64,000 bases of DNA, taken from assembly GCA_030651375.1 (NCBI GenBank), contig JAUSFM010000009.1, positions 129,345 to 193,344 of the forward strand, given 5' to 3'. The notes beneath the pieces were generated by a model that saw only the letters and a list, made by a program, of their open reading frames with translations, was not told the origin of the DNA and ran no database searches. The DNA is from Candidatus Woesearchaeota archaeon. Its GTDB lineage: Archaea; Nanobdellota; Nanobdellia; Woesearchaeales; UBA12501. Both the position numbers and the translations under genes were made by a program. Positions 1 to 64,000 of this stretch are shown in pieces. Within the stretch, counting starts at the first letter, position 1, and each line of letters opens with the position of its first letter.

Positions 1-178
1 GCAAAAAAATCCGACGCCGTTCCACGAGTCTTCCTCATTTTCAAAAGCTTCATTTCTCGACATGGTGCAAGAGCTCATCAATCGTGGTAACATGGTTCAC
101 GCGCTCGAAGTTAACAAGGGATGGATAGAAATTCACAAGCCGGAGGACGTGGAGATTGCGAAAGGGATGGTGAACTAA
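1..178 (+). CDS. C-terminal fragment of a nucleotidyltransferase-like protein (partial)
   Basis: The frame is open from base 2 to the TAA at 176-178, so the gene starts before the window. The visible 58 residues end with GWIEIHKPEDVEIAKGM. This resembles the closing segment of sugar or choline-phosphate nucleotidyltransferases of the NTP_transf family, including those fused to PEP phosphomutase, where a Trp-x-Glu-Ile strand and an Asp of a 'pEDyeiA' helix finish the domain. The next gene on this strand is phosphonopyruvate decarboxylase, so a phosphonate-pathway role (PEP mutase plus cytidylyltransferase) is plausible but inferred. The family call rests on a short tail. Confidence 0.55.
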   Translation, partial: QKNPTPFHESSSFSKASFLDMVQELINRGNMVHALEVNKGWIEIHKPEDVEIAKGMVN

Positions 179-180
179 TT

Positions 181-408
181 TTAAAGCTGTCTCAAAAATT
201 CTTCTCTGGTCATTCCTAAATCTTTTTTGATAATTTTTGTTAAAAGTCCCGGACCGATTTCTTCGCCTGAATGGCACGGGATTGTTGTTCGCCTTCCATC
301 AAGATGCTTGTACACCATGTGGCTGCCCGTGGTGTGGCTGTGAAGAAAACCTGCTCGTTCAACAATTTTTGCCAATTCCCTGCCTGTTAACTTTGGCAGT
401 TTTGACAC
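181..408 (-). CDS. hicA: HicA family mRNA interferase toxin
   Basis: A 75-residue protein with the YcfA/HicA pattern: LTGRELAKIVERAGF helix, then TGSHMVYKH with the catalytic His in a G-S-H context, then TTIPCHSGEEIGPGLLTKIIKK. HicA toxins are small dsRBD-fold ribonucleases that cleave mRNA. The gene lies 2 nt downstream of the HicB-like gene, which is the usual antitoxin-toxin coupling although many HicAB loci have toxin first. Length is typical for the family. Confidence 0.85.
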   Translation of the reverse strand: MSKLPKLTGRELAKIVERAGFLHSHTTGSHMVYKHLDGRRTTIPCHSGEEIGPGLLTKIIKKDLGMTREEFLRQL

Positions 409-410
409 TA

Positions 411-626
411 TTATACCTCTATTTCTTGCACTCCCAGAAATTCAGAAGAAATAGTTGTTTTCTCTTCGGCAGGATTATGGAGGTATGCTTTTATCGCTTC
501 TTTTGTTCGTTTGAGAAGTTCTTCCCGTGTTTTAGCCTGCGTGTGGCATCCAGGAAGTTCAAGTACTTCAGATACAAACCAGCCATCCTCATCCTTTTCT
601 ACCACTACATGATATTTTTTGGTCAT
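411..626 (-). CDS. hicB: HicB family antitoxin
   Basis: The start is taken at the ATG whose product begins MTKKYHVVVEKDEDGWF, about 24 nt downstream of a TATA element, rather than a longer in-frame start at 665. The 71 residues show the HicB partial RNase-H fold: VVVEKDEDGWFVSEVLELPGC, then TREELLKRTKEAIKAYL. It should neutralise the adjacent HicA. No C-terminal DNA-binding domain is visible, so autoregulation is uncertain. It shares a divergent promoter with phosphonopyruvate decarboxylase. Confidence 0.82.
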   Translation of the reverse strand: MTKKYHVVVEKDEDGWFVSEVLELPGCHTQAKTREELLKRTKEAIKAYLHNPAEEKTTISSEFLGVQEIEV

Positions 627-648
627 GTAACCTACAAATTGCATAAAG

Positions 649-657
649 TATTTAAAT
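649..657. promoter_or_regulatory. Bidirectional TATA element between hicB and the decarboxylase gene
   Basis: TATTTAAAT contains the self-complementary ATTTAAAT. It lies about 24 nt from the hicB ATG on the minus strand and about 25 nt from the ATG at 680 on the plus strand. Both spacings fit leaderless archaeal transcription, so one symmetric box may serve both directions. Confidence 0.5.
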
Positions 658-679
658 CTTCTCAAAACTCGCTTTCTCT

Positions 680-1810
680 ATGATAACCCCCGAATCCCTC
701 TTCGAAATCTTCCAAAAAAATGGCCTGACATTCTTCACCGGTGTGCCCGACAGCACGTTCAAGGCATGGATGAGTTTCTTGGATGACGAGCATGGCAAAC
801 GGCTGACCAACATCATCACCGTCAATGAGTGCGAGGCAACTGCGGTTGCTGCCGGCCACTATCTTGGCAGCGGCACGCCAGCAGTGGTGTACCTGCAGAA
901 TTCCGGCTTTGGAAAAACCGTCAATCCGATTACTTCGCTTCTTGACAAAGAAGTGTATGGCATCCCTGCGTTGCTGATGATTGGCTGGCGTGGCGAGCCG
1001 GGCAAAAAGGACGAGCCCCAGCACAAAAAAATGGGCAGAATCATGCTAGATATGCTAAAAGTCCTAGAAATTCCCGCGGTTGTGCTCACTGACAATCCTG
1101 CTGAAATTGACGCTGAAATCCAGAAGGCAAAAGATTGGATGCAGCAGCACAGCGCGCCGTATGCATTGATTGTGCGCAGCGGCGTTGTTGATGAAGCATA
1201 CGAGAAAAAAGTCAAGCACGTGCAGAACTTTGAAATGGTGCGCGAAGACGCCATCAAAGCAATCGTTGACACGCTTGACCCGAGTGACATTGTTGTTTCG
1301 ACAACCGGAAAAACATCGCGCGAATTATTTGAATACCGCATTGCGCGCAACGAAACACCGTGCGACTTTTACACGGTCGGCAGCATGGGCTGCGCTTCTG
1401 CCATTGGCTTCGGCATTGCGCTGAAAAACCCGCACAAAAAAATCTTTGTCTTGGATGGCGATGGCGCCGCGCTGATGCAGTTCGGAAGCTTCGCCACCAT
1501 TGGTCACTACGCGCCGCCGAATTTGTACCATGTTCTCATCGACAACCAGTCCCACGATTCAACCGGCGGCCAGCCGACGGTTTCAACGACGGTGAACTTT
1601 GAAAACGTTGCACGGGCAACCGGCTACAAGGATGTTGTATCCATATCAAGCAGCGTCGGGCTGGTTGAAACGCTCAAACATTTTAGAAACAAACAAGGGC
1701 CAGCATTGTTGATTGTGAACTGCCGCACCGGCTCGCGCAAAGATTTGGGAAGGCCGACCTCGACGCCGGTTGAGAATAAAGAAATCTTTATGCAGCGAGT
1801 ACAGGGATAA
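680..1810 (+). CDS. ppd: Phosphonopyruvate decarboxylase (TPP-dependent)
   Basis: 376 residues. The N-terminal Pyr domain opens with FTGVPDSTFKAW, typical of phosphonopyruvate/sulfopyruvate decarboxylases, and has the conserved Glu in NECEA near residue 51 that activates TPP. The C-terminal PP domain has a GDG motif near residue 259 followed by an Asn-containing loop (LIDNQSHDSTGGQP) that binds Mg-diphosphate. The family converts 3-phosphonopyruvate to phosphonoacetaldehyde, pulling the unfavourable PEP mutase reaction forward. Context with the nucleotidyltransferase-like fragment upstream supports phosphonate biosynthesis. Sulfopyruvate decarboxylase (coenzyme M) is the main alternative; single-chain length favours phosphonopyruvate decarboxylase. 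Confidence 0.88.
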   Translation: MITPESLFEIFQKNGLTFFTGVPDSTFKAWMSFLDDEHGKRLTNIITVNECEATAVAAGHYLGSGTPAVVYLQNSGFGKTVNPITSLLDKEVYGIPALLMIGWRGEPGKKDEPQHKKMGRIMLDMLKVLEIPAVVLTDNPAEIDAEIQKAKDWMQQHSAPYALIVRSGVVDEAYEKKVKHVQNFEMVREDAIKAIVDTLDPSDIVVSTTGKTSRELFEYRIARNETPCDFYTVGSMGCASAIGFGIALKNPHKKIFVLDGDGAALMQFGSFATIGHYAPPNLYHVLIDNQSHDSTGGQPTVSTTVNFENVARATGYKDVVSISSSVGLVETLKHFRNKQGPALLIVNCRTGSRKDLGRPTSTPVENKEIFMQRVQG

Positions 1811-1819
1811 AATCTATCT

Positions 1820-3046
1820 CTATTTTGCCTGTGCAGCGATTGGCGCCGTGTACGCATTGTAAACCCGTCTCATTCCCGCCTCATCATCTGCTTTTTTGAA
1901 CGCATCAAACGCGTCGTGGTAACGGCCATCCTCAAGCCTGTTTTCTCCAATGCGCTGGTAGATTTTTGCGTCAATAGGGACGCCCTTTTCAGCGAGGGCT
2001 TGTTCTGCTATATATCCATTCACAAGCATATCGATGGCAACATCCGTTCTTCCAGCCGTCTTGGCTAACTCAATCACCAGCGTATCATCTGCCCATCGCA
2101 GGTCGTCTTTTTTTGCATCAAAAAACGCTGCTGCTTTTTGCGCATTGCCGCTTTTGGCGTATGCTTCTGCCGCTTTTTCTCGTGCAGCATATCTTTTTTG
2201 TTGTGCGTTTTCTGTCCAGAAATCACCGCGTGCTTCATAAAAGTCAGGCGTTAACACCAGCGATTCCCCTTTTCCAAAAAAATCCTTTGCCCAGTCTTCA
2301 GGCTTGAAATGAAATGTTTCAGTTCTTGCAAATGCTCTCTTTGCCAAACGCAGTGCGGTGTCAGTTTCGCCAAGCTTGTGGTAATATTTGGCGGCTGCCA
2401 TATCAAATTCTGTTTTCCCTTCTTTTTCTGCACGCTCTTCACAGAGTTGTGCAACACGATACTTTCCACGAAGCCCTTGTTCTCCACCACCTTTTTCAAA
2501 TGCGTCAAATGCTGTGTCAAACTCGCTGGATGAGTCAGGTTTGTTTTGTAGAACATATGCTCCTCTTTTACGATAGTGATCTCCCGTTGGGGAGAAACCG
2601 AATTTCAATACTTCATTTTCGAAATACGGTTGTTGTATAAAAACTTTCACAAGAATTTTTTCTGCCTCGTTTGCATCACCTGCCATGCGAAGAAGGTGGA
2701 CACGTGATTTCCATGCATCTGACCTATAATTTGTTGGAAGACCATCACGTGCCGCGGCGTTTCGCAGGGGAGCAGGATCGTCTCGATACAAATCAAGGAC
2801 GCGACGAACAAGCGAAGAGGGGTCAGACGGCTCACTTTTTTCTGCAGGTTCTACACTCGGCACAGATTGTTCTGGTGTAGCTGAATGGTGAATAACTCGG
2901 AATTGAGCAGGAACATTCTGCACTGTAACCGTGACTGTTTTAACCTCTCCAGTGTTCGCTCTTTGTGGTGCTTCTTCGCCGCCACAACTTGCGGTACCAA
3001 GCCCCAGTGCAAGCAGTGCTGCTCCCCAGTATGTTCGCGTGTTCAT
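1820..3046 (-). CDS. Putative lipoprotein with helical repeats
   Basis: 408 residues of unknown family. The N-terminus has a signal peptide ending in a lipobox-like LGTASC, so surface anchoring is likely. The rest is alanine-rich and helical, with TPR/Sel1-like repeats suggested by segments such as AAAKYYHKLGETDTALRLAKRAF and RYHDAFDAFKKADDEAGMRRV. A TATATATA element sits roughly 30 nt before the ATG. No catalytic motif is visible. A scaffold or adhesin role would be guesswork. Confidence 0.7.
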   Translation of the reverse strand: MNTRTYWGAALLALGLGTASCGGEEAPQRANTGEVKTVTVTVQNVPAQFRVIHHSATPEQSVPSVEPAEKSEPSDPSSLVRRVLDLYRDDPAPLRNAAARDGLPTNYRSDAWKSRVHLLRMAGDANEAEKILVKVFIQQPYFENEVLKFGFSPTGDHYRKRGAYVLQNKPDSSSEFDTAFDAFEKGGGEQGLRGKYRVAQLCEERAEKEGKTEFDMAAAKYYHKLGETDTALRLAKRAFARTETFHFKPEDWAKDFFGKGESLVLTPDFYEARGDFWTENAQQKRYAAREKAAEAYAKSGNAQKAAAFFDAKKDDLRWADDTLVIELAKTAGRTDVAIDMLVNGYIAEQALAEKGVPIDAKIYQRIGENRLEDGRYHDAFDAFKKADDEAGMRRVYNAYTAPIAAQAK

Positions 3047-3156
3047 TGTTTGGCATTAAAGTTGGGGGCTCTATATATATTTTTATGTACTCCCTCCTTC
3101 TCATTTGTTATCATACTAACATAACGTTAATATCTCGCCTCGTTTCTTGTGCCAGT

Positions 3157-3477
3157 ATGGTTATTGCGTATCGTCTTCCCGGTGCTGACCAGACCCCTCT
3201 GTATGCAACACCTAACGGAATGACATCGGGCAGGCCTACCTTTTCTCACGACGATATCGGCCGTAGAGTAGCGCTTGTCCTTGACCCTGCTGCTGACCGT
3301 GATTCCCAACGATTCGGCGCGGTTGACATTCTGGCACGAGGATATCTTGCGGGTGTCAATGGAACGGCATTCACCTTTTCTGGTTCTGCGCCACAACCAG
3401 ATGGAGTGAGACCTGTTATGCGTTTTGACCGTATGGATGTTTCGTACGAGCACGTTCGCGCGTATCGGATGGACTAA
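3157..3477 (+). CDS. Hypothetical protein
   Basis: 106 residues from the ATG at 3157 (MVIAYRLPGADQTP). An upstream in-frame extension exists but overlaps the divergent promoter region and reads like non-coding sequence. The protein is small, mostly beta-forming (RRVALVLDPAAD, GTAFTFSGSAPQPDG) and has no motif I recognise. The plus strand was preferred to an overlapping minus-strand frame because its composition looks protein-like and the minus frame is rich in Arg, Cys and His. Confidence 0.5.
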   Translation: MVIAYRLPGADQTPLYATPNGMTSGRPTFSHDDIGRRVALVLDPAADRDSQRFGAVDILARGYLAGVNGTAFTFSGSAPQPDGVRPVMRFDRMDVSYEHVRAYRMD

Positions 3478-3528
3478 ACCTTTTTCATCCAAACCCTTAA
3501 AAACCCCCGTCTTATTTCTTCTATTACT

Positions 3529-4101
3529 ATGGTCTCTGGCGGCGATAAAACTGAAATTAAAAAAGAGCTTGAAAAACGCCAGCTCCTCGCGCTCTCTGAA
3601 GTAAGCATTATTATTGACACCTACGACGACTTGTTTTCTGACTTCGATCCGCGTCCGTATGACAAGCGCACGGTTTCAGAAGACCTTGTCGCCGAGTGCC
3701 AGCGCGCCGTGCGCAACAAGGCATCGGGCGTTGAATTAAAATTTCTGATACCGCACGGCCAGCAGAATACAAGCGTTGAGCAGATGGTTAAAAAACGGCT
3801 CAAGCAGCATTTCAGAACACAGCATGACCTCATCAGCCGCGAAATACAAGCGTTGGTTCGGCAGGGAGCCTTGTTTGTGTCTATCGGCATCATTCTCATG
3901 GTTGTTGCGACACTGGTATTATTCAACCACGCAACGCCCACTCTTTTGAGCAGTTTTTTTATCGTGGCACTCGAGCCCGCTGGCTGGTTTTTCTTCTGGG
4001 AAGGGCTGCACCTGATTATTTTTGACACCAAACGGCAGCGCTCAATGCTGACGTACTATCTCCGGCTTTCAAATGCAGAGATCACATTCAACCCGTATTA
4101 A
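3529..4101 (+). CDS. Two-TM membrane protein, conserved hypothetical
   Basis: 190 residues. The first ~115 are charged and helical and probably cytosolic. Two membrane helices follow (GALFVSIGIILMVVATLVLF and FFIVALEPAGWFFFWEGLHL), then a short C-terminal tail. An A/T-rich TATA-like element (CTTAAAAACC) precedes the ATG by about 30 nt, fitting a near-leaderless transcript. I do not recognise the family. Confidence 0.7.
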   Translation: MVSGGDKTEIKKELEKRQLLALSEVSIIIDTYDDLFSDFDPRPYDKRTVSEDLVAECQRAVRNKASGVELKFLIPHGQQNTSVEQMVKKRLKQHFRTQHDLISREIQALVRQGALFVSIGIILMVVATLVLFNHATPTLLSSFFIVALEPAGWFFFWEGLHLIIFDTKRQRSMLTYYLRLSNAEITFNPY

Positions 4102-4169
4102 CACTTCAAATGCTTTACTGTGTTTGAACTATACAAATCATTAAAAACCTATTTTACTTTTTTCTCACT

Positions 4170-4898
4170 ATGCGCAAAAGCTTATGTGCTGTACTGAGTG
4201 CGCTCGCGCTGCAATTTTCACTGCCGGCACGAGCAGATGAACCTTCTCCACCGACCACACCGCCGGCTGCTGCGAAGAAGGAGCCAACTGAAGTAGGCGA
4301 ACCTAACTATACAAAATCGTATCTTTCTTCCTGTGATACTCAATGGCTTGTCGGGCGAACGTATCGAGATGGTGTTTCTTATCCCACTATCAACTATCTT
4401 AATTTTCACTGCAAAAGCGGTTTTCGTTTTCATCAACAGACAGAACACCACGCCAACCGTTCTTTGAGCATCACCGATTCTATCACCGTGAGCGGTTCCG
4501 GTGATACCAGCCGATTTCTTGCCGAGTATGAACGAAGAACATTTACCGTTGGCCATGCCTGGGAGCATATCGGCGTCAAAGCCCAAGTTGCGTGGCTCTT
4601 CGGTGTGCTCATTGCAGTTGAACGCATTACCCCCGGCGAGAACGCTGACCGCATCACCTATGATATCAGCCCGGACTTCCAGATCGGCGCGGCTCCAACA
4701 CTTTCAGCAGACTATTCCTTTGGCTCTTTTGCAGTGGGGCTGACACTCGGCGCAGGGTATATCAAAGAAGATGTCTTTGGATTTGCCGATGGTGTGTTCA
4801 AACCAGACGAATCCTGGTTCAGTCGCCTGACTGATTCTGATACCTTTGTGCGGCAGTGGAACGCCTACGCTTCACTTTCATTTCCGGGATGGAAATAA
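4170..4898 (+). CDS. Secreted beta-barrel-like protein
   Basis: 242 residues with a clear signal peptide (MRKSLCAVLSALALQFSLPARA) and a Pro/Ala/Lys-rich linker. The mature part consists of alternating polar/hydrophobic strands (ADYSFGSFAVGLTLGAGY, WNAYASLSFPGWK) and ends near an aromatic, like small bacterial outer-membrane barrels. Archaea of this kind have no known outer membrane, so a secreted beta-sandwich is equally possible. A second protein of similar style is at 38989-39621. Assignment is from sequence texture only. Confidence 0.55.
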   Translation: MRKSLCAVLSALALQFSLPARADEPSPPTTPPAAAKKEPTEVGEPNYTKSYLSSCDTQWLVGRTYRDGVSYPTINYLNFHCKSGFRFHQQTEHHANRSLSITDSITVSGSGDTSRFLAEYERRTFTVGHAWEHIGVKAQVAWLFGVLIAVERITPGENADRITYDISPDFQIGAAPTLSADYSFGSFAVGLTLGAGYIKEDVFGFADGVFKPDESWFSRLTDSDTFVRQWNAYASLSFPGWK

Positions 4899-5013
4899 CC
4901 GCCCGTACAAACCTTGTTTTTTTACTTTTCTACTGCGTGTGTATTTCAACAAAAACGGACGACGAGCATCGCTTCGGTTCGAACGACGTTGCACTTTCTG
5001 ATTTTCTTCGAAT

Positions 5014-5041
5014 GGCGAAAAACCGGCGCCGGTTTTTCGCC
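5014..5041. other. Perfect 28-bp palindrome (hairpin)
   Basis: Fourteen bases pair perfectly with the following fourteen, centred on CCGGCGCCGG with GGCGAAAAA and TTTTTCGCC arms. It lies in the 280-base gap between the barrel-like gene and tRNA-Glu, where no gene is seen. It could be a terminator or a protein-binding site. The flanks are rich in CGAA/TTCG words. Confidence 0.6.
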
Positions 5042-5178
5042 TCTGAAAGAATGTTTGAATGTGCCGCTGCTCCGTTCGATTTCCGAAAACCACCGTCCGT
5101 TTTTGTTGACGTATCTAATTCGATTTTCTTAAACAGAAAAAGATTTATATACCCTCCAGAAACTCAAGAACTTTATCC

Positions 5179-5253
5179 GCCCCTGTAGTGTAGTCCGGCC
5201 AATCACGCCGCCCTCTCACGGCGGCAACCCGGGTTCAAATCCCGGCGGGGGCA
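5179..5253 (+). tRNA. tRNA-Glu (CTC)
   Basis: The acceptor stem GCCCCTG pairs with CGGGGGC, discriminator A. The anticodon loop CTCTCAC carries CTC within a GC-rich stem, and the T arm reads CCGGG TTCAAAT CCCGG. No intron and no encoded CCA. A TTTATATA box lies about 28 nt upstream (5144-5151). Confidence 0.93.
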
Positions 5254-5267
5254 TTATCTATCTTCAC

Positions 5268-5465
5268 TCAGTTCCGCTTCGGTTGTTGAGATCGGTAGAC
5301 ATCGCTCATTCTTGGCCCAAACAGTAGTCTGCTTAGTCCCGGAACTTTATCAGCAGCTTCTCCTGCCCTTCCTAACACATACAGAACTCGTTCGCCAACA
5401 TATATTCCTGCCTGTTCTAATCGGCTATAATCTGGTCGTTCATTTCCTTTCAGCATCATAAGCAC
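5268..5465 (-). CDS. Small hypothetical protein
   Basis: 65 residues, or 62 from the internal Met (MLKGNERPDYSRLEQ). An amphipathic GIYVGERVLYVLGRAGEAADKV segment is followed by GLSRLLFGPRMSDVYR. A TATATA element (GGGTTTATATACC on this strand) lies about 50 nt upstream, which supports expression. No family recognised. It ends 14 nt after tRNA-Glu on the opposite strand. Confidence 0.5.
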   Translation of the reverse strand: MLMMLKGNERPDYSRLEQAGIYVGERVLYVLGRAGEAADKVPGLSRLLFGPRMSDVYRSQQPKRN

Positions 5466-5606
5466 ACACCTGTTTCAGTTGATACTGTTTGTGACAAAGC
5501 GCTGGTATATAAACCCTTCTCTCGTGGGGCATCCTCTCTTTTTGCCTCATACTCAAGTCTCATAATCTTTAAATAATACGTCTCCTTCTCGCAAAGTTGA
5601 ACACTC

Positions 5607-6005
5607 ATGGGCACTATTCAACGCGTATTTCGGGATGAACTGTATGGCCATGTGCATATACTCTTTCCTACTTCTGAATCTTATCAACGCGTTGGTTCAT
5701 TTATTGCAACCGCGTTGCGCGAACATATGAAACAGAGTGGCCTTGAGGTCGTTGTTGAAACTGAAGACCAGAGTGTTCTCGGCGCTGATGCGCGAAAGCA
5801 TACCGCTCCAATAAAAACGGGCATTCTTGCAACATCTGGAGACAACGTTCGCCAGCATGTGGCAACGGTTTATTCAACAACTCAGTATGACTCCTCTTTT
5901 ATGGTTGACCCTGAACACGACGCTGACACTCGCTTTGCAGGACTTGATTTACTTGCTGTTTTAAAGCCCTATGAAGGGCGAGAAATTTCTCTTCTTTTCC
6001 GATAA
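5607..6005 (+). CDS. Hypothetical protein
   Basis: 132 residues, mixed alpha/beta, no signal peptide or membrane segment. Readable features are a HVHILFPTSESYQRV strand, an amphipathic helix FIATALREHMKQSGLEVVVE and a DPEHDADTRFAGLDLLAVLKPYEGRE tail. A CTTTAAATAATA box precedes the ATG by about 30 nt. Convergent with the FBPase/aldolase gene. No function can be assigned. Confidence 0.6.
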   Translation: MGTIQRVFRDELYGHVHILFPTSESYQRVGSFIATALREHMKQSGLEVVVETEDQSVLGADARKHTAPIKTGILATSGDNVRQHVATVYSTTQYDSSFMVDPEHDADTRFAGLDLLAVLKPYEGREISLLFR

Positions 6006-6020
6006 ACCTTTTTTCTTTCT

Positions 6021-7961
6021 CTATTCGGCATACACTTTCATCGCGTCATCCACCGACTTCAAATCAAGCGTTATTGCAGAAATTGCATTCGCCAGCCTGA
6101 CTGCTTCAGCAAGGGGTTTTTGGTGGATATTTCTTCCGGTAGCATTTCCTTTGCAGCCACTGATATTTATTTGGTCCCATGTTTCTTGTAAAAATTCACG
6201 CACTCCTTTTGACCCGCCACCTGCAGTAATCACTCCGGTTCTCGCGCCTGCAGCCAAAATTGCTTCTTTGAATGCTTCGGCTGGTTTCCCTTCTTTTGGT
6301 TTTGGATAATTTACTTTTACAAAATCTGCGCCAAGGCAGGAGCCCATGCCCGCTGCGCCTGCAATGAGGTGTGGGTCTTTTTCGTCAGTCACTGCTTTTC
6401 CTCGTGGATACATCCAAAAAACCGCAAGCAATCCATGTTGGTGTGCTTCAAACGCTGCGTGCGCTGCTTCTTTTATCATTTCACTTTCAAATTCACTTCC
6501 GGCATACACGGTATATCCTACTGCAACAATCGTGAGGCCTGAATTTTTTTTGAATTGAACCACCTGATCAACCGTGGCCATGGCTTGGCTTTGCGGATCT
6601 TTTTGTGCAGTTTTTACCAGATGCGATTTTGAATTCAGCTTTACCAAATAGGGTATATTTTTGTAGCTCGGCCCATATTTTGCTATCAAACCAAGCTGGG
6701 CAGCGAAAACACCAATTCGCGCACTGCTTGCTATTCTAAATAAATGTTCAGGGTCAGCGTCATCAGCAGGAATAGGAATTTCACTATCTCCCACTTTTAT
6801 TTTTCCATAGAAATCATCATTGAGGTGCTCTATTTTTTGATCCCCTGCAAAAAGCATCAATCTGCCAGTGTTGTGCGTGACCATCATATAATTTTTGAGA
6901 TACTCCCTTTGCATATGAATCGGAACATCTGCCGGAATATGCACGCCGTGCGCGCTTTTTTCTGTGAGCGTTCCTTGTGCCATGTCACTCTCCATCTCAC
7001 TCACCTCACTCTTGCTCGTTCGTTGTACCCGTTCTTGTATCATCATCTCTGCTTTTTCAACTTCATACCTGCTTCCGAGGTATGCAGGAACCCGCTGGTG
7101 GAGATCTTTTGTACCAACTGAAAGAACAGGTATCTGTCCATTTGATCCGCGGCCTCCTGCTTGTTGCATAATAAACGCGAGTGGCTCTATTTCAAACAGC
7201 AAGCGCAGTTTTCCATCCGGTGCGTCGCGCAATGCAGGATACGTAAACAGCCCGCCGCCTTTGAGCAGAATTTGATGAACATCAGGAACCAGTCCGCCGC
7301 TATATCGTAATTTGTATCCTTCTTCTTCGAGCGAATCAATGAGCCGAGCGTGTGCTGGCGTCCACTCTTTTCTTAATCCTCCGATGGCATACAGCGAGCC
7401 CTTGTTGTTCAGTTTGACGTGCTCTGTTTCGAGCACAAAATCTCCGTTCGGAGCTAACGAAAATTGATGCACTCCTTTTCCCGTGCTGAACACGAGCGTT
7501 GTCAGCGGCCCATATACTACATAAAGCGCTGCAACGAGATTGCGTTTTCCTCCCAACACGATATCTCCCTGGTGAATTCCAACAATTGTTCCGATGGAAA
7601 GATTAACTTCAATTAGCGAGGAGCCGTCAAGAGGGTCAAATACGACCGAGTACGGCGCTGCGGGAGAAAACAGCATAACGTCTTTCTGTTCTTCAGAAGC
7701 GCACTGCCGCACCACTCCTGTTTCTTTGAGGTTGGCAGTAAGAACATTGTCTGCAACGTAATCCAACCCTACTTGTTGTTCGCCCGACGGATTCGTTTGT
7801 TGAATCGCTGCGCCACTTTGTATGCTGATGTGCGCCCTAATTTTCTTGCACGATTCAGCAACCGCGAGAATAATTTTCTGTAACGCAGAATCATTTCCTT
7901 GTTCTTCTAAAAAACGTGGTAAGGACGCGCCTTGGTTAATAGTGGTAGTTTGAGAGATCAT
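6021..7961 (-). CDS. Fused fructose-1,6-bisphosphatase (class I) and class I fructose-bisphosphate aldolase
   Basis: 646 residues in one frame. Residues ~1-310 are a class I FBPase: the metal-binding DPLDGSS near residue 107 followed by GTIVGI, and KLRLLFEIEPLAFIMQQAGG, which carries the family's catalytic Glu. The usual DGSSN reads DGSSL here. Residues ~345-646 are an archaeal-type DhnA/FbaB aldolase barrel: MLFAGDQKIEHLNDDF, FWMYPRGK, and ADFVKVNYP with the expected Schiff-base Lys near residue 548. The linker is charged. The two domains catalyse consecutive gluconeogenic steps (triose phosphates to FBP to F6P), so the fusion parallels the unrelated bifunctional archaeal FBP aldolase/phosphatase. 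Both domains look intact. Confidence 0.9.
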   Translation of the reverse strand: MISQTTTINQGASLPRFLEEQGNDSALQKIILAVAESCKKIRAHISIQSGAAIQQTNPSGEQQVGLDYVADNVLTANLKETGVVRQCASEEQKDVMLFSPAAPYSVVFDPLDGSSLIEVNLSIGTIVGIHQGDIVLGGKRNLVAALYVVYGPLTTLVFSTGKGVHQFSLAPNGDFVLETEHVKLNNKGSLYAIGGLRKEWTPAHARLIDSLEEEGYKLRYSGGLVPDVHQILLKGGGLFTYPALRDAPDGKLRLLFEIEPLAFIMQQAGGRGSNGQIPVLSVGTKDLHQRVPAYLGSRYEVEKAEMMIQERVQRTSKSEVSEMESDMAQGTLTEKSAHGVHIPADVPIHMQREYLKNYMMVTHNTGRLMLFAGDQKIEHLNDDFYGKIKVGDSEIPIPADDADPEHLFRIASSARIGVFAAQLGLIAKYGPSYKNIPYLVKLNSKSHLVKTAQKDPQSQAMATVDQVVQFKKNSGLTIVAVGYTVYAGSEFESEMIKEAAHAAFEAHQHGLLAVFWMYPRGKAVTDEKDPHLIAGAAGMGSCLGADFVKVNYPKPKEGKPAEAFKEAILAAGARTGVITAGGGSKGVREFLQETWDQINISGCKGNATGRNIHQKPLAEAVRLANAISAITLDLKSVDDAMKVYAE

Positions 7962-8084
7962 TTCGTCGTGCCCCTGCGATGAAACGCCATAAACAGGCCA
8001 TTTATAAACTTTGTTGGGGTGGAGTACCGTTTCGTACGAGTCGTGCGATAATTATTTAATGTTCTCTGGTTCTGATCTCGCGTC

Positions 8085-8179
8085 GCGCCAGTAGTCTAAC
8101 GGCTAGGATAGGGCCTTCCCAAGGCTCTGATCCGGGTTCGAAAGTGACAGCAAGTCACGCGAAAGTCCCGGCTGGCGCA
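8085..8179 (+). tRNA. tRNA-Gly (CCC) with a 23-nt T-loop intron
   Basis: Acceptor GCGCCAG/CTGGCGC, discriminator A, anticodon loop TTCCCAA. The T arm is interrupted: CCGGG TTCGAA, intron 8143-8165, then T CCCGG. The intron and flanks fold as a BHB: outer CCGGG/CCCGG helix, 4-bp TTCG/CGAA central helix, 3-nt bulges AAA and AGT, and an inner GTGAC/GTCAC hairpin. Cutting after the second base of each bulge gives a perfect TTCGAAT T-loop at position 59/60. Mature length is 72 nt. The splicing endonuclease is not in this window. Confidence 0.92.
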
Positions 8180-8365
8180 TTTTTTCTTTTTTTTGCTTCT
8201 TGGTTTTTTCATCTTTAAAGTAATAACAAAATCGTGGTTCATCTGGCACCGTTTCACTCAAAAATATGAGAACATTTATAATACGAAACCGCATGAATAG
8301 CGTCAAAGCCCCTTTTGTGCTTATAGGCATCAAGAATTTCGGGGGTATAAGAGGAGGTTTCAACC

Positions 8366-8518
8366 ATGGTAACGGTAACGGGATATTGCATGAAATGTAA
8401 ACACGCATCCGAAATGGCAGATGCCAAAGCAGCAAAAATGGCCAACGGCCGCGACTGCGTCAAAGGCAAATGCACCAAGTGCAGCACTAAAATGTTCAAA
8501 ATTGGGAAAATGAAGTAA
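8366..8518 (+). CDS. Small zinc-ribbon protein, DUF5679-like
   Basis: 50 residues with two paired-cysteine knuckles: GYCMKCKHASEM near the start and CTKCSTKMFKIGK at the end, the pattern of the short archaeal DUF5679 zinc ribbon. A middle NGRDCVKGKC supplies further Cys. A strong ribosome-binding site (GAGGAGGT) sits 8 nt upstream, unlike the leaderless genes around it. The function of the family is unknown; nucleic-acid binding is a guess. Confidence 0.82.
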   Translation: MVTVTGYCMKCKHASEMADAKAAKMANGRDCVKGKCTKCSTKMFKIGKMK

Positions 8519-8634
8519 ATTCATTTTCCTCTCTTTTTTGTTATTTTTATTCCACTCCCCTTATTTTCTCGTGCGCCGTTTCTTTGTTCGAGTCGAAACC
8601 TTTATATTCATCTGGCCAAAAATGGTGGTTCAGT

Positions 8635-8708
8635 GGGCTCATAGCTCAGCCTGGTAGAGCATTGGACTCTTAATCCAAGGGTCGGGGGTTCAAATCCCTC
8701 TGAGCCCG
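8635..8708 (+). tRNA. tRNA-Lys (CTT)
   Basis: Acceptor GGGCTCA/TGAGCCC, discriminator G, anticodon loop CTCTTAA within TTGGA/TCCAA, T arm ending TTCAAATCC. No intron. A TTTATATTC box lies about 26 nt upstream. Its last 15 nt are repeated twice downstream (8836-8850 and 8987-9001). Confidence 0.93.
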
Positions 8709-8850
8709 TATTTTTGTTAGAAGTTTGAGGTCTGGGGCACGTTGACACGTTGCCTGTTTGGTGAGCTCCGAGCAACGCGAGGAGCTCGCCCCGTTGTTCA
8801 AGCTTTTTTTGCTGCGCAAAAAAAGATTGGTTTACATCCCTCTGAGCCCG
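8709..8850 (+). repeat. tRNA-3'-end repeat unit 1, behind tRNA-Lys
   Basis: 142 bp starting at the tRNA 3' end and closing with an exact second copy of its last 15 nt (ATCCCTCTGAGCCCG). Inside are a hairpin (GGTGAGCTCC / GGAGCTCGCC) and a second hairpin with a T7 arm and an A7 arm (CTTTTTTTGC/GCAAAAAAAG). The last part reads GATTGGTTTACATCC, which differs from the tRNA T arm. The whole unit is closely related to the one behind tRNA-Ser at 10092-10244. No open frame of note. Confidence 0.85.
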
Positions 8851-9001
8851 TATTTTGGTTGGTAATTCGTATGTCGTAGGGTCGTACATCGTACGAATGT
8901 GTGCGCAGCGTTGTTTTCTCCTTCGGAGAAAACTCGTTTTGTCGTTCGCAACAGTTTTTTGCGTTAGCAAAAAAATGTTGGTTTACATCCCTCTGAGCCC
9001 G
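8851..9001 (+). repeat. tRNA-3'-end repeat unit 2, behind tRNA-Lys
   Basis: 151 bp, again closed by GGTTTACATCC plus the tRNA-Lys 3' end. The 5' half differs from unit 1: it has a TTTTCTCCTTCGGAGAAAA hairpin in place of the GAGCTC one, and a long stem with CAACAGTTTTTTGC paired to GCAAAAAAATGTTG. The shared architecture but different filling suggests independent members of one family in tandem. Confidence 0.8.
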
Positions 9002-9060
9002 TTTTTTAAAATAAATATTCAACGAAAAACTTTATAAACTTCTACCTCTCTGATTGAGAA

Positions 9061-9225
9061 ATGGAACAACCAAAAAAGAGCGCACCAAAAGATTTCTTGG
9101 GCTTCATGCTTGACAAGGCGAACAAGCCAGATTCTGTGCTTGACCCGCGCCCGCTGGGCAACGTCGATGCCAAACAGGTCGAGCAACTTACAAACCAGTT
9201 GAAGAAGCAGTTCGGGAAGAAGTAA
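9061..9225 (+). CDS. Small hypothetical protein
   Basis: 54 residues: MEQPKKSAPKDFLGFMLD, then KPDSVLDPRPLGNVD and a Lys/Gln-rich amphipathic helix AKQVEQLTNQLKKQFGKK. A CTTTATAAAC box lies about 28 nt before the ATG, so the mRNA is probably leaderless. It overlaps the 3' end of the convergent uridine kinase gene by 38 nt. No family recognised. Confidence 0.6.
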   Translation: MEQPKKSAPKDFLGFMLDKANKPDSVLDPRPLGNVDAKQVEQLTNQLKKQFGKK

Positions 9226-9919
9226 GATACTCTTGGAAATCAGTGTACCGTCTCCAAAGACGCTCAAATAATTCTCTTCCCTGTTTTTGATTTTCTTCTT
9301 CGGGATGGTCCCAACTGACTATCTCATCGGCTTGTTCCCGTTGTGCTCGTACAAATCGTAGATATCCCGGTTTGACGGTTGCCTGCCATTGCTCTGCGGT
9401 TCTTCGCCGAGAACGCCCGCGGTATTCCAAGTCTCGGATGGTGCGCCGTTCGAGACACATATCTCCTTTTGTTTCCATAAATATTTGATAATGCAGAACT
9501 GGTTCTTCTTCACCTTCTTTTTCAAGCAGTAAAGTAAACAATCCGTCGACGATAATTACCGGTTTTGTCAACCGTGCAACGTTCTGATACGAGCATTCAT
9601 TTTCAGGTTTTCCTAATTCTGGCAGTCGTCTTCGCGTATGGGTTTTAAAATCATACTGCGGCTCTTCGACTGAAAATGCACCGTCGCGCAGCCTGATTAC
9701 ATTCTCCCGCAGCAGCGCAAGGTCAAGCGTGTCCGGATTGTCATAATCCAGTTGTGCGCGTTCAGCCGGTGTTAGATAGCTTTGGTCTCGGTAATAATTA
9801 TCAAATCCAAGAACAAGTGTTTCAACACCAGCAGAGCGAAAATGTTCAGCGACGAGATTAACTGCTGTTGTCTTTCCAGAACCAGAACCGCCTGCAAAAC
9901 CGATAATGTAAGGCATCAT
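9188..9919 (-). CDS. udk: Uridine kinase-like P-loop kinase
   Basis: 243 residues. Walker A GFAGGSGSGKTTAVN at the N-terminus; GFDNYYRDQSYL matches the uridine kinase substrate segment; NPDTLDLALL and PQYDFKTHTRR are family signatures; VIIVDGLFTLL is the Walker B strand; the lid carries ERRTIRDLEYRGRS. It would phosphorylate uridine/cytidine in pyrimidine salvage. Phosphoribulokinase-like relatives share these motifs, but the D-F-K-T-H pattern favours Udk. It may start at the second Met (MPYIIGF). Confidence 0.85.
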   Translation of the reverse strand: MMPYIIGFAGGSGSGKTTAVNLVAEHFRSAGVETLVLGFDNYYRDQSYLTPAERAQLDYDNPDTLDLALLRENVIRLRDGAFSVEEPQYDFKTHTRRRLPELGKPENECSYQNVARLTKPVIIVDGLFTLLLEKEGEEEPVLHYQIFMETKGDMCLERRTIRDLEYRGRSRRRTAEQWQATVKPGYLRFVRAQREQADEIVSWDHPEEENQKQGRELFERLWRRYTDFQEYLTSSRTASSTGL

Positions 9920-10007
9920 GTCAAAAACAAGAAACTGAATGATACTATTTAAAAAGTTATAGATTCCAGAAAGTATAAAAAGGGGCAGCTCTCTTTTTGT
10001 TCCTATT

Positions 10008-10091
10008 GCCGCAGTCGCATAATCTGGTAGTGCACCGGTCTCGAAAACCGGCTTCCGTGAGGATTTCTCGGTTCAAATCCGAGCTGCGGCG
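10008..10091 (+). tRNA. tRNA-Ser (CGA)
   Basis: Class II tRNA: acceptor GCCGCAG/CTGCGGC, discriminator G, anticodon loop CTCGAAA between CCGGT and ACCGG, a 15-nt variable arm, and T arm CTCGG TTCAAAT CCGAG with no intron. A TATAAAAA box is about 30 nt upstream. Its 3' end is repeated at 10230-10244. Confidence 0.93.
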
Positions 10092-10244
10092 TACATTTTT
10101 GTCTGAGGTCAGAGGCTCGGGGTCTGGAGCACGTCGATACGCAGCCAGTTCGGTGAGCTCCGAGCAACGCGAGGAGCTCGCCAATCGTTGTGCAAGCTTT
10201 TTTTGCGCAGCAAAAAAAGATTGGTTTACATCCGAGCTGCGGCG
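10092..10244 (+). repeat. tRNA-3'-end repeat unit behind tRNA-Ser
   Basis: 153 bp closed by an exact copy of the last 15 nt of tRNA-Ser (ATCCGAGCTGCGGCG). The interior is homologous to unit 1 behind tRNA-Lys: the same GGTGAGCTCC hairpin, the same CAAGCTTTTTTTGC/GCAAAAAAAGATTGG dyad and the same GGTTTACATCC joint. Only the terminal tRNA-derived part differs, matching the local tRNA. This is the pattern expected of a small element that inserts at tRNA 3' ends. Confidence 0.85.
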
Positions 10245-10256
10245 TTTTATTCTTTT

Positions 10257-12779
10257 TTATCTCTTCCCTATCCACATCTCAATCTCTTTTCTGCTCTTCT
10301 CAACAAACGCGTGGTTAATGCGTATCGCTTCGAGCGATTGTGCAATGGCTCGTTTTGCAGACGGCACCGGATGTGCCTTGAAAAATTCAGTAATCTCAGT
10401 TGCCTTTTCAGGCGTTGAAAACCGCGAGCATAACTCTTTAATCAGTCGGCCAAGCATGTGGCCGCCGTCGCCGTAGCGTTTCTTGATTTCATCCCAGTTT
10501 TTTTTGAAAAAGTCCCAAGCCAACGCTGTGCCGTAGCTGTTTGCCGCCACCCGCGCCATCCCACTGATGATGTCTTGCGAGCGGACTTCAGGCGAGAGCG
10601 TAAAGGCAAGAGTTTCTTGCAGCAGGTCTTCCTGCTTGAACATGGTCAATGCTCCCAACAGCCGCATTTTTTCTTCCTGTAGCGGCGCTTCGCGGTACAA
10701 TTGTTTGAGTTGGTCGTATTCTTTTCGTCCGCCGTTTCGTGCAGTCACTGCGTACACGACGCTGCGCAGGTTCGGGTTCATATTTTTATTGGCTCGGTGC
10801 GCTTCAAAGCGCCGCTGCGCTTCTTTGATGACTGTTTCATCACCGCTGAGCCCCGTAGTGCCGAGAATAACTGCACGCAGCAGAATCGTGGTGTGTTCTT
10901 CTGTTTTTTTCTCATCCCAACCTACCTTTCCAAGAATTGAACCGACCAGTTTTCTGCTGAACAAGTCCAGTGGCTCTTTGAGCGGGGTGTGGGCAAGCAG
11001 GAATTTTATCTCGCCGAGATTTGCCACAATTTCAGCCCAGATTGTGTAATCAGTTTCTTCGGTGTACAGTGGAAGCATATCTAAAAAAACAGTACTCGAA
11101 CGGTATCCGCTTCGGGCGAGTGCGTACTGGTTTCCCTGCATGCTTGCCTTGTCAAGAATCGTCATGTCTGAAAATAGCTTTTTCTGCTGTTCAAGCAACG
11201 CGTCATCGTACGAGACGCGGTAAAAGCCGACCTGTGACGGATTAACCGTTACTGTTGCCTCATGCACTCCGGCAATCACCATTTTCTTTTCGTGCATGTC
11301 ATGGTATGTTTTTTCCCCGCTCTGCTGCACGGCAATCGGAATATGCCATCGTGTTGTATCCTTTTTTCCTGTGTACAAAAAGTGTTGTTGGCTTAGTGTC
11401 AGCGTGTTGTTTTTTACCGTGGCTGAAACAACAGGGTAACCCATCTGCTTGGTCCAGGTCTCCATCATTTTTTTAACCGGTTTGCCGGAAGCATCCTCAA
11501 GCGACTTCCACAAATCGTTGGTCACCGTATTTGCATAACTAAACTGTTTCACATAGTGTTGCAAACCTTTTCTGAACGTATCTGGTCCAAGGTACTGCTC
11601 AAGCATGTGAATAATGCACGCGCCTTTGCTGTAGCTCACCGCGTCAAATATTTCACCAATCTCTTCAGGATTGATAACTGGCACTTCAATCGGATGGCTT
11701 GTTTCAAGGCCGTCAAGCGATAAGGCCGTGTCAACATCTTCGGTGTAAAACTGCGTCCACATATCCCAATTGGGGAACATATGGTCAACAGCTTTGTACT
11801 CCATCCATGACGCAAAGCCCTCATTGAGCCAGAGGTCGTCCCACCAATGCATCGTCACAAGGTTGCCGAACCACTGGTGAGCCAGTTCATGCGCAACGAC
11901 GATGGCGACGCGCTGTTTTGCCGCTGCTGCAGAATTTTTCTCGTCAATAAGCAGTGCTGTTTCCCGGTACGTGACGGCGCCCCAATTTTCCATGGCGCCG
12001 GATTCGAAATCCGGCACGGCAATCAGGTCAAGTTTTGGCAGCGGATAGGGCACACCAAAATAATCATGATAATACTCAAGTGATTTTACCGCGACGTCCA
12101 ATGCAAACCGCCCTTGCTCTTTTCTGCCGGGCGTGGTGAAGACGCGCACCAGCACATTGTCTTTTGTTTTTTGCTCAATGCCCTCAAATTCGGCAATGAG
12201 AAACGCAAGCAGATACGTTGACATAATCGGTGTTTTTTCAAACTCGACGCGCTTTGTCTGTCCGAGCGGTGTTTCTTTTTTTATAGGCATGTTTGAAATT
12301 GCTGTTAGCTCTTTTGGCACGACAAGCGTTACGCCAAAAATTGCTTTTTGCGCTGGCTCATCAAAACAGGGGAAGCAGGTGCGGGCATCGGTTGCCTCAA
12401 ACTGCGTGGTGGCCATGATTTTTTCTTTGCCGCTCACTGTATATTTGCTTTTGTAGAAGCCACGCAGGTCATTCCGCAGCGTGCCGTGGAACGCGAGCAT
12501 TAGAATGGTGTTTCCTTCAGACACTGGTTTTGGAAATGAAAGAACGACTGTTTGCATGGTTTCGTCGTATTCAATGTTTGCAGCCGGCATATTTGGCAGC
12601 GATGCACGGTCAATCACCACATCCTTTGCATGGAGAACAATAGTCTTTGTTTTTTTTCCGATGGTGATGAGAATATCTTCTTTGCCAGTGAACGTCCCCT
12701 TCTGGAAGTCCGGGGTTATTTCAAGAACATATTCTCTCGGCTTGGCGGTATCCGGCAGAAGGTAGGGATTCTTTTTCAT
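10257..12779 (-). CDS. M1 family zinc aminopeptidase (aminopeptidase N / tricorn factor-like)
   Basis: 840 residues, full family length. The substrate motif ESGAMENWG is near residue 262 and the zinc site HELAHQWFGN near 296, with the second Glu in LNEGFASWMEY downstream. An N-terminal beta domain and a C-terminal helical ERAP1-like domain (DQLKQLYREAPLQEEKMRLL) are present. No signal peptide, so it is probably cytosolic and trims peptides released by the proteasome. The gene stands alone with its own promoter. Confidence 0.94.
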   Translation of the reverse strand: MKKNPYLLPDTAKPREYVLEITPDFQKGTFTGKEDILITIGKKTKTIVLHAKDVVIDRASLPNMPAANIEYDETMQTVVLSFPKPVSEGNTILMLAFHGTLRNDLRGFYKSKYTVSGKEKIMATTQFEATDARTCFPCFDEPAQKAIFGVTLVVPKELTAISNMPIKKETPLGQTKRVEFEKTPIMSTYLLAFLIAEFEGIEQKTKDNVLVRVFTTPGRKEQGRFALDVAVKSLEYYHDYFGVPYPLPKLDLIAVPDFESGAMENWGAVTYRETALLIDEKNSAAAAKQRVAIVVAHELAHQWFGNLVTMHWWDDLWLNEGFASWMEYKAVDHMFPNWDMWTQFYTEDVDTALSLDGLETSHPIEVPVINPEEIGEIFDAVSYSKGACIIHMLEQYLGPDTFRKGLQHYVKQFSYANTVTNDLWKSLEDASGKPVKKMMETWTKQMGYPVVSATVKNNTLTLSQQHFLYTGKKDTTRWHIPIAVQQSGEKTYHDMHEKKMVIAGVHEATVTVNPSQVGFYRVSYDDALLEQQKKLFSDMTILDKASMQGNQYALARSGYRSSTVFLDMLPLYTEETDYTIWAEIVANLGEIKFLLAHTPLKEPLDLFSRKLVGSILGKVGWDEKKTEEHTTILLRAVILGTTGLSGDETVIKEAQRRFEAHRANKNMNPNLRSVVYAVTARNGGRKEYDQLKQLYREAPLQEEKMRLLGALTMFKQEDLLQETLAFTLSPEVRSQDIISGMARVAANSYGTALAWDFFKKNWDEIKKRYGDGGHMLGRLIKELCSRFSTPEKATEITEFFKAHPVPSAKRAIAQSLEAIRINHAFVEKSRKEIEMWIGKR

Positions 12780-12830
12780 GGAACAGATGAGTAAACTGCT
12801 GATTTAAATTGTTTGTGCTAATCCTAAAAT

Positions 12831-14042
12831 CTAATCCCCAAATCCGAAACTCTTTTCCTTGCGCTCGTCGTCTTTCTTTTTCTTTTGCTCTTCTTTATTT
12901 TTCTTTTTCGAATACATGTTTGTCGCAATAAAGACAAGGATGCCGATGACTACGAGCGCAACTAAGACGATGAAACTGGTTGGGACACCGTCGCGTGCTC
13001 CGGCTCCGGTTGCCGCGCCGGTTATTACAGGAACGGCGGTTGGTATCGGGATTGGTTGCGCTGCTGGTTGGTTCGCTTGTTTGTACGCATCAAGCTCTGC
13101 TTTGGTATTTTCAAGTTCCTGCTTGACCTGCGCAACTTTCTGCTGGTTCTCTTCTTCTTTTTTGTTAATGATTTTCTCAACCAGTTCTTGCTGTGCCTTG
13201 ATCTCTGGCGGTGCTGGTGCCGTTTGTTGCGCGGGTGGTGGCACTTCTACACTTGTTTGTTCGCCGCGGAGCGCATTGTTGATGCCGCGTGCTCCTGCGC
13301 GTTGAACTATTGAGCACACGATTCTTTTTTGCTCTTGATATCGGCTCTGACAGCGGTTGTGCACAATTGCAACATCATTTATTGTTTCATCTTTGAGCAG
13401 CGGGAAGCGCATTTCGCGAACATCGCCCAGTTTGCTAAATGATACTCCTTCAACCCGTCGAACTCCTTGCAGGTCGCGCTGGTCGCTGGTTATGTAATAA
13501 ATCAGGTCACGCGCCGGGTCAACTTCAGTGAAAAATTTATTTTTTTCGCCGCCAAAGCTGACGTATGCCATCCGTTCTTCCGGGTCAATGGAGCAGCTAT
13601 AAACCAGCGGCTTGTATTTGTAGCAGTCGATGCTGTGCGCAAGGCAATTTTTTACGGTTGCAGCAGTGGTGCAGCGTCCTTGCCTGCAGCCAGCATAGTT
13701 GATAAATATATGATAATCACCCGGTTCAGTAATTAAATCCTCATTGCTGATAAATGTGCTTTCCTGTGCTTTTCCTGACGTCATATTGTAATACGTGACC
13801 GGTTTGGTCCATCGTCCTTCAGGTGAAAATGTTTTGTTGCGTGCGTAAGCGTTCTGCACCAATAGTTTTGTTTCATTGAGGTTTATGGGCTCGTTTTTTC
13901 CATTGACGACCGTTACGCTGATCGAGCCATCGGCATAGCATCGATCCTGATAGACCTCGAGTTGGGTGTATGCTGCTGCGATACCTGAACAGAGAAGAAT
14001 GGTGAATATAACCGATACGCTGATTCCTATCACTCTTTTCAT
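12831..14042 (-). CDS. Secreted, membrane-anchored protein with coiled coil
   Basis: 403 residues from the Met of MKRVIGISVSVIF, preceded by a GGTGG ribosome-binding site; an earlier in-frame start lacks one. Signal peptide, then a beta-rich ectodomain with several Cys (CRQGRCTTAATVKNC, CYKYKPLVYSC) likely in disulfides, a Pro/Gln-rich stretch, a coiled coil (QQKVAQVKQELENTKAELDA), and a C-terminal membrane helix (SFIVLVALVVIGILVFIATN) with a Lys-rich cytosolic tail. An envelope role is likely; the family is not recognised. Confidence 0.72.
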   Translation of the reverse strand: MKRVIGISVSVIFTILLCSGIAAAYTQLEVYQDRCYADGSISVTVVNGKNEPINLNETKLLVQNAYARNKTFSPEGRWTKPVTYYNMTSGKAQESTFISNEDLITEPGDYHIFINYAGCRQGRCTTAATVKNCLAHSIDCYKYKPLVYSCSIDPEERMAYVSFGGEKNKFFTEVDPARDLIYYITSDQRDLQGVRRVEGVSFSKLGDVREMRFPLLKDETINDVAIVHNRCQSRYQEQKRIVCSIVQRAGARGINNALRGEQTSVEVPPPAQQTAPAPPEIKAQQELVEKIINKKEEENQQKVAQVKQELENTKAELDAYKQANQPAAQPIPIPTAVPVITGAATGAGARDGVPTSFIVLVALVVIGILVFIATNMYSKKKNKEEQKKKKDDERKEKSFGFGD

Positions 14043-14161
14043 CGAACCACCTTGCATTGCACATAGTGTGGGGATATTTAAAGATTGTTGCGGTGGACTG
14101 TGGAGATTAGCATATCTGAATCGTAACAAATTTTATATACTCCGCTCACTTTTATGTATCT

Positions 14162-14836
14162 ATGGTTTTCGGAGTAACTCGACGATCTAGAACTGCCAAG
14201 GAAGTACCTTTGGCTGAAATGCTTTTTCTTGAAGTCGTGCCTACTTTTTTGTTGGGCCATGAAGAGAACGACCACGGTGAAACACCAGAACCTCTTTTCA
14301 ATGTTCGCCATGGCATTGCATATGTTGTGTTGGAGGTAGAACGCCTTCTTTCTCATCAACTTGGTTTTCCTCTTGCCCGACGGGAAGTTGTTGAGCAGGA
14401 TCATTATTTTCGTGCGACTCTTTCGTATGATGGTCTCAAAGTCGAATATGAACTCGGTCTCCAGCCCTTTTTTGCTCCTGATATGCATGAAACGCTCCAG
14501 CCTGTTCCTGAACAGTTTCGCCGTCGACATGACTTTTATTATGATGGCTCGTTTGATATCATTGCGCCTGTTATACCCTTTCCGCTTGCCAAAGATCTTG
14601 TTGCGTGCGCTCTGGAATCACATCTGGTAACCTATAATCCCCTTAATATTCTTTCAGGTCCGCTGCGCATAAACTATGTTTCACGTGAAGACTTGGCAAA
14701 GGCAGGCGGACACCGGCCTGAAGGAATCCATGGTAAGCCGGTCTTTGACAAACTGGGGATGCTCGTTCCTGAAGATGTTGCCTTGCACCAATCCGACGGT
14801 GAAGGGTATCGAAGAGAATGTTTGCGCGATGCATAA
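14162..14836 (+). CDS. Hypothetical protein
   Basis: 224 residues, soluble, mixed alpha/beta. Visible stretches are EMLFLEVVPTFLLGHEEND, RRHDFYYDGSFDIIAP and a C-terminal HRPEGIHGKPVFDKLGMLVPE. No signature of a known family. A TTTTATATAC box lies about 35 nt before the ATG. Confidence 0.6.
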   Translation: MVFGVTRRSRTAKEVPLAEMLFLEVVPTFLLGHEENDHGETPEPLFNVRHGIAYVVLEVERLLSHQLGFPLARREVVEQDHYFRATLSYDGLKVEYELGLQPFFAPDMHETLQPVPEQFRRRHDFYYDGSFDIIAPVIPFPLAKDLVACALESHLVTYNPLNILSGPLRINYVSREDLAKAGGHRPEGIHGKPVFDKLGMLVPEDVALHQSDGEGYRRECLRDA

Positions 14837-14942
14837 GAGATACGATAATAATACTTTGCACAATTTTTGACAATCAAAACACTGCTTCTCTCGCAGCCGA
14901 AGAATATCTTTATAAATAACTGCTCGTCTTTGGTTCTCCTGC

Positions 14943-15017
14943 GCGGGTGTAGCTCAGCCCGGTTAGAGCGCCACGCTCATAACGTGGATGTCACGAGTTC
15001 AAATCTCGCCACCCGCA
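14943..15017 (+). tRNA. tRNA-Met (CAT), elongator or Ile2
   Basis: Acceptor GCGGGTG/CACCCGC, discriminator A, anticodon loop CTCATAA between CCACG and CGTGG, T arm with TTCAAAT. The G1-C72 pair argues against the initiator. A CAT anticodon could also be the agmatidine-modified tRNA-Ile2; sequence alone does not decide. A TTTATAAATA box lies ~28 nt upstream. Downstream are two short hairpins with T-run and A-run arms like those in the tRNA-Lys/Ser repeat units, but no 3'-end duplication. Confidence 0.88.
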
Positions 15018-15171
15018 TCAACATTTTTTTTGGCTTCGCCAAAAAAACTGTTGTACACGACGTTTTTTCCTCCGGAAAAAACAGCGCTGCGCGCATAATA
15101 AGAATCAGTGCTAAAACTCAAATTCTCGTTTTCTAACCTGAATTTTTTTCTTTCTCCTCGTCACAAAAATA

Positions 15172-15295
15172 GTTTTCCGGCGTTTCCGGAGATTTTTCGG
15201 CATTTTTGCTTTTTTCCGAAAATCTTTCGGTGCAGCCGGAAAGGTTCCGAACTTGCCGGAAATCTTCCGATTTTTTTGCAGGAAGGCATATTAAG
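15172..15295 (+). repeat. Helically phased TTCCG/CGGAA array upstream of a tRNA gene
   Basis: About ten CG-centred words (TTCCGG, TTCGG, CCGGAA, TTCCGA) recur with spacing alternating 9 and 11 bp, averaging one helical turn over ~100 bp. One position (about 15207) is missing. The array ends in TTTTTTTGCAGGAAGGCATATTAAG. A homologous array with the same phase and the same gap lies upstream of the minus-strand tRNA-like gene at 20734-20848. It probably presents sites on one DNA face, or makes a structured transcript. Confidence 0.75.
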
Positions 15296-15323
15296 AAGAG
15301 TATCTTAAAAAAAGAAAGAAAAA

Positions 15324-15356
15324 GCCGCATAATCAGGCGACACCAAGCTCAGACCA
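15324..15356 (+). repeat. Degenerate 5'-half copy of the following tRNA-Leu-like gene
   Basis: GCCGCATAATC and CACCAAGCTCAGACC match the D arm and the anticodon arm of the tRNA starting at 15395, with the D-loop GGTA region shortened and no T arm or 3' half. It ends about 40 nt before the intact gene, directly upstream of that gene's TATA box (ATATAAATA). Confidence 0.7.
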
Positions 15357-15394
15357 ATGTAACAAATTGGTTTGAATATAAATACCTTTCGTAT

Positions 15395-15513
15395 GCAGGG
15401 GTCGCATAATCCGGTATTGCGCCAAGCTCAGACCTTGGTTGCCTTAACGGGCTATCTGGGTTCAAAGCCGTGTGTACTTGAGTATGCACTGGGTGAAAAT
15501 CCCAGCCCCTGCG
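15395..15513 (+). tRNA. Class II tRNA, apparent tRNA-Leu (CAG), with a 33-nt T-loop intron
   Basis: Acceptor GCAGGGG/CCCCTGC, D stem with GCATAATCCGGTA, anticodon loop CTCAGAC between CCAAG and CTTGG, 17-nt variable arm. The T arm CTGGG TTCAAA is followed by intron 15467-15499, then T CCCAG; splicing restores TTCAAAT. The BHB has a TTCA/TGAA central helix with AAG and AAT bulges and an inner GTGTGTAC/GTATGCAC stem. The discriminator is G, as in archaeal tRNA-Ser, whereas tRNA-Leu normally has A73, so isotype is less certain than structure. Confidence 0.82.
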
Positions 15514-15540
15514 CTTATTTTTTGAATCAAAAAATAAAAA

Positions 15541-15579
15541 ACGGCGATGCACTGTTGTGCAAGAGCGTCAGAAACAATG
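15541..15579 (+). repeat. Degenerate 5'-half copy of the following class II tRNA
   Basis: CGGCGAT, a reduced D arm and AGAGCGTCAGAAAC repeat the 5' half of the tRNA at 15623-15739. It lies immediately upstream of that gene's TATA box (CTATAAAAATC). It ends after the anticodon loop, like the copies next to the other two class II genes. Confidence 0.68.
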
Positions 15580-15622
15580 AAATTAACCAACCAAACTATA
15601 AAAATCTTTTGTTCACGCTCAC

Positions 15623-15739
15623 GGCGGCGATCCGCAACCTGGTTGCGGGAGAGCGTCAGAAACTCTTTTCCTGAAAGGGATTTCTGGGTTCAAAACTCTT
15701 GAGACATCAGCGTTCAGGGTGAAATTCCCAGCGCCGTCG
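15623..15739 (+). tRNA. Class II tRNA-like gene, apparent anticodon CAG, with a 31-nt T-loop intron
   Basis: Acceptor GGCGGCG pairs with CGCCGTC (one G-T), discriminator G. D stem CCGC/GCGG. The anticodon stem AGAGC/ACTCT has a C-A mismatch next to the loop GTCAGAA, giving CAG. The T arm CTGGG TTCAAA is split by intron 15695-15725 and rejoined by T CCCAG. The central helix is TTCA/TGAA with AAA and ATT bulges. A second CAG tRNA beside a better one, with G73, makes the isotype doubtful; it could be a decaying or specialised copy. Confidence 0.68.
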
Positions 15740-15747
15740 TGTCTTAT

Positions 15748-16230
15748 TCAAGAAACCAGTTTGCATGCTAACTCTACATTTTTTTTGATGAGATCAAGGT
15801 ATCTCATTGTTTCAAATTTTGGCCCGAATATGTATCCGATTACATCATACTGCTCATTCTGATTAATTCGCATCACGATATATTGGACATACCGTTCTGG
15901 ATAATGTTCGGTATTATCCAAATGAAATTCTAACTGGTCACCCGGTCCGACTTTGCCATCCGCCGGCGTTGTTTCATTGCCGTCAATCCATAAAACTTCG
16001 AGGCTCTTTTTTCCATCAACACTGTTTGCTTTATACCATCTATCCAACTGCCTCTGGTAAACAGGGGGTATCGGTTCAACACATCCCTTCATCGCTTCAG
16101 CAACTTGTTTCATGGCGTTGCCAAGATCGTTGTCATTTGCTTGATTCGCTTGAGCCTTGCCGGTGAGCAATGTGCCGATAAGCGCGCCTAATCCGAGATA
16201 CCTTGCCATTCTGGTGGTTTGGTGGTTCAT
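15748..16230 (-). CDS. Secreted hypothetical protein
   Basis: 160 residues with a signal peptide (ARYLGLGALIGTLLTGKAQA). The mature part has three Cys-poor alpha/beta segments: QVAEAMKGCVEPIPP, SLEVLWIDGNETTPADGKVGPGD and HYPERYVQYIVMRINQNEQ. Its stop lies 9 nt from the end of the preceding tRNA on the other strand. It is directly downstream of the gene at 16233 (2-nt gap), so the two form an operon. No known family. Confidence 0.65.
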   Translation of the reverse strand: MNHQTTRMARYLGLGALIGTLLTGKAQANQANDNDLGNAMKQVAEAMKGCVEPIPPVYQRQLDRWYKANSVDGKKSLEVLWIDGNETTPADGKVGPGDQLEFHLDNTEHYPERYVQYIVMRINQNEQYDVIGYIFGPKFETMRYLDLIKKNVELACKLVS

Positions 16231-16232
16231 AC

Positions 16233-16877
16233 TTATTTCTCCTTTGTTCTCGTTCGTATTTCTGCAGCGAGCTGGTCCAGAGCGGTGAGGTATGCATCTC
16301 TACACCTTTCTTCGTAGGCGACTCCTTCGAAATTTCCTTGCCTTGCGGCAAAAGATATGCGCGAATCAAATGATTCCCGTATACAGTCTCGTTCTCTTTG
16401 TATCGATGCAAGCGTTCGAGGGGATTCCTCTTCACCCTCTTTTTCTTCATACGCCGGGCGCCGTTCTTCTCGATATTTTTCCGCAAATTTCAGATATGAC
16501 TGTGCTTCCTTCTTGTCAAAGAATTTCAGAACATACGAGATTTCATCATTCAACGTGAGTTCGTGGGCGAGTTCAGTTTCAAGGCCCTTTTCTTGAACAT
16601 ACCACTGCTCGCGAATTTCGTGGAACATCATCACTTCCTTGTACGCTGCTGGCACCTCTTCATCTTGAAAAATGCCGCTTTCCGGCACAAGGCGCTGTTC
16701 GAGGCCTTGGGAAAGAGCCATTCCCTTTCCGGTTGGCTGTGCGCTTCCTCCTTGCCACTCATTTTCGCCGCTCTTTTCTATGGTATATTCTGATTCACCA
16801 TATCTCACTTTATATTCATCTTCTGTCTCTTCCAGAATTTCAACACGGTTGAGGTCAATAAGGTCGGTAAGGTTCAT
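16233..16877 (-). CDS. Hypothetical protein, Glu-rich
   Basis: 214 residues, acidic and helical, cytosolic. It opens with a small beta unit (NRVEILEETEDEYKVRYGESEYTIEKSG). VMMFHEIREQWYVQEKGLETELAHELTLNDE has spaced His/Glu residues reminiscent of minimal metallopeptidase or metal sites (H-E-I-R-E and A-H-E-L), but the full HExxH is absent. The C-terminus is coiled-coil-like. Upstream partner of the secreted protein at 15748. Confidence 0.62.
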   Translation of the reverse strand: MNLTDLIDLNRVEILEETEDEYKVRYGESEYTIEKSGENEWQGGSAQPTGKGMALSQGLEQRLVPESGIFQDEEVPAAYKEVMMFHEIREQWYVQEKGLETELAHELTLNDEISYVLKFFDKKEAQSYLKFAEKYREERRPAYEEKEGEEESPRTLASIQRERDCIRESFDSRISFAARQGNFEGVAYEERCRDAYLTALDQLAAEIRTRTKEK

Positions 16878-17010
16878 ATTCTTGCCGCTAACATCCCTCC
16901 CCCTATATAAACCTTCCTGTGGTTACCACTTCTAAGTAACTATTAAACGAAAGGTTTAAATACCTGCGGCTCTTTCCTTATCTACAAGAGCCAAAAGAGG
17001 AGGCCTCACT

Positions 17011-17673
17011 ATGGAAGATATGTTCAAAATAACACTGGTATCCGTCGCCATTATGGTGCTTATTGCAACCATTGCGGCAGTCGGGCTTTTCAGCATTCAG
17101 CAGCAGAACCTTGCTGCGCATACACAAGTTGCCGAATTCAAAACCAACCTTGTCAATGTTACCAAAACACTGGAAGAAAACCAGCTCAAAAGCCAAAATG
17201 CTGAACAGCGGATTAAGCAGCTCCAGCAGGATTTGGAACTGGTGACCAACCAGAACAAAACCTTACAGAGCCACATTAACCAGCAGAACGCCACTATCCC
17301 TATCGACACAGACGCAGTCTATGGGACTATCCTGAATGACATCAGCAAACTTACCATCCAAAATTGCCCTTCAGTGCTTTCCTTTGCTTCACGCCAAGAG
17401 CGCGACCTGCGCAATGAGCGGGAAGACCTTATTGACACCGTGAATCGTTATCAACGTCGGCTTGACGAACGAGAAGCTGACCTGAATACAGCCATTGCTG
17501 CAGGCGACCAGAATCGCACGCGCACTGAAATGGAGCGTGTTGATTACGCAAAAGATCAGGTTGACGAAGCCCGCGAAGAGCTTGACAACTTTGACGACAT
17601 TCAATACTCTGACATCACGCGCTTGAAATCACGCGCTGAAAGCTGGTGCCGCAGAATCCAACGCGATATATAA
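17011..17673 (+). CDS. Single-pass membrane protein with coiled coil
   Basis: 220 residues. One N-terminal membrane helix (MFKITLVSVAIMVLIATIAAVGLF), then a long Gln/Asn-rich coiled coil to about residue 95, a short middle domain with two Cys, and a second charged coiled coil (RNEREDLIDTVNRYQRRLDEREADL). A GAGGAGG ribosome-binding site is 7 nt before the ATG. The layout resembles the membrane/coiled-coil protein at 34451, but no family is recognised. Confidence 0.7.
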   Translation: MEDMFKITLVSVAIMVLIATIAAVGLFSIQQQNLAAHTQVAEFKTNLVNVTKTLEENQLKSQNAEQRIKQLQQDLELVTNQNKTLQSHINQQNATIPIDTDAVYGTILNDISKLTIQNCPSVLSFASRQERDLRNEREDLIDTVNRYQRRLDEREADLNTAIAAGDQNRTRTEMERVDYAKDQVDEAREELDNFDDIQYSDITRLKSRAESWCRRIQRDI

Positions 17674-17763
17674 TTTTATTTTACTTTTCATTTCCAAAAA
17701 CAATAAAAAGGACGTTGAAGAAAAAATATAAAAAAACTATAAAAAATATACCTGGTGAAACCT

Positions 17764-18360
17764 ATGGACGTCAATTCATTTTTGGCCTCATTACAGGGTC
17801 TTACTGATCCGAAACAAGCGGTGCGTGCACTTGAAGACACGATTCGAAGTTCTATGCCTCGCATTCCTGTTGTTCCCGTAGATTCTGTCGAGTATGTTCA
17901 CTCTCTTGATCGCCTTACAGGCGTTGAAAAAAAGGCTGCATACCAGAAAATTGAGGATGGCATTAAACTGTACGGTGAAGGAAAAGAATCAGCTGGCTTT
18001 GTCACCATTGCGCGCGCCTATGATGCACTTGGCGATGTTGAACACGCCGCATCATATCTTGAGGCAGCGTTTCTTGTTGCTCCTGAAGCTGATAAGCCCT
18101 CAGTACAGATTGCTCGAGCTGAATATGATTTTTACAATCGGCGCGACACCGTAGGCGTCCAAAAACCCCTTGAAGCTGCTCTTGCTATCTACCGAAATAC
18201 AAACAACTCCGAACACGTTCGCCGCCAAGCAAGTGCATTGCTTTCTTCTGCACACGAGGAATTAATCGAAGATCCAGATGGCATGCCATTAAACGCTATT
18301 CCTGCTTTAGAACAATTTCTGGCTGAATCAGGGGCTGAATTACGGCCAACGCACGAGTAA
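17764..18360 (+). CDS. TPR-like hypothetical protein
   Basis: 198 residues from the ATG at 17764, about 26 nt after a CTATAAAAAATATA box (leaderless); a GTG 9 nt earlier is less likely. Helical repeats are visible: GYFVTIARAYDALGDVEHAASYLEAAF-like pairs and KPSVQIARAEYDFYNRRDT. It lacks a catalytic motif and is likely a protein-interaction module. Unrelated in sequence to the TPR gene at 35819 as far as I can see. Confidence 0.62.
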   Translation: MDVNSFLASLQGLTDPKQAVRALEDTIRSSMPRIPVVPVDSVEYVHSLDRLTGVEKKAAYQKIEDGIKLYGEGKESAGFVTIARAYDALGDVEHAASYLEAAFLVAPEADKPSVQIARAEYDFYNRRDTVGVQKPLEAALAIYRNTNNSEHVRRQASALLSSAHEELIEDPDGMPLNAIPALEQFLAESGAELRPTHE

Positions 18361-18432
18361 TAGATATTATTTTTTTCTTTTATCCAATTCTGAATAGCAA
18401 ACATAATAAACCCCTGTTCTTTTCTTTTGTTT

Positions 18433-19038
18433 ATGAACGATGTCATTTCACAAGGTGCCGAGGCAACCGTGTCCCGCACCGCCGACGGCGTGCTGAAACA
18501 GCGGCTCTCAAAATCATACAGACATCCGCAGATAGACCACTCATTACAGCAATTCAGAACCCGCCGCGAGGCAAAGGTTTTGTCAAAACTTGGCGACGTG
18601 GGATTTCCCGCGCCACGGCTCCACGCCATTGACGACGAGCGTCACGAACTTCTGATGAGTGCACTGCAAGGTCCCGTGATGCGTACCATCCTCAACGATA
18701 ATCCGGTTGCGCACGGCGCTGAAATTGGCACCCTTATTGGCCGTCTCCACGCAGCGGGCATTGTGCATGGTGATTTGACCACGTCAAACATGATTCTCGC
18801 ACAGAAAAAAATCCATCTCATTGACTTTGGATTGAGCGCGTTTTCCGAGACTGAAGAAGACCGCGCGGTTGATTTGCACGTGCTCCGCGAGGCGCTTGAG
18901 GCGAAACATTCAGAAGTATTCCGCCCGTGCTATGATTCAATCCTTGACGCCTACCAGAAAACACATCCCTTTGCAGCTGCAGTGCTGGAACGCCTGAAAA
19001 AGGTCGAGCTGCGCGGGAAGAATAAGAAGAATTACTAA
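18433..19038 (+). CDS. bud32: Bud32/PRPK kinase of the KEOPS complex
   Basis: 201 residues from the ATG of MNDVISQGAEATV; the TTG two codons earlier is not needed. Small-kinase features: G-A-E-A nucleotide loop, RTRREAKVLSKL helix with the conserved Glu, HGDLTTSNMIL catalytic loop, IDFGLSAFSE metal-binding DFG, and a basic Lys-rich tail. The protein acts as an ATPase in KEOPS for tRNA t6A37 synthesis. It stands alone, not fused to Kae1. Many class II tRNAs lie nearby, but that is probably chance. Confidence 0.92.
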   Translation: MNDVISQGAEATVSRTADGVLKQRLSKSYRHPQIDHSLQQFRTRREAKVLSKLGDVGFPAPRLHAIDDERHELLMSALQGPVMRTILNDNPVAHGAEIGTLIGRLHAAGIVHGDLTTSNMILAQKKIHLIDFGLSAFSETEEDRAVDLHVLREALEAKHSEVFRPCYDSILDAYQKTHPFAAAVLERLKKVELRGKNKKNY

Positions 19039-19143
19039 TCTGGTGTACCATTTCTCCACACTAACCACAATATTTATATACTAATATCATCAATTCTTGT
19101 CTTCCAATCATTCGTATAATCCAGCAAAAGGAGAGGTGAGCTT

Positions 19144-19410
19144 GTGATCAGCCGTCAAAATATCATCGCCGTTTTCATGGCACTGCTTCTGACTATTTTC
19201 CTTATTGGCTGCGTTCGGCAGGTTGAAAATAAAGAAACTCCTGCGCCCTCTTTGCCCGATTCTGCGCCGACCACAGAACCCGTGCCTGCTGATATCCCTG
19301 CAGTTCCTTCAGTTGATGAAACAGCAGCCATTGGTGATGAACCACTGCCCGGCGAGCCGCCGAGTGAACAAGAAGTCATTCTTGATGAACCTGCTAATTC
19401 GTCCTATTAA
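19144..19410 (+). CDS. Small Pro/Glu-rich lipoprotein
   Basis: 88 residues from a GTG with an upstream AAGGAGAGGTGA ribosome-binding site. Signal helix and lipobox-like FLIGC, then an unstructured, acidic, Pro-rich tail (PAPSLPDSAPTTEPVPADIP). A stalk or spacer on the cell surface is a reasonable guess. No domain. Confidence 0.65.
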   Translation: MISRQNIIAVFMALLLTIFLIGCVRQVENKETPAPSLPDSAPTTEPVPADIPAVPSVDETAAIGDEPLPGEPPSEQEVILDEPANSSY

Positions 19411-19415
19411 CCTTT

Positions 19416-20189
19416 TTAGAATCCGCGAGCCCTGCGCACCAGTTTATACGCCTCTGTTGTCCGTTTAAATCTTGCTTCTTTTTCTGGGTCTTTCGAATGT
19501 CGGTCGGGATGTGTTTCCAGTGCAATCCTGCGGTAACTTGCTCTAATATCATCTGGTGATGCTGTTTCTGCAATGCCGAGACGGCTGTATGCTTGTTCCA
19601 TAGTTATATCGACTGGTACGAGCTCTTTTCTCTTTTTCTCTCTATTTTTTTTACTTGGAATTGGCGCATGGAAGGGATTCACCTGATATGCTACTCCTGC
19701 AAGCCCGTCATAGTACTCCTTGGCCATTTCCCACCCTGCACTCGCTCTTGCACCATAGTTATTTATGGCCTCAGTGACCCCTAGTATGATATCTTTCAGA
19801 TTAAACGCTTTGTTGAGCATTACACACGCAAACTCAAGGCCGTGCGCTATTCCTGCGGAATATATCCATGTCTTACCATTTTCAGCTGTCCATGCGCCAG
19901 AAAGAAAAGAGATATCTGCTGCAACAGCCGGCCATCGCAGATATAGGGTTCTCCATAATTGGAATGCATGGTGGCTTCCTAATTTCGCTTCTAACTCTTT
20001 TTGGGTATACCTCTGTTTAAAGAGTTTTTGCCTTGTTTTCTCTCCGGCTCGTGCAATATCAGCACCCAACCCGTAATGAAGTGTTGTAATGACAGGATGT
20101 TCCATTACCTGGTCAAAAAAATTACCTGCTCCATCTAAAAAATCATCAAATAAACAATACAGATCATCCGTTAAATCGTCAAGAGTCAT
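19416..20189 (-). CDS. J-domain protein with C-terminal J domain
   Basis: 257 residues. The last ~60 form a J domain: YSRLGIAETASPDDIRASY, then ALETHPDRH with the HPD tripeptide that stimulates Hsp70, then FKRTTEAYKLVRR. The first ~195 residues are unrelated to DnaJ: helical and aromatic-rich with no zinc repeats. A Lys/Arg stretch (PSKKNREKKRKELV) links them. It may recruit DnaK to a specific client. No dnaK lies nearby. Confidence 0.8.
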   Translation of the reverse strand: MTLDDLTDDLYCLFDDFLDGAGNFFDQVMEHPVITTLHYGLGADIARAGEKTRQKLFKQRYTQKELEAKLGSHHAFQLWRTLYLRWPAVAADISFLSGAWTAENGKTWIYSAGIAHGLEFACVMLNKAFNLKDIILGVTEAINNYGARASAGWEMAKEYYDGLAGVAYQVNPFHAPIPSKKNREKKRKELVPVDITMEQAYSRLGIAETASPDDIRASYRRIALETHPDRHSKDPEKEARFKRTTEAYKLVRRARGF

Positions 20190-20240
20190 TATTCCTAAAA
20201 AATAAATGATTATATTTAAACCCTTCGGTACCTTGCTTTT

Positions 20241-20684
20241 TCACAATCTTCTAAATATCAAATACAACCCAAACCCGATTTCAAATGCCACAAATACTGC
20301 CGTGAGCACAATAAACCATGTCTGGCCAGCGAGCGTCTGGAAGCCGTACAGTGATGCAAGAAGATAGCCAAACACCAGCGACAGCAGGTAATCCACGACG
20401 TAATAAATTGGCATGACAAACGCAATTGGCTCAAACCCGCCGGTCAAAAACCGGATGAACAACGCCAGATTAAACACCAGCCACACCATGCTCACATCAA
20501 CAAACACATACGCGAGCATTTCATTCGGCGCAGGCGATGTCAGAATTACGACTTCAAATAACTTGACCAGCCCGTACACAATAACAAGCAGCGGGTACCA
20601 TGCATACAGGCGCCGCTTCATGACCGGAAAATACTCCTTCAGATGGGCGTGATACAGGGGATGGTGCTTGAATGCGTGAGACAT
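20241..20684 (-). CDS. Four-TM membrane protein
   Basis: 147 residues from MSHAFKHHPLYHAH, about 25 nt after TTTTATAAAC; a longer frame from 20723 would place that box inside the gene. About four membrane helices: WYPLLVIVYGLVKLFEVVIL, MVWLVFNLALFIRFL, VVDYLLSLVFGYLLASL and WFIVLTAVFVAFEIGFGLYL. The N-terminus is His-rich. No family recognised. It lies just downstream of the tRNA-like gene on the same strand. Confidence 0.62.
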   Translation of the reverse strand: MSHAFKHHPLYHAHLKEYFPVMKRRLYAWYPLLVIVYGLVKLFEVVILTSPAPNEMLAYVFVDVSMVWLVFNLALFIRFLTGGFEPIAFVMPIYYVVDYLLSLVFGYLLASLYGFQTLAGQTWFIVLTAVFVAFEIGFGLYLIFRRL

Positions 20685-20733
20685 ATCTGCTTTTGTAGTT
20701 TTAGAGTTTATAAAATTAGTCATAAAAAAGACA

Positions 20734-20848
20734 CGGCGGCGCTGGGATATTCACCCATGCACATACTGTTGCATGAAGTTTGAACCCAGATAGCCGTTAG
20801 GCATCGAGGGATTCAGCCTCGTGCATTACCAGGTTATGCTACGCCGCC
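20734..20848 (-). tRNA. Class II tRNA-like gene with apparent anticodon GAA and a 31-nt T-loop intron
   Basis: Acceptor GGCGGCG/CGCCGCC (extendable to 9 bp), discriminator G, D stem GCAT/ATGC, anticodon stem CGAGG/CCTCG, loop CTGAATC, variable arm ATGCCTAACGGCTAT, and T arm CTGGG TTCAAA with intron 20748-20778 and T CCCAG. The BHB has TTCA/TGAA with AAC and TAT bulges. All stems are perfect, so it looks functional, but GAA is the Phe anticodon and tRNA-Phe has no long arm; T37 is also odd. Isotype not assigned. The variable and T arms nearly match the tRNA at 15395. Confidence 0.72.
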
Positions 20849-20894
20849 GTGAGTGTGAACGAAAGTTTTTTATATCAGTTTACTATGTGGTAAT

Positions 20895-20932
20895 CTGGGA
20901 TTCAGCTTTGTGCGTCAGGTTATGCGACGCCG
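20895..20932 (-). repeat. Degenerate 5'-half copy of the tRNA-like gene at 20734-20848
   Basis: On the minus strand this reads CGGCGTCGCATAACCTG, a shortened D loop, then GCACAAAGCTGAATCCC, matching the 5' half of the downstream tRNA through the anticodon loop. A TATA box (GATATAAAAA) and ~45 nt separate it from the intact gene. It is the third case of this arrangement in the window. Confidence 0.7.
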
Positions 20933-20968
20933 TTTTTTTCTTCTTTTTTATTTCTCTAAGTGAATGTT

Positions 20969-21090
20969 CTTAATATGCCTTCCTGCAAAAAATCCGGAAA
21001 ATTTCCGAATAGTTCGGAACCTTTTCGGCGGCGCCGGAAGATTTCCGAAAAAAGCATAGAAATCCGGACTAATTCCGGTTGTGTCGGAAC
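20969..21090 (-). repeat. Helically phased TTCCG/CGGAA array, second copy
   Basis: Homologous to 15172-15295 and, like it, upstream of a tRNA gene and its 5'-half copy. CG-centred words recur at alternating 9- and 11-bp steps with one missing position in the same place. It also ends in TTTTTTGCAGGAAGGCATATTAAG. Individual words have diverged (CCGGAA versus TTCGG) while spacing is kept, suggesting selection on phase. Confidence 0.75.
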
Positions 21091-21171
21091 ACGAATTTTT
21101 TGTCGACTAAAAACCGGTTCTATTAAAACAACTACCAAAAGCTTAAATATCCGTGCTCCTGAACAAAGGCC

Positions 21172-22164
21172 ATGCTCCTGAAAAATCTTATCAACGAACC
21201 ATTTGACGACATCAAAGGGCAGAACAGCGTCAAGCAGCAGCTCAAGTCTGCCCTTCTTGCCAAACGCCACATCATCATTATTGGCCCGGCAGGCGTGGGA
21301 AAAACAACGCTGGCAAAAAATGTTGCGAAACTGTTGCCGGAACTCGCCGTCAACGCGTGCCCGTACCACTGCCTTCCATCAGCGCCGGTATGCCCCGAGT
21401 GCCGCGCACATACCACACAAAAAACAAAAAAAATCAGCGGCAGCCAGCGCTTTGTCAGAATCCAAGGAAGCCCCGACCTCACGGTCGAAGACCTGCTTGG
21501 TGACATTGACCCGGTCAAGGCACTGAAGTCTGGCGCGCTGAGTATCGAGGCGTTCACGCCGGGAAAAATCTTCAAAGCCAACAACGGCGTTCTTTTTTTT
21601 GACGAGTTGAACCGCTGCCCTGAAAAGCTGCAGAACGCGCTGCTCCAAGTCCTTGAAGAAGGCACGGCAACACTCGGTAGCTACGATGTTGAAATTCCTG
21701 CGCGCTTCATCTTCATTGGCACCATGAACCCGCAGGACAGCTCGACGGAAAAACTGTCCGATGTCCTGCTCGACCGTTTTGACATTATCCACATGAGCTA
21801 TCCTGAAACGCACGCCGTCGAATCAGCAATTGTCGTCGAAAAAGGCCTCAAAAGTGAAGCAACTGTCCCGGTGCGTGTTCTTGATTTTATGGTCGGCTTT
21901 GTGCGCCTGCTGCGCGAGAATGAGAAGCTCGAAAAAGTGCCGGGTGTGCGCGGGAGCATCGGTCTGTATGAGCGCAGCCAGACCAACGCGCTGCTCGAAG
22001 GCAGAACAGCAGTGACATTTGACGACGTTCGCGCTGTTGCCGTATCTGTGCTTGCGCACAGAATAAAACTGAAGCCATCAGCTCAATACATCCAATCGCC
22101 GGAAGAGCTTGTCTCCGAAGAGCTCGAAAAGTTTTCTTCGGCTAAACGCGGTGGTGATGGGTAG
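21172..22164 (+). CDS. ChlI/BchI-like AAA+ ATPase with a Cys/His insertion
   Basis: 330 residues. Walker A GPAGVGKTTLAKN, Walker B GVLFFDELNRCP, sensor I FIGTMNPQDSS, arginine-finger LLDRFDIIHMSYPE: the Mg-chelatase ChlI/MoxR-related pattern. A ~25-residue insertion after Walker A holds CPYHC and CPEC, a likely zinc knuckle also seen in some archaeal ChlI-like proteins. It overlaps the next gene (VWA) by 8 nt, the usual ChlI-ChlD pairing. No chlorophyll genes are present, so a chaperone-like role on protein complexes is more likely than metal chelation. Confidence 0.88.
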   Translation: MLLKNLINEPFDDIKGQNSVKQQLKSALLAKRHIIIIGPAGVGKTTLAKNVAKLLPELAVNACPYHCLPSAPVCPECRAHTTQKTKKISGSQRFVRIQGSPDLTVEDLLGDIDPVKALKSGALSIEAFTPGKIFKANNGVLFFDELNRCPEKLQNALLQVLEEGTATLGSYDVEIPARFIFIGTMNPQDSSTEKLSDVLLDRFDIIHMSYPETHAVESAIVVEKGLKSEATVPVRVLDFMVGFVRLLRENEKLEKVPGVRGSIGLYERSQTNALLEGRTAVTFDDVRAVAVSVLAHRIKLKPSAQYIQSPEELVSEELEKFSSAKRGGDG

Positions 22165-23380
22165 TGTTCCTGAGCTTGAAGAAGACGACGAAAAAATAAA
22201 AAACGTGCCTGTTGCGCAGAAAGAGGCCATTAACGAATTGTTCGGCAAACTGAAGTCTGACCCTGAGCTCAACAAGCTCATGCATTCAGTGCTTGAAAAC
22301 GACCAGACTTCTATTGAAAAAGGAAAAATTATTGAAGCGGCATTTAACCAGAGCATCGGCGCGTTTTCTCCCGATATCATGTTCGAGAAACTCGTGCGGG
22401 ATTACCGCATGGCTGAGCAACTGTATGGTGAGCGTTTGATCCAGCTTCTTACTGGCTACGATCCAAATTACATCGAAAAAAATATCGGCATTCCTGAATT
22501 CCAACGGGAGATTAAGAAAAAACTCAAAGACACAGTTTCAGGGCTTCGTGCCAGCCAGCTGATTTCCAAGGACGGTACCGTTACGGACAAAGGTATCACG
22601 CTTGCCTCTCTTGTTATCTGCCTTGAAGAGCTTGATCGGCTCGTGCCAAAATCGTCGTGGGGCGAGCACGTGAGCGAAAAGAAAAATGTGTATGGCAGCA
22701 AGGCAGCCATCAAACCTTTTGCGAAACACGACCGATACCGCGACATCGCCATCAAAAAATCAATCACCACTGCCATTCGCCGCGGCCATGCTGTTCTGCA
22801 TGAAAAAGATTTGAAATCATTTGAGCGCCAAAGTCGAGGCACATTTGAAATCATCTACGCAGTTGACGCGTCTGTTTCGATGAAAGGTGAAAAACTTTCT
22901 CACGCAAAAAAAGCAGGCGTTGCGTTGGCGTACAAGGCGATTCAGAACAAGGACAAGGTGGGGTTGATTTTATTTTCAGACGACGTTATCGCTGAAGTTC
23001 CTCCGTCTCTTGATTTCGTGCGGATTCTCTCGGTCCTGACATGCGTCAAGGCATCGCGCCAGACCAACATTGCACGGACTATTTTCAAGGCATGCGAATT
23101 GTTTGGCAGAAACGCGGCGAAGCATCTCATTATTCTTACCGACGCGCTGCCGACGGCAACAGCCAATAGCAGTGATCCTGAAAAAGAAACGATTGAGGCG
23201 GCGTGTGTTGCGGCGAATCAGGGCATTACCATTTCAGTCATCGGCCTTGGGCTGACGAAAGAAGGCGGCGCGCTTGCTCAAAAAATTGTTGAAGTGGGCA
23301 AGGGAAAATGTTATTCAGTCAAAAACACGAAAGAAGTTGACATGATTATACTTGAGGATTATAGAGGATTGAGAGAATAA
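22157..23380 (+). CDS. VWA-domain protein, ChlD-like partner
   Basis: 407 residues from MGSVPELEEDDE, start overlapping the ATPase stop. N-terminal half helical and charged. The VWA domain covers the last ~190 residues: MIDAS motif YAVDASVSMKGEK (D-x-S-x-S), LILFSDDV, and IILTDALPTA. Probably binds the AAA+ partner upstream, forming an ATPase/adaptor pair. Confidence 0.86.
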   Translation: MGSVPELEEDDEKIKNVPVAQKEAINELFGKLKSDPELNKLMHSVLENDQTSIEKGKIIEAAFNQSIGAFSPDIMFEKLVRDYRMAEQLYGERLIQLLTGYDPNYIEKNIGIPEFQREIKKKLKDTVSGLRASQLISKDGTVTDKGITLASLVICLEELDRLVPKSSWGEHVSEKKNVYGSKAAIKPFAKHDRYRDIAIKKSITTAIRRGHAVLHEKDLKSFERQSRGTFEIIYAVDASVSMKGEKLSHAKKAGVALAYKAIQNKDKVGLILFSDDVIAEVPPSLDFVRILSVLTCVKASRQTNIARTIFKACELFGRNAAKHLIILTDALPTATANSSDPEKETIEAACVAANQGITISVIGLGLTKEGGALAQKIVEVGKGKCYSVKNTKEVDMIILEDYRGLRE

Positions 23381-23412
23381 CTCTTTAAATACTCCCGTAT
23401 CCTTATCCCATC

Positions 23413-23763
23413 ATGCGCCTCTTTTTTGTGTGGTACAGTCTGGTTGTTGTTCTTCTGGTTAGTTTTCTCTTTGAGGTATTAATTCACCCAACTTTTTCAT
23501 TGCTTTTTTTCGTCCGCCTTTTTCTTGTTGTCGCCGCGCTCATCGGCTCGTTTTTTGTGGTTGGGGCACAGCAGAAAAAACATACGGCGCATCAAACTGA
23601 CTATGGGCGAATGAAAAATGGCCTGCTTGCCGAGCTTCAGAAAAAAAACGCCGAAATCAAGCGGCTGAAAGACGAACGCCAGATTTTCTTGAATGCAGCG
23701 GTAAAACAGGCGACAAAAACAGTAGAATTTTCAGAACGCCTCTCAAAAAACCACAAACCTTAA
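23413..23763 (+). CDS. Two-TM protein with cytosolic coiled coil
   Basis: 116 residues. Two adjacent membrane helices (WYSLVVVLLVSFLFEVLI and LLFFVRLFLVVAALIGSFFVV), then a charged coiled coil (LAELQKKNAEIKRLKDERQ). A CTTTAAATAC box precedes the ATG by ~28 nt. Hypothetical. Confidence 0.6.
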   Translation: MRLFFVWYSLVVVLLVSFLFEVLIHPTFSLLFFVRLFLVVAALIGSFFVVGAQQKKHTAHQTDYGRMKNGLLAELQKKNAEIKRLKDERQIFLNAAVKQATKTVEFSERLSKNHKP

Positions 23764-23788
23764 AAAGAACCCCCTTAGAATACCTTGT

Positions 23789-23983
23789 ATGGGAAACACA
23801 CTCTGGAGTAACCGGCACGACAAAACAATAGGGCGGAATCGCCTAAAACGGCCGAAGACGTTTAAGACGAGTGAAGCAGCGCATGCGTGGGCAAAGAAGC
23901 AGGGCATCAAAAGTTATGATGCGGTTGACATGCACCCTTCTGCAACGACCTACCACAAGTTTAGAGTTTTGGTAAAGAAGTAA
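23789..23983 (+). CDS. Small basic hypothetical protein
   Basis: 64 residues, pI high: GRNRLKRPKTFKTSEAAHAWAKKQGIKSYDAV then HKFRVLVKK. The pattern of a short helix (SEAAHAWAKKQGI) followed by a strand resembles small RNA- or ribosome-associated proteins, but I do not recognise a family. A CTTAAAAAG box lies ~28 nt upstream. Confidence 0.62.
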   Translation: MGNTLWSNRHDKTIGRNRLKRPKTFKTSEAAHAWAKKQGIKSYDAVDMHPSATTYHKFRVLVKK

Positions 23984-24077
23984 GTTTTTGGTACGCGAGT
24001 AATTCTGAATGATTCTTTTTAACTCTTTTTAAGCATGTGCACAAAGTTTTTATATCTCTTCTTTTCTCATTCATTTC

Positions 24078-24620
24078 ATGAGTCTTGACACGTATGCACA
24101 ACTGTATTCTCAACAGCCCCATCTTGGTGATTGTTTATTGGGCGTTGGAGGAAATATCCAATTGCTCGAGCATTATCTCCCTGACTCGTTCAATCCATCA
24201 TCAGCTACCCCTCGAGAGCTGTACAGACTAAGCGTCAATCTCAACAAAGCGATAGCTACGTTAGGCAGGCAGCTTAACGCATTACGTTTTCCAAAACCTG
24301 ACAACAACTTCAACAAGGATACCATAACCTCAGCTCTTGAACAAGGAAAAAGATATCATCATATGATGGTTTCGTGGTTTGCTGATTTTCAGCCTGCACT
24401 GATTGGCTATGCAAAATACGGTTCAGATTCTTCCAAAGAGTCAGTCGTAGAAAAGTTTGGTGAGCTCCAACAGCAACATGTTCTTGGTGGTCTCGGATTT
24501 GTTATTAAAGTCCTCTTTGACTCGCGTGTTCATTTCTCTTCACCAGCAGAATGGGCTGCCTATAAATCAGAAGTAGATAGTCCAACTGTCCATGTCCGAT
24601 CAGGCGATCCGCCCAACTAA
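24078..24620 (+). CDS. Hypothetical protein
   Basis: 180 residues, largely helical and soluble (RLSVNLNKAIATLGRQLNALRF; FGELQQQHVLGGLGFVIKVLFD). No signal peptide, membrane helix or catalytic motif. A TTTTTATATC box ~35 nt upstream supports a leader-poor transcript. Confidence 0.6.
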   Translation: MSLDTYAQLYSQQPHLGDCLLGVGGNIQLLEHYLPDSFNPSSATPRELYRLSVNLNKAIATLGRQLNALRFPKPDNNFNKDTITSALEQGKRYHHMMVSWFADFQPALIGYAKYGSDSSKESVVEKFGELQQQHVLGGLGFVIKVLFDSRVHFSSPAEWAAYKSEVDSPTVHVRSGDPPN

Positions 24621-24646
24621 TCTTTTACTAATCTGTTCTACCCATC

Positions 24647-25267
24647 CTATTTAATCTCAAACAGCCGTCCATTCGGCCCTGGGTTCGCAACAACAACATC
24701 TTTTATTTTGTCCATCTGGCCGTTGCATTCATGAATGTGTCCGGCAAGAACGAGATAGAGCTGTTTGTGGTGTTCACGGATAAAAAAAGTGTAATCCTTG
24801 TTGCCGCAGTGCCCTCCACCTACTAAGTCAAGATTCGTGCCGTGGGGCGGACCGTGGAACAGCAGGACAACCTTGTCGTCTTTTTTTATTTTTTTGAATT
24901 GTTCTTTTCCCCAGCGGAGAAATGTTGTGTCCGTGAGCGCAAATCCGCCGCCGCCATAGCCCATAAAAACCGTATTTCCAAAGCGGCACATGGTGCGGTC
25001 AACCATGGTAATATTCTTGTACAGCGCGCTCTCTTTGCGCACGAGTGATGCAGATTCGTGGTTGCCATGTATGACGACAACAGGAATCCCAAGATCATTC
25101 ATTTTTTTCAGCTGTGATTTCATCTTCTGGCCGAAAATCGTGAAATCACCACAACACACGGCAACATCAATCGGCAGTTTTTTTCTTTGTTCCTGCTGAA
25201 TCACTTTTTGCAAGTGCTCCAACGGTTTCATGTTTCCATGCGTGTCGGTAAACGCGAGAATTTTCAT
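24647..25267 (-). CDS. Calcineurin-like metallophosphoesterase
   Basis: 206 residues from MKILAFTDTHGN. Metallophosphoesterase motifs in order: D-x-H in TDTHGN, CCGDF, GNHES, then LLFHGPPHG and LAGHIHE, giving a two-metal site. It belongs to the YfcE/Icc-like small group with unknown substrate. The start codon overlaps the stop of the upstream transporter gene (ATGA), so they are co-translated. Confidence 0.88.
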   Translation of the reverse strand: MKILAFTDTHGNMKPLEHLQKVIQQEQRKKLPIDVAVCCGDFTIFGQKMKSQLKKMNDLGIPVVVIHGNHESASLVRKESALYKNITMVDRTMCRFGNTVFMGYGGGGFALTDTTFLRWGKEQFKKIKKDDKVVLLFHGPPHGTNLDLVGGGHCGNKDYTFFIREHHKQLYLVLAGHIHECNGQMDKIKDVVVANPGPNGRLFEIK

Positions 25268-26613
25268 GCGCCACCAACTCCCCGGATGAGAAGCACAGCA
25301 AGCACAACCGGTATCACCCACTGTATCCAGAAGATATACTGCGGTGGAATATGCCAATGGCCATCATTTATCATGCGGAGATATTCTTGCGGTTTCCATT
25401 TCCATGCAATAACCCAATACAACAGCAGGGCAGAAAACGGCAGATAATAGGTGCCCGTGAACCAGTCAATAGCGTCAAGGAACGGTTTTCCCGCAAGCGT
25501 AATTTTGTATCCAGCATAGCTTAGTGCCGACGGCAAACCCAAGAGAAGCACCAAGCCGGCGATGAGTTCAACTGCTTTTTTTCGCGTGTAGCCGCACGCG
25601 TCAATCAGGCCGGCGGCAACCACTTCGATCATTGACAATGTTGCGCCGAGCCCTGCGGCAAAAAGTACAAGGAAGAAAATAACAGCAAAGATATTCCCTC
25701 CAGTCATGTCGCCAAATATTTTTGGAAACACCACAAACGCAAGTTCAGGGCCCGAGCGCGGATCAATGCCGTACGCAAACACAAACGCGAATATCATGAG
25801 TCCGGCGAGAAACGCAACCAGCGTGTCAGCGATGGCAATCACCATAGCAGACAGCGGAATGCTGTCTTTGTGGTTTTCATAGCTTGCATACGTCAAATAC
25901 ACGCCATATCCAATAGAGAGCGAGAAAAACGCTTGGCCAACTGCTGCGAGCCACAGTGATGGATTTTTTGCTGCTTCAAGACTGGGCGTGAGGAAAAACA
26001 GAATTCCTTCGTATGCGTTCGGGAGCATGAGCGCGCGGATGAGAAGTATCAAGAGTGAGGCATACAACAAGGGAATTGTTATTTTACAAATTTGCTCAAT
26101 GCCGCGCTGGATGCCGCGGGAGACCAGCCATGCCGTGCCCACAACAACAAGCACGAAAAAACCGACAGGGTAGAGCGTATGCGTAAACTCGCTGAACACC
26201 ATCGGGCGGTTGATAAGGAAAAAAAGTGCGTACGCAAGTGTCCAACCGAGCACAACGGTGTAGTATGTTAGGATAACAAACGGCCCGGCAATGGCGATGA
26301 AACCAATGCTTCTTCCCCAGCGATGCAATTTTTGCAGCGTCGGAATGGTGGAATTCCTAAATTTTTTTCCCGCAGCAAGTTCAAGCATCAGCAACGGAAT
26401 GCCGAAGAGCAAAATCACCAGAAGATATGGAATCAGAAACGCGCCGCCGCCGTGCTGTCCCGCGACATACGAGAACCGCCAGATGTTTCCCAAGCCAACC
26501 GCAGAGCCAATCGCTGCGAACAAAAATCCGAGATGGGTTTTCCAGTGCGTACGTTTCTTTGCGAGCCGGTGAACGCCGCTGCAAACTGTTCGAATATGGT
26601 GAAAGTGCGTCAT
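25264..26613 (-). CDS. Neurotransmitter:sodium symporter (NSS/SNF) family transporter
   Basis: 449 residues, about 11 membrane helices. TM1 shows GFLFAAIGSAVGLGNIWRFSYV, the LeuT/MhsT signature with sodium- and substrate-binding residues (quoted from within that segment: GSAVGLGNIWRF). Internal FFSLSIGYGVYLTYASY is the TM6 unwound region. It probably imports amino acids with sodium, useful for an organism with reduced biosynthesis. It forms an operon with the phosphoesterase. Confidence 0.92.
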   Translation of the reverse strand: MTHFHHIRTVCSGVHRLAKKRTHWKTHLGFLFAAIGSAVGLGNIWRFSYVAGQHGGGAFLIPYLLVILLFGIPLLMLELAAGKKFRNSTIPTLQKLHRWGRSIGFIAIAGPFVILTYYTVVLGWTLAYALFFLINRPMVFSEFTHTLYPVGFFVLVVVGTAWLVSRGIQRGIEQICKITIPLLYASLLILLIRALMLPNAYEGILFFLTPSLEAAKNPSLWLAAVGQAFFSLSIGYGVYLTYASYENHKDSIPLSAMVIAIADTLVAFLAGLMIFAFVFAYGIDPRSGPELAFVVFPKIFGDMTGGNIFAVIFFLVLFAAGLGATLSMIEVVAAGLIDACGYTRKKAVELIAGLVLLLGLPSALSYAGYKITLAGKPFLDAIDWFTGTYYLPFSALLLYWVIAWKWKPQEYLRMINDGHWHIPPQYIFWIQWVIPVVLAVLLIRGVGGA

Positions 26614-26703
26614 CTCAGAATAGAATCTGGGTGAATGGTGTTTTTAAAGTTTCTTTTTTAAATCACCGCTCGATTTTTTCCCCACCCTGTTTCTTATAAA
26701 ATC

Positions 26704-26838
26704 TTACAAAAAAGAAGAAATGAGATGGTACGACTGATGTGCAACACATTCGCCGTCATGCTCGTGGTGAGTGTGTGTTTTGTTCAGGTCGTTATGCACA
26801 TCGGTCTGGATATCTCGCTCTGTTTTATCTAGCATCAT
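26704..26838 (-). CDS. Possible coupled His-rich micro-protein
   Basis: 44 residues starting at ATGATG that overlaps the end of the gene at 26825 (MMLDKTERDIQTDVHNDL), with a His/Glu/Cys-rich segment (KTHTHHEHDGECVAHQSYH) that could bind metal. Coupling and the His cluster are suggestive; length and lack of homology keep confidence low. Confidence 0.25.
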   Translation of the reverse strand: MMLDKTERDIQTDVHNDLNKTHTHHEHDGECVAHQSYHLISSFL

Positions 26839-27055
26839 CCCACCCGCGCATGAACGCAGCTTCTTCCGGCTGCATCTCGTCGTTGTCCAACAGCACGTCC
26901 CAGTTTTGTTCTGTGTCGTCAACTTCAAGGTATGATTCCTGCTCGGCGTTCAGCTCATTTTTTCGCGGCTTCCAGCGGAGCATGTGCTTGTGTGTCTGAA
27001 ACAGCGGCCGTTGACCCCACAAGTGTTCGGGCACGCCTGCTTTTTCGATTCGCAT
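26825..27055 (-). CDS. Small acidic hypothetical protein
   Basis: 76 residues: GVPEHLWGQRPLFQTHKHML, then KNELNAEQESYLEVDDTEQNW and EEAAFMRGWDDAR. A strong GGGGGTGGGAG ribosome-binding site precedes the ATG. Divergent from the AbrB-PhoU regulator, with shared TTGTTCTA repeats between them. Function unknown. Confidence 0.55.
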   Translation of the reverse strand: MRIEKAGVPEHLWGQRPLFQTHKHMLRWKPRKNELNAEQESYLEVDDTEQNWDVLLDNDEMQPEEAAFMRGWDDAR

Positions 27056-27072
27056 ACTCCCACCCCCTTCTT

Positions 27073-27104
27073 TTGTTCTACTGTTGTTCTATCCTCTTGT
27101 TCTA
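27073..27104. promoter_or_regulatory. Three direct TTGTTCTA repeats in a divergent promoter
   Basis: TTGTTCTA occurs at 27073-27080, 27084-27091 and 27097-27104, starts 11 and 13 bp apart. They sit between the small acidic gene and the AbrB-PhoU gene, next to AT-rich TATA sequence. They look like iterated operator sites; the AbrB-PhoU protein is a candidate ligand. Confidence 0.5.
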
Positions 27105-27198
27105 TTTATGTGCTTGATAGAAACATTTATAATATATACTTTCTCTCTATATTATATATAGCTAGGTGGGGAGTATATCGTGCTGAAGAGGGTGCGCT

Positions 27199-28179
27199 AT
27201 GGAAAGCAGAAAAATAATCGCGTTTGGCAGTTCGTCATTTGTCATCTCCCTGCCAAAGGCATGGATCAATCAAAACAAGCTGAAAAAAGGCGACGTGGTT
27301 CAGCTCGATGACAAAAAAACGGAATTGCTGGTCTATCCGACCAGAATCCAAAAAGACGAAGAGCCCAAGCACACGGTTATTCTCACTGATGACAAAGACC
27401 TCGATTACATTCGCACCAAAATTGTCTCATCGTATCTCAACGGCTACGGTGTTATCGACATCAAGGGCAGTCGGCTCGAACAGGACGCGGCGCACATCAA
27501 GACCATTCTCCGCAATCTGACAGGGCTTGAAATCATCCACCAATCCTCTGACAAAATCACGGCGAAAGACTTGCTTAACATCGGCGAAATAAATGTGGGC
27601 ACGCTCATTCGCCGCATGGACAACATCGTGCGCTCGATGGTTATTGACGCCATCGACAGCCTGAACAAGGACCATTACACAAGCATTGTCGAGCGGGATA
27701 TGGATCTGAACAGGCTCGCGTTTCTCGCATTTCGCGTTATCAAGGCCGCGCTCAGCGACAATGCGCTTGCAAAAAAACTAAATCTTTCAAACAGCGACCT
27801 TCTTCAGGACTGGCTGGTTGTTTCACGCCTCGAAAAAATCGGCGACCAGCAGAAGCGCATCGCGCGGCACCTCCGAAATGTTTCCATCCACAAAAAGCCA
27901 AAAGAAGAGCTCCACAAGATTTTGACGCTGATTCAAAACGACTACACCGACGTCATGACCGCGTATTATAAGAAAGACCTTGAGGCATCGTATCTGATTG
28001 ACAACACGAACAGTGCGCGTATGCTTACTTGCAAAAATTATCTGGAAACAATTCGCGGCAATGAGCTCGTCGAAGTGGCGCGCACGATTGACCACGTCAA
28101 AAGCATGAGAACCGACATCAAGACGATTGCACGGGCGGTTATGGATGGCGAAACAACGAGCACCTCTCACCCAATATAA
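27199..28179 (+). CDS. AbrB-PhoU phosphate-uptake-type regulator
   Basis: 326 residues. The N-terminal ~50 form a swapped-hairpin AbrB/MazE domain (IAFGSSSFVISLPKAWINQ, KGDVVQLD). The rest contains two PhoU-like three-helix bundles (DMDLNRLAFLAFRVIKAAL with E/D-xx-(D)-xN metal-type spacing; LEKIGDQQKRIARHL). Such fusions are typical archaeal regulators of phosphate transport; no pst genes are nearby. Divergent from the small acidic gene. Confidence 0.88.
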   Translation: MESRKIIAFGSSSFVISLPKAWINQNKLKKGDVVQLDDKKTELLVYPTRIQKDEEPKHTVILTDDKDLDYIRTKIVSSYLNGYGVIDIKGSRLEQDAAHIKTILRNLTGLEIIHQSSDKITAKDLLNIGEINVGTLIRRMDNIVRSMVIDAIDSLNKDHYTSIVERDMDLNRLAFLAFRVIKAALSDNALAKKLNLSNSDLLQDWLVVSRLEKIGDQQKRIARHLRNVSIHKKPKEELHKILTLIQNDYTDVMTAYYKKDLEASYLIDNTNSARMLTCKNYLETIRGNELVEVARTIDHVKSMRTDIKTIARAVMDGETTSTSHPI

Positions 28180-28952
28180 CTCGTTTCAGTCACTTTATTC
28201 TTCTTCATCATCTGCGTGAGCTGGTCAGTGCGTTTCATGATTTCTTTTTCTACCTGCTGGATTTCCTCGTTCAGCGCTTTCAGGTTCATTTTCAGCTGTA
28301 ATTTTTTTTCCAGCACCTTAAGAACTTCCTGGCTTCCTTTAACTCCCAAATAAAGAGGATGCGCGAATGTTTCAGCAAGCAGGCAGACGCCTTCAATATT
28401 TTTTTCTTTTGCCATGCCAATCAGCAGGCCCGTGGCGCCGATGATGGGTCCGACAATGCCATACAGTTTCGGTGAAACGGTGGTGCCTTTGATAAATTCC
28501 TGAACATATTTGTGGCTCGTGCCCGTGCACAGCACTTTCGGTTTCTGCGGCTCATCCTGCAGGCCGATGCCGCCGATGGCAATGAGCTCATAACACTTCA
28601 GTTCGACCATAAGGTTGAGCACGGTTTCAGAAAATTCATACGACGCGACTTCAGTGGTGGGCTGGATGTCACCAGCGAGAAACAGCAGGTCGCGCGCGCC
28701 GCCTTTTGTTTTTGCTTTGACATGATAAAATTCAATGCTCGGCAGTTCGACGAGGTTGTCTTCACGCACAAACACCGTGTGCGGCAGTGAATACGAAAAG
28801 AGCTCATAAATTTTTTTTGCCTTGAGCTCTTCAATCATAAAATCAACCGCAACTTTGCCGACGTTGCCAATGCCCGGAAGCCCTTCGATAAGGATTGGAT
28901 TTTTTAATGCCGGCAGTTTCTTGACTGTTTGTTTTACTTTCCACGAAGTCAT
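28167..28952 (-). CDS. PAC2 family protein (proteasome assembly chaperone-like)
   Basis: 261 residues from MTSWKVKQTVKKL; a longer frame lacks support. PAC2 signatures: PILIEGLPGIGNVGKVAVDF at the N-terminus, LLFLAGDIQPTTEVASYEF, and IIGATGLLIGMAKEKNI. A C-terminal coiled coil (LNEEIQQVEKEIMKRTDQL) follows. Archaeal PAC2 proteins are thought to assist proteasome assembly. The 3' end overlaps the convergent PhoU-like gene by 13 nt. Confidence 0.87.
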   Translation of the reverse strand: MTSWKVKQTVKKLPALKNPILIEGLPGIGNVGKVAVDFMIEELKAKKIYELFSYSLPHTVFVREDNLVELPSIEFYHVKAKTKGGARDLLFLAGDIQPTTEVASYEFSETVLNLMVELKCYELIAIGGIGLQDEPQKPKVLCTGTSHKYVQEFIKGTTVSPKLYGIVGPIIGATGLLIGMAKEKNIEGVCLLAETFAHPLYLGVKGSQEVLKVLEKKLQLKMNLKALNEEIQQVEKEIMKRTDQLTQMMKKNKVTETSYIG

Positions 28953-29061
28953 GTTCTGATTTGAGGCGGTTGAGTTTTTAAATGTTGTGTGGGTGCGGTG
29001 AGTGTTCCACAACAAACTTTAAATACCCTCATTCGCGTATCTCTAACCTAAAAGAGGCACC

Positions 29062-30993
29062 ATGGCATTTCCACCTATTCAATTTGACAACCCCTTCGGC
29101 TGGTACGCGTTTTCCGGCGTTGCAGCCCTTGTGCTGCTCTACATGATCCGGCCGAAGATGATTGATGTCAAAATTCCCTCATTGATGTTTCTCATCAAAC
29201 AGAAAGGCACCCGTGAAAAAAGCACGTTCCTTAAAAAGTTCACCACCAATGTTCTTTTTTTCCTGCAATTGATGCTGATCGCGCTTCTCGCCGCAGCTGC
29301 GACATCGCCGCTGATTTCCACAACGTATGACTCCACTGCGGAAAATACCATTATTGTGCTCGACGTGTCCGCCTCAATGCAGACAAAGGATGACAACGGC
29401 GTGCGGTTTGACACTGCGATAAAAACAGCAGCCGACTATGTGCGCGGCACGACGTCAATCATCCTCGCTGAAAGCGTGCCCCTTATTGTGTTGGACAAGG
29501 GCAGTGAAAGCAAAGCGCGCGACATTCTTTCACACCTCAACCCAAAAGAGACCAGCACGAATATCGGTGATTCGATGATTCTGGCAAATGACCTTGTCGG
29601 TGGAACAGGACAGTCCCAGCTCGATGGCCGTGTCATTGTCATCAGCGATTTCATGTGGACCGAGGGCGCTGACCCTGAAGTTATCAAAACAATGCTTGAA
29701 TCCAGGGGCCTTGTGGTTGATTTCGTGAATGTTGCTGAAGATGCAGGAAAAAAGAAAAGCGCTCCGGGAAACATAGGATTTACCGATATGAACATTGGCA
29801 ATCTTGAAACATCCATCACCATAAAAAATTATTTTGATGCAGACAAGGATGTTGTTGTCGAGGTAAAAAATGAAGATGGCGCGGCAAAGGCATTTTCCAA
29901 GCGGGTTCTTGCCCATTCCCTTGAAACACTCTCTTTTCCGACCATGGGCGGCGTGACCGTTGCCACGCTGAAAAACGCGCCGGGCTCTGACGCGCTTTCC
30001 GCAGACACGCTCGCCGCAGACAATTATCTTTTCATTAGCAACCCGAAAAAGGGTGGCATCAAAGTGCTCATCATTTCCAACAAGCCGAGCAAATTCCTCA
30101 AGACTGCATTTGAAGCATCCGGCGATGTCGTGGTTACCGAGTCAGAGCCACCCATCATTCCCCGTATCACACCAGAGGCATACGACATTGTTGTTTTTAA
30201 TAAGGTTGACCCAAACAAAATTCTGACCGGCACCGTTGACGAACTACGCGCCTTTGTGCGGAGCGGCAAGTCATTCATTGGCACGTATCAGGAAGACCTC
30301 AGCGCGCTGAAGCTCAACGAACTTCTTCCGGTCACGCTGAAGCAAACATTCGGCGAATCGACGGTTGGAAAAGCAGTTGAAAACCAATTCACCAAAGATG
30401 TTGAATTCGGCTCGGTGAAGGCGCATTACGGCGCAGAAGCAGACAACGCGACCATTGTTCTCGCCACCGCGACCACCAGCGGCGCTCCGCTCATTGCGCT
30501 GAAAACCTACACTCCCGAAGGCAGCAGAACCGGCGCCAGCAACAACGGAAAAGTGATGTACTACGGCATTGACGACATCGAGAGCGATTTCAAAAATGCG
30601 CCTTCCTATCCAATTTTCTGGAATGGCATTCTCAACTTTATGGTGGGCGTGGAAAGCCTCAACAACTTCAACCACAAGACTGGAAAAATCTTTGCGTTCG
30701 ACAACGAAATTCCCATCCAGACGCCGCACGCTGGCATTACGACGTCAAAACTCATCATGGACAATGCAGGAATCTACATTATCAATGGCGTGAAACACGC
30801 AGCGAATCTGGTGGACGAAAAAGAATCAGACGTGTACCAGACCGTGTCATTTAAAACTCTTACTGCTGATTCATACACACCAAAAAAAATTATCAAGGAA
30901 AAACAGGTCAGCCTTGAATTGTACTTGCTCATTGGCGCGCTGGCGTTTTTGCTTTTGGAGCTCCTCTATTCAAAATATCGGGGTGACTTTTAA
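29062..30993 (+). CDS. BatA/aerotolerance-type VWA membrane protein
   Basis: 643 residues. N-terminal BatA domain with two membrane helices (GWYAFSGVAALVLLYMI; VLFFLQLMLIALLAAAATSP) and a VWA domain beginning IIVLDVSASMQTKDD (MIDAS D-x-S-x-S). The middle is a beta-rich region, then a Rossmann-like segment (GIKVLIISNKPSKFLKTAF) and a C-terminal membrane helix. Its stop overlaps the next start by 1 nt. It belongs to the MoxR-DUF58-VWA cluster split over 29-41 kb. Confidence 0.85.
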   Translation: MAFPPIQFDNPFGWYAFSGVAALVLLYMIRPKMIDVKIPSLMFLIKQKGTREKSTFLKKFTTNVLFFLQLMLIALLAAAATSPLISTTYDSTAENTIIVLDVSASMQTKDDNGVRFDTAIKTAADYVRGTTSIILAESVPLIVLDKGSESKARDILSHLNPKETSTNIGDSMILANDLVGGTGQSQLDGRVIVISDFMWTEGADPEVIKTMLESRGLVVDFVNVAEDAGKKKSAPGNIGFTDMNIGNLETSITIKNYFDADKDVVVEVKNEDGAAKAFSKRVLAHSLETLSFPTMGGVTVATLKNAPGSDALSADTLAADNYLFISNPKKGGIKVLIISNKPSKFLKTAFEASGDVVVTESEPPIIPRITPEAYDIVVFNKVDPNKILTGTVDELRAFVRSGKSFIGTYQEDLSALKLNELLPVTLKQTFGESTVGKAVENQFTKDVEFGSVKAHYGAEADNATIVLATATTSGAPLIALKTYTPEGSRTGASNNGKVMYYGIDDIESDFKNAPSYPIFWNGILNFMVGVESLNNFNHKTGKIFAFDNEIPIQTPHAGITTSKLIMDNAGIYIINGVKHAANLVDEKESDVYQTVSFKTLTADSYTPKKIIKEKQVSLELYLLIGALAFLLLELLYSKYRGDF

Positions 30994-33500
30994 TGGCGCT
31001 CAATGAAACCGTTGCAGTACTAAGCGAACAGTTGCAGCATGTCAAAATAGTTGAAGGCCTGCGTTTTCTTGCGCTCGAATATATCAAAAAATTTCCCCTG
31101 AAATACCCGTATGTGCTCGGCTTTGTGCTCGCTGCAATACTCGTTTTCATGATTATCATCTACACTAATTTTGTTCGTTTCCCGACACGCGAAGAGAAAA
31201 AAGACTACAAAAAACAACTGCGTTTCTTCCGTTTTTTTATCGTCATCACGCGCTCTATCACTCTGCTCTTGCTTTTTGTCGCGCTCGCCGCTCCGTACAC
31301 TTTCAAAGAAAAACAGATTGAAGGCGAGCCGGCAATTCTCGTGCTCTCTGATGCATCGACCTCATTCCAACTTCTTGACCCTTCGCTCACGATTGCAAAA
31401 GACCTGAAATCAAAACTGGAAAAGCGCGTTCCGACGTCAAGCGTTGACATTGCTTCCGGACTCCGTTCACCGATTGGTGACGGCATTTTGGGGGCGCTCC
31501 ACGGTGATGACAGTGTTATTGTTGTTTCAGATGGCTATGCAAACTACGGCCGTGACCTTGGCGATGTTCTGTTGCTTGCATCAAAACTGAACACGACCAT
31601 CAATGCGCTTGACCTTGCGCCGCAGCGCGCAGACACATCTGTTACTATTCAGGGGCCTGGAGGTGCAATTCTCGGAAGTGACATTGATCTGGTTGTTTCT
31701 GTTTCACAAGTTGGCAGCGTTGTGCCCTACAAAATTATTGTTGATATCGACGGCATTCCCGTCATTACAGCGCAGCCAACCGGCTCAAGTGTTTTTCCAA
31801 TCGCCAAAAAGCTCGAACAGGGGCCGCATAAAATAACCGCAACACTGGTCATTGACTCGAACTATGATTCCTTTTCACAAAACAACGTGTTCTATAAAAC
31901 CGTTCATGTGCTTCCCAAGCCGCACGTGTTATTTGTTGCGCCGCCGGCAACGCCGCTGACTGCAAAATTGCAGGAGTTGTACGAGGTTACGGTTGTTGAG
32001 CCGGCGAGCAGCGGCCAATACTTTTCGTCGCCTGAAGCCTTGATGCCGTATGCTGCTATTATTGTTGACAATGTTGCAGCAGGGGCGATGAATTCTGATC
32101 AGGTCAGCATTCTGACTGATTATGTGACTGACGGCGGCGGATTGTTTGTGGTTGGCGGCGAAAATAGTTTTGACCTCGGCAGCTACAAGGATTCCGTGCT
32201 TGAGCTTTTGCTGCCGGTGAAGAGTGGTAAGGGCGAAAAAAAGCCGGATGACAAATCAAACGTCGTCATTGTTATTGATATTTCAGGTAGTACCGGCGCA
32301 GGATTTGGCCCTGACGGCACAAAAGCGGTTGATGTTGAAAAAGCGCTCGCGGTCAAAGTGCTTGATGATATTACCGACAAAGATCGGGTTGGTGTGGTTG
32401 CCTTCAATTCTCAAGCGTTCCAAATTTCTCCGGTCACGCCGCTCAAAGACAAAAAGCAGGAACTTATTTCGATGATATCATCGCTCAAAGACGGCGGCGG
32501 AACCAACGTCATGGCTGGCATCATAGAAGCAGAACGCATGCTCATCAACATTCAGGGAAGCAATAACATAATCCTCATTTCCGATGGTGTGACCACTAAA
32601 TCAGTGGAGGCGCTTGCACGAATTAAAATGGCGCAGTTGGGCGGCATCAAAACCTACGCCGTTGGTGTCGGCGGCAAGACCAACGAAAAATTCATGTCAG
32701 AGGCAGCAAATGTTGGCGGCGGAATTTATTTCCAGCCATCACAGGAGCAGCACCTAAAAATTCTTTTTGGCGATCCTGAAGACAAAAAAGGCCTCACGCT
32801 TACGGTACTCAATGAAAATCATTTTATCACCAAAGAGCTGACGCTGAGCGGCGAAGTGACCGGCTTCAACCAAGTCGTTCCCAAGTCCAGCGCAAATATG
32901 CTCATCACCACTGCTGCGGGCGATCCTTTAGTGACCGTCTGGCGATTCGGCTTGGGCCGCGTTGCGGCGCTGTCGACGGATGACGGTCACCAGTGGGGTG
33001 CGGCATTGCTGTCTGCACAGAACGCAAAAGTGTTTACTCGCATCATCAACTGGGTTATCGGTGACCCAAGCAAGACGCGCGGCTTTGGGGTGTTCACCGA
33101 AGATATCCGGCTGGGCGACAGCGGTGACATCACCTTGCGAAGCGACAAGGTTCCCCATTCTGACAAATTCCCCTTTGAAAAAATTGACACAAACACGTAT
33201 CGTGCAAGCTTCACGCCGCGCGATATCGGCTTCTACGACGCGCTGGGCAACGTCATCGCCGTGAGCTATCCCAGCGAATACGAAAAGCTCGGTATCAACC
33301 CTGACCTCAAAAATTTGGTGTCAGTCACCGGTGGCGAGATGTTCACGAAAGACGACGTTGACAGCATTGTCGAAAAGGCAATTTCGACGTCAAAACGCAA
33401 AGAGACGCAGGAAACATCACTCCGCTGGCCCTTTTTGATGGCTGCGCTCGTGGTGTTTTTGTTTGAGGTGCTGGTGCGGAAGATACGGGAGAATATGTGA
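30993..33500 (+). CDS. Large VWA membrane protein with glutamine-amidotransferase-like domain
   Basis: 835 residues. Two N-terminal membrane helices, a first degenerate VWA-like fold (AILVLSDASTSFQLLD), a GATase1-like segment (ILTDYVTDGGGLFVVGGENSF) without the catalytic Cys in sight, a full VWA (VVIVIDISGSTGAGFG, with VGVVAFNS and IILISDGVTT), and a C-terminal membrane helix before a basic tail. Architecture matches the DUF4159/YfbK-type partner of BatA proteins in MoxR clusters. Cell-surface or membrane-complex assembly is likely. Confidence 0.84.
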   Translation: MALNETVAVLSEQLQHVKIVEGLRFLALEYIKKFPLKYPYVLGFVLAAILVFMIIIYTNFVRFPTREEKKDYKKQLRFFRFFIVITRSITLLLLFVALAAPYTFKEKQIEGEPAILVLSDASTSFQLLDPSLTIAKDLKSKLEKRVPTSSVDIASGLRSPIGDGILGALHGDDSVIVVSDGYANYGRDLGDVLLLASKLNTTINALDLAPQRADTSVTIQGPGGAILGSDIDLVVSVSQVGSVVPYKIIVDIDGIPVITAQPTGSSVFPIAKKLEQGPHKITATLVIDSNYDSFSQNNVFYKTVHVLPKPHVLFVAPPATPLTAKLQELYEVTVVEPASSGQYFSSPEALMPYAAIIVDNVAAGAMNSDQVSILTDYVTDGGGLFVVGGENSFDLGSYKDSVLELLLPVKSGKGEKKPDDKSNVVIVIDISGSTGAGFGPDGTKAVDVEKALAVKVLDDITDKDRVGVVAFNSQAFQISPVTPLKDKKQELISMISSLKDGGGTNVMAGIIEAERMLINIQGSNNIILISDGVTTKSVEALARIKMAQLGGIKTYAVGVGGKTNEKFMSEAANVGGGIYFQPSQEQHLKILFGDPEDKKGLTLTVLNENHFITKELTLSGEVTGFNQVVPKSSANMLITTAAGDPLVTVWRFGLGRVAALSTDDGHQWGAALLSAQNAKVFTRIINWVIGDPSKTRGFGVFTEDIRLGDSGDITLRSDKVPHSDKFPFEKIDTNTYRASFTPRDIGFYDALGNVIAVSYPSEYEKLGINPDLKNLVSVTGGEMFTKDDVDSIVEKAISTSKRKETQETSLRWPFLMAALVVFLFEVLVRKIRENM

Positions 33501-33547
33501 CCAGTAGGCAGTAGGTTGTTGGGAGTCGATGGTCGTTGGTGGTGGCT

Positions 33548-34360
33548 ATGCATGATGTTCATTCCTTCCAAAAAATCGTTCAGAAGCACTACAAAGAAAA
33601 CGGCCGCGACCTGCCGTGGCGCCAGACAACTGACCCGTATCAAATTGTTGTTTCAGAAGTAATGCTCCAGCAGACGCAGGTTGACCGCGTGGTGAAAAAG
33701 TATGCAGAATTTGTTGCGCACTTTCCTGATTTTTCTTCGCTCGCCGCAGCGTCAGTTGGTGATGTGCTGCGCGCATGGCAGGGGTTGGGGTACAACCGGC
33801 GCGGGCTCATGCTGAAACAACTTGCCGAGACGGTTGTTGAAAAATACAGCAGCACACTTCCGAACGATCCTGCTCTTCTCGAAGAACTTCCGGGCATCGG
33901 TCCTGCAACCGCACAGTCGATTTGCGCGTTTGCCTTCAACGTGCCCGTTGTTTTTATTGAAACCAACATTCGCACCGTATTTATCCATCACTTTTTCAAG
34001 AACCGGAACAAGGAAAAAAAGGTGAGCGATGACGAGTTGCTTCCCTTGGTTGAAAAAACACTTGACAAAAAAAATCCGCGGCAGTGGTACAACGCGCTGA
34101 TGGACTACGGCACCTTTTTGAAAAAAGAATTTGGGAACGCAAACGTTCGCAGCGCACAGTACGCTCGGCAAAGCAAATTTGAAGGCTCCAATCGGCAGGT
34201 GCGGGGCAGAATTCTGAAAGTATTAAGCACAGGTGCGCTTCGCCGGGCAGATCTTATCAAGAACGTCGGCCTTGCGCCGGAAAAAATCCGTAAAAACCTT
34301 ATTCAATTACACAGCGAGGGGTTTCTTCGGGAAGAGCGCGGCATTGTTTCACTGGCATGA
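33548..34360 (+). CDS. MutY-like adenine DNA glycosylase without iron-sulfur site
   Basis: 270 residues. HhH-GPD fold: LPWRQTTDPYQIVVSEVMLQQTQV with the catalytic Glu, HhH PGIGPATAQSICAFAF, then FIETNIRTVFIHHFF where MutY usually has the catalytic Asp (DGNV/DTNV); here Glu or another residue must serve. The C-x6-C-x2-C-x5-C cluster motif is absent, and a winged-helix-like C-terminus (LRRADLIKNVGLAPEKIRKNL) follows. It should remove A opposite 8-oxoG. Start at 33548 (MHDVHSF). Confidence 0.85.
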   Translation: MHDVHSFQKIVQKHYKENGRDLPWRQTTDPYQIVVSEVMLQQTQVDRVVKKYAEFVAHFPDFSSLAAASVGDVLRAWQGLGYNRRGLMLKQLAETVVEKYSSTLPNDPALLEELPGIGPATAQSICAFAFNVPVVFIETNIRTVFIHHFFKNRNKEKKVSDDELLPLVEKTLDKKNPRQWYNALMDYGTFLKKEFGNANVRSAQYARQSKFEGSNRQVRGRILKVLSTGALRRADLIKNVGLAPEKIRKNLIQLHSEGFLREERGIVSLA

Positions 34361-34450
34361 ACTTTTTAAACCCTTTTTAAACCCGTCACGGTAAACTATA
34401 TAAAGGGGCTCATCTCTGTCAACAGTATCAAAATCTTCACCGGGGAAACC

Positions 34451-34954
34451 ATGGCCTACATCCGAAAAAACGTCAATCTTTTTTTGCTGCTGCTGCTCGT
34501 TGCCATTGTCGGTGCGGTTGCCGGCCTTTCTACCTATTACCAAATGACCTACAAAAATTTGTCCGTCAACTACGAAAACAAAATCAATGAAATCAGTGGC
34601 CTTGTGACTGATTTGCAGGTGCACCGCGAAAAGTTATCAGAAAAAGAACAAGCCCTGCAGGCAGAACAGCAGCGCGAGCAGGAACTTACCGGCCATTATG
34701 GCGAAATTAAGAACGAAAAAGAACAGCTTGCTGGCGACCTGCAAAAAAAGGGACAAGAGCTTGACGACACGGTTGGAAAGTTGCAGGCAAAAACTGCCGA
34801 GGCCAACAAAGCGACCTATGACCTGAGTCTTGCCCAGCAGCAAATTGAGCAGTTGAACGGGCAGGTAAGAAAATTCCAGAGCGAGGCAGCGACGTATCGC
34901 AGCAGCTGGCAGGCGTGTCAAGACCAGATTAACAGCCAACCGGCGGCATCATAA
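34451..34954 (+). CDS. Single-pass membrane protein with long coiled coil
   Basis: 167 residues: N-terminal membrane helix (NLFLLLLLVAIVGAVAGL) and a continuous Gln/Glu/Lys-rich coiled coil, with one Cys near the end. A GGGG-rich ribosome-binding site (CACCGGGGAAACC) precedes the ATG. It sits in the VWA cluster and resembles the protein at 17011; probably extracytoplasmic. Confidence 0.7.
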   Translation: MAYIRKNVNLFLLLLLVAIVGAVAGLSTYYQMTYKNLSVNYENKINEISGLVTDLQVHREKLSEKEQALQAEQQREQELTGHYGEIKNEKEQLAGDLQKKGQELDDTVGKLQAKTAEANKATYDLSLAQQQIEQLNGQVRKFQSEAATYRSSWQACQDQINSQPAAS

Positions 34955-34990
34955 ACTAATACTGTGACGTCATAAAAACTAAGGGGTACC

Positions 34991-35800
34991 ATGCGCGGCT
35001 TTCAAAAAGTGGTGGATGAAATACGCTGGAGCGTTGCTCAGGTACTGCTGATTCCAACGCTGCTGAACGGCGTGATTGCGTTTCTTCTTTTTTATACTGT
35101 TCTTTCGTACTTCAATTTTTATCCGATGCTCTCATTTGTTCCAGCAGTGCTCATCGTCATCTACCAAACCGTACAGTTTCTGCGCATTGACAAAATCAAG
35201 CTCGTCGAACGGTACTACCCTGCGCTGCATGAAAAGCTGCGCACCGCAGCAGACTATGCAAACCAATCCGACATCATGGTTGATGAGCTCCATAAAGAAG
35301 TGCTCCACGACGTGCGCGACGTGGCAACATCCGCATTTCTAAGCAGGACTAACCTTGCGAAAAAAACATTCGCCGTCATTCTCTTATCATTTGTCCTCTT
35401 GTCCATCACTCACTTCAACCTTGATTCTGAATCCCTCAAGCTGAAAATCAAGGAAAAAATCGCGCAGGCCATTGACAAGGCGCTGGTGGAAAAGGGTGAT
35501 AGCATTTTCAACAACACGCTCGAGCAGCGCGGCGGCTCGGGCGTCGGCGTCGGCATCAACACCGATATTTTCGGCAAGCAAAATCTGGCGAAACTCGGCG
35601 ATGAACAGCTCGATGTTCTTATTAATCCGGCGAGCGTTGAGTTCAAAATCGGCAAAATTGAAGACCCAGAAAAAAAAGATTTCCAGTCAGTATTCCCCAC
35701 CGATGTCTACCTTGAACAGTCAAAGAGCTACGAAGAAAAAATTCCTAAAGAACAGCAGGAACTGGTGAAGAAATATTTTAAGGAACTGGGCAAGGGATGA
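34991..35800 (+). CDS. Three-TM membrane protein of the MoxR/VWA cluster
   Basis: 269 residues. Two N-terminal membrane helices (LNGVIAFLLFYTVLSYF and YPMLSFVPAVLIVIYQTV), a helical cytosolic part (HEKLRTAADYANQSDIMVD), a third helix (TFAVILLSFVLLSITHF) and a C-terminal domain. It resembles the small membrane protein often found beside MoxR/DUF58 genes in archaea. An AAGGGGT motif precedes the start. Confidence 0.7.
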   Translation: MRGFQKVVDEIRWSVAQVLLIPTLLNGVIAFLLFYTVLSYFNFYPMLSFVPAVLIVIYQTVQFLRIDKIKLVERYYPALHEKLRTAADYANQSDIMVDELHKEVLHDVRDVATSAFLSRTNLAKKTFAVILLSFVLLSITHFNLDSESLKLKIKEKIAQAIDKALVEKGDSIFNNTLEQRGGSGVGVGINTDIFGKQNLAKLGDEQLDVLINPASVEFKIGKIEDPEKKDFQSVFPTDVYLEQSKSYEEKIPKEQQELVKKYFKELGKG

Positions 35801-35818
35801 TTTTTATATACTCATTTT

Positions 35819-36433
35819 TTACATAATAATTCCGCCCCAGTGTTCCCTCGACCAGGGCGGCACATATGTTTCTCGTTCTGCTTGTCGATGCATCTCATCT
35901 AATCCATCTAATCTCTGTTGGGTTCGCACAATACTTTCTTGTGATAGCCGAAGTGAACGGACATGTTCTCTTTTTGGATTTTCATGAAGTTCCAGTTTTG
36001 CTTTTCCACGTTTGTAACACCGAAGTGCACATTCATAATCTTTCGTTGTTTCTGCAATCTCTCCTTCAATACAGTCAAACTGCCCATTGCGTGGATCGAT
36101 GTGTTGTGCTCTATTAATATGAATTTGTGCGTTATGGGACATGTTCAACACGAGTAATGTTGTTGCATAATCACCGTGATAGTCCGCATTTCCCGGCTCT
36201 TTTGTAATCGCCTCTTCAAAATAAGTAATAGTTTCACTGTTCCTGTTTCGTGCAGCAAGCGCCAGGGCAAGATGATACGCGGTTCTTCCTTTGCTTCCAT
36301 TACTGTTGTATGCAAGGCGCGCAAGAGCAAGCACCCGTTTGCTTAGTTCTTGATCCCGCTCTGCGAGCTTTTTTTCGTAGAGTTCTCGCAGGCCTTCTTC
36401 AGTGGCATCAATTATCTGTTGGAGGGTGAACAT
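35819..36433 (-). CDS. TPR-repeat protein
   Basis: 204 residues from MFTLQQIIDATEEG, ~30 nt after a TTTTTAAATAA box. TPR-type helix pairs: AYHLALALAARNRNSETITYFEEA, YHGDYATTLLVLNMSHNAQIHINRA, CALRCYKRGKAKLELHENP. A protein-interaction function is likely. It is transcribed against the MoxR gene. Confidence 0.72.
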   Translation of the reverse strand: MFTLQQIIDATEEGLRELYEKKLAERDQELSKRVLALARLAYNSNGSKGRTAYHLALALAARNRNSETITYFEEAITKEPGNADYHGDYATTLLVLNMSHNAQIHINRAQHIDPRNGQFDCIEGEIAETTKDYECALRCYKRGKAKLELHENPKREHVRSLRLSQESIVRTQQRLDGLDEMHRQAERETYVPPWSREHWGGIIM

Positions 36434-36551
36434 GAACGGTGAATCTTGTTGGTTATTTAAAAATATACTTCTTTTTTGCAGGGGAACCACAACATTAAAA
36501 AACCACAACCATTATAAATATCCAAATTACAGAGCATTAAAAGGGGTCACC

Positions 36552-37481
36552 ATGAAAAATTACGAAAAGCTCTTTGAAGGCATGCTGGCGCAGATCAACA
36601 AGGTCATTATCGGCCAGGATGAGATGATTGAGCAGCTTCTTGTTGGCATTCTTTGCAATTCAAATGTTCTTATTGAAGGATATCCCGGCCTTGCCAAGAC
36701 GCTGACCATAAAAACTCTCGCTCAAGTAATGGACCTCTCATTTTCCCGTATACAAAACACGCCTGACCTAATGCCGTCCGACATCACCGGAACATACATC
36801 ATCGAAGAGGTGGGCGGTAAGCGCCAGTTCAAATTTCAGAAAGGGCCTATTTTTGCAAATATCGTGCTTGCCGACGAAATAAACCGCGCGACACCCAAGA
36901 CCCAATCAGCGTTGCTTGAAGCAATGCAGGAAAAACAAGTGACCGTTGGCAACACCACGTTCAAGCTTGATCTTCCGTTCTTTGTTCTTGCAACACAAAA
37001 CCCGATTGAACAGGAAGGAACCTACCCTTTGCCTGAAGCGCAGGCCGACCGTTTCCTGCTCAAAATTAAAATGGGCTACCCCAAATTTGACGACGAAGTG
37101 CGCATTGTTGACCGGTACACATCCGAGGAAGAGCCGCCGAAATTGCCGGCGATTATTGACGCAAAAACATTGTTCGCGCTCCAGAATCTCGCGCGCCGCG
37201 TGCCAATCGCAACCGATCTAAAAAACAAAATTGTCAAGCTTGTTGCCATCACGCGCACGCAGAAAAACCTACTGGAATATGGTGCATCACCGCGCGCAAG
37301 TATCGGCTTGGTTCTCGCGGCAAAAGCGCACGCGCTCTTGAAAGGGCGGGCGCATGTTGCCAGCGAAGACATCGTGAAGATGGCGTATCCAGTCCTGCGG
37401 CACAGAATCATTCTTAACTTTGACGCCGAACGCAAGGGCATGACGACGGATGACGTGGTGACAGAATTGCTGAGTAAGTGA
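36552..37481 (+). CDS. MoxR family AAA+ ATPase
   Basis: 309 residues from MKNYEKLFEGML with an AAAAGGGGT ribosome-binding site. Walker A EGYPGLAKTLT, the MoxR signature RIQNTPDLMPSDITGTYI, Walker B NIVLADEINRATPKTQSALLEAMQE, sensor I LATQNPIEQEGTYPLPEAQADRF (quoted in part: ATQNPIEQEGTYPLP). MoxR ATPases act with DUF58 and VWA proteins on maturation of membrane or surface complexes; those partners are at 29062, 30993 and 39972. Confidence 0.93.
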   Translation: MKNYEKLFEGMLAQINKVIIGQDEMIEQLLVGILCNSNVLIEGYPGLAKTLTIKTLAQVMDLSFSRIQNTPDLMPSDITGTYIIEEVGGKRQFKFQKGPIFANIVLADEINRATPKTQSALLEAMQEKQVTVGNTTFKLDLPFFVLATQNPIEQEGTYPLPEAQADRFLLKIKMGYPKFDDEVRIVDRYTSEEEPPKLPAIIDAKTLFALQNLARRVPIATDLKNKIVKLVAITRTQKNLLEYGASPRASIGLVLAAKAHALLKGRAHVASEDIVKMAYPVLRHRIILNFDAERKGMTTDDVVTELLSK

Positions 37482-37536
37482 ATTTTTCTTTCTCCAAGCG
37501 AAAACTATTTATATAAGTTATAATACATTATAATGC

Positions 37537-37749
37537 ATGGCAGAACTCCTAACCGTCAAAGTGCGAAAGATAGGAACATCCCTCGGCGTCCTGCTTCCAA
37601 AAAAGCAGTTGGAGGCAGCAAACGTTAATGCAGGAGACGAATTGGAAATAGCCATTCTTCCCCACAAAAAAGACCTCTCTGGTTTTGGCATGGCCAAAGG
37701 CTTTATGCTCCCTTTTGTACGAGATAAGAAAGACCGTGCATTTTCATGA
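37537..37749 (+). CDS. vapB: AbrB/MazE-type antitoxin (VapB)
   Basis: 70 residues: LTVKVRKIGTSLGVLLPKKQLEAANVNAGDELEI is the swapped-hairpin domain; the C-terminal tail wraps the toxin. Its stop overlaps the start of the PIN toxin gene (ATGA). Confidence 0.87.
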   Translation: MAELLTVKVRKIGTSLGVLLPKKQLEAANVNAGDELEIAILPHKKDLSGFGMAKGFMLPFVRDKKDRAFS

Positions 37750-38123
37750 AGCTGTTTGATACCTCCGTGTGGATTGAATTTTTCAAAGGGTCCCCCTCCG
37801 GAGAACAGGTCAAATTAATTCTGCAAAAAGAACAGGTGTATACCAGCACTATAACCCTTGCTGAAATTTCCCGCTGGGCGCATGATAATTCCGGAGATAT
37901 TCACCAGATTGTTCGGCATATTAAAAAAAATTCAGTGCTTATTCCCCTTGAGGAACCAATCCTCATCGAATGCGGAAAACAATATACCTCGTTACGAAAA
38001 ATAAAGCCGAAAATGGGAATGATTGACATGCTTATCTATTTCAGCGCCCTTTTTCATGGATTGGATGTTTTGACAACGGATTCTGATTTTAAAGGACTGC
38101 CATCGGTTGAAATGCTTCAGTAA
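37746..38123 (+). CDS. vapC: PIN-domain ribonuclease toxin (VapC)
   Basis: 125 residues. PIN acidic residues: LFDTSVWIEFF (Asp), SEIT-like LAEISRWA (Glu), MGMIDMLIYFSALFHGLDVLTTDSDF (Asp residues). Expected Mg-dependent RNase. The VapBC pair is inserted between MoxR and its DUF58 partner. Confidence 0.87.
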   Translation: MKLFDTSVWIEFFKGSPSGEQVKLILQKEQVYTSTITLAEISRWAHDNSGDIHQIVRHIKKNSVLIPLEEPILIECGKQYTSLRKIKPKMGMIDMLIYFSALFHGLDVLTTDSDFKGLPSVEMLQ

Positions 38124-38857
38124 TCTTTGCCAGCAGTATTTTGTGCAGTATTCCACATCATCATAAAAAACTGGTCATACGATTCAGCCGCTTCTTTCTG
38201 ATGGATGATAACCCCAAGCGGTTTGTCAGTCCAGATAATGATGGCAACCTTGTCGTTGCGGATGATTGTTTCGGTCAGCGGCTCAAATCCAGCTTTTGTG
38301 TACCGTACCTCTACCTTCGGGTATTTTACTTCTGCTTTCCAGTGCGCGAGCGATTCGTTGAACATCAATTTTGCAGTGATTCCTTTTTGTGATCGTTTTT
38401 TATGGTAGCTTACCCACCATGCATCTCCCAGCATAAGAGATTTTGCCGTTGAGCCGAACGTGTGGTGTTCCTTGCCGCCGGCTTCGAGAAGTTCCAACAA
38501 TAGTTGTTTAATTCCCTTGATGCCTCTAAACGTGATGATCTCTGGTTTTGCTTTGGCGAATTGTTGTTTGAGAAGAAGCTCAGGCAGGATTTCTTCAAAT
38601 CGTTCTTTTTTTTGGTTGAGAAATTCAATAATATGTTTTGGATTTGCCGCCTGATACTGGTTGCGCTTGCCTTCTTTGACGAATGAGACAAACCCTTTCT
38701 CAACCAGCTTGTTCAGCGTCATGTGGACGACGGAGTTTTGGAGGCCAGTCTTGTCAAGTATTGGCCCTGCGGATGCCGTGCCGAGCTCTAGTAAGGCGAG
38801 ATAGACCTTGATTTCCGCGTTGGTCAGGCCGATATCTTCGAGGATTTTTGTGTCCAT
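38117..38857 (-). CDS. TrmB family transcriptional regulator
   Basis: 246 residues. N-terminal winged helix (DIGLTNAEIKVYLALLELGTASAG, LQNSVVHMTLNKLVEKGFV) followed by the TrmB sensor domain (LMLGDAWWVSYHKKRSQKGI; DKVAIIIWTDKPLGVIIHQKE). Close in layout to the regulator at 53630. A 16-bp palindrome between it and the divergent barrel-like gene is a likely operator. The toxin gene overlaps its 3' end by 7 nt. Confidence 0.86.
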   Translation of the reverse strand: MDTKILEDIGLTNAEIKVYLALLELGTASAGPILDKTGLQNSVVHMTLNKLVEKGFVSFVKEGKRNQYQAANPKHIIEFLNQKKERFEEILPELLLKQQFAKAKPEIITFRGIKGIKQLLLELLEAGGKEHHTFGSTAKSLMLGDAWWVSYHKKRSQKGITAKLMFNESLAHWKAEVKYPKVEVRYTKAGFEPLTETIIRNDKVAIIIWTDKPLGVIIHQKEAAESYDQFFMMMWNTAQNTAGKDY

Positions 38858-38899
38858 ATACTCCTCGATGGCGCTGTTGTATTTAAATCTTTCTTTTAT

Positions 38900-38915
38900 C
38901 CTCCAATATTGGAGG
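38900..38915. promoter_or_regulatory. 16-bp palindromic operator candidate
   Basis: CCTCCAATATTGGAGG is a perfect palindrome lying between the TATA box of the TrmB gene (ATTTAAAT, 38881-38888 region) and that of the divergent barrel-like gene (TTTATATAG, 38922-38931 region). Position and symmetry fit autoregulation by the TrmB protein and control of the barrel gene. Confidence 0.68.
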
Positions 38916-38988
38916 ACAATAATTTATATAGGTGCACATTGTTACTATTGAGTAATAATGATTAAATAAACTGGTGGGAGGAATCAAA

Positions 38989-39621
38989 ATGAACTTTAAA
39001 AAATATTTAGTAAGCGCACTAGCGGCCTGCGAACTAGCTTTGGCACCAATAGCATCAGCTAAAGCAGCAGATGGAAGTATAGAAGCAATGTGTGGAGACA
39101 AACAATGTGTTCAGGATATAAAATCAAGCGGCTCTTTAACACCAACAATAGGAATTTTTGCGAGAGAAATAACTACAGTAGATTATACTAACCAAGTAGG
39201 AAATTTCGGTTTAGCGGATTTGACTCATAACGTTGTAGGTGGATTGGATGCTGTAACAGAAATTCAATATGTTCCTAACTTAGGGGCGCTACCCCGCGCA
39301 GGGGTGCAGTATTTCCGATCGGTAGGAGACGTTAGTGTGTATGCTTTAGCTACATCGAGCCTTACCAACCCAGTTTATGGCGAAGCTTTGGTAAATGTAA
39401 GTTATACACCTGCATTAACACCTGACTTAAGATTAATCCTTCGTCTTGAAGACGTTACCGATTTAAGTTCCAAAGGACATGACTTCAGTAAACAACGGCT
39501 CAGAGCAGGAGTGACAATTAGTGATAAACTTCAGTTAGGAGCTGCTGGAGACATCGTTGAGATTGGAAATTCCAGCAAACCTACTTACAATCTGGGCGGA
39601 TTCGCAGGGTTGAAATTTTAA
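38989..39621 (+). CDS. Secreted beta-barrel-like protein, AT-rich
   Basis: 210 residues from MNFKKYLVSALAACEL, start set by a GGTGGGAGGA ribosome-binding site. Signal peptide (to ASAKAADG), two Cys (CGDKQC), then amphipathic strands (LDAVTEIQYVPN, GVQYFRSVGDVSVYALATSS, LRLILRLEDVT) and a C-terminal aromatic (NLGGFAGLKF), as in bacterial outer-membrane barrels. Codons are A/T-ending, unlike the GC-richer neighbours, which suggests transfer. No homologous family named. Confidence 0.6.
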   Translation: MNFKKYLVSALAACELALAPIASAKAADGSIEAMCGDKQCVQDIKSSGSLTPTIGIFAREITTVDYTNQVGNFGLADLTHNVVGGLDAVTEIQYVPNLGALPRAGVQYFRSVGDVSVYALATSSLTNPVYGEALVNVSYTPALTPDLRLILRLEDVTDLSSKGHDFSKQRLRAGVTISDKLQLGAAGDIVEIGNSSKPTYNLGGFAGLKF

Positions 39622-39671
39622 TTTTTTTATTTTTTCAGATTCATAAAAAAACAAAAACCACGGAGAAAAAA

Positions 39672-39893
39672 ATGGCAAAGAAAAACACAGCAAATACCAA
39701 CACTAATGAGATCAACGCTATCGACGATATAGTGCGCAGGCCGAGCATGGAGCTCTGTTTGCGCTATCAGACCAGAATTCAATCTCTCATGAAAGATGAG
39801 ATTAATCAGCACCGCTATGTCGGCCAGTCACAGCGTAAGCCCTCGCTTGATTATTACGATAACCGAACAGACGAAGATGAGCGCCAATTGTAA
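39672..39893 (+). CDS. Small hypothetical protein
   Basis: 73 residues, charged: Asn/Thr-rich start (KKNTANTNTNEINAIDDIV), then a helix MELCLRYQTRIQSLMKDEI and an acidic end. A GGAGAAAA ribosome-binding site precedes it. It follows the barrel-like gene by 50 nt and may be cotranscribed. No family. Confidence 0.5.
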   Translation: MAKKNTANTNTNEINAIDDIVRRPSMELCLRYQTRIQSLMKDEINQHRYVGQSQRKPSLDYYDNRTDEDERQL

Positions 39894-39971
39894 GTGGTCA
39901 TCGAAACAGTATTTTTTTCCTTTTTATTCTCTTCCAAACATTTATAAATCTCTTCTCCCTTCTTTTTATGC

Positions 39972-40826
39972 ATGCCCATCGACACCACCTTCCTCAAACA
40001 GCTTAACAGGTTTAATCTCGTTGTGCGCAAGCGGGTTACTTCCAGTTTTACTGGTGCACGGCAATCCATTTCAGCCGGCAGAGGACTCATCATCAAGGAC
40101 CACCGCATCTACGCGCCGGGCGATGATTTCAGGACGATTGACTGGCGTGTGTTTGCAAGAACTGACAAGCTGCACGTCAAGAAGTATGAAGAAGAGCGCG
40201 ACGTGCAAGTGCACTTAATTATCGATTCCAGTTCCAGTATGCATTTTGGCAAGCCGTTCACCAAGTTTGAATATGCAGCGATGCTCGGTCTGGGATACGC
40301 ATACATGGCGATTGGCAACAATGAAAAATTCCAGTACTGCACGTTTGATGACGCACTGCGAACATTTCGTCCGCGGCGTGGCCGGCAGCAGCTCGGCATG
40401 ATGATTGACCATTTTAATAGCACCACGCCGGAAGGCGTTTCACGATTTGCCGAAGCATTGGAAAAATACAATCAGTTTCTGAAAACGCGCTCGCTCGTGG
40501 TTATCATCTCTGATTTTCTTATCGGCATTGAAGAAATTCAGCTTGCGCTCTCAAAGCTTGGCGACCATGAAATTACCGTCATCCAAGTGTTGGACAAATC
40601 AGAAATTGATTTGAACCTCAAAGGCAACCTGCGGCTTCACGACGTTGAAACAAAAGGCATTTTGCAAACATTTATATCGCGTCGGCTTCGCTATGATTAT
40701 CAGGACCAGCTCAAGAATCACATTTTGTCGGTGGAAAAAGCGTGCACATCGCTCGGCATGCATTACAAGCTCGTCTCAACTGAAAAACCAATTTTTGACA
40801 CATTTTATGAACTGCTGAAACAATAA
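39972..40826 (+). CDS. DUF58 family protein
   Basis: 284 residues. DUF58 signature GRGLIIKDHRIYAPGDDFRTIDW-type (core: YAPGDDFRTIDWRVFAR) and a VWA-like strand VHLIIDSSSSMHFGKP. It partners MoxR ATPases; its gene is separated from moxR by the VapBC/TrmB/barrel insertion. Followed 13 nt later by the SIMPL gene with GGGGG ribosome-binding site. Confidence 0.88.
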   Translation: MPIDTTFLKQLNRFNLVVRKRVTSSFTGARQSISAGRGLIIKDHRIYAPGDDFRTIDWRVFARTDKLHVKKYEEERDVQVHLIIDSSSSMHFGKPFTKFEYAAMLGLGYAYMAIGNNEKFQYCTFDDALRTFRPRRGRQQLGMMIDHFNSTTPEGVSRFAEALEKYNQFLKTRSLVVIISDFLIGIEEIQLALSKLGDHEITVIQVLDKSEIDLNLKGNLRLHDVETKGILQTFISRRLRYDYQDQLKNHILSVEKACTSLGMHYKLVSTEKPIFDTFYELLKQ

Positions 40827-40838
40827 GGGGGCAAAACC

Positions 40839-41564
40839 ATGGAAAAAAGCAACCACATCCTTATCATCTTAAGTGTCGGCATTGTTCTGTTGGGCATTGC
40901 TGCAGTGCTTGGTCCAAATCTTGCTGACAACAACATGCAGCAGGAAACAATCACTGCATCCGGCACGGCACAGCTCGAAGCAGTTGCCGATGAATTAACC
41001 ATCAATTTGCGTGTTGAGAGCTCAGCAAAAACCGCTGAAGAAGCGCAGAAACTGACTGCTGAAAAAACTGACGCGCTCATGGCGTCACTCACCGAACTTG
41101 TCAAAAAAGAAGACATTGAAACAAGTTATTATTCAGTGCAGGAATGGCGCGAGTGGGAACACGAAAAGAATGTGTTGAAAGGTTACAAAGGAACTCATTC
41201 ACTGAAAATCACCCTCACTGACACAACGCTTGCCGGAAAAATTCTTGACAGCGCAGTTGCCAGCGGCGCATTTGTTGACTACCTCAACTTCGGCTTTTCA
41301 AAAGCAAAAGAAAAAGAGCTCAAGGGACAAGCATTGAAGGAAGCGGCGCAGCAGGCGAAACTAAAAGCAGAATCCGTTGCTGGAGGACTTGGTGTTCAGC
41401 TGGGCGACATTGTGTCAGTGTCTGAATCAGAATCCAATTATCCGATGTACCGCATGGGAGGCCCTGAAATGATGATGGCAAAGGCCGACGCTGCTGAACC
41501 ATCCATCTCGCCGCAGACGCTCCAAGTCACTGCACAGGTAAGTGTAGCGTATGAGATTGAATAG
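40839..41564 (+). CDS. SIMPL (DUF541) domain protein
   Basis: 241 residues with one N-terminal membrane helix (HILIILSVGIVLLGIAAVL). SIMPL hallmarks: ITASGTAQLEAVADELTINL, then VKKEDIETSYYSVQEWREW and the C-terminal TLQVTAQVSVAYEIE. These are beta-rich extracytoplasmic proteins of unknown biochemical role. Confidence 0.86.
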   Translation: MEKSNHILIILSVGIVLLGIAAVLGPNLADNNMQQETITASGTAQLEAVADELTINLRVESSAKTAEEAQKLTAEKTDALMASLTELVKKEDIETSYYSVQEWREWEHEKNVLKGYKGTHSLKITLTDTTLAGKILDSAVASGAFVDYLNFGFSKAKEKELKGQALKEAAQQAKLKAESVAGGLGVQLGDIVSVSESESNYPMYRMGGPEMMMAKADAAEPSISPQTLQVTAQVSVAYEIE

Positions 41565-41608
41565 GTTGGGGGCAACGCTTAAATACTCTCTTCTTTTTCT
41601 TCTTTTTT

Positions 41609-42619
41609 ATGTCACAAAAAACCTCTATTTTCTATGCCTTACTTTTATCCCTTTTTCCTCTCCGTTCGTACGCTCTTGGCTCGGCACAACACCTAGTGCA
41701 GCCGGGTGAAAATCCTACTAAAATCAGTCGTAAACAGGGCGTTACGCTTGACGAACTCATGAACTGTAACCCAGAAATAAACCCGAGAAACTTGCAGCAG
41801 GGGCAGAACATAACACTCCATCGGACGTATACGATTAAAGACGGCGACCGCCTTTCTGAAATAGCGCGTGAACAGAGACTCACCCTCACTGAACTGTTAG
41901 ATTATAACCCTGCCATAAAAGACGAAGATGAGATAGTGGCGGGCAAGACTATGGCTATTCCTTGCAGAAGCCAACCTCTGCAGCAAAGAAAAAAAGCACA
42001 AACAGCCAAAGACGACCATGAGCAGGACTCGAATCACGTTGGCGTTCATCATTCTCATCGCAAACAAAAAAAGCAACCTGCAAAAGTACGATTTCCTAGC
42101 GGTCTTGAATTGGAAATTGTGACCGACCCAAAACTTGTCGGAGCGGACGGTCTTTTTTATGCACCGGCAAACTCCCCGCCACTTCTTAAGCTCCGGAGAA
42201 GCGATCTCAGCAGGCGTCTTTCGCCTCATTTTACTGTTGGAGAATTTGCTCGTGCAGAAGAAGAAAACTGTGTAGCTCCCTATCTCAAAGCGGGGCATGT
42301 GTACAAAATGGGTGGGGATTTCTATTTCAGCTACCTTCGACTTGACCGCCAGCTTCTCGATCGGCTGGAACGGCTGCGCGCAGCATACAACAACACCCTC
42401 CAAATCGATGAAGGATATCGCCCGTCAGTCTATAATCACCCTTGTGCAGGCGGTGCACGAAGAAGCATGCATGTCAGCGGAATGGCGGCAGATATTGACA
42501 GCTCTGACAGGAAACTGTACCGGCGCGCTGACGCCCTGTTCAAAAAAGGCGGAGTTGGCAGAGGTCCGTCCATAATTCATGTTGACACGCGAAGAAATCA
42601 TGCGCGATGGAATTATTAA
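41609..42619 (+). CDS. Secreted LysM-M15 peptidase (cell-wall hydrolase type)
   Basis: 336 residues: signal peptide, two LysM repeats (LVQPGENPTKISRKQGVTLDELM and YTIKDGDRLSEIAREQRLTL, each with the N-x-x-L end), a His/Lys-rich linker, then an M15A/DUF882-like domain: FTVGEFA, LLDRLERLRAAYNNTLQIDEGYR, the zinc-site pattern SMHVSGMAADID, and IIHVDTRRNHARW. Such enzymes bind and cut bacterial peptidoglycan. Archaea lack this polymer, so the target is probably a bacterial neighbour or a different glycan. Catalytic residues look intact. Confidence 0.85.
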   Translation: MSQKTSIFYALLLSLFPLRSYALGSAQHLVQPGENPTKISRKQGVTLDELMNCNPEINPRNLQQGQNITLHRTYTIKDGDRLSEIAREQRLTLTELLDYNPAIKDEDEIVAGKTMAIPCRSQPLQQRKKAQTAKDDHEQDSNHVGVHHSHRKQKKQPAKVRFPSGLELEIVTDPKLVGADGLFYAPANSPPLLKLRRSDLSRRLSPHFTVGEFARAEEENCVAPYLKAGHVYKMGGDFYFSYLRLDRQLLDRLERLRAAYNNTLQIDEGYRPSVYNHPCAGGARRSMHVSGMAADIDSSDRKLYRRADALFKKGGVGRGPSIIHVDTRRNHARWNY

Positions 42620-42674
42620 CGCGAAGCGCTGTTCGGCGCAACGCTTAAATACCTCCTTCTTTTTTCTTTCTTTT

Positions 42675-42956
42675 ATGAACCAAATAACCAACGAGCGCCT
42701 TGAAAAATACGTTCGGATTACCGGCGAGGCGCTCGCAAAAGCAAAAGCTGCGCCGCAGTTGAAAAAAGCTGAAGCAGCCGATGTTCTTGACATGGCACAG
42801 CGGTACTATGACGACGCACTGCATTTCAAGCAGAAAGGCGAAATTGTCAATGCCTTCGCCTGCCTTAATTATGCGCATGGGTGGCTCGACGCGGGTGCTC
42901 GTCTTGGCTTGTTCAAGGTGAATGACAGCAGACTGTTTACGGTTGATGATGAATGA
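42675..42956 (+). CDS. DUF357 family protein
   Basis: 93 residues from MNQITNERLEKYVRI, ~28 nt after a CTTAAATAC box. The helical hairpin with YYDDALHFKQKGEIVNAFACLNYAHGWLDAGARLGLF is the archaeal DUF357 signature. Function unknown; a conserved small archaeal protein. The next gene starts within its stop (ATGA). Confidence 0.85.
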   Translation: MNQITNERLEKYVRITGEALAKAKAAPQLKKAEAADVLDMAQRYYDDALHFKQKGEIVNAFACLNYAHGWLDAGARLGLFKVNDSRLFTVDDE

Positions 42957-43549
42957 AAGACATTACAGATACTCTCTTTGAAAGATTGCCCGAAAAATAT
43001 GCCACCCTTCAAGATCGTCTTTTAGGGCTTGTCATGCACACCATTAGTGAAGATAAAAAAAGGCATAACTATTATGCAACGCCTGATGAATCATCCAGAT
43101 TTCTTTCGTATGTTGACGACTTGTGCCATGGCAGAGTTGCAAGAACACGGCAACCTCATAGATTTGGTTACATTGGAAAACACCTTCAGAGGTATGTCAG
43201 CCATTTTGTTGCCAATTATGCCTTTCTCGCCGCCGGCAAAGAAAAATATCGTCCATTTGACCGGATAAAATATTTTGGTTATACCACTCCTTTACTTTTT
43301 GCTGGAGCCACGGCCTCAATTGCCTACAAAATCTATACTTCTAAAGGGGCTCCAAGCCTCTCTGATTTGTTTCTTACGTTGGCCGGTCTCGGTGTCTATA
43401 CCTATTGTTCACGCCGAGAAAAAAAACTTAAACAATCTATAGAAAAAGAATTACACACGATTGCTACAAATCAGTATCTTCTAAAAAGTGTTTTTTCTTC
43501 ACACCGAGAGGCAATCCACCTTACTCTTAATCCATTAGAAAAGTTATGA
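42953..43549 (+). CDS. Hypothetical membrane protein
   Basis: 198 residues. Soluble helical N-terminus, then two likely membrane segments (FGYTTPLLFAGATASIAYKI; SLSDLFLTLAGLGVYTYC) and a basic C-terminus. Coupled to DUF357. No family. Confidence 0.6.
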   Translation: MKDITDTLFERLPEKYATLQDRLLGLVMHTISEDKKRHNYYATPDESSRFLSYVDDLCHGRVARTRQPHRFGYIGKHLQRYVSHFVANYAFLAAGKEKYRPFDRIKYFGYTTPLLFAGATASIAYKIYTSKGAPSLSDLFLTLAGLGVYTYCSRREKKLKQSIEKELHTIATNQYLLKSVFSSHREAIHLTLNPLEKL

Positions 43550-44419
43550 TGCAACCGAAATCAGTACCGCCCCAACAACCATCAGTGTCGCAGCAGTAAA
43601 CCGTATCGCCTTATGTTTCTCCTGCAACAACTGCCCACCCATCAGCACGGCGAACAGCGCGCTGGTCTGCCGCAGCCCAGTGGCATAACTCACTTTTTCC
43701 AGCGAAAGCGCTGCAAGCGTGAGCGCATAGCCGGTGACGCCGAGAAAGCCATTTAACAGAATCATTTTTTTGTTTTCCCTGACTTCGCGCAGCATCATGC
43801 CGCGTTTTTTTGTGAAGACAAAGAACGAGAAAAAAATAAAGCCAAACACCGTGAAATAATAGGTGAATACCATTGGGTGCACTGCCGAAACGCCGGCTTT
43901 GTCGATGAGCGAATAGGCAGTGACCAAGAGCAGCGTGACAAACGCCCATTGTGTTGCACGCTCATGCACTATCGCTTTGATTGGGTCAAAAAGCGTTTTC
44001 AGCGTCACGGTTTTCATGTTGACGACGTACACACCCACCACCATCAGCAGAATCCCCAAAAATCCAACCAGCGAAATGTGTTCATTCAAGAAAATCCATG
44101 CGAACGGAACTACAAGCAGCGGCGCGGCGCGCATAATCGGATAGACATGCGATAAGTCACCATCTTCGTATGCCCTGCTGTGGGTTATCCAATACGTTCC
44201 GTGGATAATGCCTGACACAATGCCGATAAGAATGCCCGTGCCGCCGCCTGCTCCGTTTTTCCAAAAATAATATGCAAACACCGGCAGAAAAAGCACCGCG
44301 CCAACCAGCTCATACCACCACACAAACACCTGCTTGTCATTGGATTTTTTGGTGTAGAAATTTCGCACGGCGTGCATCACTGCAGAGAGGAGAATAAGTC
44401 CCACTGCAATCAGATTCAT
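43544..44419 (-). CDS. EamA/DMT superfamily transporter
   Basis: 291 residues, ten membrane helices in two EamA halves: LILLSAVMHAVRNFYTKKSND at the start, the SRAYEDGDLSHVYPIMRAAPLLV motif ending half one, and LRQTSALFAVLMGGQLLQEKH in half two. Metabolite export or import, substrate unknown. Its start overlaps the cbf5 stop (ATGA), so they are cotranscribed. Confidence 0.88.
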   Translation of the reverse strand: MNLIAVGLILLSAVMHAVRNFYTKKSNDKQVFVWWYELVGAVLFLPVFAYYFWKNGAGGGTGILIGIVSGIIHGTYWITHSRAYEDGDLSHVYPIMRAAPLLVVPFAWIFLNEHISLVGFLGILLMVVGVYVVNMKTVTLKTLFDPIKAIVHERATQWAFVTLLLVTAYSLIDKAGVSAVHPMVFTYYFTVFGFIFFSFFVFTKKRGMMLREVRENKKMILLNGFLGVTGYALTLAALSLEKVSYATGLRQTSALFAVLMGGQLLQEKHKAIRFTAATLMVVGAVLISVAS

Positions 44420-45408
44420 GCACTTTCCTCTTTTCGCCCATAGGCACTGGGCTCCATAAATACTTTTTCAATTTTCACGGCAAGCCCTTTTTCTTTTTCC
44501 AGAATCTCAATGCTCGTCATCTGCGCATCACCGAGCGCAATTAGTTCTCCTTTGAGTGTCATGACCGCGACGCGTGTTCCCTTTTCGATGTCTGTTTCCA
44601 CTTTTGCAACGCCCGGCATCTTCAGGTCGGCGCCGTGGCAAAGCGTAGAGACAGCACTGTCAAGCGCCCATATTTTTGGAAGATGGGCAACTGCGCACTC
44701 GACGGGCTGTATGATTTTTCTGAGCTGTTTTTCCTCGCCATTTTTTTCATAATACCACCATGCGTCTTGCAAATCTTGCAGTGTCGCAAGCGTGTCTTCC
44801 TTAAATGGTCCTGCTTTTGTTCTTCTCAATTCCGCCATGTGGGCGCCACAGCCAAGTTTCTCACCGATGTCGTGGCATAATTTCCGGATGTAGGTGCCTG
44901 CCTGACAGCCGACGCGAAACAACACGTCATTCTCTGCGATTTCAAGAATCTCAAAATAGTATATGTCACGCTCCCGCTCTTCGCGTTTGACGGCAGATTT
45001 TCTTGGCGGGAGCTGGTCAATAGTGCCGGTGAATGCCTTGATTGCTTTTTTTAATTCTTCTTCAGCAACAGGCTTATGGAGATGCATGACACCGACGTAT
45101 TCCTTGCCGGCGGTCAGAAGTGAGTGCGTCACTTTGGTGGCGTGGGAGAGCGCAACCGGAAGTACACCGGTGACGTTTGGGTCCAATGTTCCTGAATGGC
45201 CTGATTTTGAAATGCTGAGAATCTTTTGCACATACGCGCTGACCTGATGGCTCGTCGGGCCGCGGGGCTTGTCGATGTTCACCACACCATATTTGATGAG
45301 TTCTTTGATGGGGCGTTGTTCGGGAATACAGCCACGTGTAGGGTCGGCTGGTGTGTCGCGCTTGACGAGGATTTTTCGCGTTGCAATTTCGAAGGGGAGT
45401 TGGTGCAT
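44416..45408 (-). CDS. cbf5: tRNA/rRNA pseudouridine synthase Cbf5 (dyskerin/TruB family)
   Basis: 330 residues. GVVNIDKPRGPTSHQV, then the catalytic Asp in GHSGTLDPNVTGVLP near residue 79, AGTYIRKLCHDIGEKLGCGAHM, and a C-terminal PUA domain (KMPGVAKVETDIEKGTRVAVM). Archaeal Cbf5 is the catalytic core of H/ACA RNPs and also makes tRNA Psi55. Psi55 lies in the T-loop, which is interrupted by introns in four tRNA genes here, so modification may need to follow splicing. Confidence 0.95.
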   Translation of the reverse strand: MHQLPFEIATRKILVKRDTPADPTRGCIPEQRPIKELIKYGVVNIDKPRGPTSHQVSAYVQKILSISKSGHSGTLDPNVTGVLPVALSHATKVTHSLLTAGKEYVGVMHLHKPVAEEELKKAIKAFTGTIDQLPPRKSAVKREERERDIYYFEILEIAENDVLFRVGCQAGTYIRKLCHDIGEKLGCGAHMAELRRTKAGPFKEDTLATLQDLQDAWWYYEKNGEEKQLRKIIQPVECAVAHLPKIWALDSAVSTLCHGADLKMPGVAKVETDIEKGTRVAVMTLKGELIALGDAQMTSIEILEKEKGLAVKIEKVFMEPSAYGRKEESA

Positions 45409-45528
45409 AAGTAATCAAAGAAAGCAGGGCTTTAATAAGGTTTTCTGTTTGAAGAGACAAACTATAAATAGAACTGTCTCTCTTTCAGCAGTATTTCAGA
45501 CGGTAGTCTTCAAATCGGAGGGACAACT

Positions 45529-45885
45529 ATGAACAAAGGAAAAAATATCGCGCTCTGGGTGGTGCAAGTGCTTCTTGCCGCACTCTTTCTATTTGCCGGC
45601 ACGATGAAGTTTATAATGCCGATAGAAGAGATGACAAAACAGATGCCCCTGCCAGCGCTCTTTATCTATTTCATTGGCGTTGCAGAAATACTTGGTGGAC
45701 TTGGCCTCGTGCTTCCAATGCTGCTTCGCATAAAGCCAAAGCTAACTCCCATCGCAGCAGGCGGACTCTTCATCATTATGGCCGGCGCAACGGTGATTTC
45801 AGTGATGATTGGCGGCGTTGCAACAGCGGTATTTCCCTTTGCCGTAACCGTGCTCTGCGCTGTTGTTGCCTATTGTCGTTGGTGA
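45529..45885 (+). CDS. DoxX family membrane protein
   Basis: 118 residues, four membrane helices: VLLAALFLFAGTMKFIMP, FIYFIGVAEILGGLGLVLPM, AGGLFIIMAGATVISVMIGG and VTVLCAVVAYC. Matches DoxX/DoxX-like proteins, some of which take part in redox or quinone-linked processes. A GGAGGGACA ribosome-binding site is present. Confidence 0.85.
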   Translation: MNKGKNIALWVVQVLLAALFLFAGTMKFIMPIEEMTKQMPLPALFIYFIGVAEILGGLGLVLPMLLRIKPKLTPIAAGGLFIIMAGATVISVMIGGVATAVFPFAVTVLCAVVAYCRW

Positions 45886-45963
45886 ATTTTTTTATTTTTT
45901 ATTTTTTTAATAAGCCATCTAAAAAATTAAAAAATGCACAAACAAAGCGTGAGGTGAACTGTC

Positions 45964-46362
45964 ATGAATCGCGTTGTACACTTTGAAATTCAGGCAGAAA
46001 ATCCTGAACAAGCAGCAACATTTTATAAAAAAATATTCGGATGGACTATCCAAAAATGGGACAGCCCTGTTATGGAATATTGGATGGTTATGACTGCAGA
46101 AAAAGACAGCAAAGAGCCGGGAATCAATGGTGGCTTGTTGCGCCGTCCAGCAAAGACGCCGCCACAACAGTGCGGCACGAATGCCTTTGTCTGCACGGTG
46201 CAAGTTGATAACTTTGACGAAACCACAAAAAAAATTATAGCCGCTGGCGGTGTGGTCGCGATGCCAAAATTCGCGATTCCTAAAATGGCATGGCAGGGAT
46301 ATTTCCTTGACACTGAAGGCAATACGTTTGGAGTCCATCAAGCCGATGTGAATGCTGAATAA
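45964..46362 (+). CDS. VOC (glyoxalase/bleomycin-resistance) family protein
   Basis: 132 residues with two beta-alpha-beta-beta-beta units: VVHFEIQAENPEQAATFYKKIFGWTI and FVCTVQVDNFDETTKKIIAAGGVVAMPKF, ending GNTFGVHQ. His/Glu metal ligands are only partly conserved. Substrate unknown. Confidence 0.9.
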   Translation: MNRVVHFEIQAENPEQAATFYKKIFGWTIQKWDSPVMEYWMVMTAEKDSKEPGINGGLLRRPAKTPPQQCGTNAFVCTVQVDNFDETTKKIIAAGGVVAMPKFAIPKMAWQGYFLDTEGNTFGVHQADVNAE

Positions 46363-46384
46363 AATGTATTCTTCTTTTTATTTC

Positions 46385-46654
46385 TTATCCATACACGTTG
46401 TCGTGATGGTCATAATCAAGAAATGAAACAAAATCAGTTGCAGGGTTGTAGGAAAAAATGAGAACAAAATGGCTGGCGATGTGTACCCGCTTTCGGTCTT
46501 TCATGCTGCCGCTTAGATTTTTATAATGCTCGATGTCAAGACACGTTATCACTTCTTCTATTTTCTTCATGATTGCTTCATATGCAACAGGGTCTTTTTT
46601 ATGAAGCTTTTTAAGAATTTTCTCAAGTTCGGGCTTGATTTCGAATTCACGCAT
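46385..46654 (-). CDS. RelE/ParE superfamily toxin
   Basis: 89 residues: FEIKPELEKILKKLHKKDPVAYEAIMKKIEEV, then the core KNLSGSMKDRKRVHIASHFVLIFSYN, ending FLDYDHHDNVYG. Typical mRNA interferase size. Start overlaps the upstream antitoxin gene by 8 nt. Confidence 0.82.
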   Translation of the reverse strand: MREFEIKPELEKILKKLHKKDPVAYEAIMKKIEEVITCLDIEHYKNLSGSMKDRKRVHIASHFVLIFSYNPATDFVSFLDYDHHDNVYG

Positions 46655-46898
46655 GTTCTATCCGCGCTCTGAGTGCTTCAATGCTTTTGAACGGAATGCC
46701 CTTCTGTTTCTCAATCTTCTTCAATTTTTCAGCATATTCCGGCCGTAAATGAGGTTCGAGAATCTCTTGTTCAAACCTCTCAATAACAAAATTAATAGCA
46801 TCTGATTTGGTGGTGAGGCCGTACTTTCCTTTTACTATAGTAAGCACGCGGTCTTCATGTTCATTCAGGTGTATAAGCGCTTGGGTCATAGGTATCAC
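46647..46898 (-). CDS. Antitoxin of the RelE-type toxin (DUF2683-like)
   Basis: 83 residues. An N-terminal ribbon-helix-helix-like segment (ALIHLNEHEDRVLTIVKGKYGLTTKSDAINFVIERFEQE) and a charged C-terminus. The order antitoxin-toxin with overlap supports pairing. Confidence 0.78.
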   Translation of the reverse strand: MIPMTQALIHLNEHEDRVLTIVKGKYGLTTKSDAINFVIERFEQEILEPHLRPEYAEKLKKIEKQKGIPFKSIEALRARIEHA

Positions 46899-47003
46899 AT
46901 CACAATTTGTTACTTTTAATAATAAAATGTAACACTTTTATATAAAGCTTCTTGTTTTGAGATACACAAAATATTTAAAAACACCGTCCCCTGTTTGATA
47001 GGT

Positions 47004-47327
47004 ATGAAACTCATTATCCTTGCGCTTGTTTTCAGCTCCATTTTTCTCACCGCCTGCTCCGGCAAATATGATTCCTTTGCAACCTGCCTCACGGAAAAAG
47101 GTGCAGTGATGTACGGCACGGACTGGTGTTCACATTGTAAAGCGCAGAAGGAATTATTCGGACGCTCGTTTAGAAACATTATCTATGTCAACTGCGACAA
47201 GGCGCCGGACCAATGCGATGCCGCTGGGGTTGAAGGATTCCCTACTTGGGTGATTGGCAACCAGAGCTCTTCAGGGACACAGCCGTTAGATAAGCTCGCA
47301 GTCATGACTGGGTGTCAGCTTGCATAA
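47004..47327 (+). CDS. Thioredoxin-like lipoprotein
   Basis: 107 residues from MKLIILALVFSSIFLTAC; a lipobox Cys follows. Thioredoxin-like site YGTDWCSHCKAQKELFG (C-x-x-C), and the cis-Pro strand EGFPTWVIG. It resembles the thioredoxin domain linked to VKOR proteins and would act in extracytoplasmic disulfide chemistry. Followed by a DoxX-like gene 10 nt later. Confidence 0.85.
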   Translation: MKLIILALVFSSIFLTACSGKYDSFATCLTEKGAVMYGTDWCSHCKAQKELFGRSFRNIIYVNCDKAPDQCDAAGVEGFPTWVIGNQSSSGTQPLDKLAVMTGCQLA

Positions 47328-47337
47328 GCAAGAAAAA

Positions 47338-47706
47338 ATGCTTACTCTTTTGCGCATCGCGCTCGGCTTTGTCTTCGGCTGGTTTGCAATAAAATCATTG
47401 ATCGACCCAACGTGGGGCATGAGCTGGTGCCCGCCGTGGGTCACCAGTATTTCACCTGTGCCCTTACCAGTTATGGTCTTGATAACCAGCATTCTTGAAA
47501 TTCCCGTGAGCATTTCTTTTATTCTTGGCCTGCATACCAAATACTTCGCATGGCTCGGCATGGCACTGCTGCTCGGGATTATCATCGCGCTCGGCGGCCC
47601 TGCAAATGATGTCGGCGTGCGCGATATTGGATTGTTTTTTGCAGTGGCATTATTCACCGTGATAGAGCCGACGAAGTGGAGTGTTGATGCGCTGATTAAA
47701 AAGTAA
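47338..47706 (+). CDS. DoxX-like membrane protein
   Basis: 122 residues from MLTLLRIALGFVF, four membrane helices (TLLRIALGFVFGWFAIKSLID; VLITSILEIPVSISFILGL; WLGMALLLGIIIALGG; IGLFFAVALFTVI). Probably an operon with the thioredoxin-like lipoprotein, consistent with a redox role. Confidence 0.78.
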   Translation: MLTLLRIALGFVFGWFAIKSLIDPTWGMSWCPPWVTSISPVPLPVMVLITSILEIPVSISFILGLHTKYFAWLGMALLLGIIIALGGPANDVGVRDIGLFFAVALFTVIEPTKWSVDALIKK

Positions 47707-47769
47707 TCATTTTGTTATGCCTATCTCTTTACCATAATCTATAAATAATACCTGATCCTTGCTCTTGTA

Positions 47770-48258
47770 ATGGTACATTCAGTGTTCACCCGGCCAGTAG
47801 ACCTTTCGCATTTGCTCGGTTACTTTTTAGATAGGATAGAAGGAGATGATTATATCCCGCCAGAGGGGGAGAAATGTAATCCTCATCAGTTGGAACTGGT
47901 TCTCAACCAAGACGATCTTAGTATTCGTGTTTTACACGACGAGGGGGCATGGCAGAATGTGCTTCCGCCCTGGTATCGTACTGCGGAAATACGCCGCCAA
48001 CAAGGATTCACTTCCGATTACTTTCGACAGATTTCTGCTCAGGCAGAAGCTTCTGCGGAGTGGAAAACCAAGGACGGCACTCCCGTGCTTACTCGCGAGC
48101 ACCCTTCTCATATTGCTCCAGTATTATGCTTTCTCGAAGTTGTCCGAGAGTCGGAACGGATTCTGTTCACCACATTGGGCTACGTTGTGGCGGAGAAAGA
48201 ATCGCTCCGAAGAGAACCACTTCGACTTCATAATGGGGGTACTGTCTATCCGCGGTGA
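47770..48258 (+). CDS. Hypothetical protein
   Basis: 162 residues, soluble alpha/beta; segments DYIPPEGEKCNPHQLELVLNQ, PWYRTAEIRRQQGFTSDYFRQI and APVLCFLEVVRESERILFTT. No family recognised. It is the last gene of the GC-richer core before the cassette island. Confidence 0.58.
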   Translation: MVHSVFTRPVDLSHLLGYFLDRIEGDDYIPPEGEKCNPHQLELVLNQDDLSIRVLHDEGAWQNVLPPWYRTAEIRRQQGFTSDYFRQISAQAEASAEWKTKDGTPVLTREHPSHIAPVLCFLEVVRESERILFTTLGYVVAEKESLRREPLRLHNGGTVYPR

Positions 48259-48321
48259 ATTCCTCTTTTGTTCTCTTTTAGAAATGTCCCCTATTAGTCG
48301 TTAGCCACTAAAACTTATTGC

Positions 48322-48458
48322 ACCTAACTTATGCGATTAAGAGAAGTTTATTTTTCAGAGATTGGCGAGGCTGAGGCAACCCACAGCCGAGACCCTCGAA
48401 AAATAAATTTGGGTGGAGAAACCTGCAAGGTTTCGGAACCGTTAAATTCCTGTTCTAT
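48322..48458 (+). repeat. attC-like structured cassette site 1
   Basis: Left end ACCTAAC, right end GTTCTAT. Stem b is TTTATTTTTC/GAAAAATAAA (48347-48356 with 48398-48407), followed by TTTGGG (48408-48413), then stem c GAAACC/GGTTTC and the right arm CGTTAAATTCC. The left arm (GCGATTAAGAG) does not pair with the right arm, so this site is a degenerate or hybrid member. The bases from 48459 to 48668 hold cassette-end sequence and no gene. Confidence 0.68.
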
Positions 48459-48668
48459 TCTCCCGAATACTTGGAGGGATTGATTTTTAGTGCAACGATG
48501 CCGAAGGCAAAAAATCAAAGTAATTTCAGGGGCGTATTCAATCAAGCGAACAAAGTGAGCAATAAAGAATAAGTATCAAGGGGCAATTTTCAGTCGTCGT
48601 TTCGTAGGGGGGAATTCCGTAGTTTTTGCTTCTTTTTACAAAAAAAGAAGAGTTTAGAGGATTTAAGC

Positions 48669-49829
48669 TTATTTATTCCCTTTAGCTCTATTGTGAGTTT
48701 TGCATAGCATTTGACAATTTTTAATATCGGTCTTTCCACCTTTACTCCAAGCACTAACATGGTCGGCGTCCATTTCATCCATTTTCCATATTTTACTTTT
48801 GTTAGCAGTGTGCCCAATAGCACAAAGAGGGCAATTTGATTTGCCTTTCTTTTTCGCTTCATCTGTTTGAGCTATATAAACAACCTTTTTTGTTGCTTCA
48901 TCAAAAACTCGCACATCAAGAAGTTTCGTGTCTTTTTCTCCACCTAAAATGTATTCAAACACTCCTCTTCGATTTTTAACATAAGGGTCCGAATATAATC
49001 TGTGGACCGCAGCCGATATTTTTTTAGGGTCATATCTTTTTTTATGATATTCCTCGTAAAATCGTCCCCACTCTAATCCACTCATCTCACTTTCTACATC
49101 AATAAATGTGTTAGATATCCAATCAATTACTTTATTAAAGTAGGTTTTTAGTTCATTAATATTTTTGTCATAACGATGTTTACTCATATAATCATCAATT
49201 TTACCTTTGCTCACCCAGTCTAGTGCTCTTGCTAAAAAATCTTGCCTTTTTACATTTCCATTGACATAAGCCCCCCATTTCTGTATATTGGAGTTTTGAG
49301 AATTGCTAAATTCTGCTTTTGCAAGAGTTACAAATGGTCCAGAAAAAATTGCATTAAAAATTTCCTGTTCATTTAATGGCACTCCAGCAATATTGACTGT
49401 CTGAAACCATTCTCTTATTTCACTTTCTGTTCCTTCACATTCATAAATCAATAATTTAGTTTGCATTATTGTTTCTTGTTTATTTACTGCAATACCGCCG
49501 AAATATTGTTCCATATCATTTTCATCTTTAACTGCAAATTTTTCTGTTACATATCGTCCAACACTAGTAATTCTTTGTTGTCCATCTAAAACTTCAAATT
49601 TATCTTTTCCAACTTTATTGAAATAAAAAAGTCCAATTGGATATCCTTTCAAAATTGACTTTATTACGGCTACATCTTTTTTCCCATCTGCATAAATATA
49701 ATTTCTCTGATATTCTGGCTGAATCGTTAAATTTCCATTTAAGCCAAAAAGTCCCTTGCCTTCCAATTCATTATAAACAAATCCTTCGCAAATTTCTTTG
49801 ACTGAATATTCTTTTAGTGTTGTTTTCAT
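48669..49829 (-). CDS. DUF262-HNH endonuclease (GmrSD/type IV-like)
   Basis: 386 residues. N-terminal DUF262 with [15 protein letters not shown], the NTP-binding DGQQR motif of GmrS/SspE/BrxU-type nucleases. C-terminal [12 protein letters not shown], then [24 protein letters not shown] and HNRAKGN. Overlaps the methyltransferase gene by 4 nt. Likely restriction component; whether it attacks modified or unmodified DNA cannot be read from sequence. Confidence 0.86.
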
Positions 49830-50957
49830 GATTTTCTACCCTTAACTTTTTTATGTTTAATAAGTATTCTGCTATATACTCTTTCACCATACACTATTCC
49901 ACACCCACCCCTATCTTCGGGATGTTTCTTATATTTTAAGCTGTCTAGAATTGCTCTTGGTGCAGATGCACGCGTATTTCCACTTGCTTGCCAAATTATT
50001 TCAAACTGGTCTGGAGAATACTTATCTAAAAAACTAATTGGAACACCCATAACCCCTTCATAATCAGAAGGAATAGCATCGGTAAAAGAAATGTCTATAG
50101 CATCATAGTTATCATATTTATCATAAGAGTTTTTACCTTTCATCTTTTTATTATATTTTAAATTATCCGCAATAGTCATCAAAGTCATTGTTTGATGACG
50201 CCGCCCATGATCAAGATTTGTGAACCAGCAAGAATTTCCTAGTCTCGTATAATTTCCCACATATCCTAGTCGTGCAGCTTTTTGTCTATCTCCTTCTGCA
50301 ACTTCCGCTCCTTCTGGAACACCAAAAACCATATCACTTCCATTACCAGTTGCTCCTAACCATAGTTTATTCTCTTTAATCAACGGGAAAACTTCTTTGT
50401 ATATAATTGAGCCCATATTTCCAATAAGCAAAAATTTCTTTTTTGCTTCTACTATCCAAGCCAAGAACTCCCTGAACAAACTAAATGGAGGATTGGTGAT
50501 TATTATGTCTGCTTCATCTCTTAATTTCTTTACTTCTGAAATCTCCATCTCCACCCATATACTGCCAATCCAAATCCTCTATGTCTATTCTGTTATCTCC
50601 TGTTTCATCCTTGGTAAGAGTAAAAATCTTTCCTTTTGTTCTGGTTTTATTTTTATCAAACTTAGGACTCTTTTTTTCAAAAAGAGTCGTCTGATAACCA
50701 TCCTTATAGCGTTTACTTTCAACAGCATAACTTGTGGAAATCAATTTTTTCAATTTAAACTTTTCAAAATTCTGTGCAAAATACTTTGTGAAATTACTCC
50801 ACTCGGGATCATCACAAGGCAAAAATATTACTTTGTCCTTAAAAACATCAGGATTAAATTCAATATACGCATTCACTTCTTTCTCAATATCCTGATATTG
50901 AGTATAAAACTCATCGTTTTTTGCATTCTTCGCTCGTGATAAAGGAGTATTTGCCAT
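49826..50957 (-). pseudogene. EcoRI-type adenine methyltransferase split by a frameshift
   Basis: Two overlapping frames make one protein. 50514-50957 encodes the N-terminus (SRAKNAKNDEFYTQYQDIEKEV; FLPCDDPEWSNFTKYF) to DWQYMGGDGDFRSKEIK; 49826-50554 continues with LRDEADIIITNPPFSLFREF, which holds the NPPF catalytic motif, and GYVGNYTRLGNSCWFTNLDHGRR. The join needs a single-base skip in the A-rich stretch near 50530-50545. The family is adenine-specific methyltransferase EcoRI-like. Either a real inactivating frameshift, a phase-variable site, or an assembly error. If inactive, the partner nuclease would be unprotected. Confidence 0.82.
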
Positions 50958-51117
50958 ATTTAAATAAAATAGAGATATTCATATATAAATGTTCTTCTGT
51001 TTTATTTTTTCGCAGAAAAAGACACTATGTCCGTAGGACTCGGAATTCCCCCTCGTTCGTTTCGTTTTTAGTTTAGTTTTTAGAAAATTGCCCCCTTCGT
51101 TAGCCCCTGAAATTATT

Positions 51118-51277
51118 GAATAGAACATCGGAATTTAACGAAGTTTTTTCTCCTCCAAAATCCGAGCCTCGAAAAATGAGGCAACCCACATTTTTCAGAG
51201 ATGCGAGGATTTTGAGAGATGAGAAAAAATTTGGGAAACCGAAGTGCAACGAGGTTTCCGTTAAATTCCTGTTAGCC
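51118..51277 (+). repeat. attC-like structured cassette site 2
   Basis: Left end ATAGAAC, arm a GGAATTTAACG (51128-51138), AAG, a long hairpin opening with TTTTTTCTC and closing with GAGAAAAAA, TTTGGG, hairpin AAACC/GGTTT, arm a' CGTTAAATTCC (51259-51269, perfect 11-bp pairing with a), T, right end GTTAGCC. It folds as a three-way junction. The rest of 50958-51465 is cassette-end sequence with GAGCGAAGCGA-type words; no gene is seen. Confidence 0.75.
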
Positions 51278-51465
51278 GACCCGAGCGAAGCGAGAGTGCA
51301 ACGGGGTCGTAGTGAGCGAAGCGAACGGAGAAGTATTTTTCTCGCCGAAAATTCCATTGCCACCGTAGTTTTTTGAAATGATTTCTTTTATTAATCACGA
51401 ACAGAGTGAGACTAACTTTAGGGGTTAAGAGTTTTCTAGTTTTTACATCGAGGGGGACAATCTTT

Positions 51466-52164
51466 TTACTTTTTAGCGTAGACTAATGCGGTGTTAAATT
51501 TCTGATAAACTACATTTACCTCTCTGAAACCAATCTCTCGAAGCCATTTTACTTGGTTTTCTAAAGGAGCAAGTTTGTTTAAGAATTTGTGATGGTGCGC
51601 CCATTCTCTTAATGATTCTTCATTTTCTGCGTGTTCAACAAGATGATGGTAATGTCTTGCTTCATTTAAAGCTGCTTCTGTTCTGTCTTTATATGTAACC
51701 AAATCTCCAAAAATGAAAGAACCATCTTCAGCTATGGAATGGTATATTTTTTGAAAAAGAGACTTTTTATCTTTATTGGTCTTTTGGTGGTGTATTCCTA
51801 CAACAGAAACTACGAGGTCGTTATCATTTGGAAGATCAATTTGTGAATAATCACCATTTACAAATGTTATATTATATTGAGATAAACGTCTTCTTGCTCC
51901 TGCGAGCATTTGCTCAGAGAAATCAACTGCTGTATATTCCGCATTTGGCATTTGTCTTAATATTCTTTCTGCTGTTAATCCTGTTCCAACTCCTAATTCT
52001 AAGACTTTAACTTTTCCTCTTGAAATATACTCTCTTTGAATAATTTGGTCTATGTGTCTATGAAGTTCCTCATGTCCTGGAATAGAGCGAGCAATATCAT
52101 CGTCATATTTTTTTGTTTCGTAATGATCATAATTTAATTCATCCGGTTTAACATTTGTTGCCAT
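51466..52164 (-). CDS. SAM-dependent methyltransferase
   Basis: 232 residues, class I Rossmann fold: VKVLELGVGTGLTAERIL (motif I), YTAVDFSEQML (motif II Asp), FVNGDYSQIDL, LVVSVVGIHHQK. Small-molecule type rather than DNA type. Next to the PLP enzyme upstream (3-nt gap) and in the same cassette, so they likely act in one pathway. Substrate unknown. Confidence 0.88.
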   Translation of the reverse strand: MATNVKPDELNYDHYETKKYDDDIARSIPGHEELHRHIDQIIQREYISRGKVKVLELGVGTGLTAERILRQMPNAEYTAVDFSEQMLAGARRRLSQYNITFVNGDYSQIDLPNDNDLVVSVVGIHHQKTNKDKKSLFQKIYHSIAEDGSFIFGDLVTYKDRTEAALNEARHYHHLVEHAENEESLREWAHHHKFLNKLAPLENQVKWLREIGFREVNVVYQKFNTALVYAKK

Positions 52165-52167
52165 TTT

Positions 52168-53532
52168 TTACCTCTTTGCCCACAATCCTGCGGTATTGTC
52201 TTGTTTGTATATTCCCGAATAATGTTCTATTCCATTATGGGCAATTTCATTAACAGCAGAAATTAATCTTGTAACATCTTCTTGATTATTCACTAAGCCA
52301 AAACTAGCCCTAACAACTCCGGGAATACTTCTTGTAATTCCTCTATCAATTTCTTCTGAGATTTTTTGGTCTTGTTCATCAGAGATATTCTTGATTTTTC
52401 TCATGAATTCATAAGTACAGAATGAACCTGCTCGTACACCAATCCCATAATCATCTCTTAGGATTTCAGCAGTTAATCGGCTATCTGTTCCTCTAATATC
52501 AAAAGGAATGACGCTGCCTAATTCTGATTCAGAGACATAAACTGTTACGCCATCAGTTTGCTTTAATCCTCTGAAAGCAGTTCTAACTAAATCAGATTCA
52601 TATTCGTGAATACGATCATAGCCAATGAAGTCTAATATTTCGGTTGCTTTTGCGATGGAAATCGCACCAACAGCATTAGGTGTTCCTGGATCATGAGCCT
52701 GAACTGTTGGAAATCTCTTTAATTGTAAATCTCTTGAGATATAAGTAAGGTTTCCTCCGCCAATTTGATAGGGAACAGCTTGATCAAAAAATTCTTTTGG
52801 TCCAACAAGAACGCCTCCACCAAAAGGAGCATACATTTTATGTCCTGAAAAAGCAACAAAATCTAAATGTTTTGGATTATTAAGTGGAAGAACATTTACT
52901 TTCTGATGTTGGATTAATTGACAAGCATCTACTAAAATTTTAGCACCATATTTATGTGCAATTTCTGCTAAATCGTGAATTGGGGGTTTATATCCTGTAA
53001 CATTAGAACTGCCCGTAATAGCAAGAAGTTTTATGTCATCATTCGTTCTGAACATTTCTTCAACATCTTCAATATTCAAAGTTCCATTGGGTTTTGTTCT
53101 ATATTGCACTACTTTATTTCCAGCTAACCAAGGAAGTAGATTAGAAGAATGTTCAATATCAGAAACTAGGACTTTTCCAGGGATTCTTGACCATAATTGA
53201 GTAGCGTGATTAATAGCTTCAGTAGTGTTTTTAGTGAAAACAACATAACTGTCTAAAGAAGCTCCCGTAAACTGCTGAATTCTAGCTCTTGCTTGTTCAT
53301 AACTTTGAGTAGATATTATTGATCTCTGTCCAGAACCTCTGTGAACACTGCCATAAGTTCTTAGGAATTCAGCGACAGCGTTATTTACTGCTGAGAAAGG
53401 GATTGTAGTAGCAGCATTGTCTAGATTAACATCTCTAACTGTTTCTCTAGTAGTCTCTACTAAAAGTTCCAGACTTTCCTCTGGGAAAAGAGGCTTTATT
53501 TCTTCTTCCCAATTTATAGTTTGTCTTTGCAT
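52168..53532 (-). CDS. Aminotransferase class V / cysteine desulfurase-like protein
   Basis: 454 residues from MQRQTINWEEE, ~28 nt after a TTATATAC box; a start four codons earlier is possible. NLDNAATTIPFSAV, DIEHSSNLLPW, VDACQLIQHQ and AFSGHKMYAPFGGGVLVG with the PLP Lys; RAGSFCTYEF provides a Cys near the SufS/CsdA catalytic position. Probably a cysteine desulfurase, selenocysteine lyase or related C-S lyase dedicated to the cassette's methyltransferase. Confidence 0.84.
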   Translation of the reverse strand: MQRQTINWEEEIKPLFPEESLELLVETTRETVRDVNLDNAATTIPFSAVNNAVAEFLRTYGSVHRGSGQRSIISTQSYEQARARIQQFTGASLDSYVVFTKNTTEAINHATQLWSRIPGKVLVSDIEHSSNLLPWLAGNKVVQYRTKPNGTLNIEDVEEMFRTNDDIKLLAITGSSNVTGYKPPIHDLAEIAHKYGAKILVDACQLIQHQKVNVLPLNNPKHLDFVAFSGHKMYAPFGGGVLVGPKEFFDQAVPYQIGGGNLTYISRDLQLKRFPTVQAHDPGTPNAVGAISIAKATEILDFIGYDRIHEYESDLVRTAFRGLKQTDGVTVYVSESELGSVIPFDIRGTDSRLTAEILRDDYGIGVRAGSFCTYEFMRKIKNISDEQDQKISEEIDRGITRSIPGVVRASFGLVNNQEDVTRLISAVNEIAHNGIEHYSGIYKQDNTAGLWAKR

Positions 53533-53534
53533 AG

Positions 53535-53590
53535 TGGTAACCATAACGGAACAAGTATATAAGTGTGGTCTCCCCCCAAGTGGGTTACCA
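53535..53590. promoter_or_regulatory. Operator candidate: inverted TGGTAACC / GGTTACCA around a divergent TATA box
   Basis: TGGTAACC (53535-53542) and GGTTACCA (53583-53590) are perfect 8-bp inverted repeats flanking TATATAAG. The spot lies between the desulfurase-like gene and the TrmB regulator, so the TrmB protein is the obvious candidate ligand. Confidence 0.55.
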
Positions 53591-53629
53591 TTAGAAAGAT
53601 TAATAAAGAATGAGCATATTCATGTTAAA

Positions 53630-54385
53630 ATGGATGAAACTTTGCTTGAAAAATTAGGATTGACTAAGGGAGAAATTAAAGTCTATTTGGCTCTCAATAA
53701 ATTAGGAGAATCCTCTATTGGACCTATTGGTAAGGAAAGTAAAGTCTCTAAATCCAAGATGTATGATATTCTTGACAAATTAATTGAAAAAGGGTTAGTT
53801 GGTTATATCACAAAAGAGGGAACAAAGTATTTTATGGCAAATGATCCTTACATGATTTTAGAGTATATTGAAAAGAAAGAAGATGAATTGGGCAATACCA
53901 AAAAAGAAGTTGTTGCTGAAGTTTTACCTCAATTGATGATGCAGAGAGCTTCTGTTTCTAAGAAGAGAGTTGCAGAGATGTATGAAGGATTGAATGGAAT
54001 AAAAGCAATAAGAGAAGAATTAATGCAGACATTCAAAGCAGGAGATACTCTTTTAGTTCTGGGCGCACCTAAAGTTGCTAATGTCAAGTGGGAAGGTTGG
54101 TTTTTAGATTTTCACAAGAGAAGAATTCAAAGAAAAGTGAAGATGAAGATTGTTTATAACGCTAATGCTCAAGAATATGGAAAAATCAGAGAGAAAATGA
54201 AATTGACAGAAGTTCGTTATCTTCCGAATAAATTAGTTAGTCCTAATTGGATTGATATTTTTCCAGAAGCTGTTTTGTTTGTCATGGTTTTAAATAATCC
54301 TATTGCTTTCGTAGTAAGAGATGTCGAGTTAGCGAATAGTTTTAGATCCTACTTTGATATCATGTGGAAGAATTCTATGTCGTAA
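53630..54385 (+). CDS. TrmB family transcriptional regulator
   Basis: 251 residues from MDETLLEKLGLTKGE; an upstream in-frame extension would run through the divergent promoter. Winged helix (GEIKVYLALNKLGESSIGPIG; VSKSKMYDILDKLIEKGLVGYI) and TrmB sensor domain (LLVLGAPKVANVKW, VLFVMVLNNPIAFVV). Same architecture as the regulator at 38117. Likely local regulator of the divergent desulfurase/methyltransferase pair. Confidence 0.85.
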   Translation: MDETLLEKLGLTKGEIKVYLALNKLGESSIGPIGKESKVSKSKMYDILDKLIEKGLVGYITKEGTKYFMANDPYMILEYIEKKEDELGNTKKEVVAEVLPQLMMQRASVSKKRVAEMYEGLNGIKAIREELMQTFKAGDTLLVLGAPKVANVKWEGWFLDFHKRRIQRKVKMKIVYNANAQEYGKIREKMKLTEVRYLPNKLVSPNWIDIFPEAVLFVMVLNNPIAFVVRDVELANSFRSYFDIMWKNSMS

Positions 54386-54440
54386 AAGATTGTCCCCCCT
54401 GTTAGTTTAGTTTCTTTACTCTTAACCCCATTAATTCATT

Positions 54441-54540
54441 TCAAAAAATTTGGGAGAACGAAGTGAACCGCTAAATCAATGTTAGGTTTAGTTGTGAAGC
54501 AATTGAAGTATTCGTTTTTCGTTTTGTCGATTTAGCGAAG
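54441..54540 (+). repeat. Partial, rearranged attC-like site 3
   Basis: TTTGGG (54449-54454), right arm CGCTAAATCAA (54469-54479), T, end GTTAGGT (54481-54487); then ~40 nt later the left arm GATTTAGCG plus AAG (54529-54540). The halves are in reversed order relative to the other sites, as if the body of cassette 2 occupies the hairpin position of another site, or a ~50-bp empty cassette was trapped. Confidence 0.5.
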
Positions 54541-54607
54541 GTGGCGATGGTTAGAATTTTCGGAAACGAACGCAGAGAGTGCACCTGCAAGGCGAGAAAA
54601 ATATTTT

Positions 54608-54707
54608 GGCTAACGTCAGGGATATACGAAGTTTTTCTGTAGCGTAGCGGAAGAAAAATTTGGGTGAGGGGCGAGCCGAGCACCGAACCGTATATCCCTT
54701 GTTATGT
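54608..54707 (+). repeat. attC-like structured cassette site 4
   Basis: The cleanest site. Left end GGCTAAC, spacer GTC, arm AGGGATATACG (54618-54628), AAG, hairpin TTTTTCT/AGAAAAA, TTTGGG, a weak GC hairpin, arm CGTATATCCCT (54689-54699, perfect 11 bp), T, right end GTTATGT. 100 bp in all. The stem sequence differs completely from sites 2 and 5 while pairing is kept, which shows selection on structure. Confidence 0.78.
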
Positions 54708-55643
54708 GTCCCGACGACTGAAAGGAGGAGAGCGCAGCGTGGTCGAAGCGAAGCGGAGAAGTTGTGCCCTATCCCGTTACTTCAGTCTTTTTTGTTGAAT
54801 CAAAATTAATAAAGAATATTGTCGAAACAACCGTAAAGAATGACACAAGAATGTCTATAAGTGTATCCGTCGCAATACTTGTAAGAAAATTTTCAGGTAA
54901 AAACCAATAAGGGACTCCTCCAATCATTCCAACGATAAATCCTAGTATTCCAAAAACAATAGAATAACCTGCAACTGTCCACCATCTTCCTTTCACGATT
55001 TGTTTGCTATGGTCTAGAGCATCTTTACCGGATTTATCGTTTAATATAACTACAAAGGTAACAAATATCCAATAAACATAGAAGATAATTCCTGGGACAA
55101 TCAATAATAATGTCAATCCTAATGAAAATATTCCCAGAATAATGTTTGTTCCAATCGCCGCACCCCATCTGGAAAGTGATTTTTTAAGTGATTCTCCAAT
55201 ACTTATTGATTTTCCGTCAATTTTATTTTTTATTGCATAGGCAATTGCCATTGTTGCAATGATTCCAATCAAGCCTTCAAGCATTTGAATAATTCTAAAA
55301 TAAAGTTTAAAACTCTCAAGTGATTCTCCAATTGGAACAAACGACAAAATTATGTTTATTGGAATATATACAATTAATGTGATAATTAAGATTAACTGAA
55401 AATTTTCTGTAAATCTTTTCCAAGATTCCGATAATATTTTACCTATAGAAAATTGTTTTTGGTAAATTTCTTGTGTCATAATGTTAAATTAAATTAGTAA
55501 ATATATAAAGTTTTGCATAAAAAGGGATAGGGCACAATTACACATAACGTATGCGATTTAACGAAGTCGTTTAAGTTCGAAGCGGAGAACATTAAACGAT
55601 TTGGGAAATGTCCCGAGCTGAGGGACTTTCCGTTAAATCGCTG
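54701..55643 (-). mobile_element. Gene cassette 3 (single membrane-protein gene)
   Basis: Begins GTTATGT (54701-54707) and ends ACATAAC (55542-55548), exact inverted complements. The extended inverted repeat also includes TTGTGCCCTATCCC (left) and GGGATAGGGCACAA (right). The left end carries an extra ~50-bp GAAGCGGAGAAG-type segment. It holds one leftward gene. Confidence 0.6.
54769..55479 (-). CDS. Multi-pass membrane protein
   Basis: 236 residues with about six membrane helices (LILIITLIVYIPINIILSFV; LIGIIATMAIAYAIK; GTNIILGIFSLGLTLLLIVP; IIFYVYWIFVTFVVIL; VAGYSIVFGILGFIVGMIGG; a final one near VSFFTVVSTIFFI). The KDALDHSKQIVKGRWWTV loop resembles DUF975/glycerophosphodiesterase-membrane-domain proteins. 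Function in the island unknown. Confidence 0.75.
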   Translation of the reverse strand: MTQEIYQKQFSIGKILSESWKRFTENFQLILIITLIVYIPINIILSFVPIGESLESFKLYFRIIQMLEGLIGIIATMAIAYAIKNKIDGKSISIGESLKKSLSRWGAAIGTNIILGIFSLGLTLLLIVPGIIFYVYWIFVTFVVILNDKSGKDALDHSKQIVKGRWWTVAGYSIVFGILGFIVGMIGGVPYWFLPENFLTSIATDTLIDILVSFFTVVSTIFFINFDSTKKTEVTG

Positions 55644-55649
55644 TTTCTC
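55542..55649 (+). repeat. attC-like structured cassette site 5
   Basis: Left end ACATAAC, spacer GTAT, arm GCGATTTAACG (55553-55563), AAG, hairpin TCGTTTAA/TTAAACGA, TTTGGG (55600-55605), hairpin GTCCC/GGGAC with AAA/TTT extension, arm CGTTAAATCGC (55631-55641), T, right end GTTTCTC. The remaining bases to 55860 contain GAGCGCAGCGGGG and TGCCGAAAATCAG words shared with the flank of site 2; no gene there. Confidence 0.77.
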
Positions 55650-55860
55650 GACCCGAACGGAATTTTTAGTCCCGCAGGACATAAAAATAGAGTGAGAGCG
55701 CAGCGGGGCAAGCGAACGTAGTGAGCGCAGAGTTTTCTTACTGCCGAAAATCAGATAGGTGCCGTAGTTTTTACTTACTTTAACATCAATAACTGCGAAG
55801 CAGACATTAGTTTAGTCGTAGGGGGTGGGGCGTTTATAAGTCGGAGTTTTCCTTATAGCT

Positions 55861-56352
55861 CTAGAATTTCCAGCCTTCTGCTCTGAATAATTCAACCACA
55901 TCTATGGCTTCTATTGATTTCTGATTGCACACAAAAGGAATTCTTATCTTGTTTCCCCTTAGTTTTTCTTCAGTGACTACAATTCTTTTAATTTTAAAGA
56001 TAGTTTGTTGTGTTTGTGAAGATAATTCTATTGCAAGGGCAATCACCCATGGATCTGCAGAGTGCTTAGCATTAACATCAATGAGTGAAGGATATTCTTT
56101 TAATATTTCTTGCACTAATTGGATTTGTTTAGCAGTAGGTATTTTGAATAGCTTTTTCTGCTTTTTAGCCCATTTAGCCAGTGTATCATCATAATTTTGT
56201 ATTTCGTTTAGAACTTCTTTCGGAGCGATAAAGCGGTCATTTTGAATCAATTGGCTAATATTCTTCCAAACACTTACATAAACGTCCATTGCGTTGTGCT
56301 TATTCAGTTCTATAAGGGAAGAACTATCAATAATATAAACATTATCCGTCAT
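55861..56352 (-). CDS. DUF4411 PIN-like protein
   Basis: 163 residues. VYIIDSSSLIELNKH opens a PIN-type fold; RFIAPKEVLNEI, HSADPWVIALAIEL and IVVTEEKLRGNKIRIPFVC are DUF4411 landmarks. The gene is the downstream partner of an XRE-ImmA gene (4-nt overlap), a common toxin-antitoxin-like pair. Confidence 0.85.
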   Translation of the reverse strand: MTDNVYIIDSSSLIELNKHNAMDVYVSVWKNISQLIQNDRFIAPKEVLNEIQNYDDTLAKWAKKQKKLFKIPTAKQIQLVQEILKEYPSLIDVNAKHSADPWVIALAIELSSQTQQTIFKIKRIVVTEEKLRGNKIRIPFVCNQKSIEAIDVVELFRAEGWKF

Positions 56353-57509
56353 TTTTTCGCCTTTGAGAGTACCTTGTCAAAACTCTTTGATTTAATTGAT
56401 AAATAATTTAATGCATCAGTATAGGTTATGTGGGATTTGTCATAATTATTAGCAACTAGAGAAATGAACTTATTTCCAACTTCAGAAAGACATCTTACTT
56501 CAGAGGGTATTCCTCCGCCAGTTCCTTTTTCAGCTTCTGTTTTAGGCTTGATTTCTTCTTTCTTGAATCGTGCTAGAATAGCGTCATAATCTTTTATTTC
56601 AATATAATTTAATTTAAGCATATTCAAGAGAAGCATTGCTTTACTGACTTTGTATCTATTTGATAGATATTTGAGAGTTTCTTTTTGAGTAAGATTTGCC
56701 TTGTTTGTATTAAAAGCTGATTTTGCTAAGTCTTTAGGCAATAGAAATGCTGATGCAAATTCGTTGCACCATTTTTCTACATTATCTTTAAATGTATAAG
56801 TTGCATCGGGCAAATCAATTACTGATTCGCCTAGAAGGATGTGAGCGAATTCGTGCATTAATGAGAATATTCGAGCTTCAATGTTGTCTTTTGTATTTAC
56901 TACGATTACACTTGGTGTTTCATCTACAAAGACAAATCCCCGTGCATCTTCAACAGGCATTGAGAACTGGAATAAATAAATATTTTGTTCTTCAAGAAGA
57001 TCTCTTAAGTAATTGAATAATTCATAGGGCGATTTGAATTTTCTTTGTTTTTCTTCAGTTAGATTGAATTTTTCTCTAAACTTTAGAGCAACTGTTTCTG
57101 AATTGTCTGATATTTTTGCCCTTTCTATTTTTGATTTAGTGTCATAGTCAACATTTCGGGATAGTTCTTTACTAAGTTCTTGCAATCTTCTTGCATGTCT
57201 CATTACAAAAATTGTTTTTTTGTCAAATTTATTAGTTTTGTCAGGAAGCATTCTATAGTCTTTTGGCTTTGGTTTTTCTGTCAGAGGTTTTGATAATAGA
57301 AACGATGCAACAGGTCTTTTGAATATGTGTGATAACTCTTCCAATTGCCTAAACGATGGCTTTTTCTCTCCAGATTCCATCTTTTCAATATTTTGAGTAC
57401 TGGTTTTTAGACGCTTCGCTATCTCTTCTTTTGTCCATCCTGAACTTTCTATTAACCACTTTAGGACAGATGTTTCCACACTTACGGTGATTGGTTGGTT
57501 TCTGGACAT
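56349..57509 (-). CDS. XRE HTH with ImmA/IrrE metallopeptidase domain
   Basis: 386 residues. N-terminal XRE HTH (GWTKEEIAKRLKTSTQNIEKMESGEKKPSFRQLEEL), then ImmA/IrrE with the zinc motif SLMHEFAHILLGESV and a following Asn/Glu helix (WCNEFASAFLLP). ImmA-type proteases cleave repressors in mobile elements; paired with DUF4411 it likely acts as regulator/antitoxin. Confidence 0.9.
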   Translation of the reverse strand: MSRNQPITVSVETSVLKWLIESSGWTKEEIAKRLKTSTQNIEKMESGEKKPSFRQLEELSHIFKRPVASFLLSKPLTEKPKPKDYRMLPDKTNKFDKKTIFVMRHARRLQELSKELSRNVDYDTKSKIERAKISDNSETVALKFREKFNLTEEKQRKFKSPYELFNYLRDLLEEQNIYLFQFSMPVEDARGFVFVDETPSVIVVNTKDNIEARIFSLMHEFAHILLGESVIDLPDATYTFKDNVEKWCNEFASAFLLPKDLAKSAFNTNKANLTQKETLKYLSNRYKVSKAMLLLNMLKLNYIEIKDYDAILARFKKEEIKPKTEAEKGTGGGIPSEVRCLSEVGNKFISLVANNYDKSHITYTDALNYLSIKSKSFDKVLSKAKK

Positions 57510-57542
57510 TTGAGTTAGTTAATTTGTCTGTATTGATTAAGT

Positions 57543-60527
57543 TTATTGTTTCTTTCCTGAATATTTCTCTTTTTTCTCAGCAACAGCCATAACTGGTAAA
57601 TCTGTTACTGCGTAAGCATTGATTTTCTTGTCCTTCGTTTTTGCATATTCATGGTAAACAAGATCAAATAGAGCAGTTTTTAATCTGGATTTTAGTTTAT
57701 CATTATCTACAATTCGCTTATAAAATGTCATATTACTATTAAGGAGTTTAGTCATTTCCTCATTAAAATACTTGTCAAATATTGCTTTAACATTATCTTT
57801 TGAATTGTGTTCTAATTTGCTTAATAAATCAATATTTCCCATCAAATTGTCTTTTACCCTGCCAAGAAATACTTTATCGTCATCTGTAAAATCAGTTCCG
57901 AAAGCGTCATTTAAGTCTTTGATTATTTTTGATAGCTTTTGGTTATCTTCAGGAGAGAATTCTCCAACGCCATCTGAAATAGGTTTAAGTTCTCCGTCAG
58001 CAGTCAATATAATTGACTTTTTTCCTTTATCAACTATCTTGTAAGAATCTATATCAACATCTTGAAGTACAGTATATGGTAAAGGATTGTTTATTGTAGG
58101 TAGTTTTTTCTGTAAAAATTTATTGAAAATATACATCTTTTCAAGATTTAAATCACTAAACGGAACAAGTTGAGAAAGGAATCCATAAATATTTTGATAT
58201 CGTTTTAATGTCTTTTTGAATTCTACTTGCTCTTTCTTGTTTTTATTTTTGAAAGATTCAACAATTGGATTAAGTATTGCGTGAAGTTTTGGCTGGTTGG
58301 CATTTGTTTTCCAATTCTTTACAAAATTATCAACATCGCTTGTTTCAAAGACTTGATAATCCAGAAGCTTATCATGGAGTTCGTACAGTTTATGAGGATC
58401 TGTCGCTTCAGAGAGGAATGTAAACTCATAGTATGGCTGGAATGCCTTTTGTATAACCTCTGTCTTATTTGCAAAATCTAATATGAGCGTATCATTCTTA
58501 GTTTGATATATTCTGTTTGCTCTACTTAATGTCTGGACTGCTGTAATACCATTTAGAAGCTTATCCACATAAATGGTATGGAGCAATGGCTGGTCAAATC
58601 CGGTCTGGAATTTATTTGCAACTATGAGTATTTTATAGTCATCTGAAGCGAACGCATTTTCTATTGTTGTCTTTGATGGCAGATTGTTCATTGAATCTTC
58701 AGTATATTCTTGTTCATCATGCTTAACGGTGCCAGTAAATGCGACGAGTGTCTTAATCGGTAAATGTTCTTCTTTTATCATTTTATCAAATGCTTTTTTG
58801 TATAGGACTGCATGAAGTCTTGATCTTGTGACGACCATTGCTTTTGCTTTACCGCTTATTTTATTAACTGTCGAACTCATAAAATGATTGAGCATGATAT
58901 CGGTTTTTCTTCCAATTGCTACAGGATGCTTCTCAACAAAGTTTCTCAATAACTTTTTTGCTTTTTTATCTTCATATTCTGGGTCGTCAGTTATTTTCTT
59001 GAAAAGCTTAAAGTATGTTTCATAAGTGAGATAATTCTTTAAAACATCTAATATGAAGCCTTCCTCTATTGCTTGCTTCATGGTATAAAGATGGAATGGG
59101 TGGAATTTTCCTCTATCATCTTTTGTTCCAAACATTTCCAAAGTTTTATTCTTCGGTGTTGCTGTGAATGCAAAGAAACTGATATTTTTGGTTGACTTGA
59201 TTGTTTCAATTTCTTTTAATATCTCTTCATCTGACTCATCCAAATCTTGGCTTTCTAACGCTTCAGCTTCTTCCAAACTATTTGTTGTCAGTGCTCTTTT
59301 TAGTGCTCGTGCATTTGCACCAGCTTGAGACGAATGTGCTTCATCAATAATAACCGCATATTTCCGGTTAGGGAATTCACTAAGTTCTTCTAGAATGTAG
59401 GGGAATTTTTGAATCGTCGTTACTACAATATTGCTTCCTGTTTTTAGTGCTTCAGCAAGGTCTGATGAATGTTTCTTTTCATCTATAACTTCAACAATTC
59501 CTTTTATTTTTTCTATTCCCTGCACTTGATCTTGAAGTTGTTTATCTATTACTTTCCTGTCTGATACAACAATAACCATATCAAATACTCTATTATCTTG
59601 TTTGTCAAATTTATTGATTAAGCCATGGGAAAGCCACGCTATCGTATTTGTTTTTCCGCTTCCTGCACTATGTTGGATAAGGTAGTTTTTACCTGGCTTC
59701 GCATCTGATAAAAGATTATTGGTACATTCAAACTGATGGTATCTTGGGAAGATTGGCTTTTCTATTCCCTCTTTATCTTTCTTCATATAGATAAAATTAG
59801 ATAGTAATTTTGAAAGTTTGTTTATCTGCAAGATATCGTTGTATAAGTAAGATGTTTTATAGTCATTTTGAACTTGTGGATTGTCAAGTGCTTTATTAAA
59901 TGGCAAGAATTCTGTCCTGTACCCTTCAAGCTTTGTTGCCATGAATATTTTTTCATCGCTCATGGCAAAATGGACTAATGTCTTTTGGAAAATCACTTCT
60001 TTTGGATCTCTATCATTTTTGTATTGTGAGATTGCCTTTTCAACACCTTGCGAAAATGTATCTTTTAACTCGATTGTAATAATAGGAAGACCATTGATGA
60101 AAATGACTAAATCCAATCTGTTTCCCTTCTCTTTATGTTCGTACTCTAATTCATCAATGACAGAAAATATGTTCTTTTCAAATTTACTGAATAAGTCTGG
60201 ATTCTTATTATTGTTTGGCTTTGGATAGAACAATTGGAAATTACATCCAACATCTTTAAACCCATTTCTTAAAATGTTTATTGTTCCTTTTGCGTCAATC
60301 TCTTTGACTAGTCTGAACAGGAATTTTTCTTCTGATTTGTCTCCGTAGATTTTTTGGAATTTCTTCCATTCTTTCTCTTGAGTATCTTGAATGAATTTAA
60401 GCGTTAATTCAGCGTCAATGCAAGCTCCTTTGTTAAAAGCTTGAGTTGTTCGTTTGTGATATCCTGTTGAGACTAGATGAGCAATAATATCGTTCTGAAA
60501 TCCCTTTTCTGAAGTGTCTGATGTCAT
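57543..60527 (-). CDS. hsdR: Type I restriction enzyme R subunit
   Basis: 994 residues. PD-(D/E)xK nuclease near residues 138-155 (RLDLVIFINGLPIITIELKD), Walker A SAGSGKTNTIAW near 292, DEAH box VIIDEAHSSQAG near 394, motif III FFAFTATPKNKT, and helicase C-terminal motifs (FQTGFDQPLLHTIYVDK; LSRANRI). Translocates and cuts unmodified DNA together with HsdM/HsdS. Stop codon intact; start overlaps hsdS end by 4 nt. Confidence 0.95.
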   Translation of the reverse strand: MTSDTSEKGFQNDIIAHLVSTGYHKRTTQAFNKGACIDAELTLKFIQDTQEKEWKKFQKIYGDKSEEKFLFRLVKEIDAKGTINILRNGFKDVGCNFQLFYPKPNNNKNPDLFSKFEKNIFSVIDELEYEHKEKGNRLDLVIFINGLPIITIELKDTFSQGVEKAISQYKNDRDPKEVIFQKTLVHFAMSDEKIFMATKLEGYRTEFLPFNKALDNPQVQNDYKTSYLYNDILQINKLSKLLSNFIYMKKDKEGIEKPIFPRYHQFECTNNLLSDAKPGKNYLIQHSAGSGKTNTIAWLSHGLINKFDKQDNRVFDMVIVVSDRKVIDKQLQDQVQGIEKIKGIVEVIDEKKHSSDLAEALKTGSNIVVTTIQKFPYILEELSEFPNRKYAVIIDEAHSSQAGANARALKRALTTNSLEEAEALESQDLDESDEEILKEIETIKSTKNISFFAFTATPKNKTLEMFGTKDDRGKFHPFHLYTMKQAIEEGFILDVLKNYLTYETYFKLFKKITDDPEYEDKKAKKLLRNFVEKHPVAIGRKTDIMLNHFMSSTVNKISGKAKAMVVTRSRLHAVLYKKAFDKMIKEEHLPIKTLVAFTGTVKHDEQEYTEDSMNNLPSKTTIENAFASDDYKILIVANKFQTGFDQPLLHTIYVDKLLNGITAVQTLSRANRIYQTKNDTLILDFANKTEVIQKAFQPYYEFTFLSEATDPHKLYELHDKLLDYQVFETSDVDNFVKNWKTNANQPKLHAILNPIVESFKNKNKKEQVEFKKTLKRYQNIYGFLSQLVPFSDLNLEKMYIFNKFLQKKLPTINNPLPYTVLQDVDIDSYKIVDKGKKSIILTADGELKPISDGVGEFSPEDNQKLSKIIKDLNDAFGTDFTDDDKVFLGRVKDNLMGNIDLLSKLEHNSKDNVKAIFDKYFNEEMTKLLNSNMTFYKRIVDNDKLKSRLKTALFDLVYHEYAKTKDKKINAYAVTDLPVMAVAEKKEKYSGKKQ

Positions 60528-61891
60528 GCGGTAGCCTCTCTTACGTCAACTTTCCCTGTTACGACATGATGGATAAGCGACTTTTTATATTCTTCCATGA
60601 GTTCAATCTTTTTTTCTATCTTTTCAATGGTTTGATCTATCTTGGAAGTTTCTTTGTCGAGATACGAAGAGATTTGGAGTTGTTCAGATGGCGTAGGTAA
60701 AAAGAATTTATATTCCAAAATATCCCAAATATCTAAACTTGCTTGGTTTGCAGTCCCATGGGCATGAATATCTAGGTATTTTCTAAACGAATCTGTTCTT
60801 AACAAGTATGTAAAATAAGATAATCTTATTTTATTAGTTTTATCTAATTCTAATCTAACGGTATTTTGATTTAATAATGAATTTGAAAATTTTGATGGAA
60901 CTACTGCAAATTGTCCTACTGCAGATTCTTTTACTTCAGGTTTACTCCCGACAGTGCTTAAAATAATATCTTCTACATGTAATTTAACTTTCTGAAATTC
61001 TTTTGCTAATTCGTAGGGTATAAAACTTTCTCCTTCTATAATGGTTTCATTTTTAATATCTGTTGCTTTAACTACGGGTACACCAGAATCAGCGAATATT
61101 TCTGATTTAAATGCAAAGCCCTTTGTGGTAGAACAAAAATGTTTAATTTTATGTTCTTCCCAACCTAAAACCGTTTCACCAATCCATTCAATTCCAGAAT
61201 CTTTCAGTTTTGCTTTTTGATTGAGTCCTTTTGTCACAACGTGATTGATGAGCGCGATACGTTTTTCTTTGAGAAGGTCTATGAGGTGTTGGTCTTTTGA
61301 GATGAGAAAATCTATTTCTGAGGATTTGATATCTAGAAAAGAGGTGATGAGAGATTGCTCTTGAAAAGAGGGAACGGCTATTTGCATATTCGCATATTTC
61401 TGCCCATTGAAATTTTCAATTGTTGTCTGCACAGAGTATAATTTTATCTGAGCAAAAAATGATTCTGATCTTGTAAAATAATATAAAAATTTACTGTCAT
61501 TTGAATTATTTGCTACAAATCTAACTAAATATCCAGCAAAGGAACATACTCCATGTTTCTTATTATCATAATACAAAGAAGTTCCTACTGAACCACTTCT
61601 TGCAATGAGCACATCACCCCTATTTAGTAAATATTCTTTATTAATTGTTTTGAAAGGCAAGTAAACTCCATTCTCAATTAATCTATTATTCTCACTAATA
61701 TCAGTAATTCTCAAAAAACGAATACCCTCATCAACATATTTCTCTGCAGGTTCATTTAATCCATATTCTGCGCTTTTAGAACATATATGTTTAACTCTAT
61801 TTATCTCCCAACTCTCAGGAATCTTCCCAATCCATTGAACTCCGGATTCTTTGTATTTTGGATAGGGTTTTAGTTTCACTTTATACCTCAT
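60524..61891 (-). CDS. hsdS: Type I restriction enzyme S (specificity) subunit
   Basis: 455 residues with two target-recognition halves: YKESGVQWIGKIPESWEINRVKHI at the start and LKDSGIEWIGETVLGWEEHKIKHF near residue 222, each followed by a TRD and a conserved coiled coil (SFLDIKSSEIDFLISKDQHLIDLLKEKR and SYLDKETSKIDQTIEKIEKKIELMEEYKK). Sets the bipartite recognition site. Overlaps the DUF4868-like gene by 11 nt. Confidence 0.93.
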   Translation of the reverse strand: MRYKVKLKPYPKYKESGVQWIGKIPESWEINRVKHICSKSAEYGLNEPAEKYVDEGIRFLRITDISENNRLIENGVYLPFKTINKEYLLNRGDVLIARSGSVGTSLYYDNKKHGVCSFAGYLVRFVANNSNDSKFLYYFTRSESFFAQIKLYSVQTTIENFNGQKYANMQIAVPSFQEQSLITSFLDIKSSEIDFLISKDQHLIDLLKEKRIALINHVVTKGLNQKAKLKDSGIEWIGETVLGWEEHKIKHFCSTTKGFAFKSEIFADSGVPVVKATDIKNETIIEGESFIPYELAKEFQKVKLHVEDIILSTVGSKPEVKESAVGQFAVVPSKFSNSLLNQNTVRLELDKTNKIRLSYFTYLLRTDSFRKYLDIHAHGTANQASLDIWDILEYKFFLPTPSEQLQISSYLDKETSKIDQTIEKIEKKIELMEEYKKSLIHHVVTGKVDVREATA

Positions 61892-62879
61892 CTCCTTTAG
61901 AGGGGTATCTTACCAATTTTTCTTTGTTCCAGTCAGGAGTCGCAATTTTTTCATCAATTAAGTCCAGTAAATCTTTAAGATTGTTAGAATCTTCAATTTT
62001 TATCTTATCTACTTCTACGCTGAAGCTATATTTATCGCCTCTTTGTTCTTTTAGAGTTTTTATCTTTTCAAACGTAATTTCATCTTTATATTTGTTAAAA
62101 ATTCTTGTAATCTGGGAATTTAATGAACCGTTCTGAATAATGGTTTCTTTTAGTTTTAGAATATTTCCCTCAGAATCTGTTTTATCAGTCACTACATCAG
62201 CAACTTCAATAAAATTAAAATTATTAAAGAATTCTCTAGACCTATTTATACAATATTCATTTAATCTAAACAGAGTTTTGAAGTTCTTTCGGTGATATAT
62301 TAAAATTTTATCACAATATAATCTTCGTTCATTGTCTGTATTGCCATCTATTAGGAAGTTTTTAAAAAAGATAAAATCAATGTAATCATCAAAATAGATA
62401 AAATCTCCCTCTAATTCTTCAATATCACCTTGATGTATGGAAAACTTCTTTTTTGCACTAACTGAAACTCTGCCTAATTTTCTAAAATACAATAATTCCT
62501 GACCTTGTTTTGAAAATTTTAGGATAGTGTAATAGTAATCTGAATAGTTGTTAGTTGCTAAGTCTATTTCTTCAGCAGAAAGTTTTCCCAGAAGATTGTT
62601 AAAATAATTATTCTGCTCAGCTAACTCAGCTTTTGTTATTTGATAATCTCTTGTATTAGAATCATCACTCATAAATTCATGAAACGCATCTAAATTTAAG
62701 CTAAAGTTATCACCTTCTCCACATAAGTATCTTTTGATTATTTCTTTAAATTTTTCTTTAAGATCATCACTAACGTTCAATTTTTTAACAGAAAGATATT
62801 CCTCTTCTGAAACACATTTTCTAGTATCTCTTTTTATTAAGAACGCCTCAACCGTCCAATCCTGTAAGTTTAGTTCCAC
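61881..62879 (-). CDS. DUF4868-like protein, candidate KwaB of a Kiwa system
   Basis: 332 residues, the size of KwaB. Fits the DUF4868 outline: a middle ELLYFRKLGRVSVSAKKKFSIHQGD, then FDDYIDFIFFKNFL, CDKILIYHRKNFKTLFRLNEYC and EFFNNFNFIEVADVV. Kiwa KwaB works with the membrane protein KwaA against phage. The gene is translationally coupled on both sides (KwaA-like upstream, hsdS downstream). Family call is by pattern recall, so a profile search is decisive. Confidence 0.6.
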   Translation of the reverse strand: MELNLQDWTVEAFLIKRDTRKCVSEEEYLSVKKLNVSDDLKEKFKEIIKRYLCGEGDNFSLNLDAFHEFMSDDSNTRDYQITKAELAEQNNYFNNLLGKLSAEEIDLATNNYSDYYYTILKFSKQGQELLYFRKLGRVSVSAKKKFSIHQGDIEELEGDFIYFDDYIDFIFFKNFLIDGNTDNERRLYCDKILIYHRKNFKTLFRLNEYCINRSREFFNNFNFIEVADVVTDKTDSEGNILKLKETIIQNGSLNSQITRIFNKYKDEITFEKIKTLKEQRGDKYSFSVEVDKIKIEDSNNLKDLLDLIDEKIATPDWNKEKLVRYPSKGDEV

Positions 62880-63442
62880 TCTTTAAACACCTTCCCATCT
62901 AATTGAGACACTTTGATGTATCCTGTTAAGTATTGTTTTTTTGAGATAATGATTAACTCTTTTCCATCTTTGGTTTTAACATTTAAAATGTAATAGGGTA
63001 TATAAAAAAGATTATATAATATCCCGTTTTCTTCTTTCAATATCAATACTAATCCTATAACAATAAAGATAATAGATCCTACAACCACGCTGGTCTTGGA
63101 AATTGTGTTGTCTTTGATGAATTCCGCTAAGAAAAGTATGAATGGAGAAAGTGAGCTAATGATATACCTCACATGAGAAGATTTCATTTCAGTACTTCTT
63201 ATGTTAATCTCTTTATCTTGGTTTTTACTTTTTTTTAAAATAACCTGATAAAAGAGGTATACTGAAATAATGGAGAACATACACAAGATAAGGAATATTA
63301 TATATTCTGGTTGGATTATATCTTTTATCGACCAAGATGTAATTCTTTTAGACAGAAAATAAGCCCAATAAACATATATCGGGAAGAAAGCTGTAAAAAC
63401 ATGCAATATCTTTCCGTAAAGATTCAATCGCTTTACCATCAC
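62870..63442 (-). CDS. Four-TM membrane protein, candidate KwaA
   Basis: 190 residues with four membrane helices: ILHVFTAFFPIYVYWAYFL, YIIFLILCMFSIISVYLFYQV, YIISSLSPFILFLAEFI and VVVGSIIFIVIGLVLIL, and a cytosolic C-terminus (KDGKELIIISKKQYLTGYIKV). Length, topology and the coupled DUF4868-like neighbour match KwaA. Start overlaps the hsdM stop by 4 nt. Confidence 0.58.
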   Translation of the reverse strand: MMVKRLNLYGKILHVFTAFFPIYVYWAYFLSKRITSWSIKDIIQPEYIIFLILCMFSIISVYLFYQVILKKSKNQDKEINIRSTEMKSSHVRYIISSLSPFILFLAEFIKDNTISKTSVVVGSIIFIVIGLVLILKEENGILYNLFYIPYYILNVKTKDGKELIIISKKQYLTGYIKVSQLDGKVFKEWN

Positions 63443-64000
63443 TCAACATCCTCCTTAATGAGTTCCTGTATCTCTGAAGTCACTTGTGTAATGTCCTTTT
63501 CAATATCTTCAAGCGCTCTTGGTGCTTCGTACTTGTAAAAGTATTTAGTAAAATTAATCTCATATCCTATTTTGTCTTTGGAACGATCCATCCACGCATC
63601 AAGATAATAAGGAGTTACTTCTTTCTTGAAATAAGCACCTATATCCTGCTTTAATGGGATTTTCTCGGAGTCACGTAAATTGCTATCTACGACTTTTTTG
63701 CCTTTTACGAGAACGTATTCGGCAGTATCATCATGTTCAGATAATGCCATAATAATTGCGTTGACAAAGTTTGGAGCTAATCCAAATTCTTTCAAAGCTT
63801 TCTTTATTTTTTCCTCAAACTTATCCCAGTTTTTGTAAGTATCTGGACCAATTGTTTTCAAAGCTTTAACAATAGCTTCTTGTTTTTCTTTTCCAGCAGT
63901 CTCTTCTTCAAGCTTTTCTTCAGGATTTTTAGATTTACTCTCACTAAGTTTTGCAAATGCAGAAACAGAGTACAAATTTTCCAGCCTTTCTTCATTTACA
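63439..64000 (-). CDS. hsdM: Type I restriction enzyme M subunit, C-terminal part (partial)
   Basis: The frame runs open to the window edge (VNEERLENLYSVSAFAKLS), so the start lies beyond 64000. Visible are the HsdM C-terminal hallmarks: SEKIPLKQDIGAYFKKEVTPYYLDAWMD and KIGYEINFTKYFYKYEAPRALEDIEKDI, then a helical tail. The catalytic NPPF part is outside the window. First gene of the operon hsdM-kwaA-kwaB-hsdS-hsdR as far as visible. Confidence 0.9.
   Translation of the reverse strand, partial: VNEERLENLYSVSAFAKLSESKSKNPEEKLEEETAGKEKQEAIVKALKTIGPDTYKNWDKFEEKIKKALKEFGLAPNFVNAIIMALSEHDDTAEYVLVKGKKVVDSNLRDSEKIPLKQDIGAYFKKEVTPYYLDAWMDRSKDKIGYEINFTKYFYKYEAPRALEDIEKDITQVTSEIQELIKEDVE

Follow-up and report, generated by a model that had tools for sequence, protein, structure and literature searches.

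What are two genes for a small membrane protein and a soluble protein doing between hsdM and hsdS of an archaeal type I restriction-modification (RM) operon? The operon occupies the last 6.5 kb of the window, by which we mean the whole stretch of 64,000 nucleotides analysed here. A sequence-only reading of this DNA had likened the two genes to kwaA and kwaB of the defence system Kiwa and had proposed that their nesting couples membrane sensing to restriction. We consider the locus, with a probability of about 0.8, to be a divergent but genuine two-gene Kiwa carried as cargo in an exchangeable hsdM/hsdS slot of an apparently intact type I RM operon.

Architecture of the operon and its gene boundaries

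All five genes are encoded on the minus strand in the order hsdM, kwaA, kwaB, hsdS and hsdR, tightly packed and apparently intact. This is the order given in the sequence-only reading, and all open reading frames were found where it had placed them. The hsdM gene is cut by the window edge, so that only its 3′ part (63439..64000) is included; the complete gene on the longer contig (L003:8783-10795, equivalent to G000:C9:192783-194795) encodes 670 amino acids. HsdM matches the Pfam families N6_Mtase (9.5e-62) and HsdM_N (1.6e-22) and carries the motifs DPACGTG and NPPY. The next two genes, kwaA (62870..63442) and kwaB (61881..62879), encode a 190-aa membrane protein and a 332-aa DUF4868/KwaB-like protein. 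They are adjacent, in the same orientation and overlap by 10 nt, as expected for a Kiwa pair. HsdS (60524..61891) contains two target-recognition domains, with matches to Pfam Methylase_S (4.5e-23) in two stretches and to PADLOC Specificity_I (6.7e-105). HsdR (57543..60527; 994 aa) contains the Pfam domains HSDR_N and SWI2_SNF2, and its nuclease and helicase motifs (LDLV..ELK, GSGKT, DEAH, TATP and QTLSRANR) appear intact. Motif and domain searches thus identified all three subunits of a type I RM system with their catalytic motifs; the operon departs from a plain HsdMSR system in that kwaAB interrupts hsdM/hsdS. The contig itself is archaeal and also encodes a TruB/Cbf5 protein with a DKCLD domain. 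An assignment to DPANN is supported by a close relative of the Kiwa pair in a Nanoarchaeota MAG of the same class.

The overlaps of 4, 10, 11 and 4 nt along the operon, described in the sequence-only reading, are exact for open reading frames drawn from their first possible start codon, with one probable correction. The start of hsdS is probably the GTG at 61879 rather than the first start at 61891, because a GAGG is located 6 nt upstream of it and an orthologous operon from another genome (G023, see below) has ATGAAACTC at this position. With this start, kwaB and hsdS are separated by a gap of 1 nt instead of overlapping by 11 nt. Likewise, kwaA may start at the ATG at 63439 instead of the GTG at 63442.

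Judged by this gene packing, joint translation of all five genes is likely, in line with what had been proposed, and RM and Kiwa, two different defences, are likely to be co-expressed from one message. Translation of kwaA probably depends on a ribosome-binding site located within the final hsdM codons, while hsdS would be read from the end of kwaB, so that RM and Kiwa would be made together. An internal kwaA promoter may be present within hsdM.

Relationship of the inserted pair to Kiwa

The hydropathy profile of KwaA shows three strong segments (residues 47-65, 91-109 and 117-135), a probable fourth at the N-terminus and a C-terminal beta region. The protein matches the PADLOC KwaA model with an E-value of 6.3e-6. 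To both proteins we applied test profiles that had been built without the window's own subfamily. A profile of nine other KwaA proteins matched the window KwaA at 1.2e-9, clearly above the best decoy (0.0012, a shuffled hydrophobic protein), and a profile of eleven other KwaB proteins matched the window KwaB at 1.3e-9, far above the best of the shuffled or natural decoys (0.29).

Against the Pfam KwaB model PF16162 (formerly DUF4868), the window KwaB scores 23.6 bits over nearly its full length, which is below the curated cut-off of 26.3 bits, and it is absent from the hmmscan Pfam listing. Two relatives from other DPANN genomes connect it to this family. The KwaB of genome G572, 54% identical over 332 aa, passes the PF16162 cut-off in hmmscan (32.5 bits, E 1.1e-7). 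The KwaB of genome G496, 37% identical (phmmer 4.7e-48), reaches 39.8 bits with PF16162 in the genome search, without an hmmscan listing, and matches PADLOC KwaB at 4.1e-6. The window KwaB is therefore assigned to PF16162 indirectly, through its G572 relative and the independent profile, with its own score below the cut-off. The window KwaA is assigned to the KwaA family, as a small multi-pass membrane protein, by PADLOC, the independent profile, its hydropathy and the fold search described below.

Predicted structures are consistent with this assignment. The AlphaFold models are of low confidence (mean pLDDT 56.8 for KwaB and 44.6 for KwaA; TM-scores below 0.4), since only two sequences were usable. 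In Foldseek searches, the best match of the KwaB model was the KwaB crystal structure 9mtn (E 1.8e-4, the next match being 1.2), and the top seven matches of the low-confidence KwaA model were all Kiwa KwaA (best E 0.05). The low-confidence fold models thus agree with a Kiwa identity, their best PDB matches being Kiwa structures. Among PDB sequences, two profiles that include other Kiwa proteins (A7 and A8) gave meaningful E-values only to Kiwa chains, while profiles of the window subfamily alone reached no Kiwa chains in the PDB by sequence.

These results bear on the alternative that the pair consists of generic accessories of an hsd operon, a small membrane protein and an unrelated soluble protein, and is not Kiwa. 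The sub-threshold Pfam score of the window KwaB would agree with such an origin, as would the lack of any PADLOC match for both KwaA and KwaB of G572. Yet the family profiles reach both partners far above the decoys, the G572 and G496 relatives tie the pair to the Pfam and PADLOC KwaB families, and the fold searches point the same way; we regard the alternative as contradicted by these data and scarcely credible. The identification of the pair as a genuine but divergent Kiwa is firm. The sequence-only reading had named the lack of a significant profile match as grounds for refutation; a match was found, and its proposal that the pair corresponds to KwaA/KwaB is supported.

The window pair shares with described Kiwa systems (structures 9mrg, 9mrx and 9mtn) a small membrane KwaA and a soluble KwaB of ∼320 aa, adjacent genes in the same order, a significant profile relationship and the best structural matches. 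It differs in being very divergent, its KwaB sharing about 25% identity with Kiwa beyond its own branch, and in residing in an RM operon of a DPANN archaeon. Single-protein searches with the window KwaB found no match in plasmids, viral contigs or 98 relatives, the divergence of the family being too high for them; viral contigs searched with other KwaB proteins gave no match either. The only return from a genome-contig search with the window and G496 pairs was a contig of a Nanoarchaeota MAG, apparently the same as that of G496.

Kiwa in RM clusters of other genomes and exchange of the hsdM/hsdS cargo

We surveyed DPANN genomes with the KwaB profile and PF16162 over the order (353 genomes), the class (378 drawn) and the phylum (371 drawn), overlapping draws that probably comprise about 600 distinct genomes. 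Seven Kiwa loci were found, four of them inside type I RM clusters. With M, S and R for the hsd genes and A and B for kwaA and kwaB, these four are arranged as M-A-B-S-R in the window genome (G000), M-A-B-HEPN-like-S-membrane ORF-R in G572, M-NYN-x-S-A-B-R in G290 and R-x-A-B-x-SLFN-x-S-...-M in G496, and the position of Kiwa thus varies between the M/S and the S/R slot. In the remaining three, a type IIG-like Eco57I enzyme directly precedes kwaA with a 4-nt overlap (G493), type III mod and res genes lie about 1.8 kb upstream (G587), or Kiwa stands alone (G498). A further 11 genomes of the order gave PF16162 matches (E 1e-4 to 0.01) that were dropped, being partial and unconfirmed by the fuller KwaB profile. 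In the G572 operon, the HEPN-like protein (L038:5280-6056) and the AT-rich membrane ORF (22% GC; L038:7329-7988) are without a PADLOC match.

The pair thus occurs with hsd genes in other DPANN genomes, another point on which the sequence-only reading had asked to be judged. Given the family-profile matches of both proteins and the recurrence of the nesting elsewhere, the arrangement is more than chance. The accompanying claim that such nesting is unusual, particularly in DPANN, finds no support in that form, as four of the seven DPANN loci found show it. Among plasmid-borne Kiwa of bacteria and haloarchaea, none of nine distinct loci lies inside hsd genes; the contrast with the DPANN loci (Fisher p = 0.02) is only a hint, as the sample was not random. 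One of these nine is enclosed by a BREX-5 cluster: on plasmid NZ_CP070334.1 of Halobacterium sp. BOL4-2 (L019:4651-16215), kwaA-kwaB, in the orientation opposite to the cluster, and a NucS-domain gene are located between pglX and the brxB-side genes. In Halomarina (L027), Kiwa adjoins BREX-5. An annotated kwaA-kwaB pair is also carried by the 5.5-kb plasmid of E. coli Nissle 1917 (e.g. NZ_CP023342.1). On Paenibacillus and Lacticaseibacillus plasmids (L026:7677-9178 and L041:7812-9309), a small hypothetical gene follows kwaB and none precedes it, perhaps reflecting a reversed kwa order like the one given for Kiwa of S. thermophilus.

The surveyed loci also speak to the idea that kwaAB arrived with the operon as a decayed or silent passenger without function. 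Both proteins are very divergent, and kwaAB is AT-rich (28-29% GC) compared to hsd (32-34%), as such a passenger might be. Against it, both frames are open and of full length, and kwaAB is more AT-rich than the neighbouring RM genes in most other clusters measured, so that low GC appears to be a trait of the family. In addition, an intact pair that retains 54% identity to its G572 counterpart between distant families implies selection, and we consider a non-functional pair very improbable.

A comparison of the lineages of Kiwa and Hsd proteins separates the two histories. Between G000 and G572, the Kiwa proteins are akin (KwaB 54%, KwaA 39%) but the Hsd proteins are not (HsdM 28%, HsdR 27%). 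Between G572 and G290, the reverse is found: the Hsd proteins are akin (HsdM 77%, HsdR 59%), KwaB is not (25%), and the slots differ. This mismatch implies several independent captures.

The clearest case of exchange is G023, a genome of another family in the same order, whose operon (L045:1881-6026) is orthologous to that of the window, with 71-72% identity for HsdM and 77% for HsdR over 623 aa to the contig end. Here, the M/S slot holds a gene for a 363-aa DUF3644 protein (Pfam 6.4e-53; PADLOC PDC-S19, 2.2e-133) in place of kwaAB, and the S/R slot holds a GmrSD-type protein (GmrSD_N, HEC-05-like). The left boundary of the M/S slot is sharp: AAGGAGGATGTTGAGTGATG, the 20 nt around the hsdM stop codon (63437..63456, minus strand), is identical in G000 and G023 and comprises the hsdM end with the ribosome-binding site and the start of the cargo. 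Similarity drops right after it and returns at the start of hsdS, where GTGAAACTAAAACC... (61849..61879, minus strand), with the probable true start codon, forms the right boundary. A conserved junction followed by different contents suggests that the hsdM end supplies the ribosome-binding site and start for whatever follows. Among the contents of the hsdM/hsdS slot, of which there are at least two, kwaAB is one. Since it lies between hsd genes and the orthologous G023 operon has a different gene in its place, an interchangeable cargo slot is the most fitting reading of the nest.

Through such a slot, at a fixed position with defined boundaries and with its ribosome-binding site in the hsdM end, entire defence modules of a type I RM operon can be exchanged. 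Reading the contents of hsdM/hsdS and hsdS/hsdR slots is thus a practical route to new defences. For DPANN archaea, in which few defences have been described, the window pair also adds one that would act at the membrane and bind DNA.

Joint cargo or joint mechanism, related systems and flanking genes

Kiwa has been reviewed as a system in which KwaA membrane tetramers associate with KwaB dimers and infection is sensed at the membrane; KwaB binds the injected DNA and blocks its replication and late transcription without cutting it (PMC12904381). By analogy to E. coli Kiwa, the membrane protein KwaA would sense virus entry and hold KwaB, and KwaB would bind the incoming DNA and prevent it from being replicated and from undergoing late transcription. 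Independently of Kiwa, unmodified DNA would be cut by the Hsd complex. Our best guess is that the same division of labour operates here, alongside ordinary type I restriction, and the shared operon would provide joint expression and joint transfer. The RecBCD link of E. coli Kiwa is unlikely to apply in archaea.

Alternatively, the nesting could be kept since Kiwa and Hsd parts work together. KwaB might hold incoming DNA at its membrane entry site for HsdR/HsdM to act on, or the methylation status might tell Kiwa self from non-self. Such coupling would suit the four nested loci, in which type I RM clusters appear to have captured Kiwa independently at least three times, as well as the overlapping type IIG neighbour in G493 and the Kiwa inside the Halobacterium BREX-5 cluster. 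It is disfavoured as the reason for nesting because an unrelated DUF3644 gene fills the slot of the orthologous G023 operon and the Kiwa and Hsd proteins do not co-diverge, their identities being unlinked across G000, G572 and G290. Moreover, the place of Kiwa in the operon varies, the G587 Kiwa, 55% identical to that of G290, lies outside type I RM, and kwaAB cloned alone confers phage resistance on other hosts (PMC11514479). We therefore judge a functionally coupled hybrid unlikely, and the original claim that nesting couples membrane sensing to restriction is unsupported in that form. Direct biochemical coupling of Kiwa to Hsd is conceivable. Its fullest version, a layered machine in which KwaA-KwaB would retain entering DNA at the membrane for inspection and cleavage by the co-translated Hsd complex, with methylation sparing the host and the slot kept for partners, is likewise unlikely. 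The interchangeable cargo slot, our preferred reading, makes the operon a place to test directly whether embedded defences have only their expression in common or their mechanism too.

Embedding of defences in RM operons is already known in principle, while Kiwa in this position is unreported in the literature searched: among the open-access papers covered, none was found to report Kiwa inside hsd operons. Nor is Kiwa mentioned in the main text of a survey covering 7747 archaeal genomes (PMC12988326). The closest precedent is DarTG2, embedded between hsdS and hsdR of an EPEC type I RM system (PMC12255303). In both loci, a complete two-gene defence module lies in an hsd operon that is preceded by a small regulator and followed by a metallopeptidase gene; they differ in the cargo and its site (hsdS/hsdR there, hsdM/hsdS here), and the small upstream ORF of the window operon is only a weak family match. 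The window pair also resembles the guilt-by-embedding candidates (Payne et al. 2024, a preprint cited in PMC12255303 and PMC12988326; PDC/HEC families in PADLOC): they too are genes within a known defence system, and the G023 slot holds one of them (PDC-S19, DUF3644). Those are mostly new candidates, whereas the window cargo is a known, characterised system.

The small upstream ORF, located before hsdM and overlapping its start by 8 nt (L003:10788-10931, beyond the window), encodes a 47-aa ribbon-helix-helix-like protein with a weak, below-cut-off match to DUF6364, and an archaeal TATA-like stretch lies just upstream. It is possibly a repressor of the operon, comparable in position to RptR. 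On the other side, 33 nt downstream of hsdR, an HTH and M78 (IrrE/ImmA-like) metallopeptidase gene (56349..57509, minus strand; Pfam Peptidase_M78 9.9e-18 and HTH_3; PADLOC RmrA 8e-22) is possibly an operon member or regulator. It overlaps by 4 nt a gene for a DUF4411 PIN-like protein (55861..56352, minus strand; Pfam DUF4411 1.2e-25; PADLOC PDC-S70 9e-4), and this pair directly past hsdR (55861-57509) is reminiscent of the toxin-antitoxin or regulator pairs found close to RM systems. Elsewhere in the window (48669-50554), a gene for a GmrSD_N-HNH protein overlaps an ORF for an EcoRI-type methylase. Only the last two thirds of the Pfam model (130-345 of 345) are matched by this ORF, and the two genes may constitute a second RM locus in truncated form.
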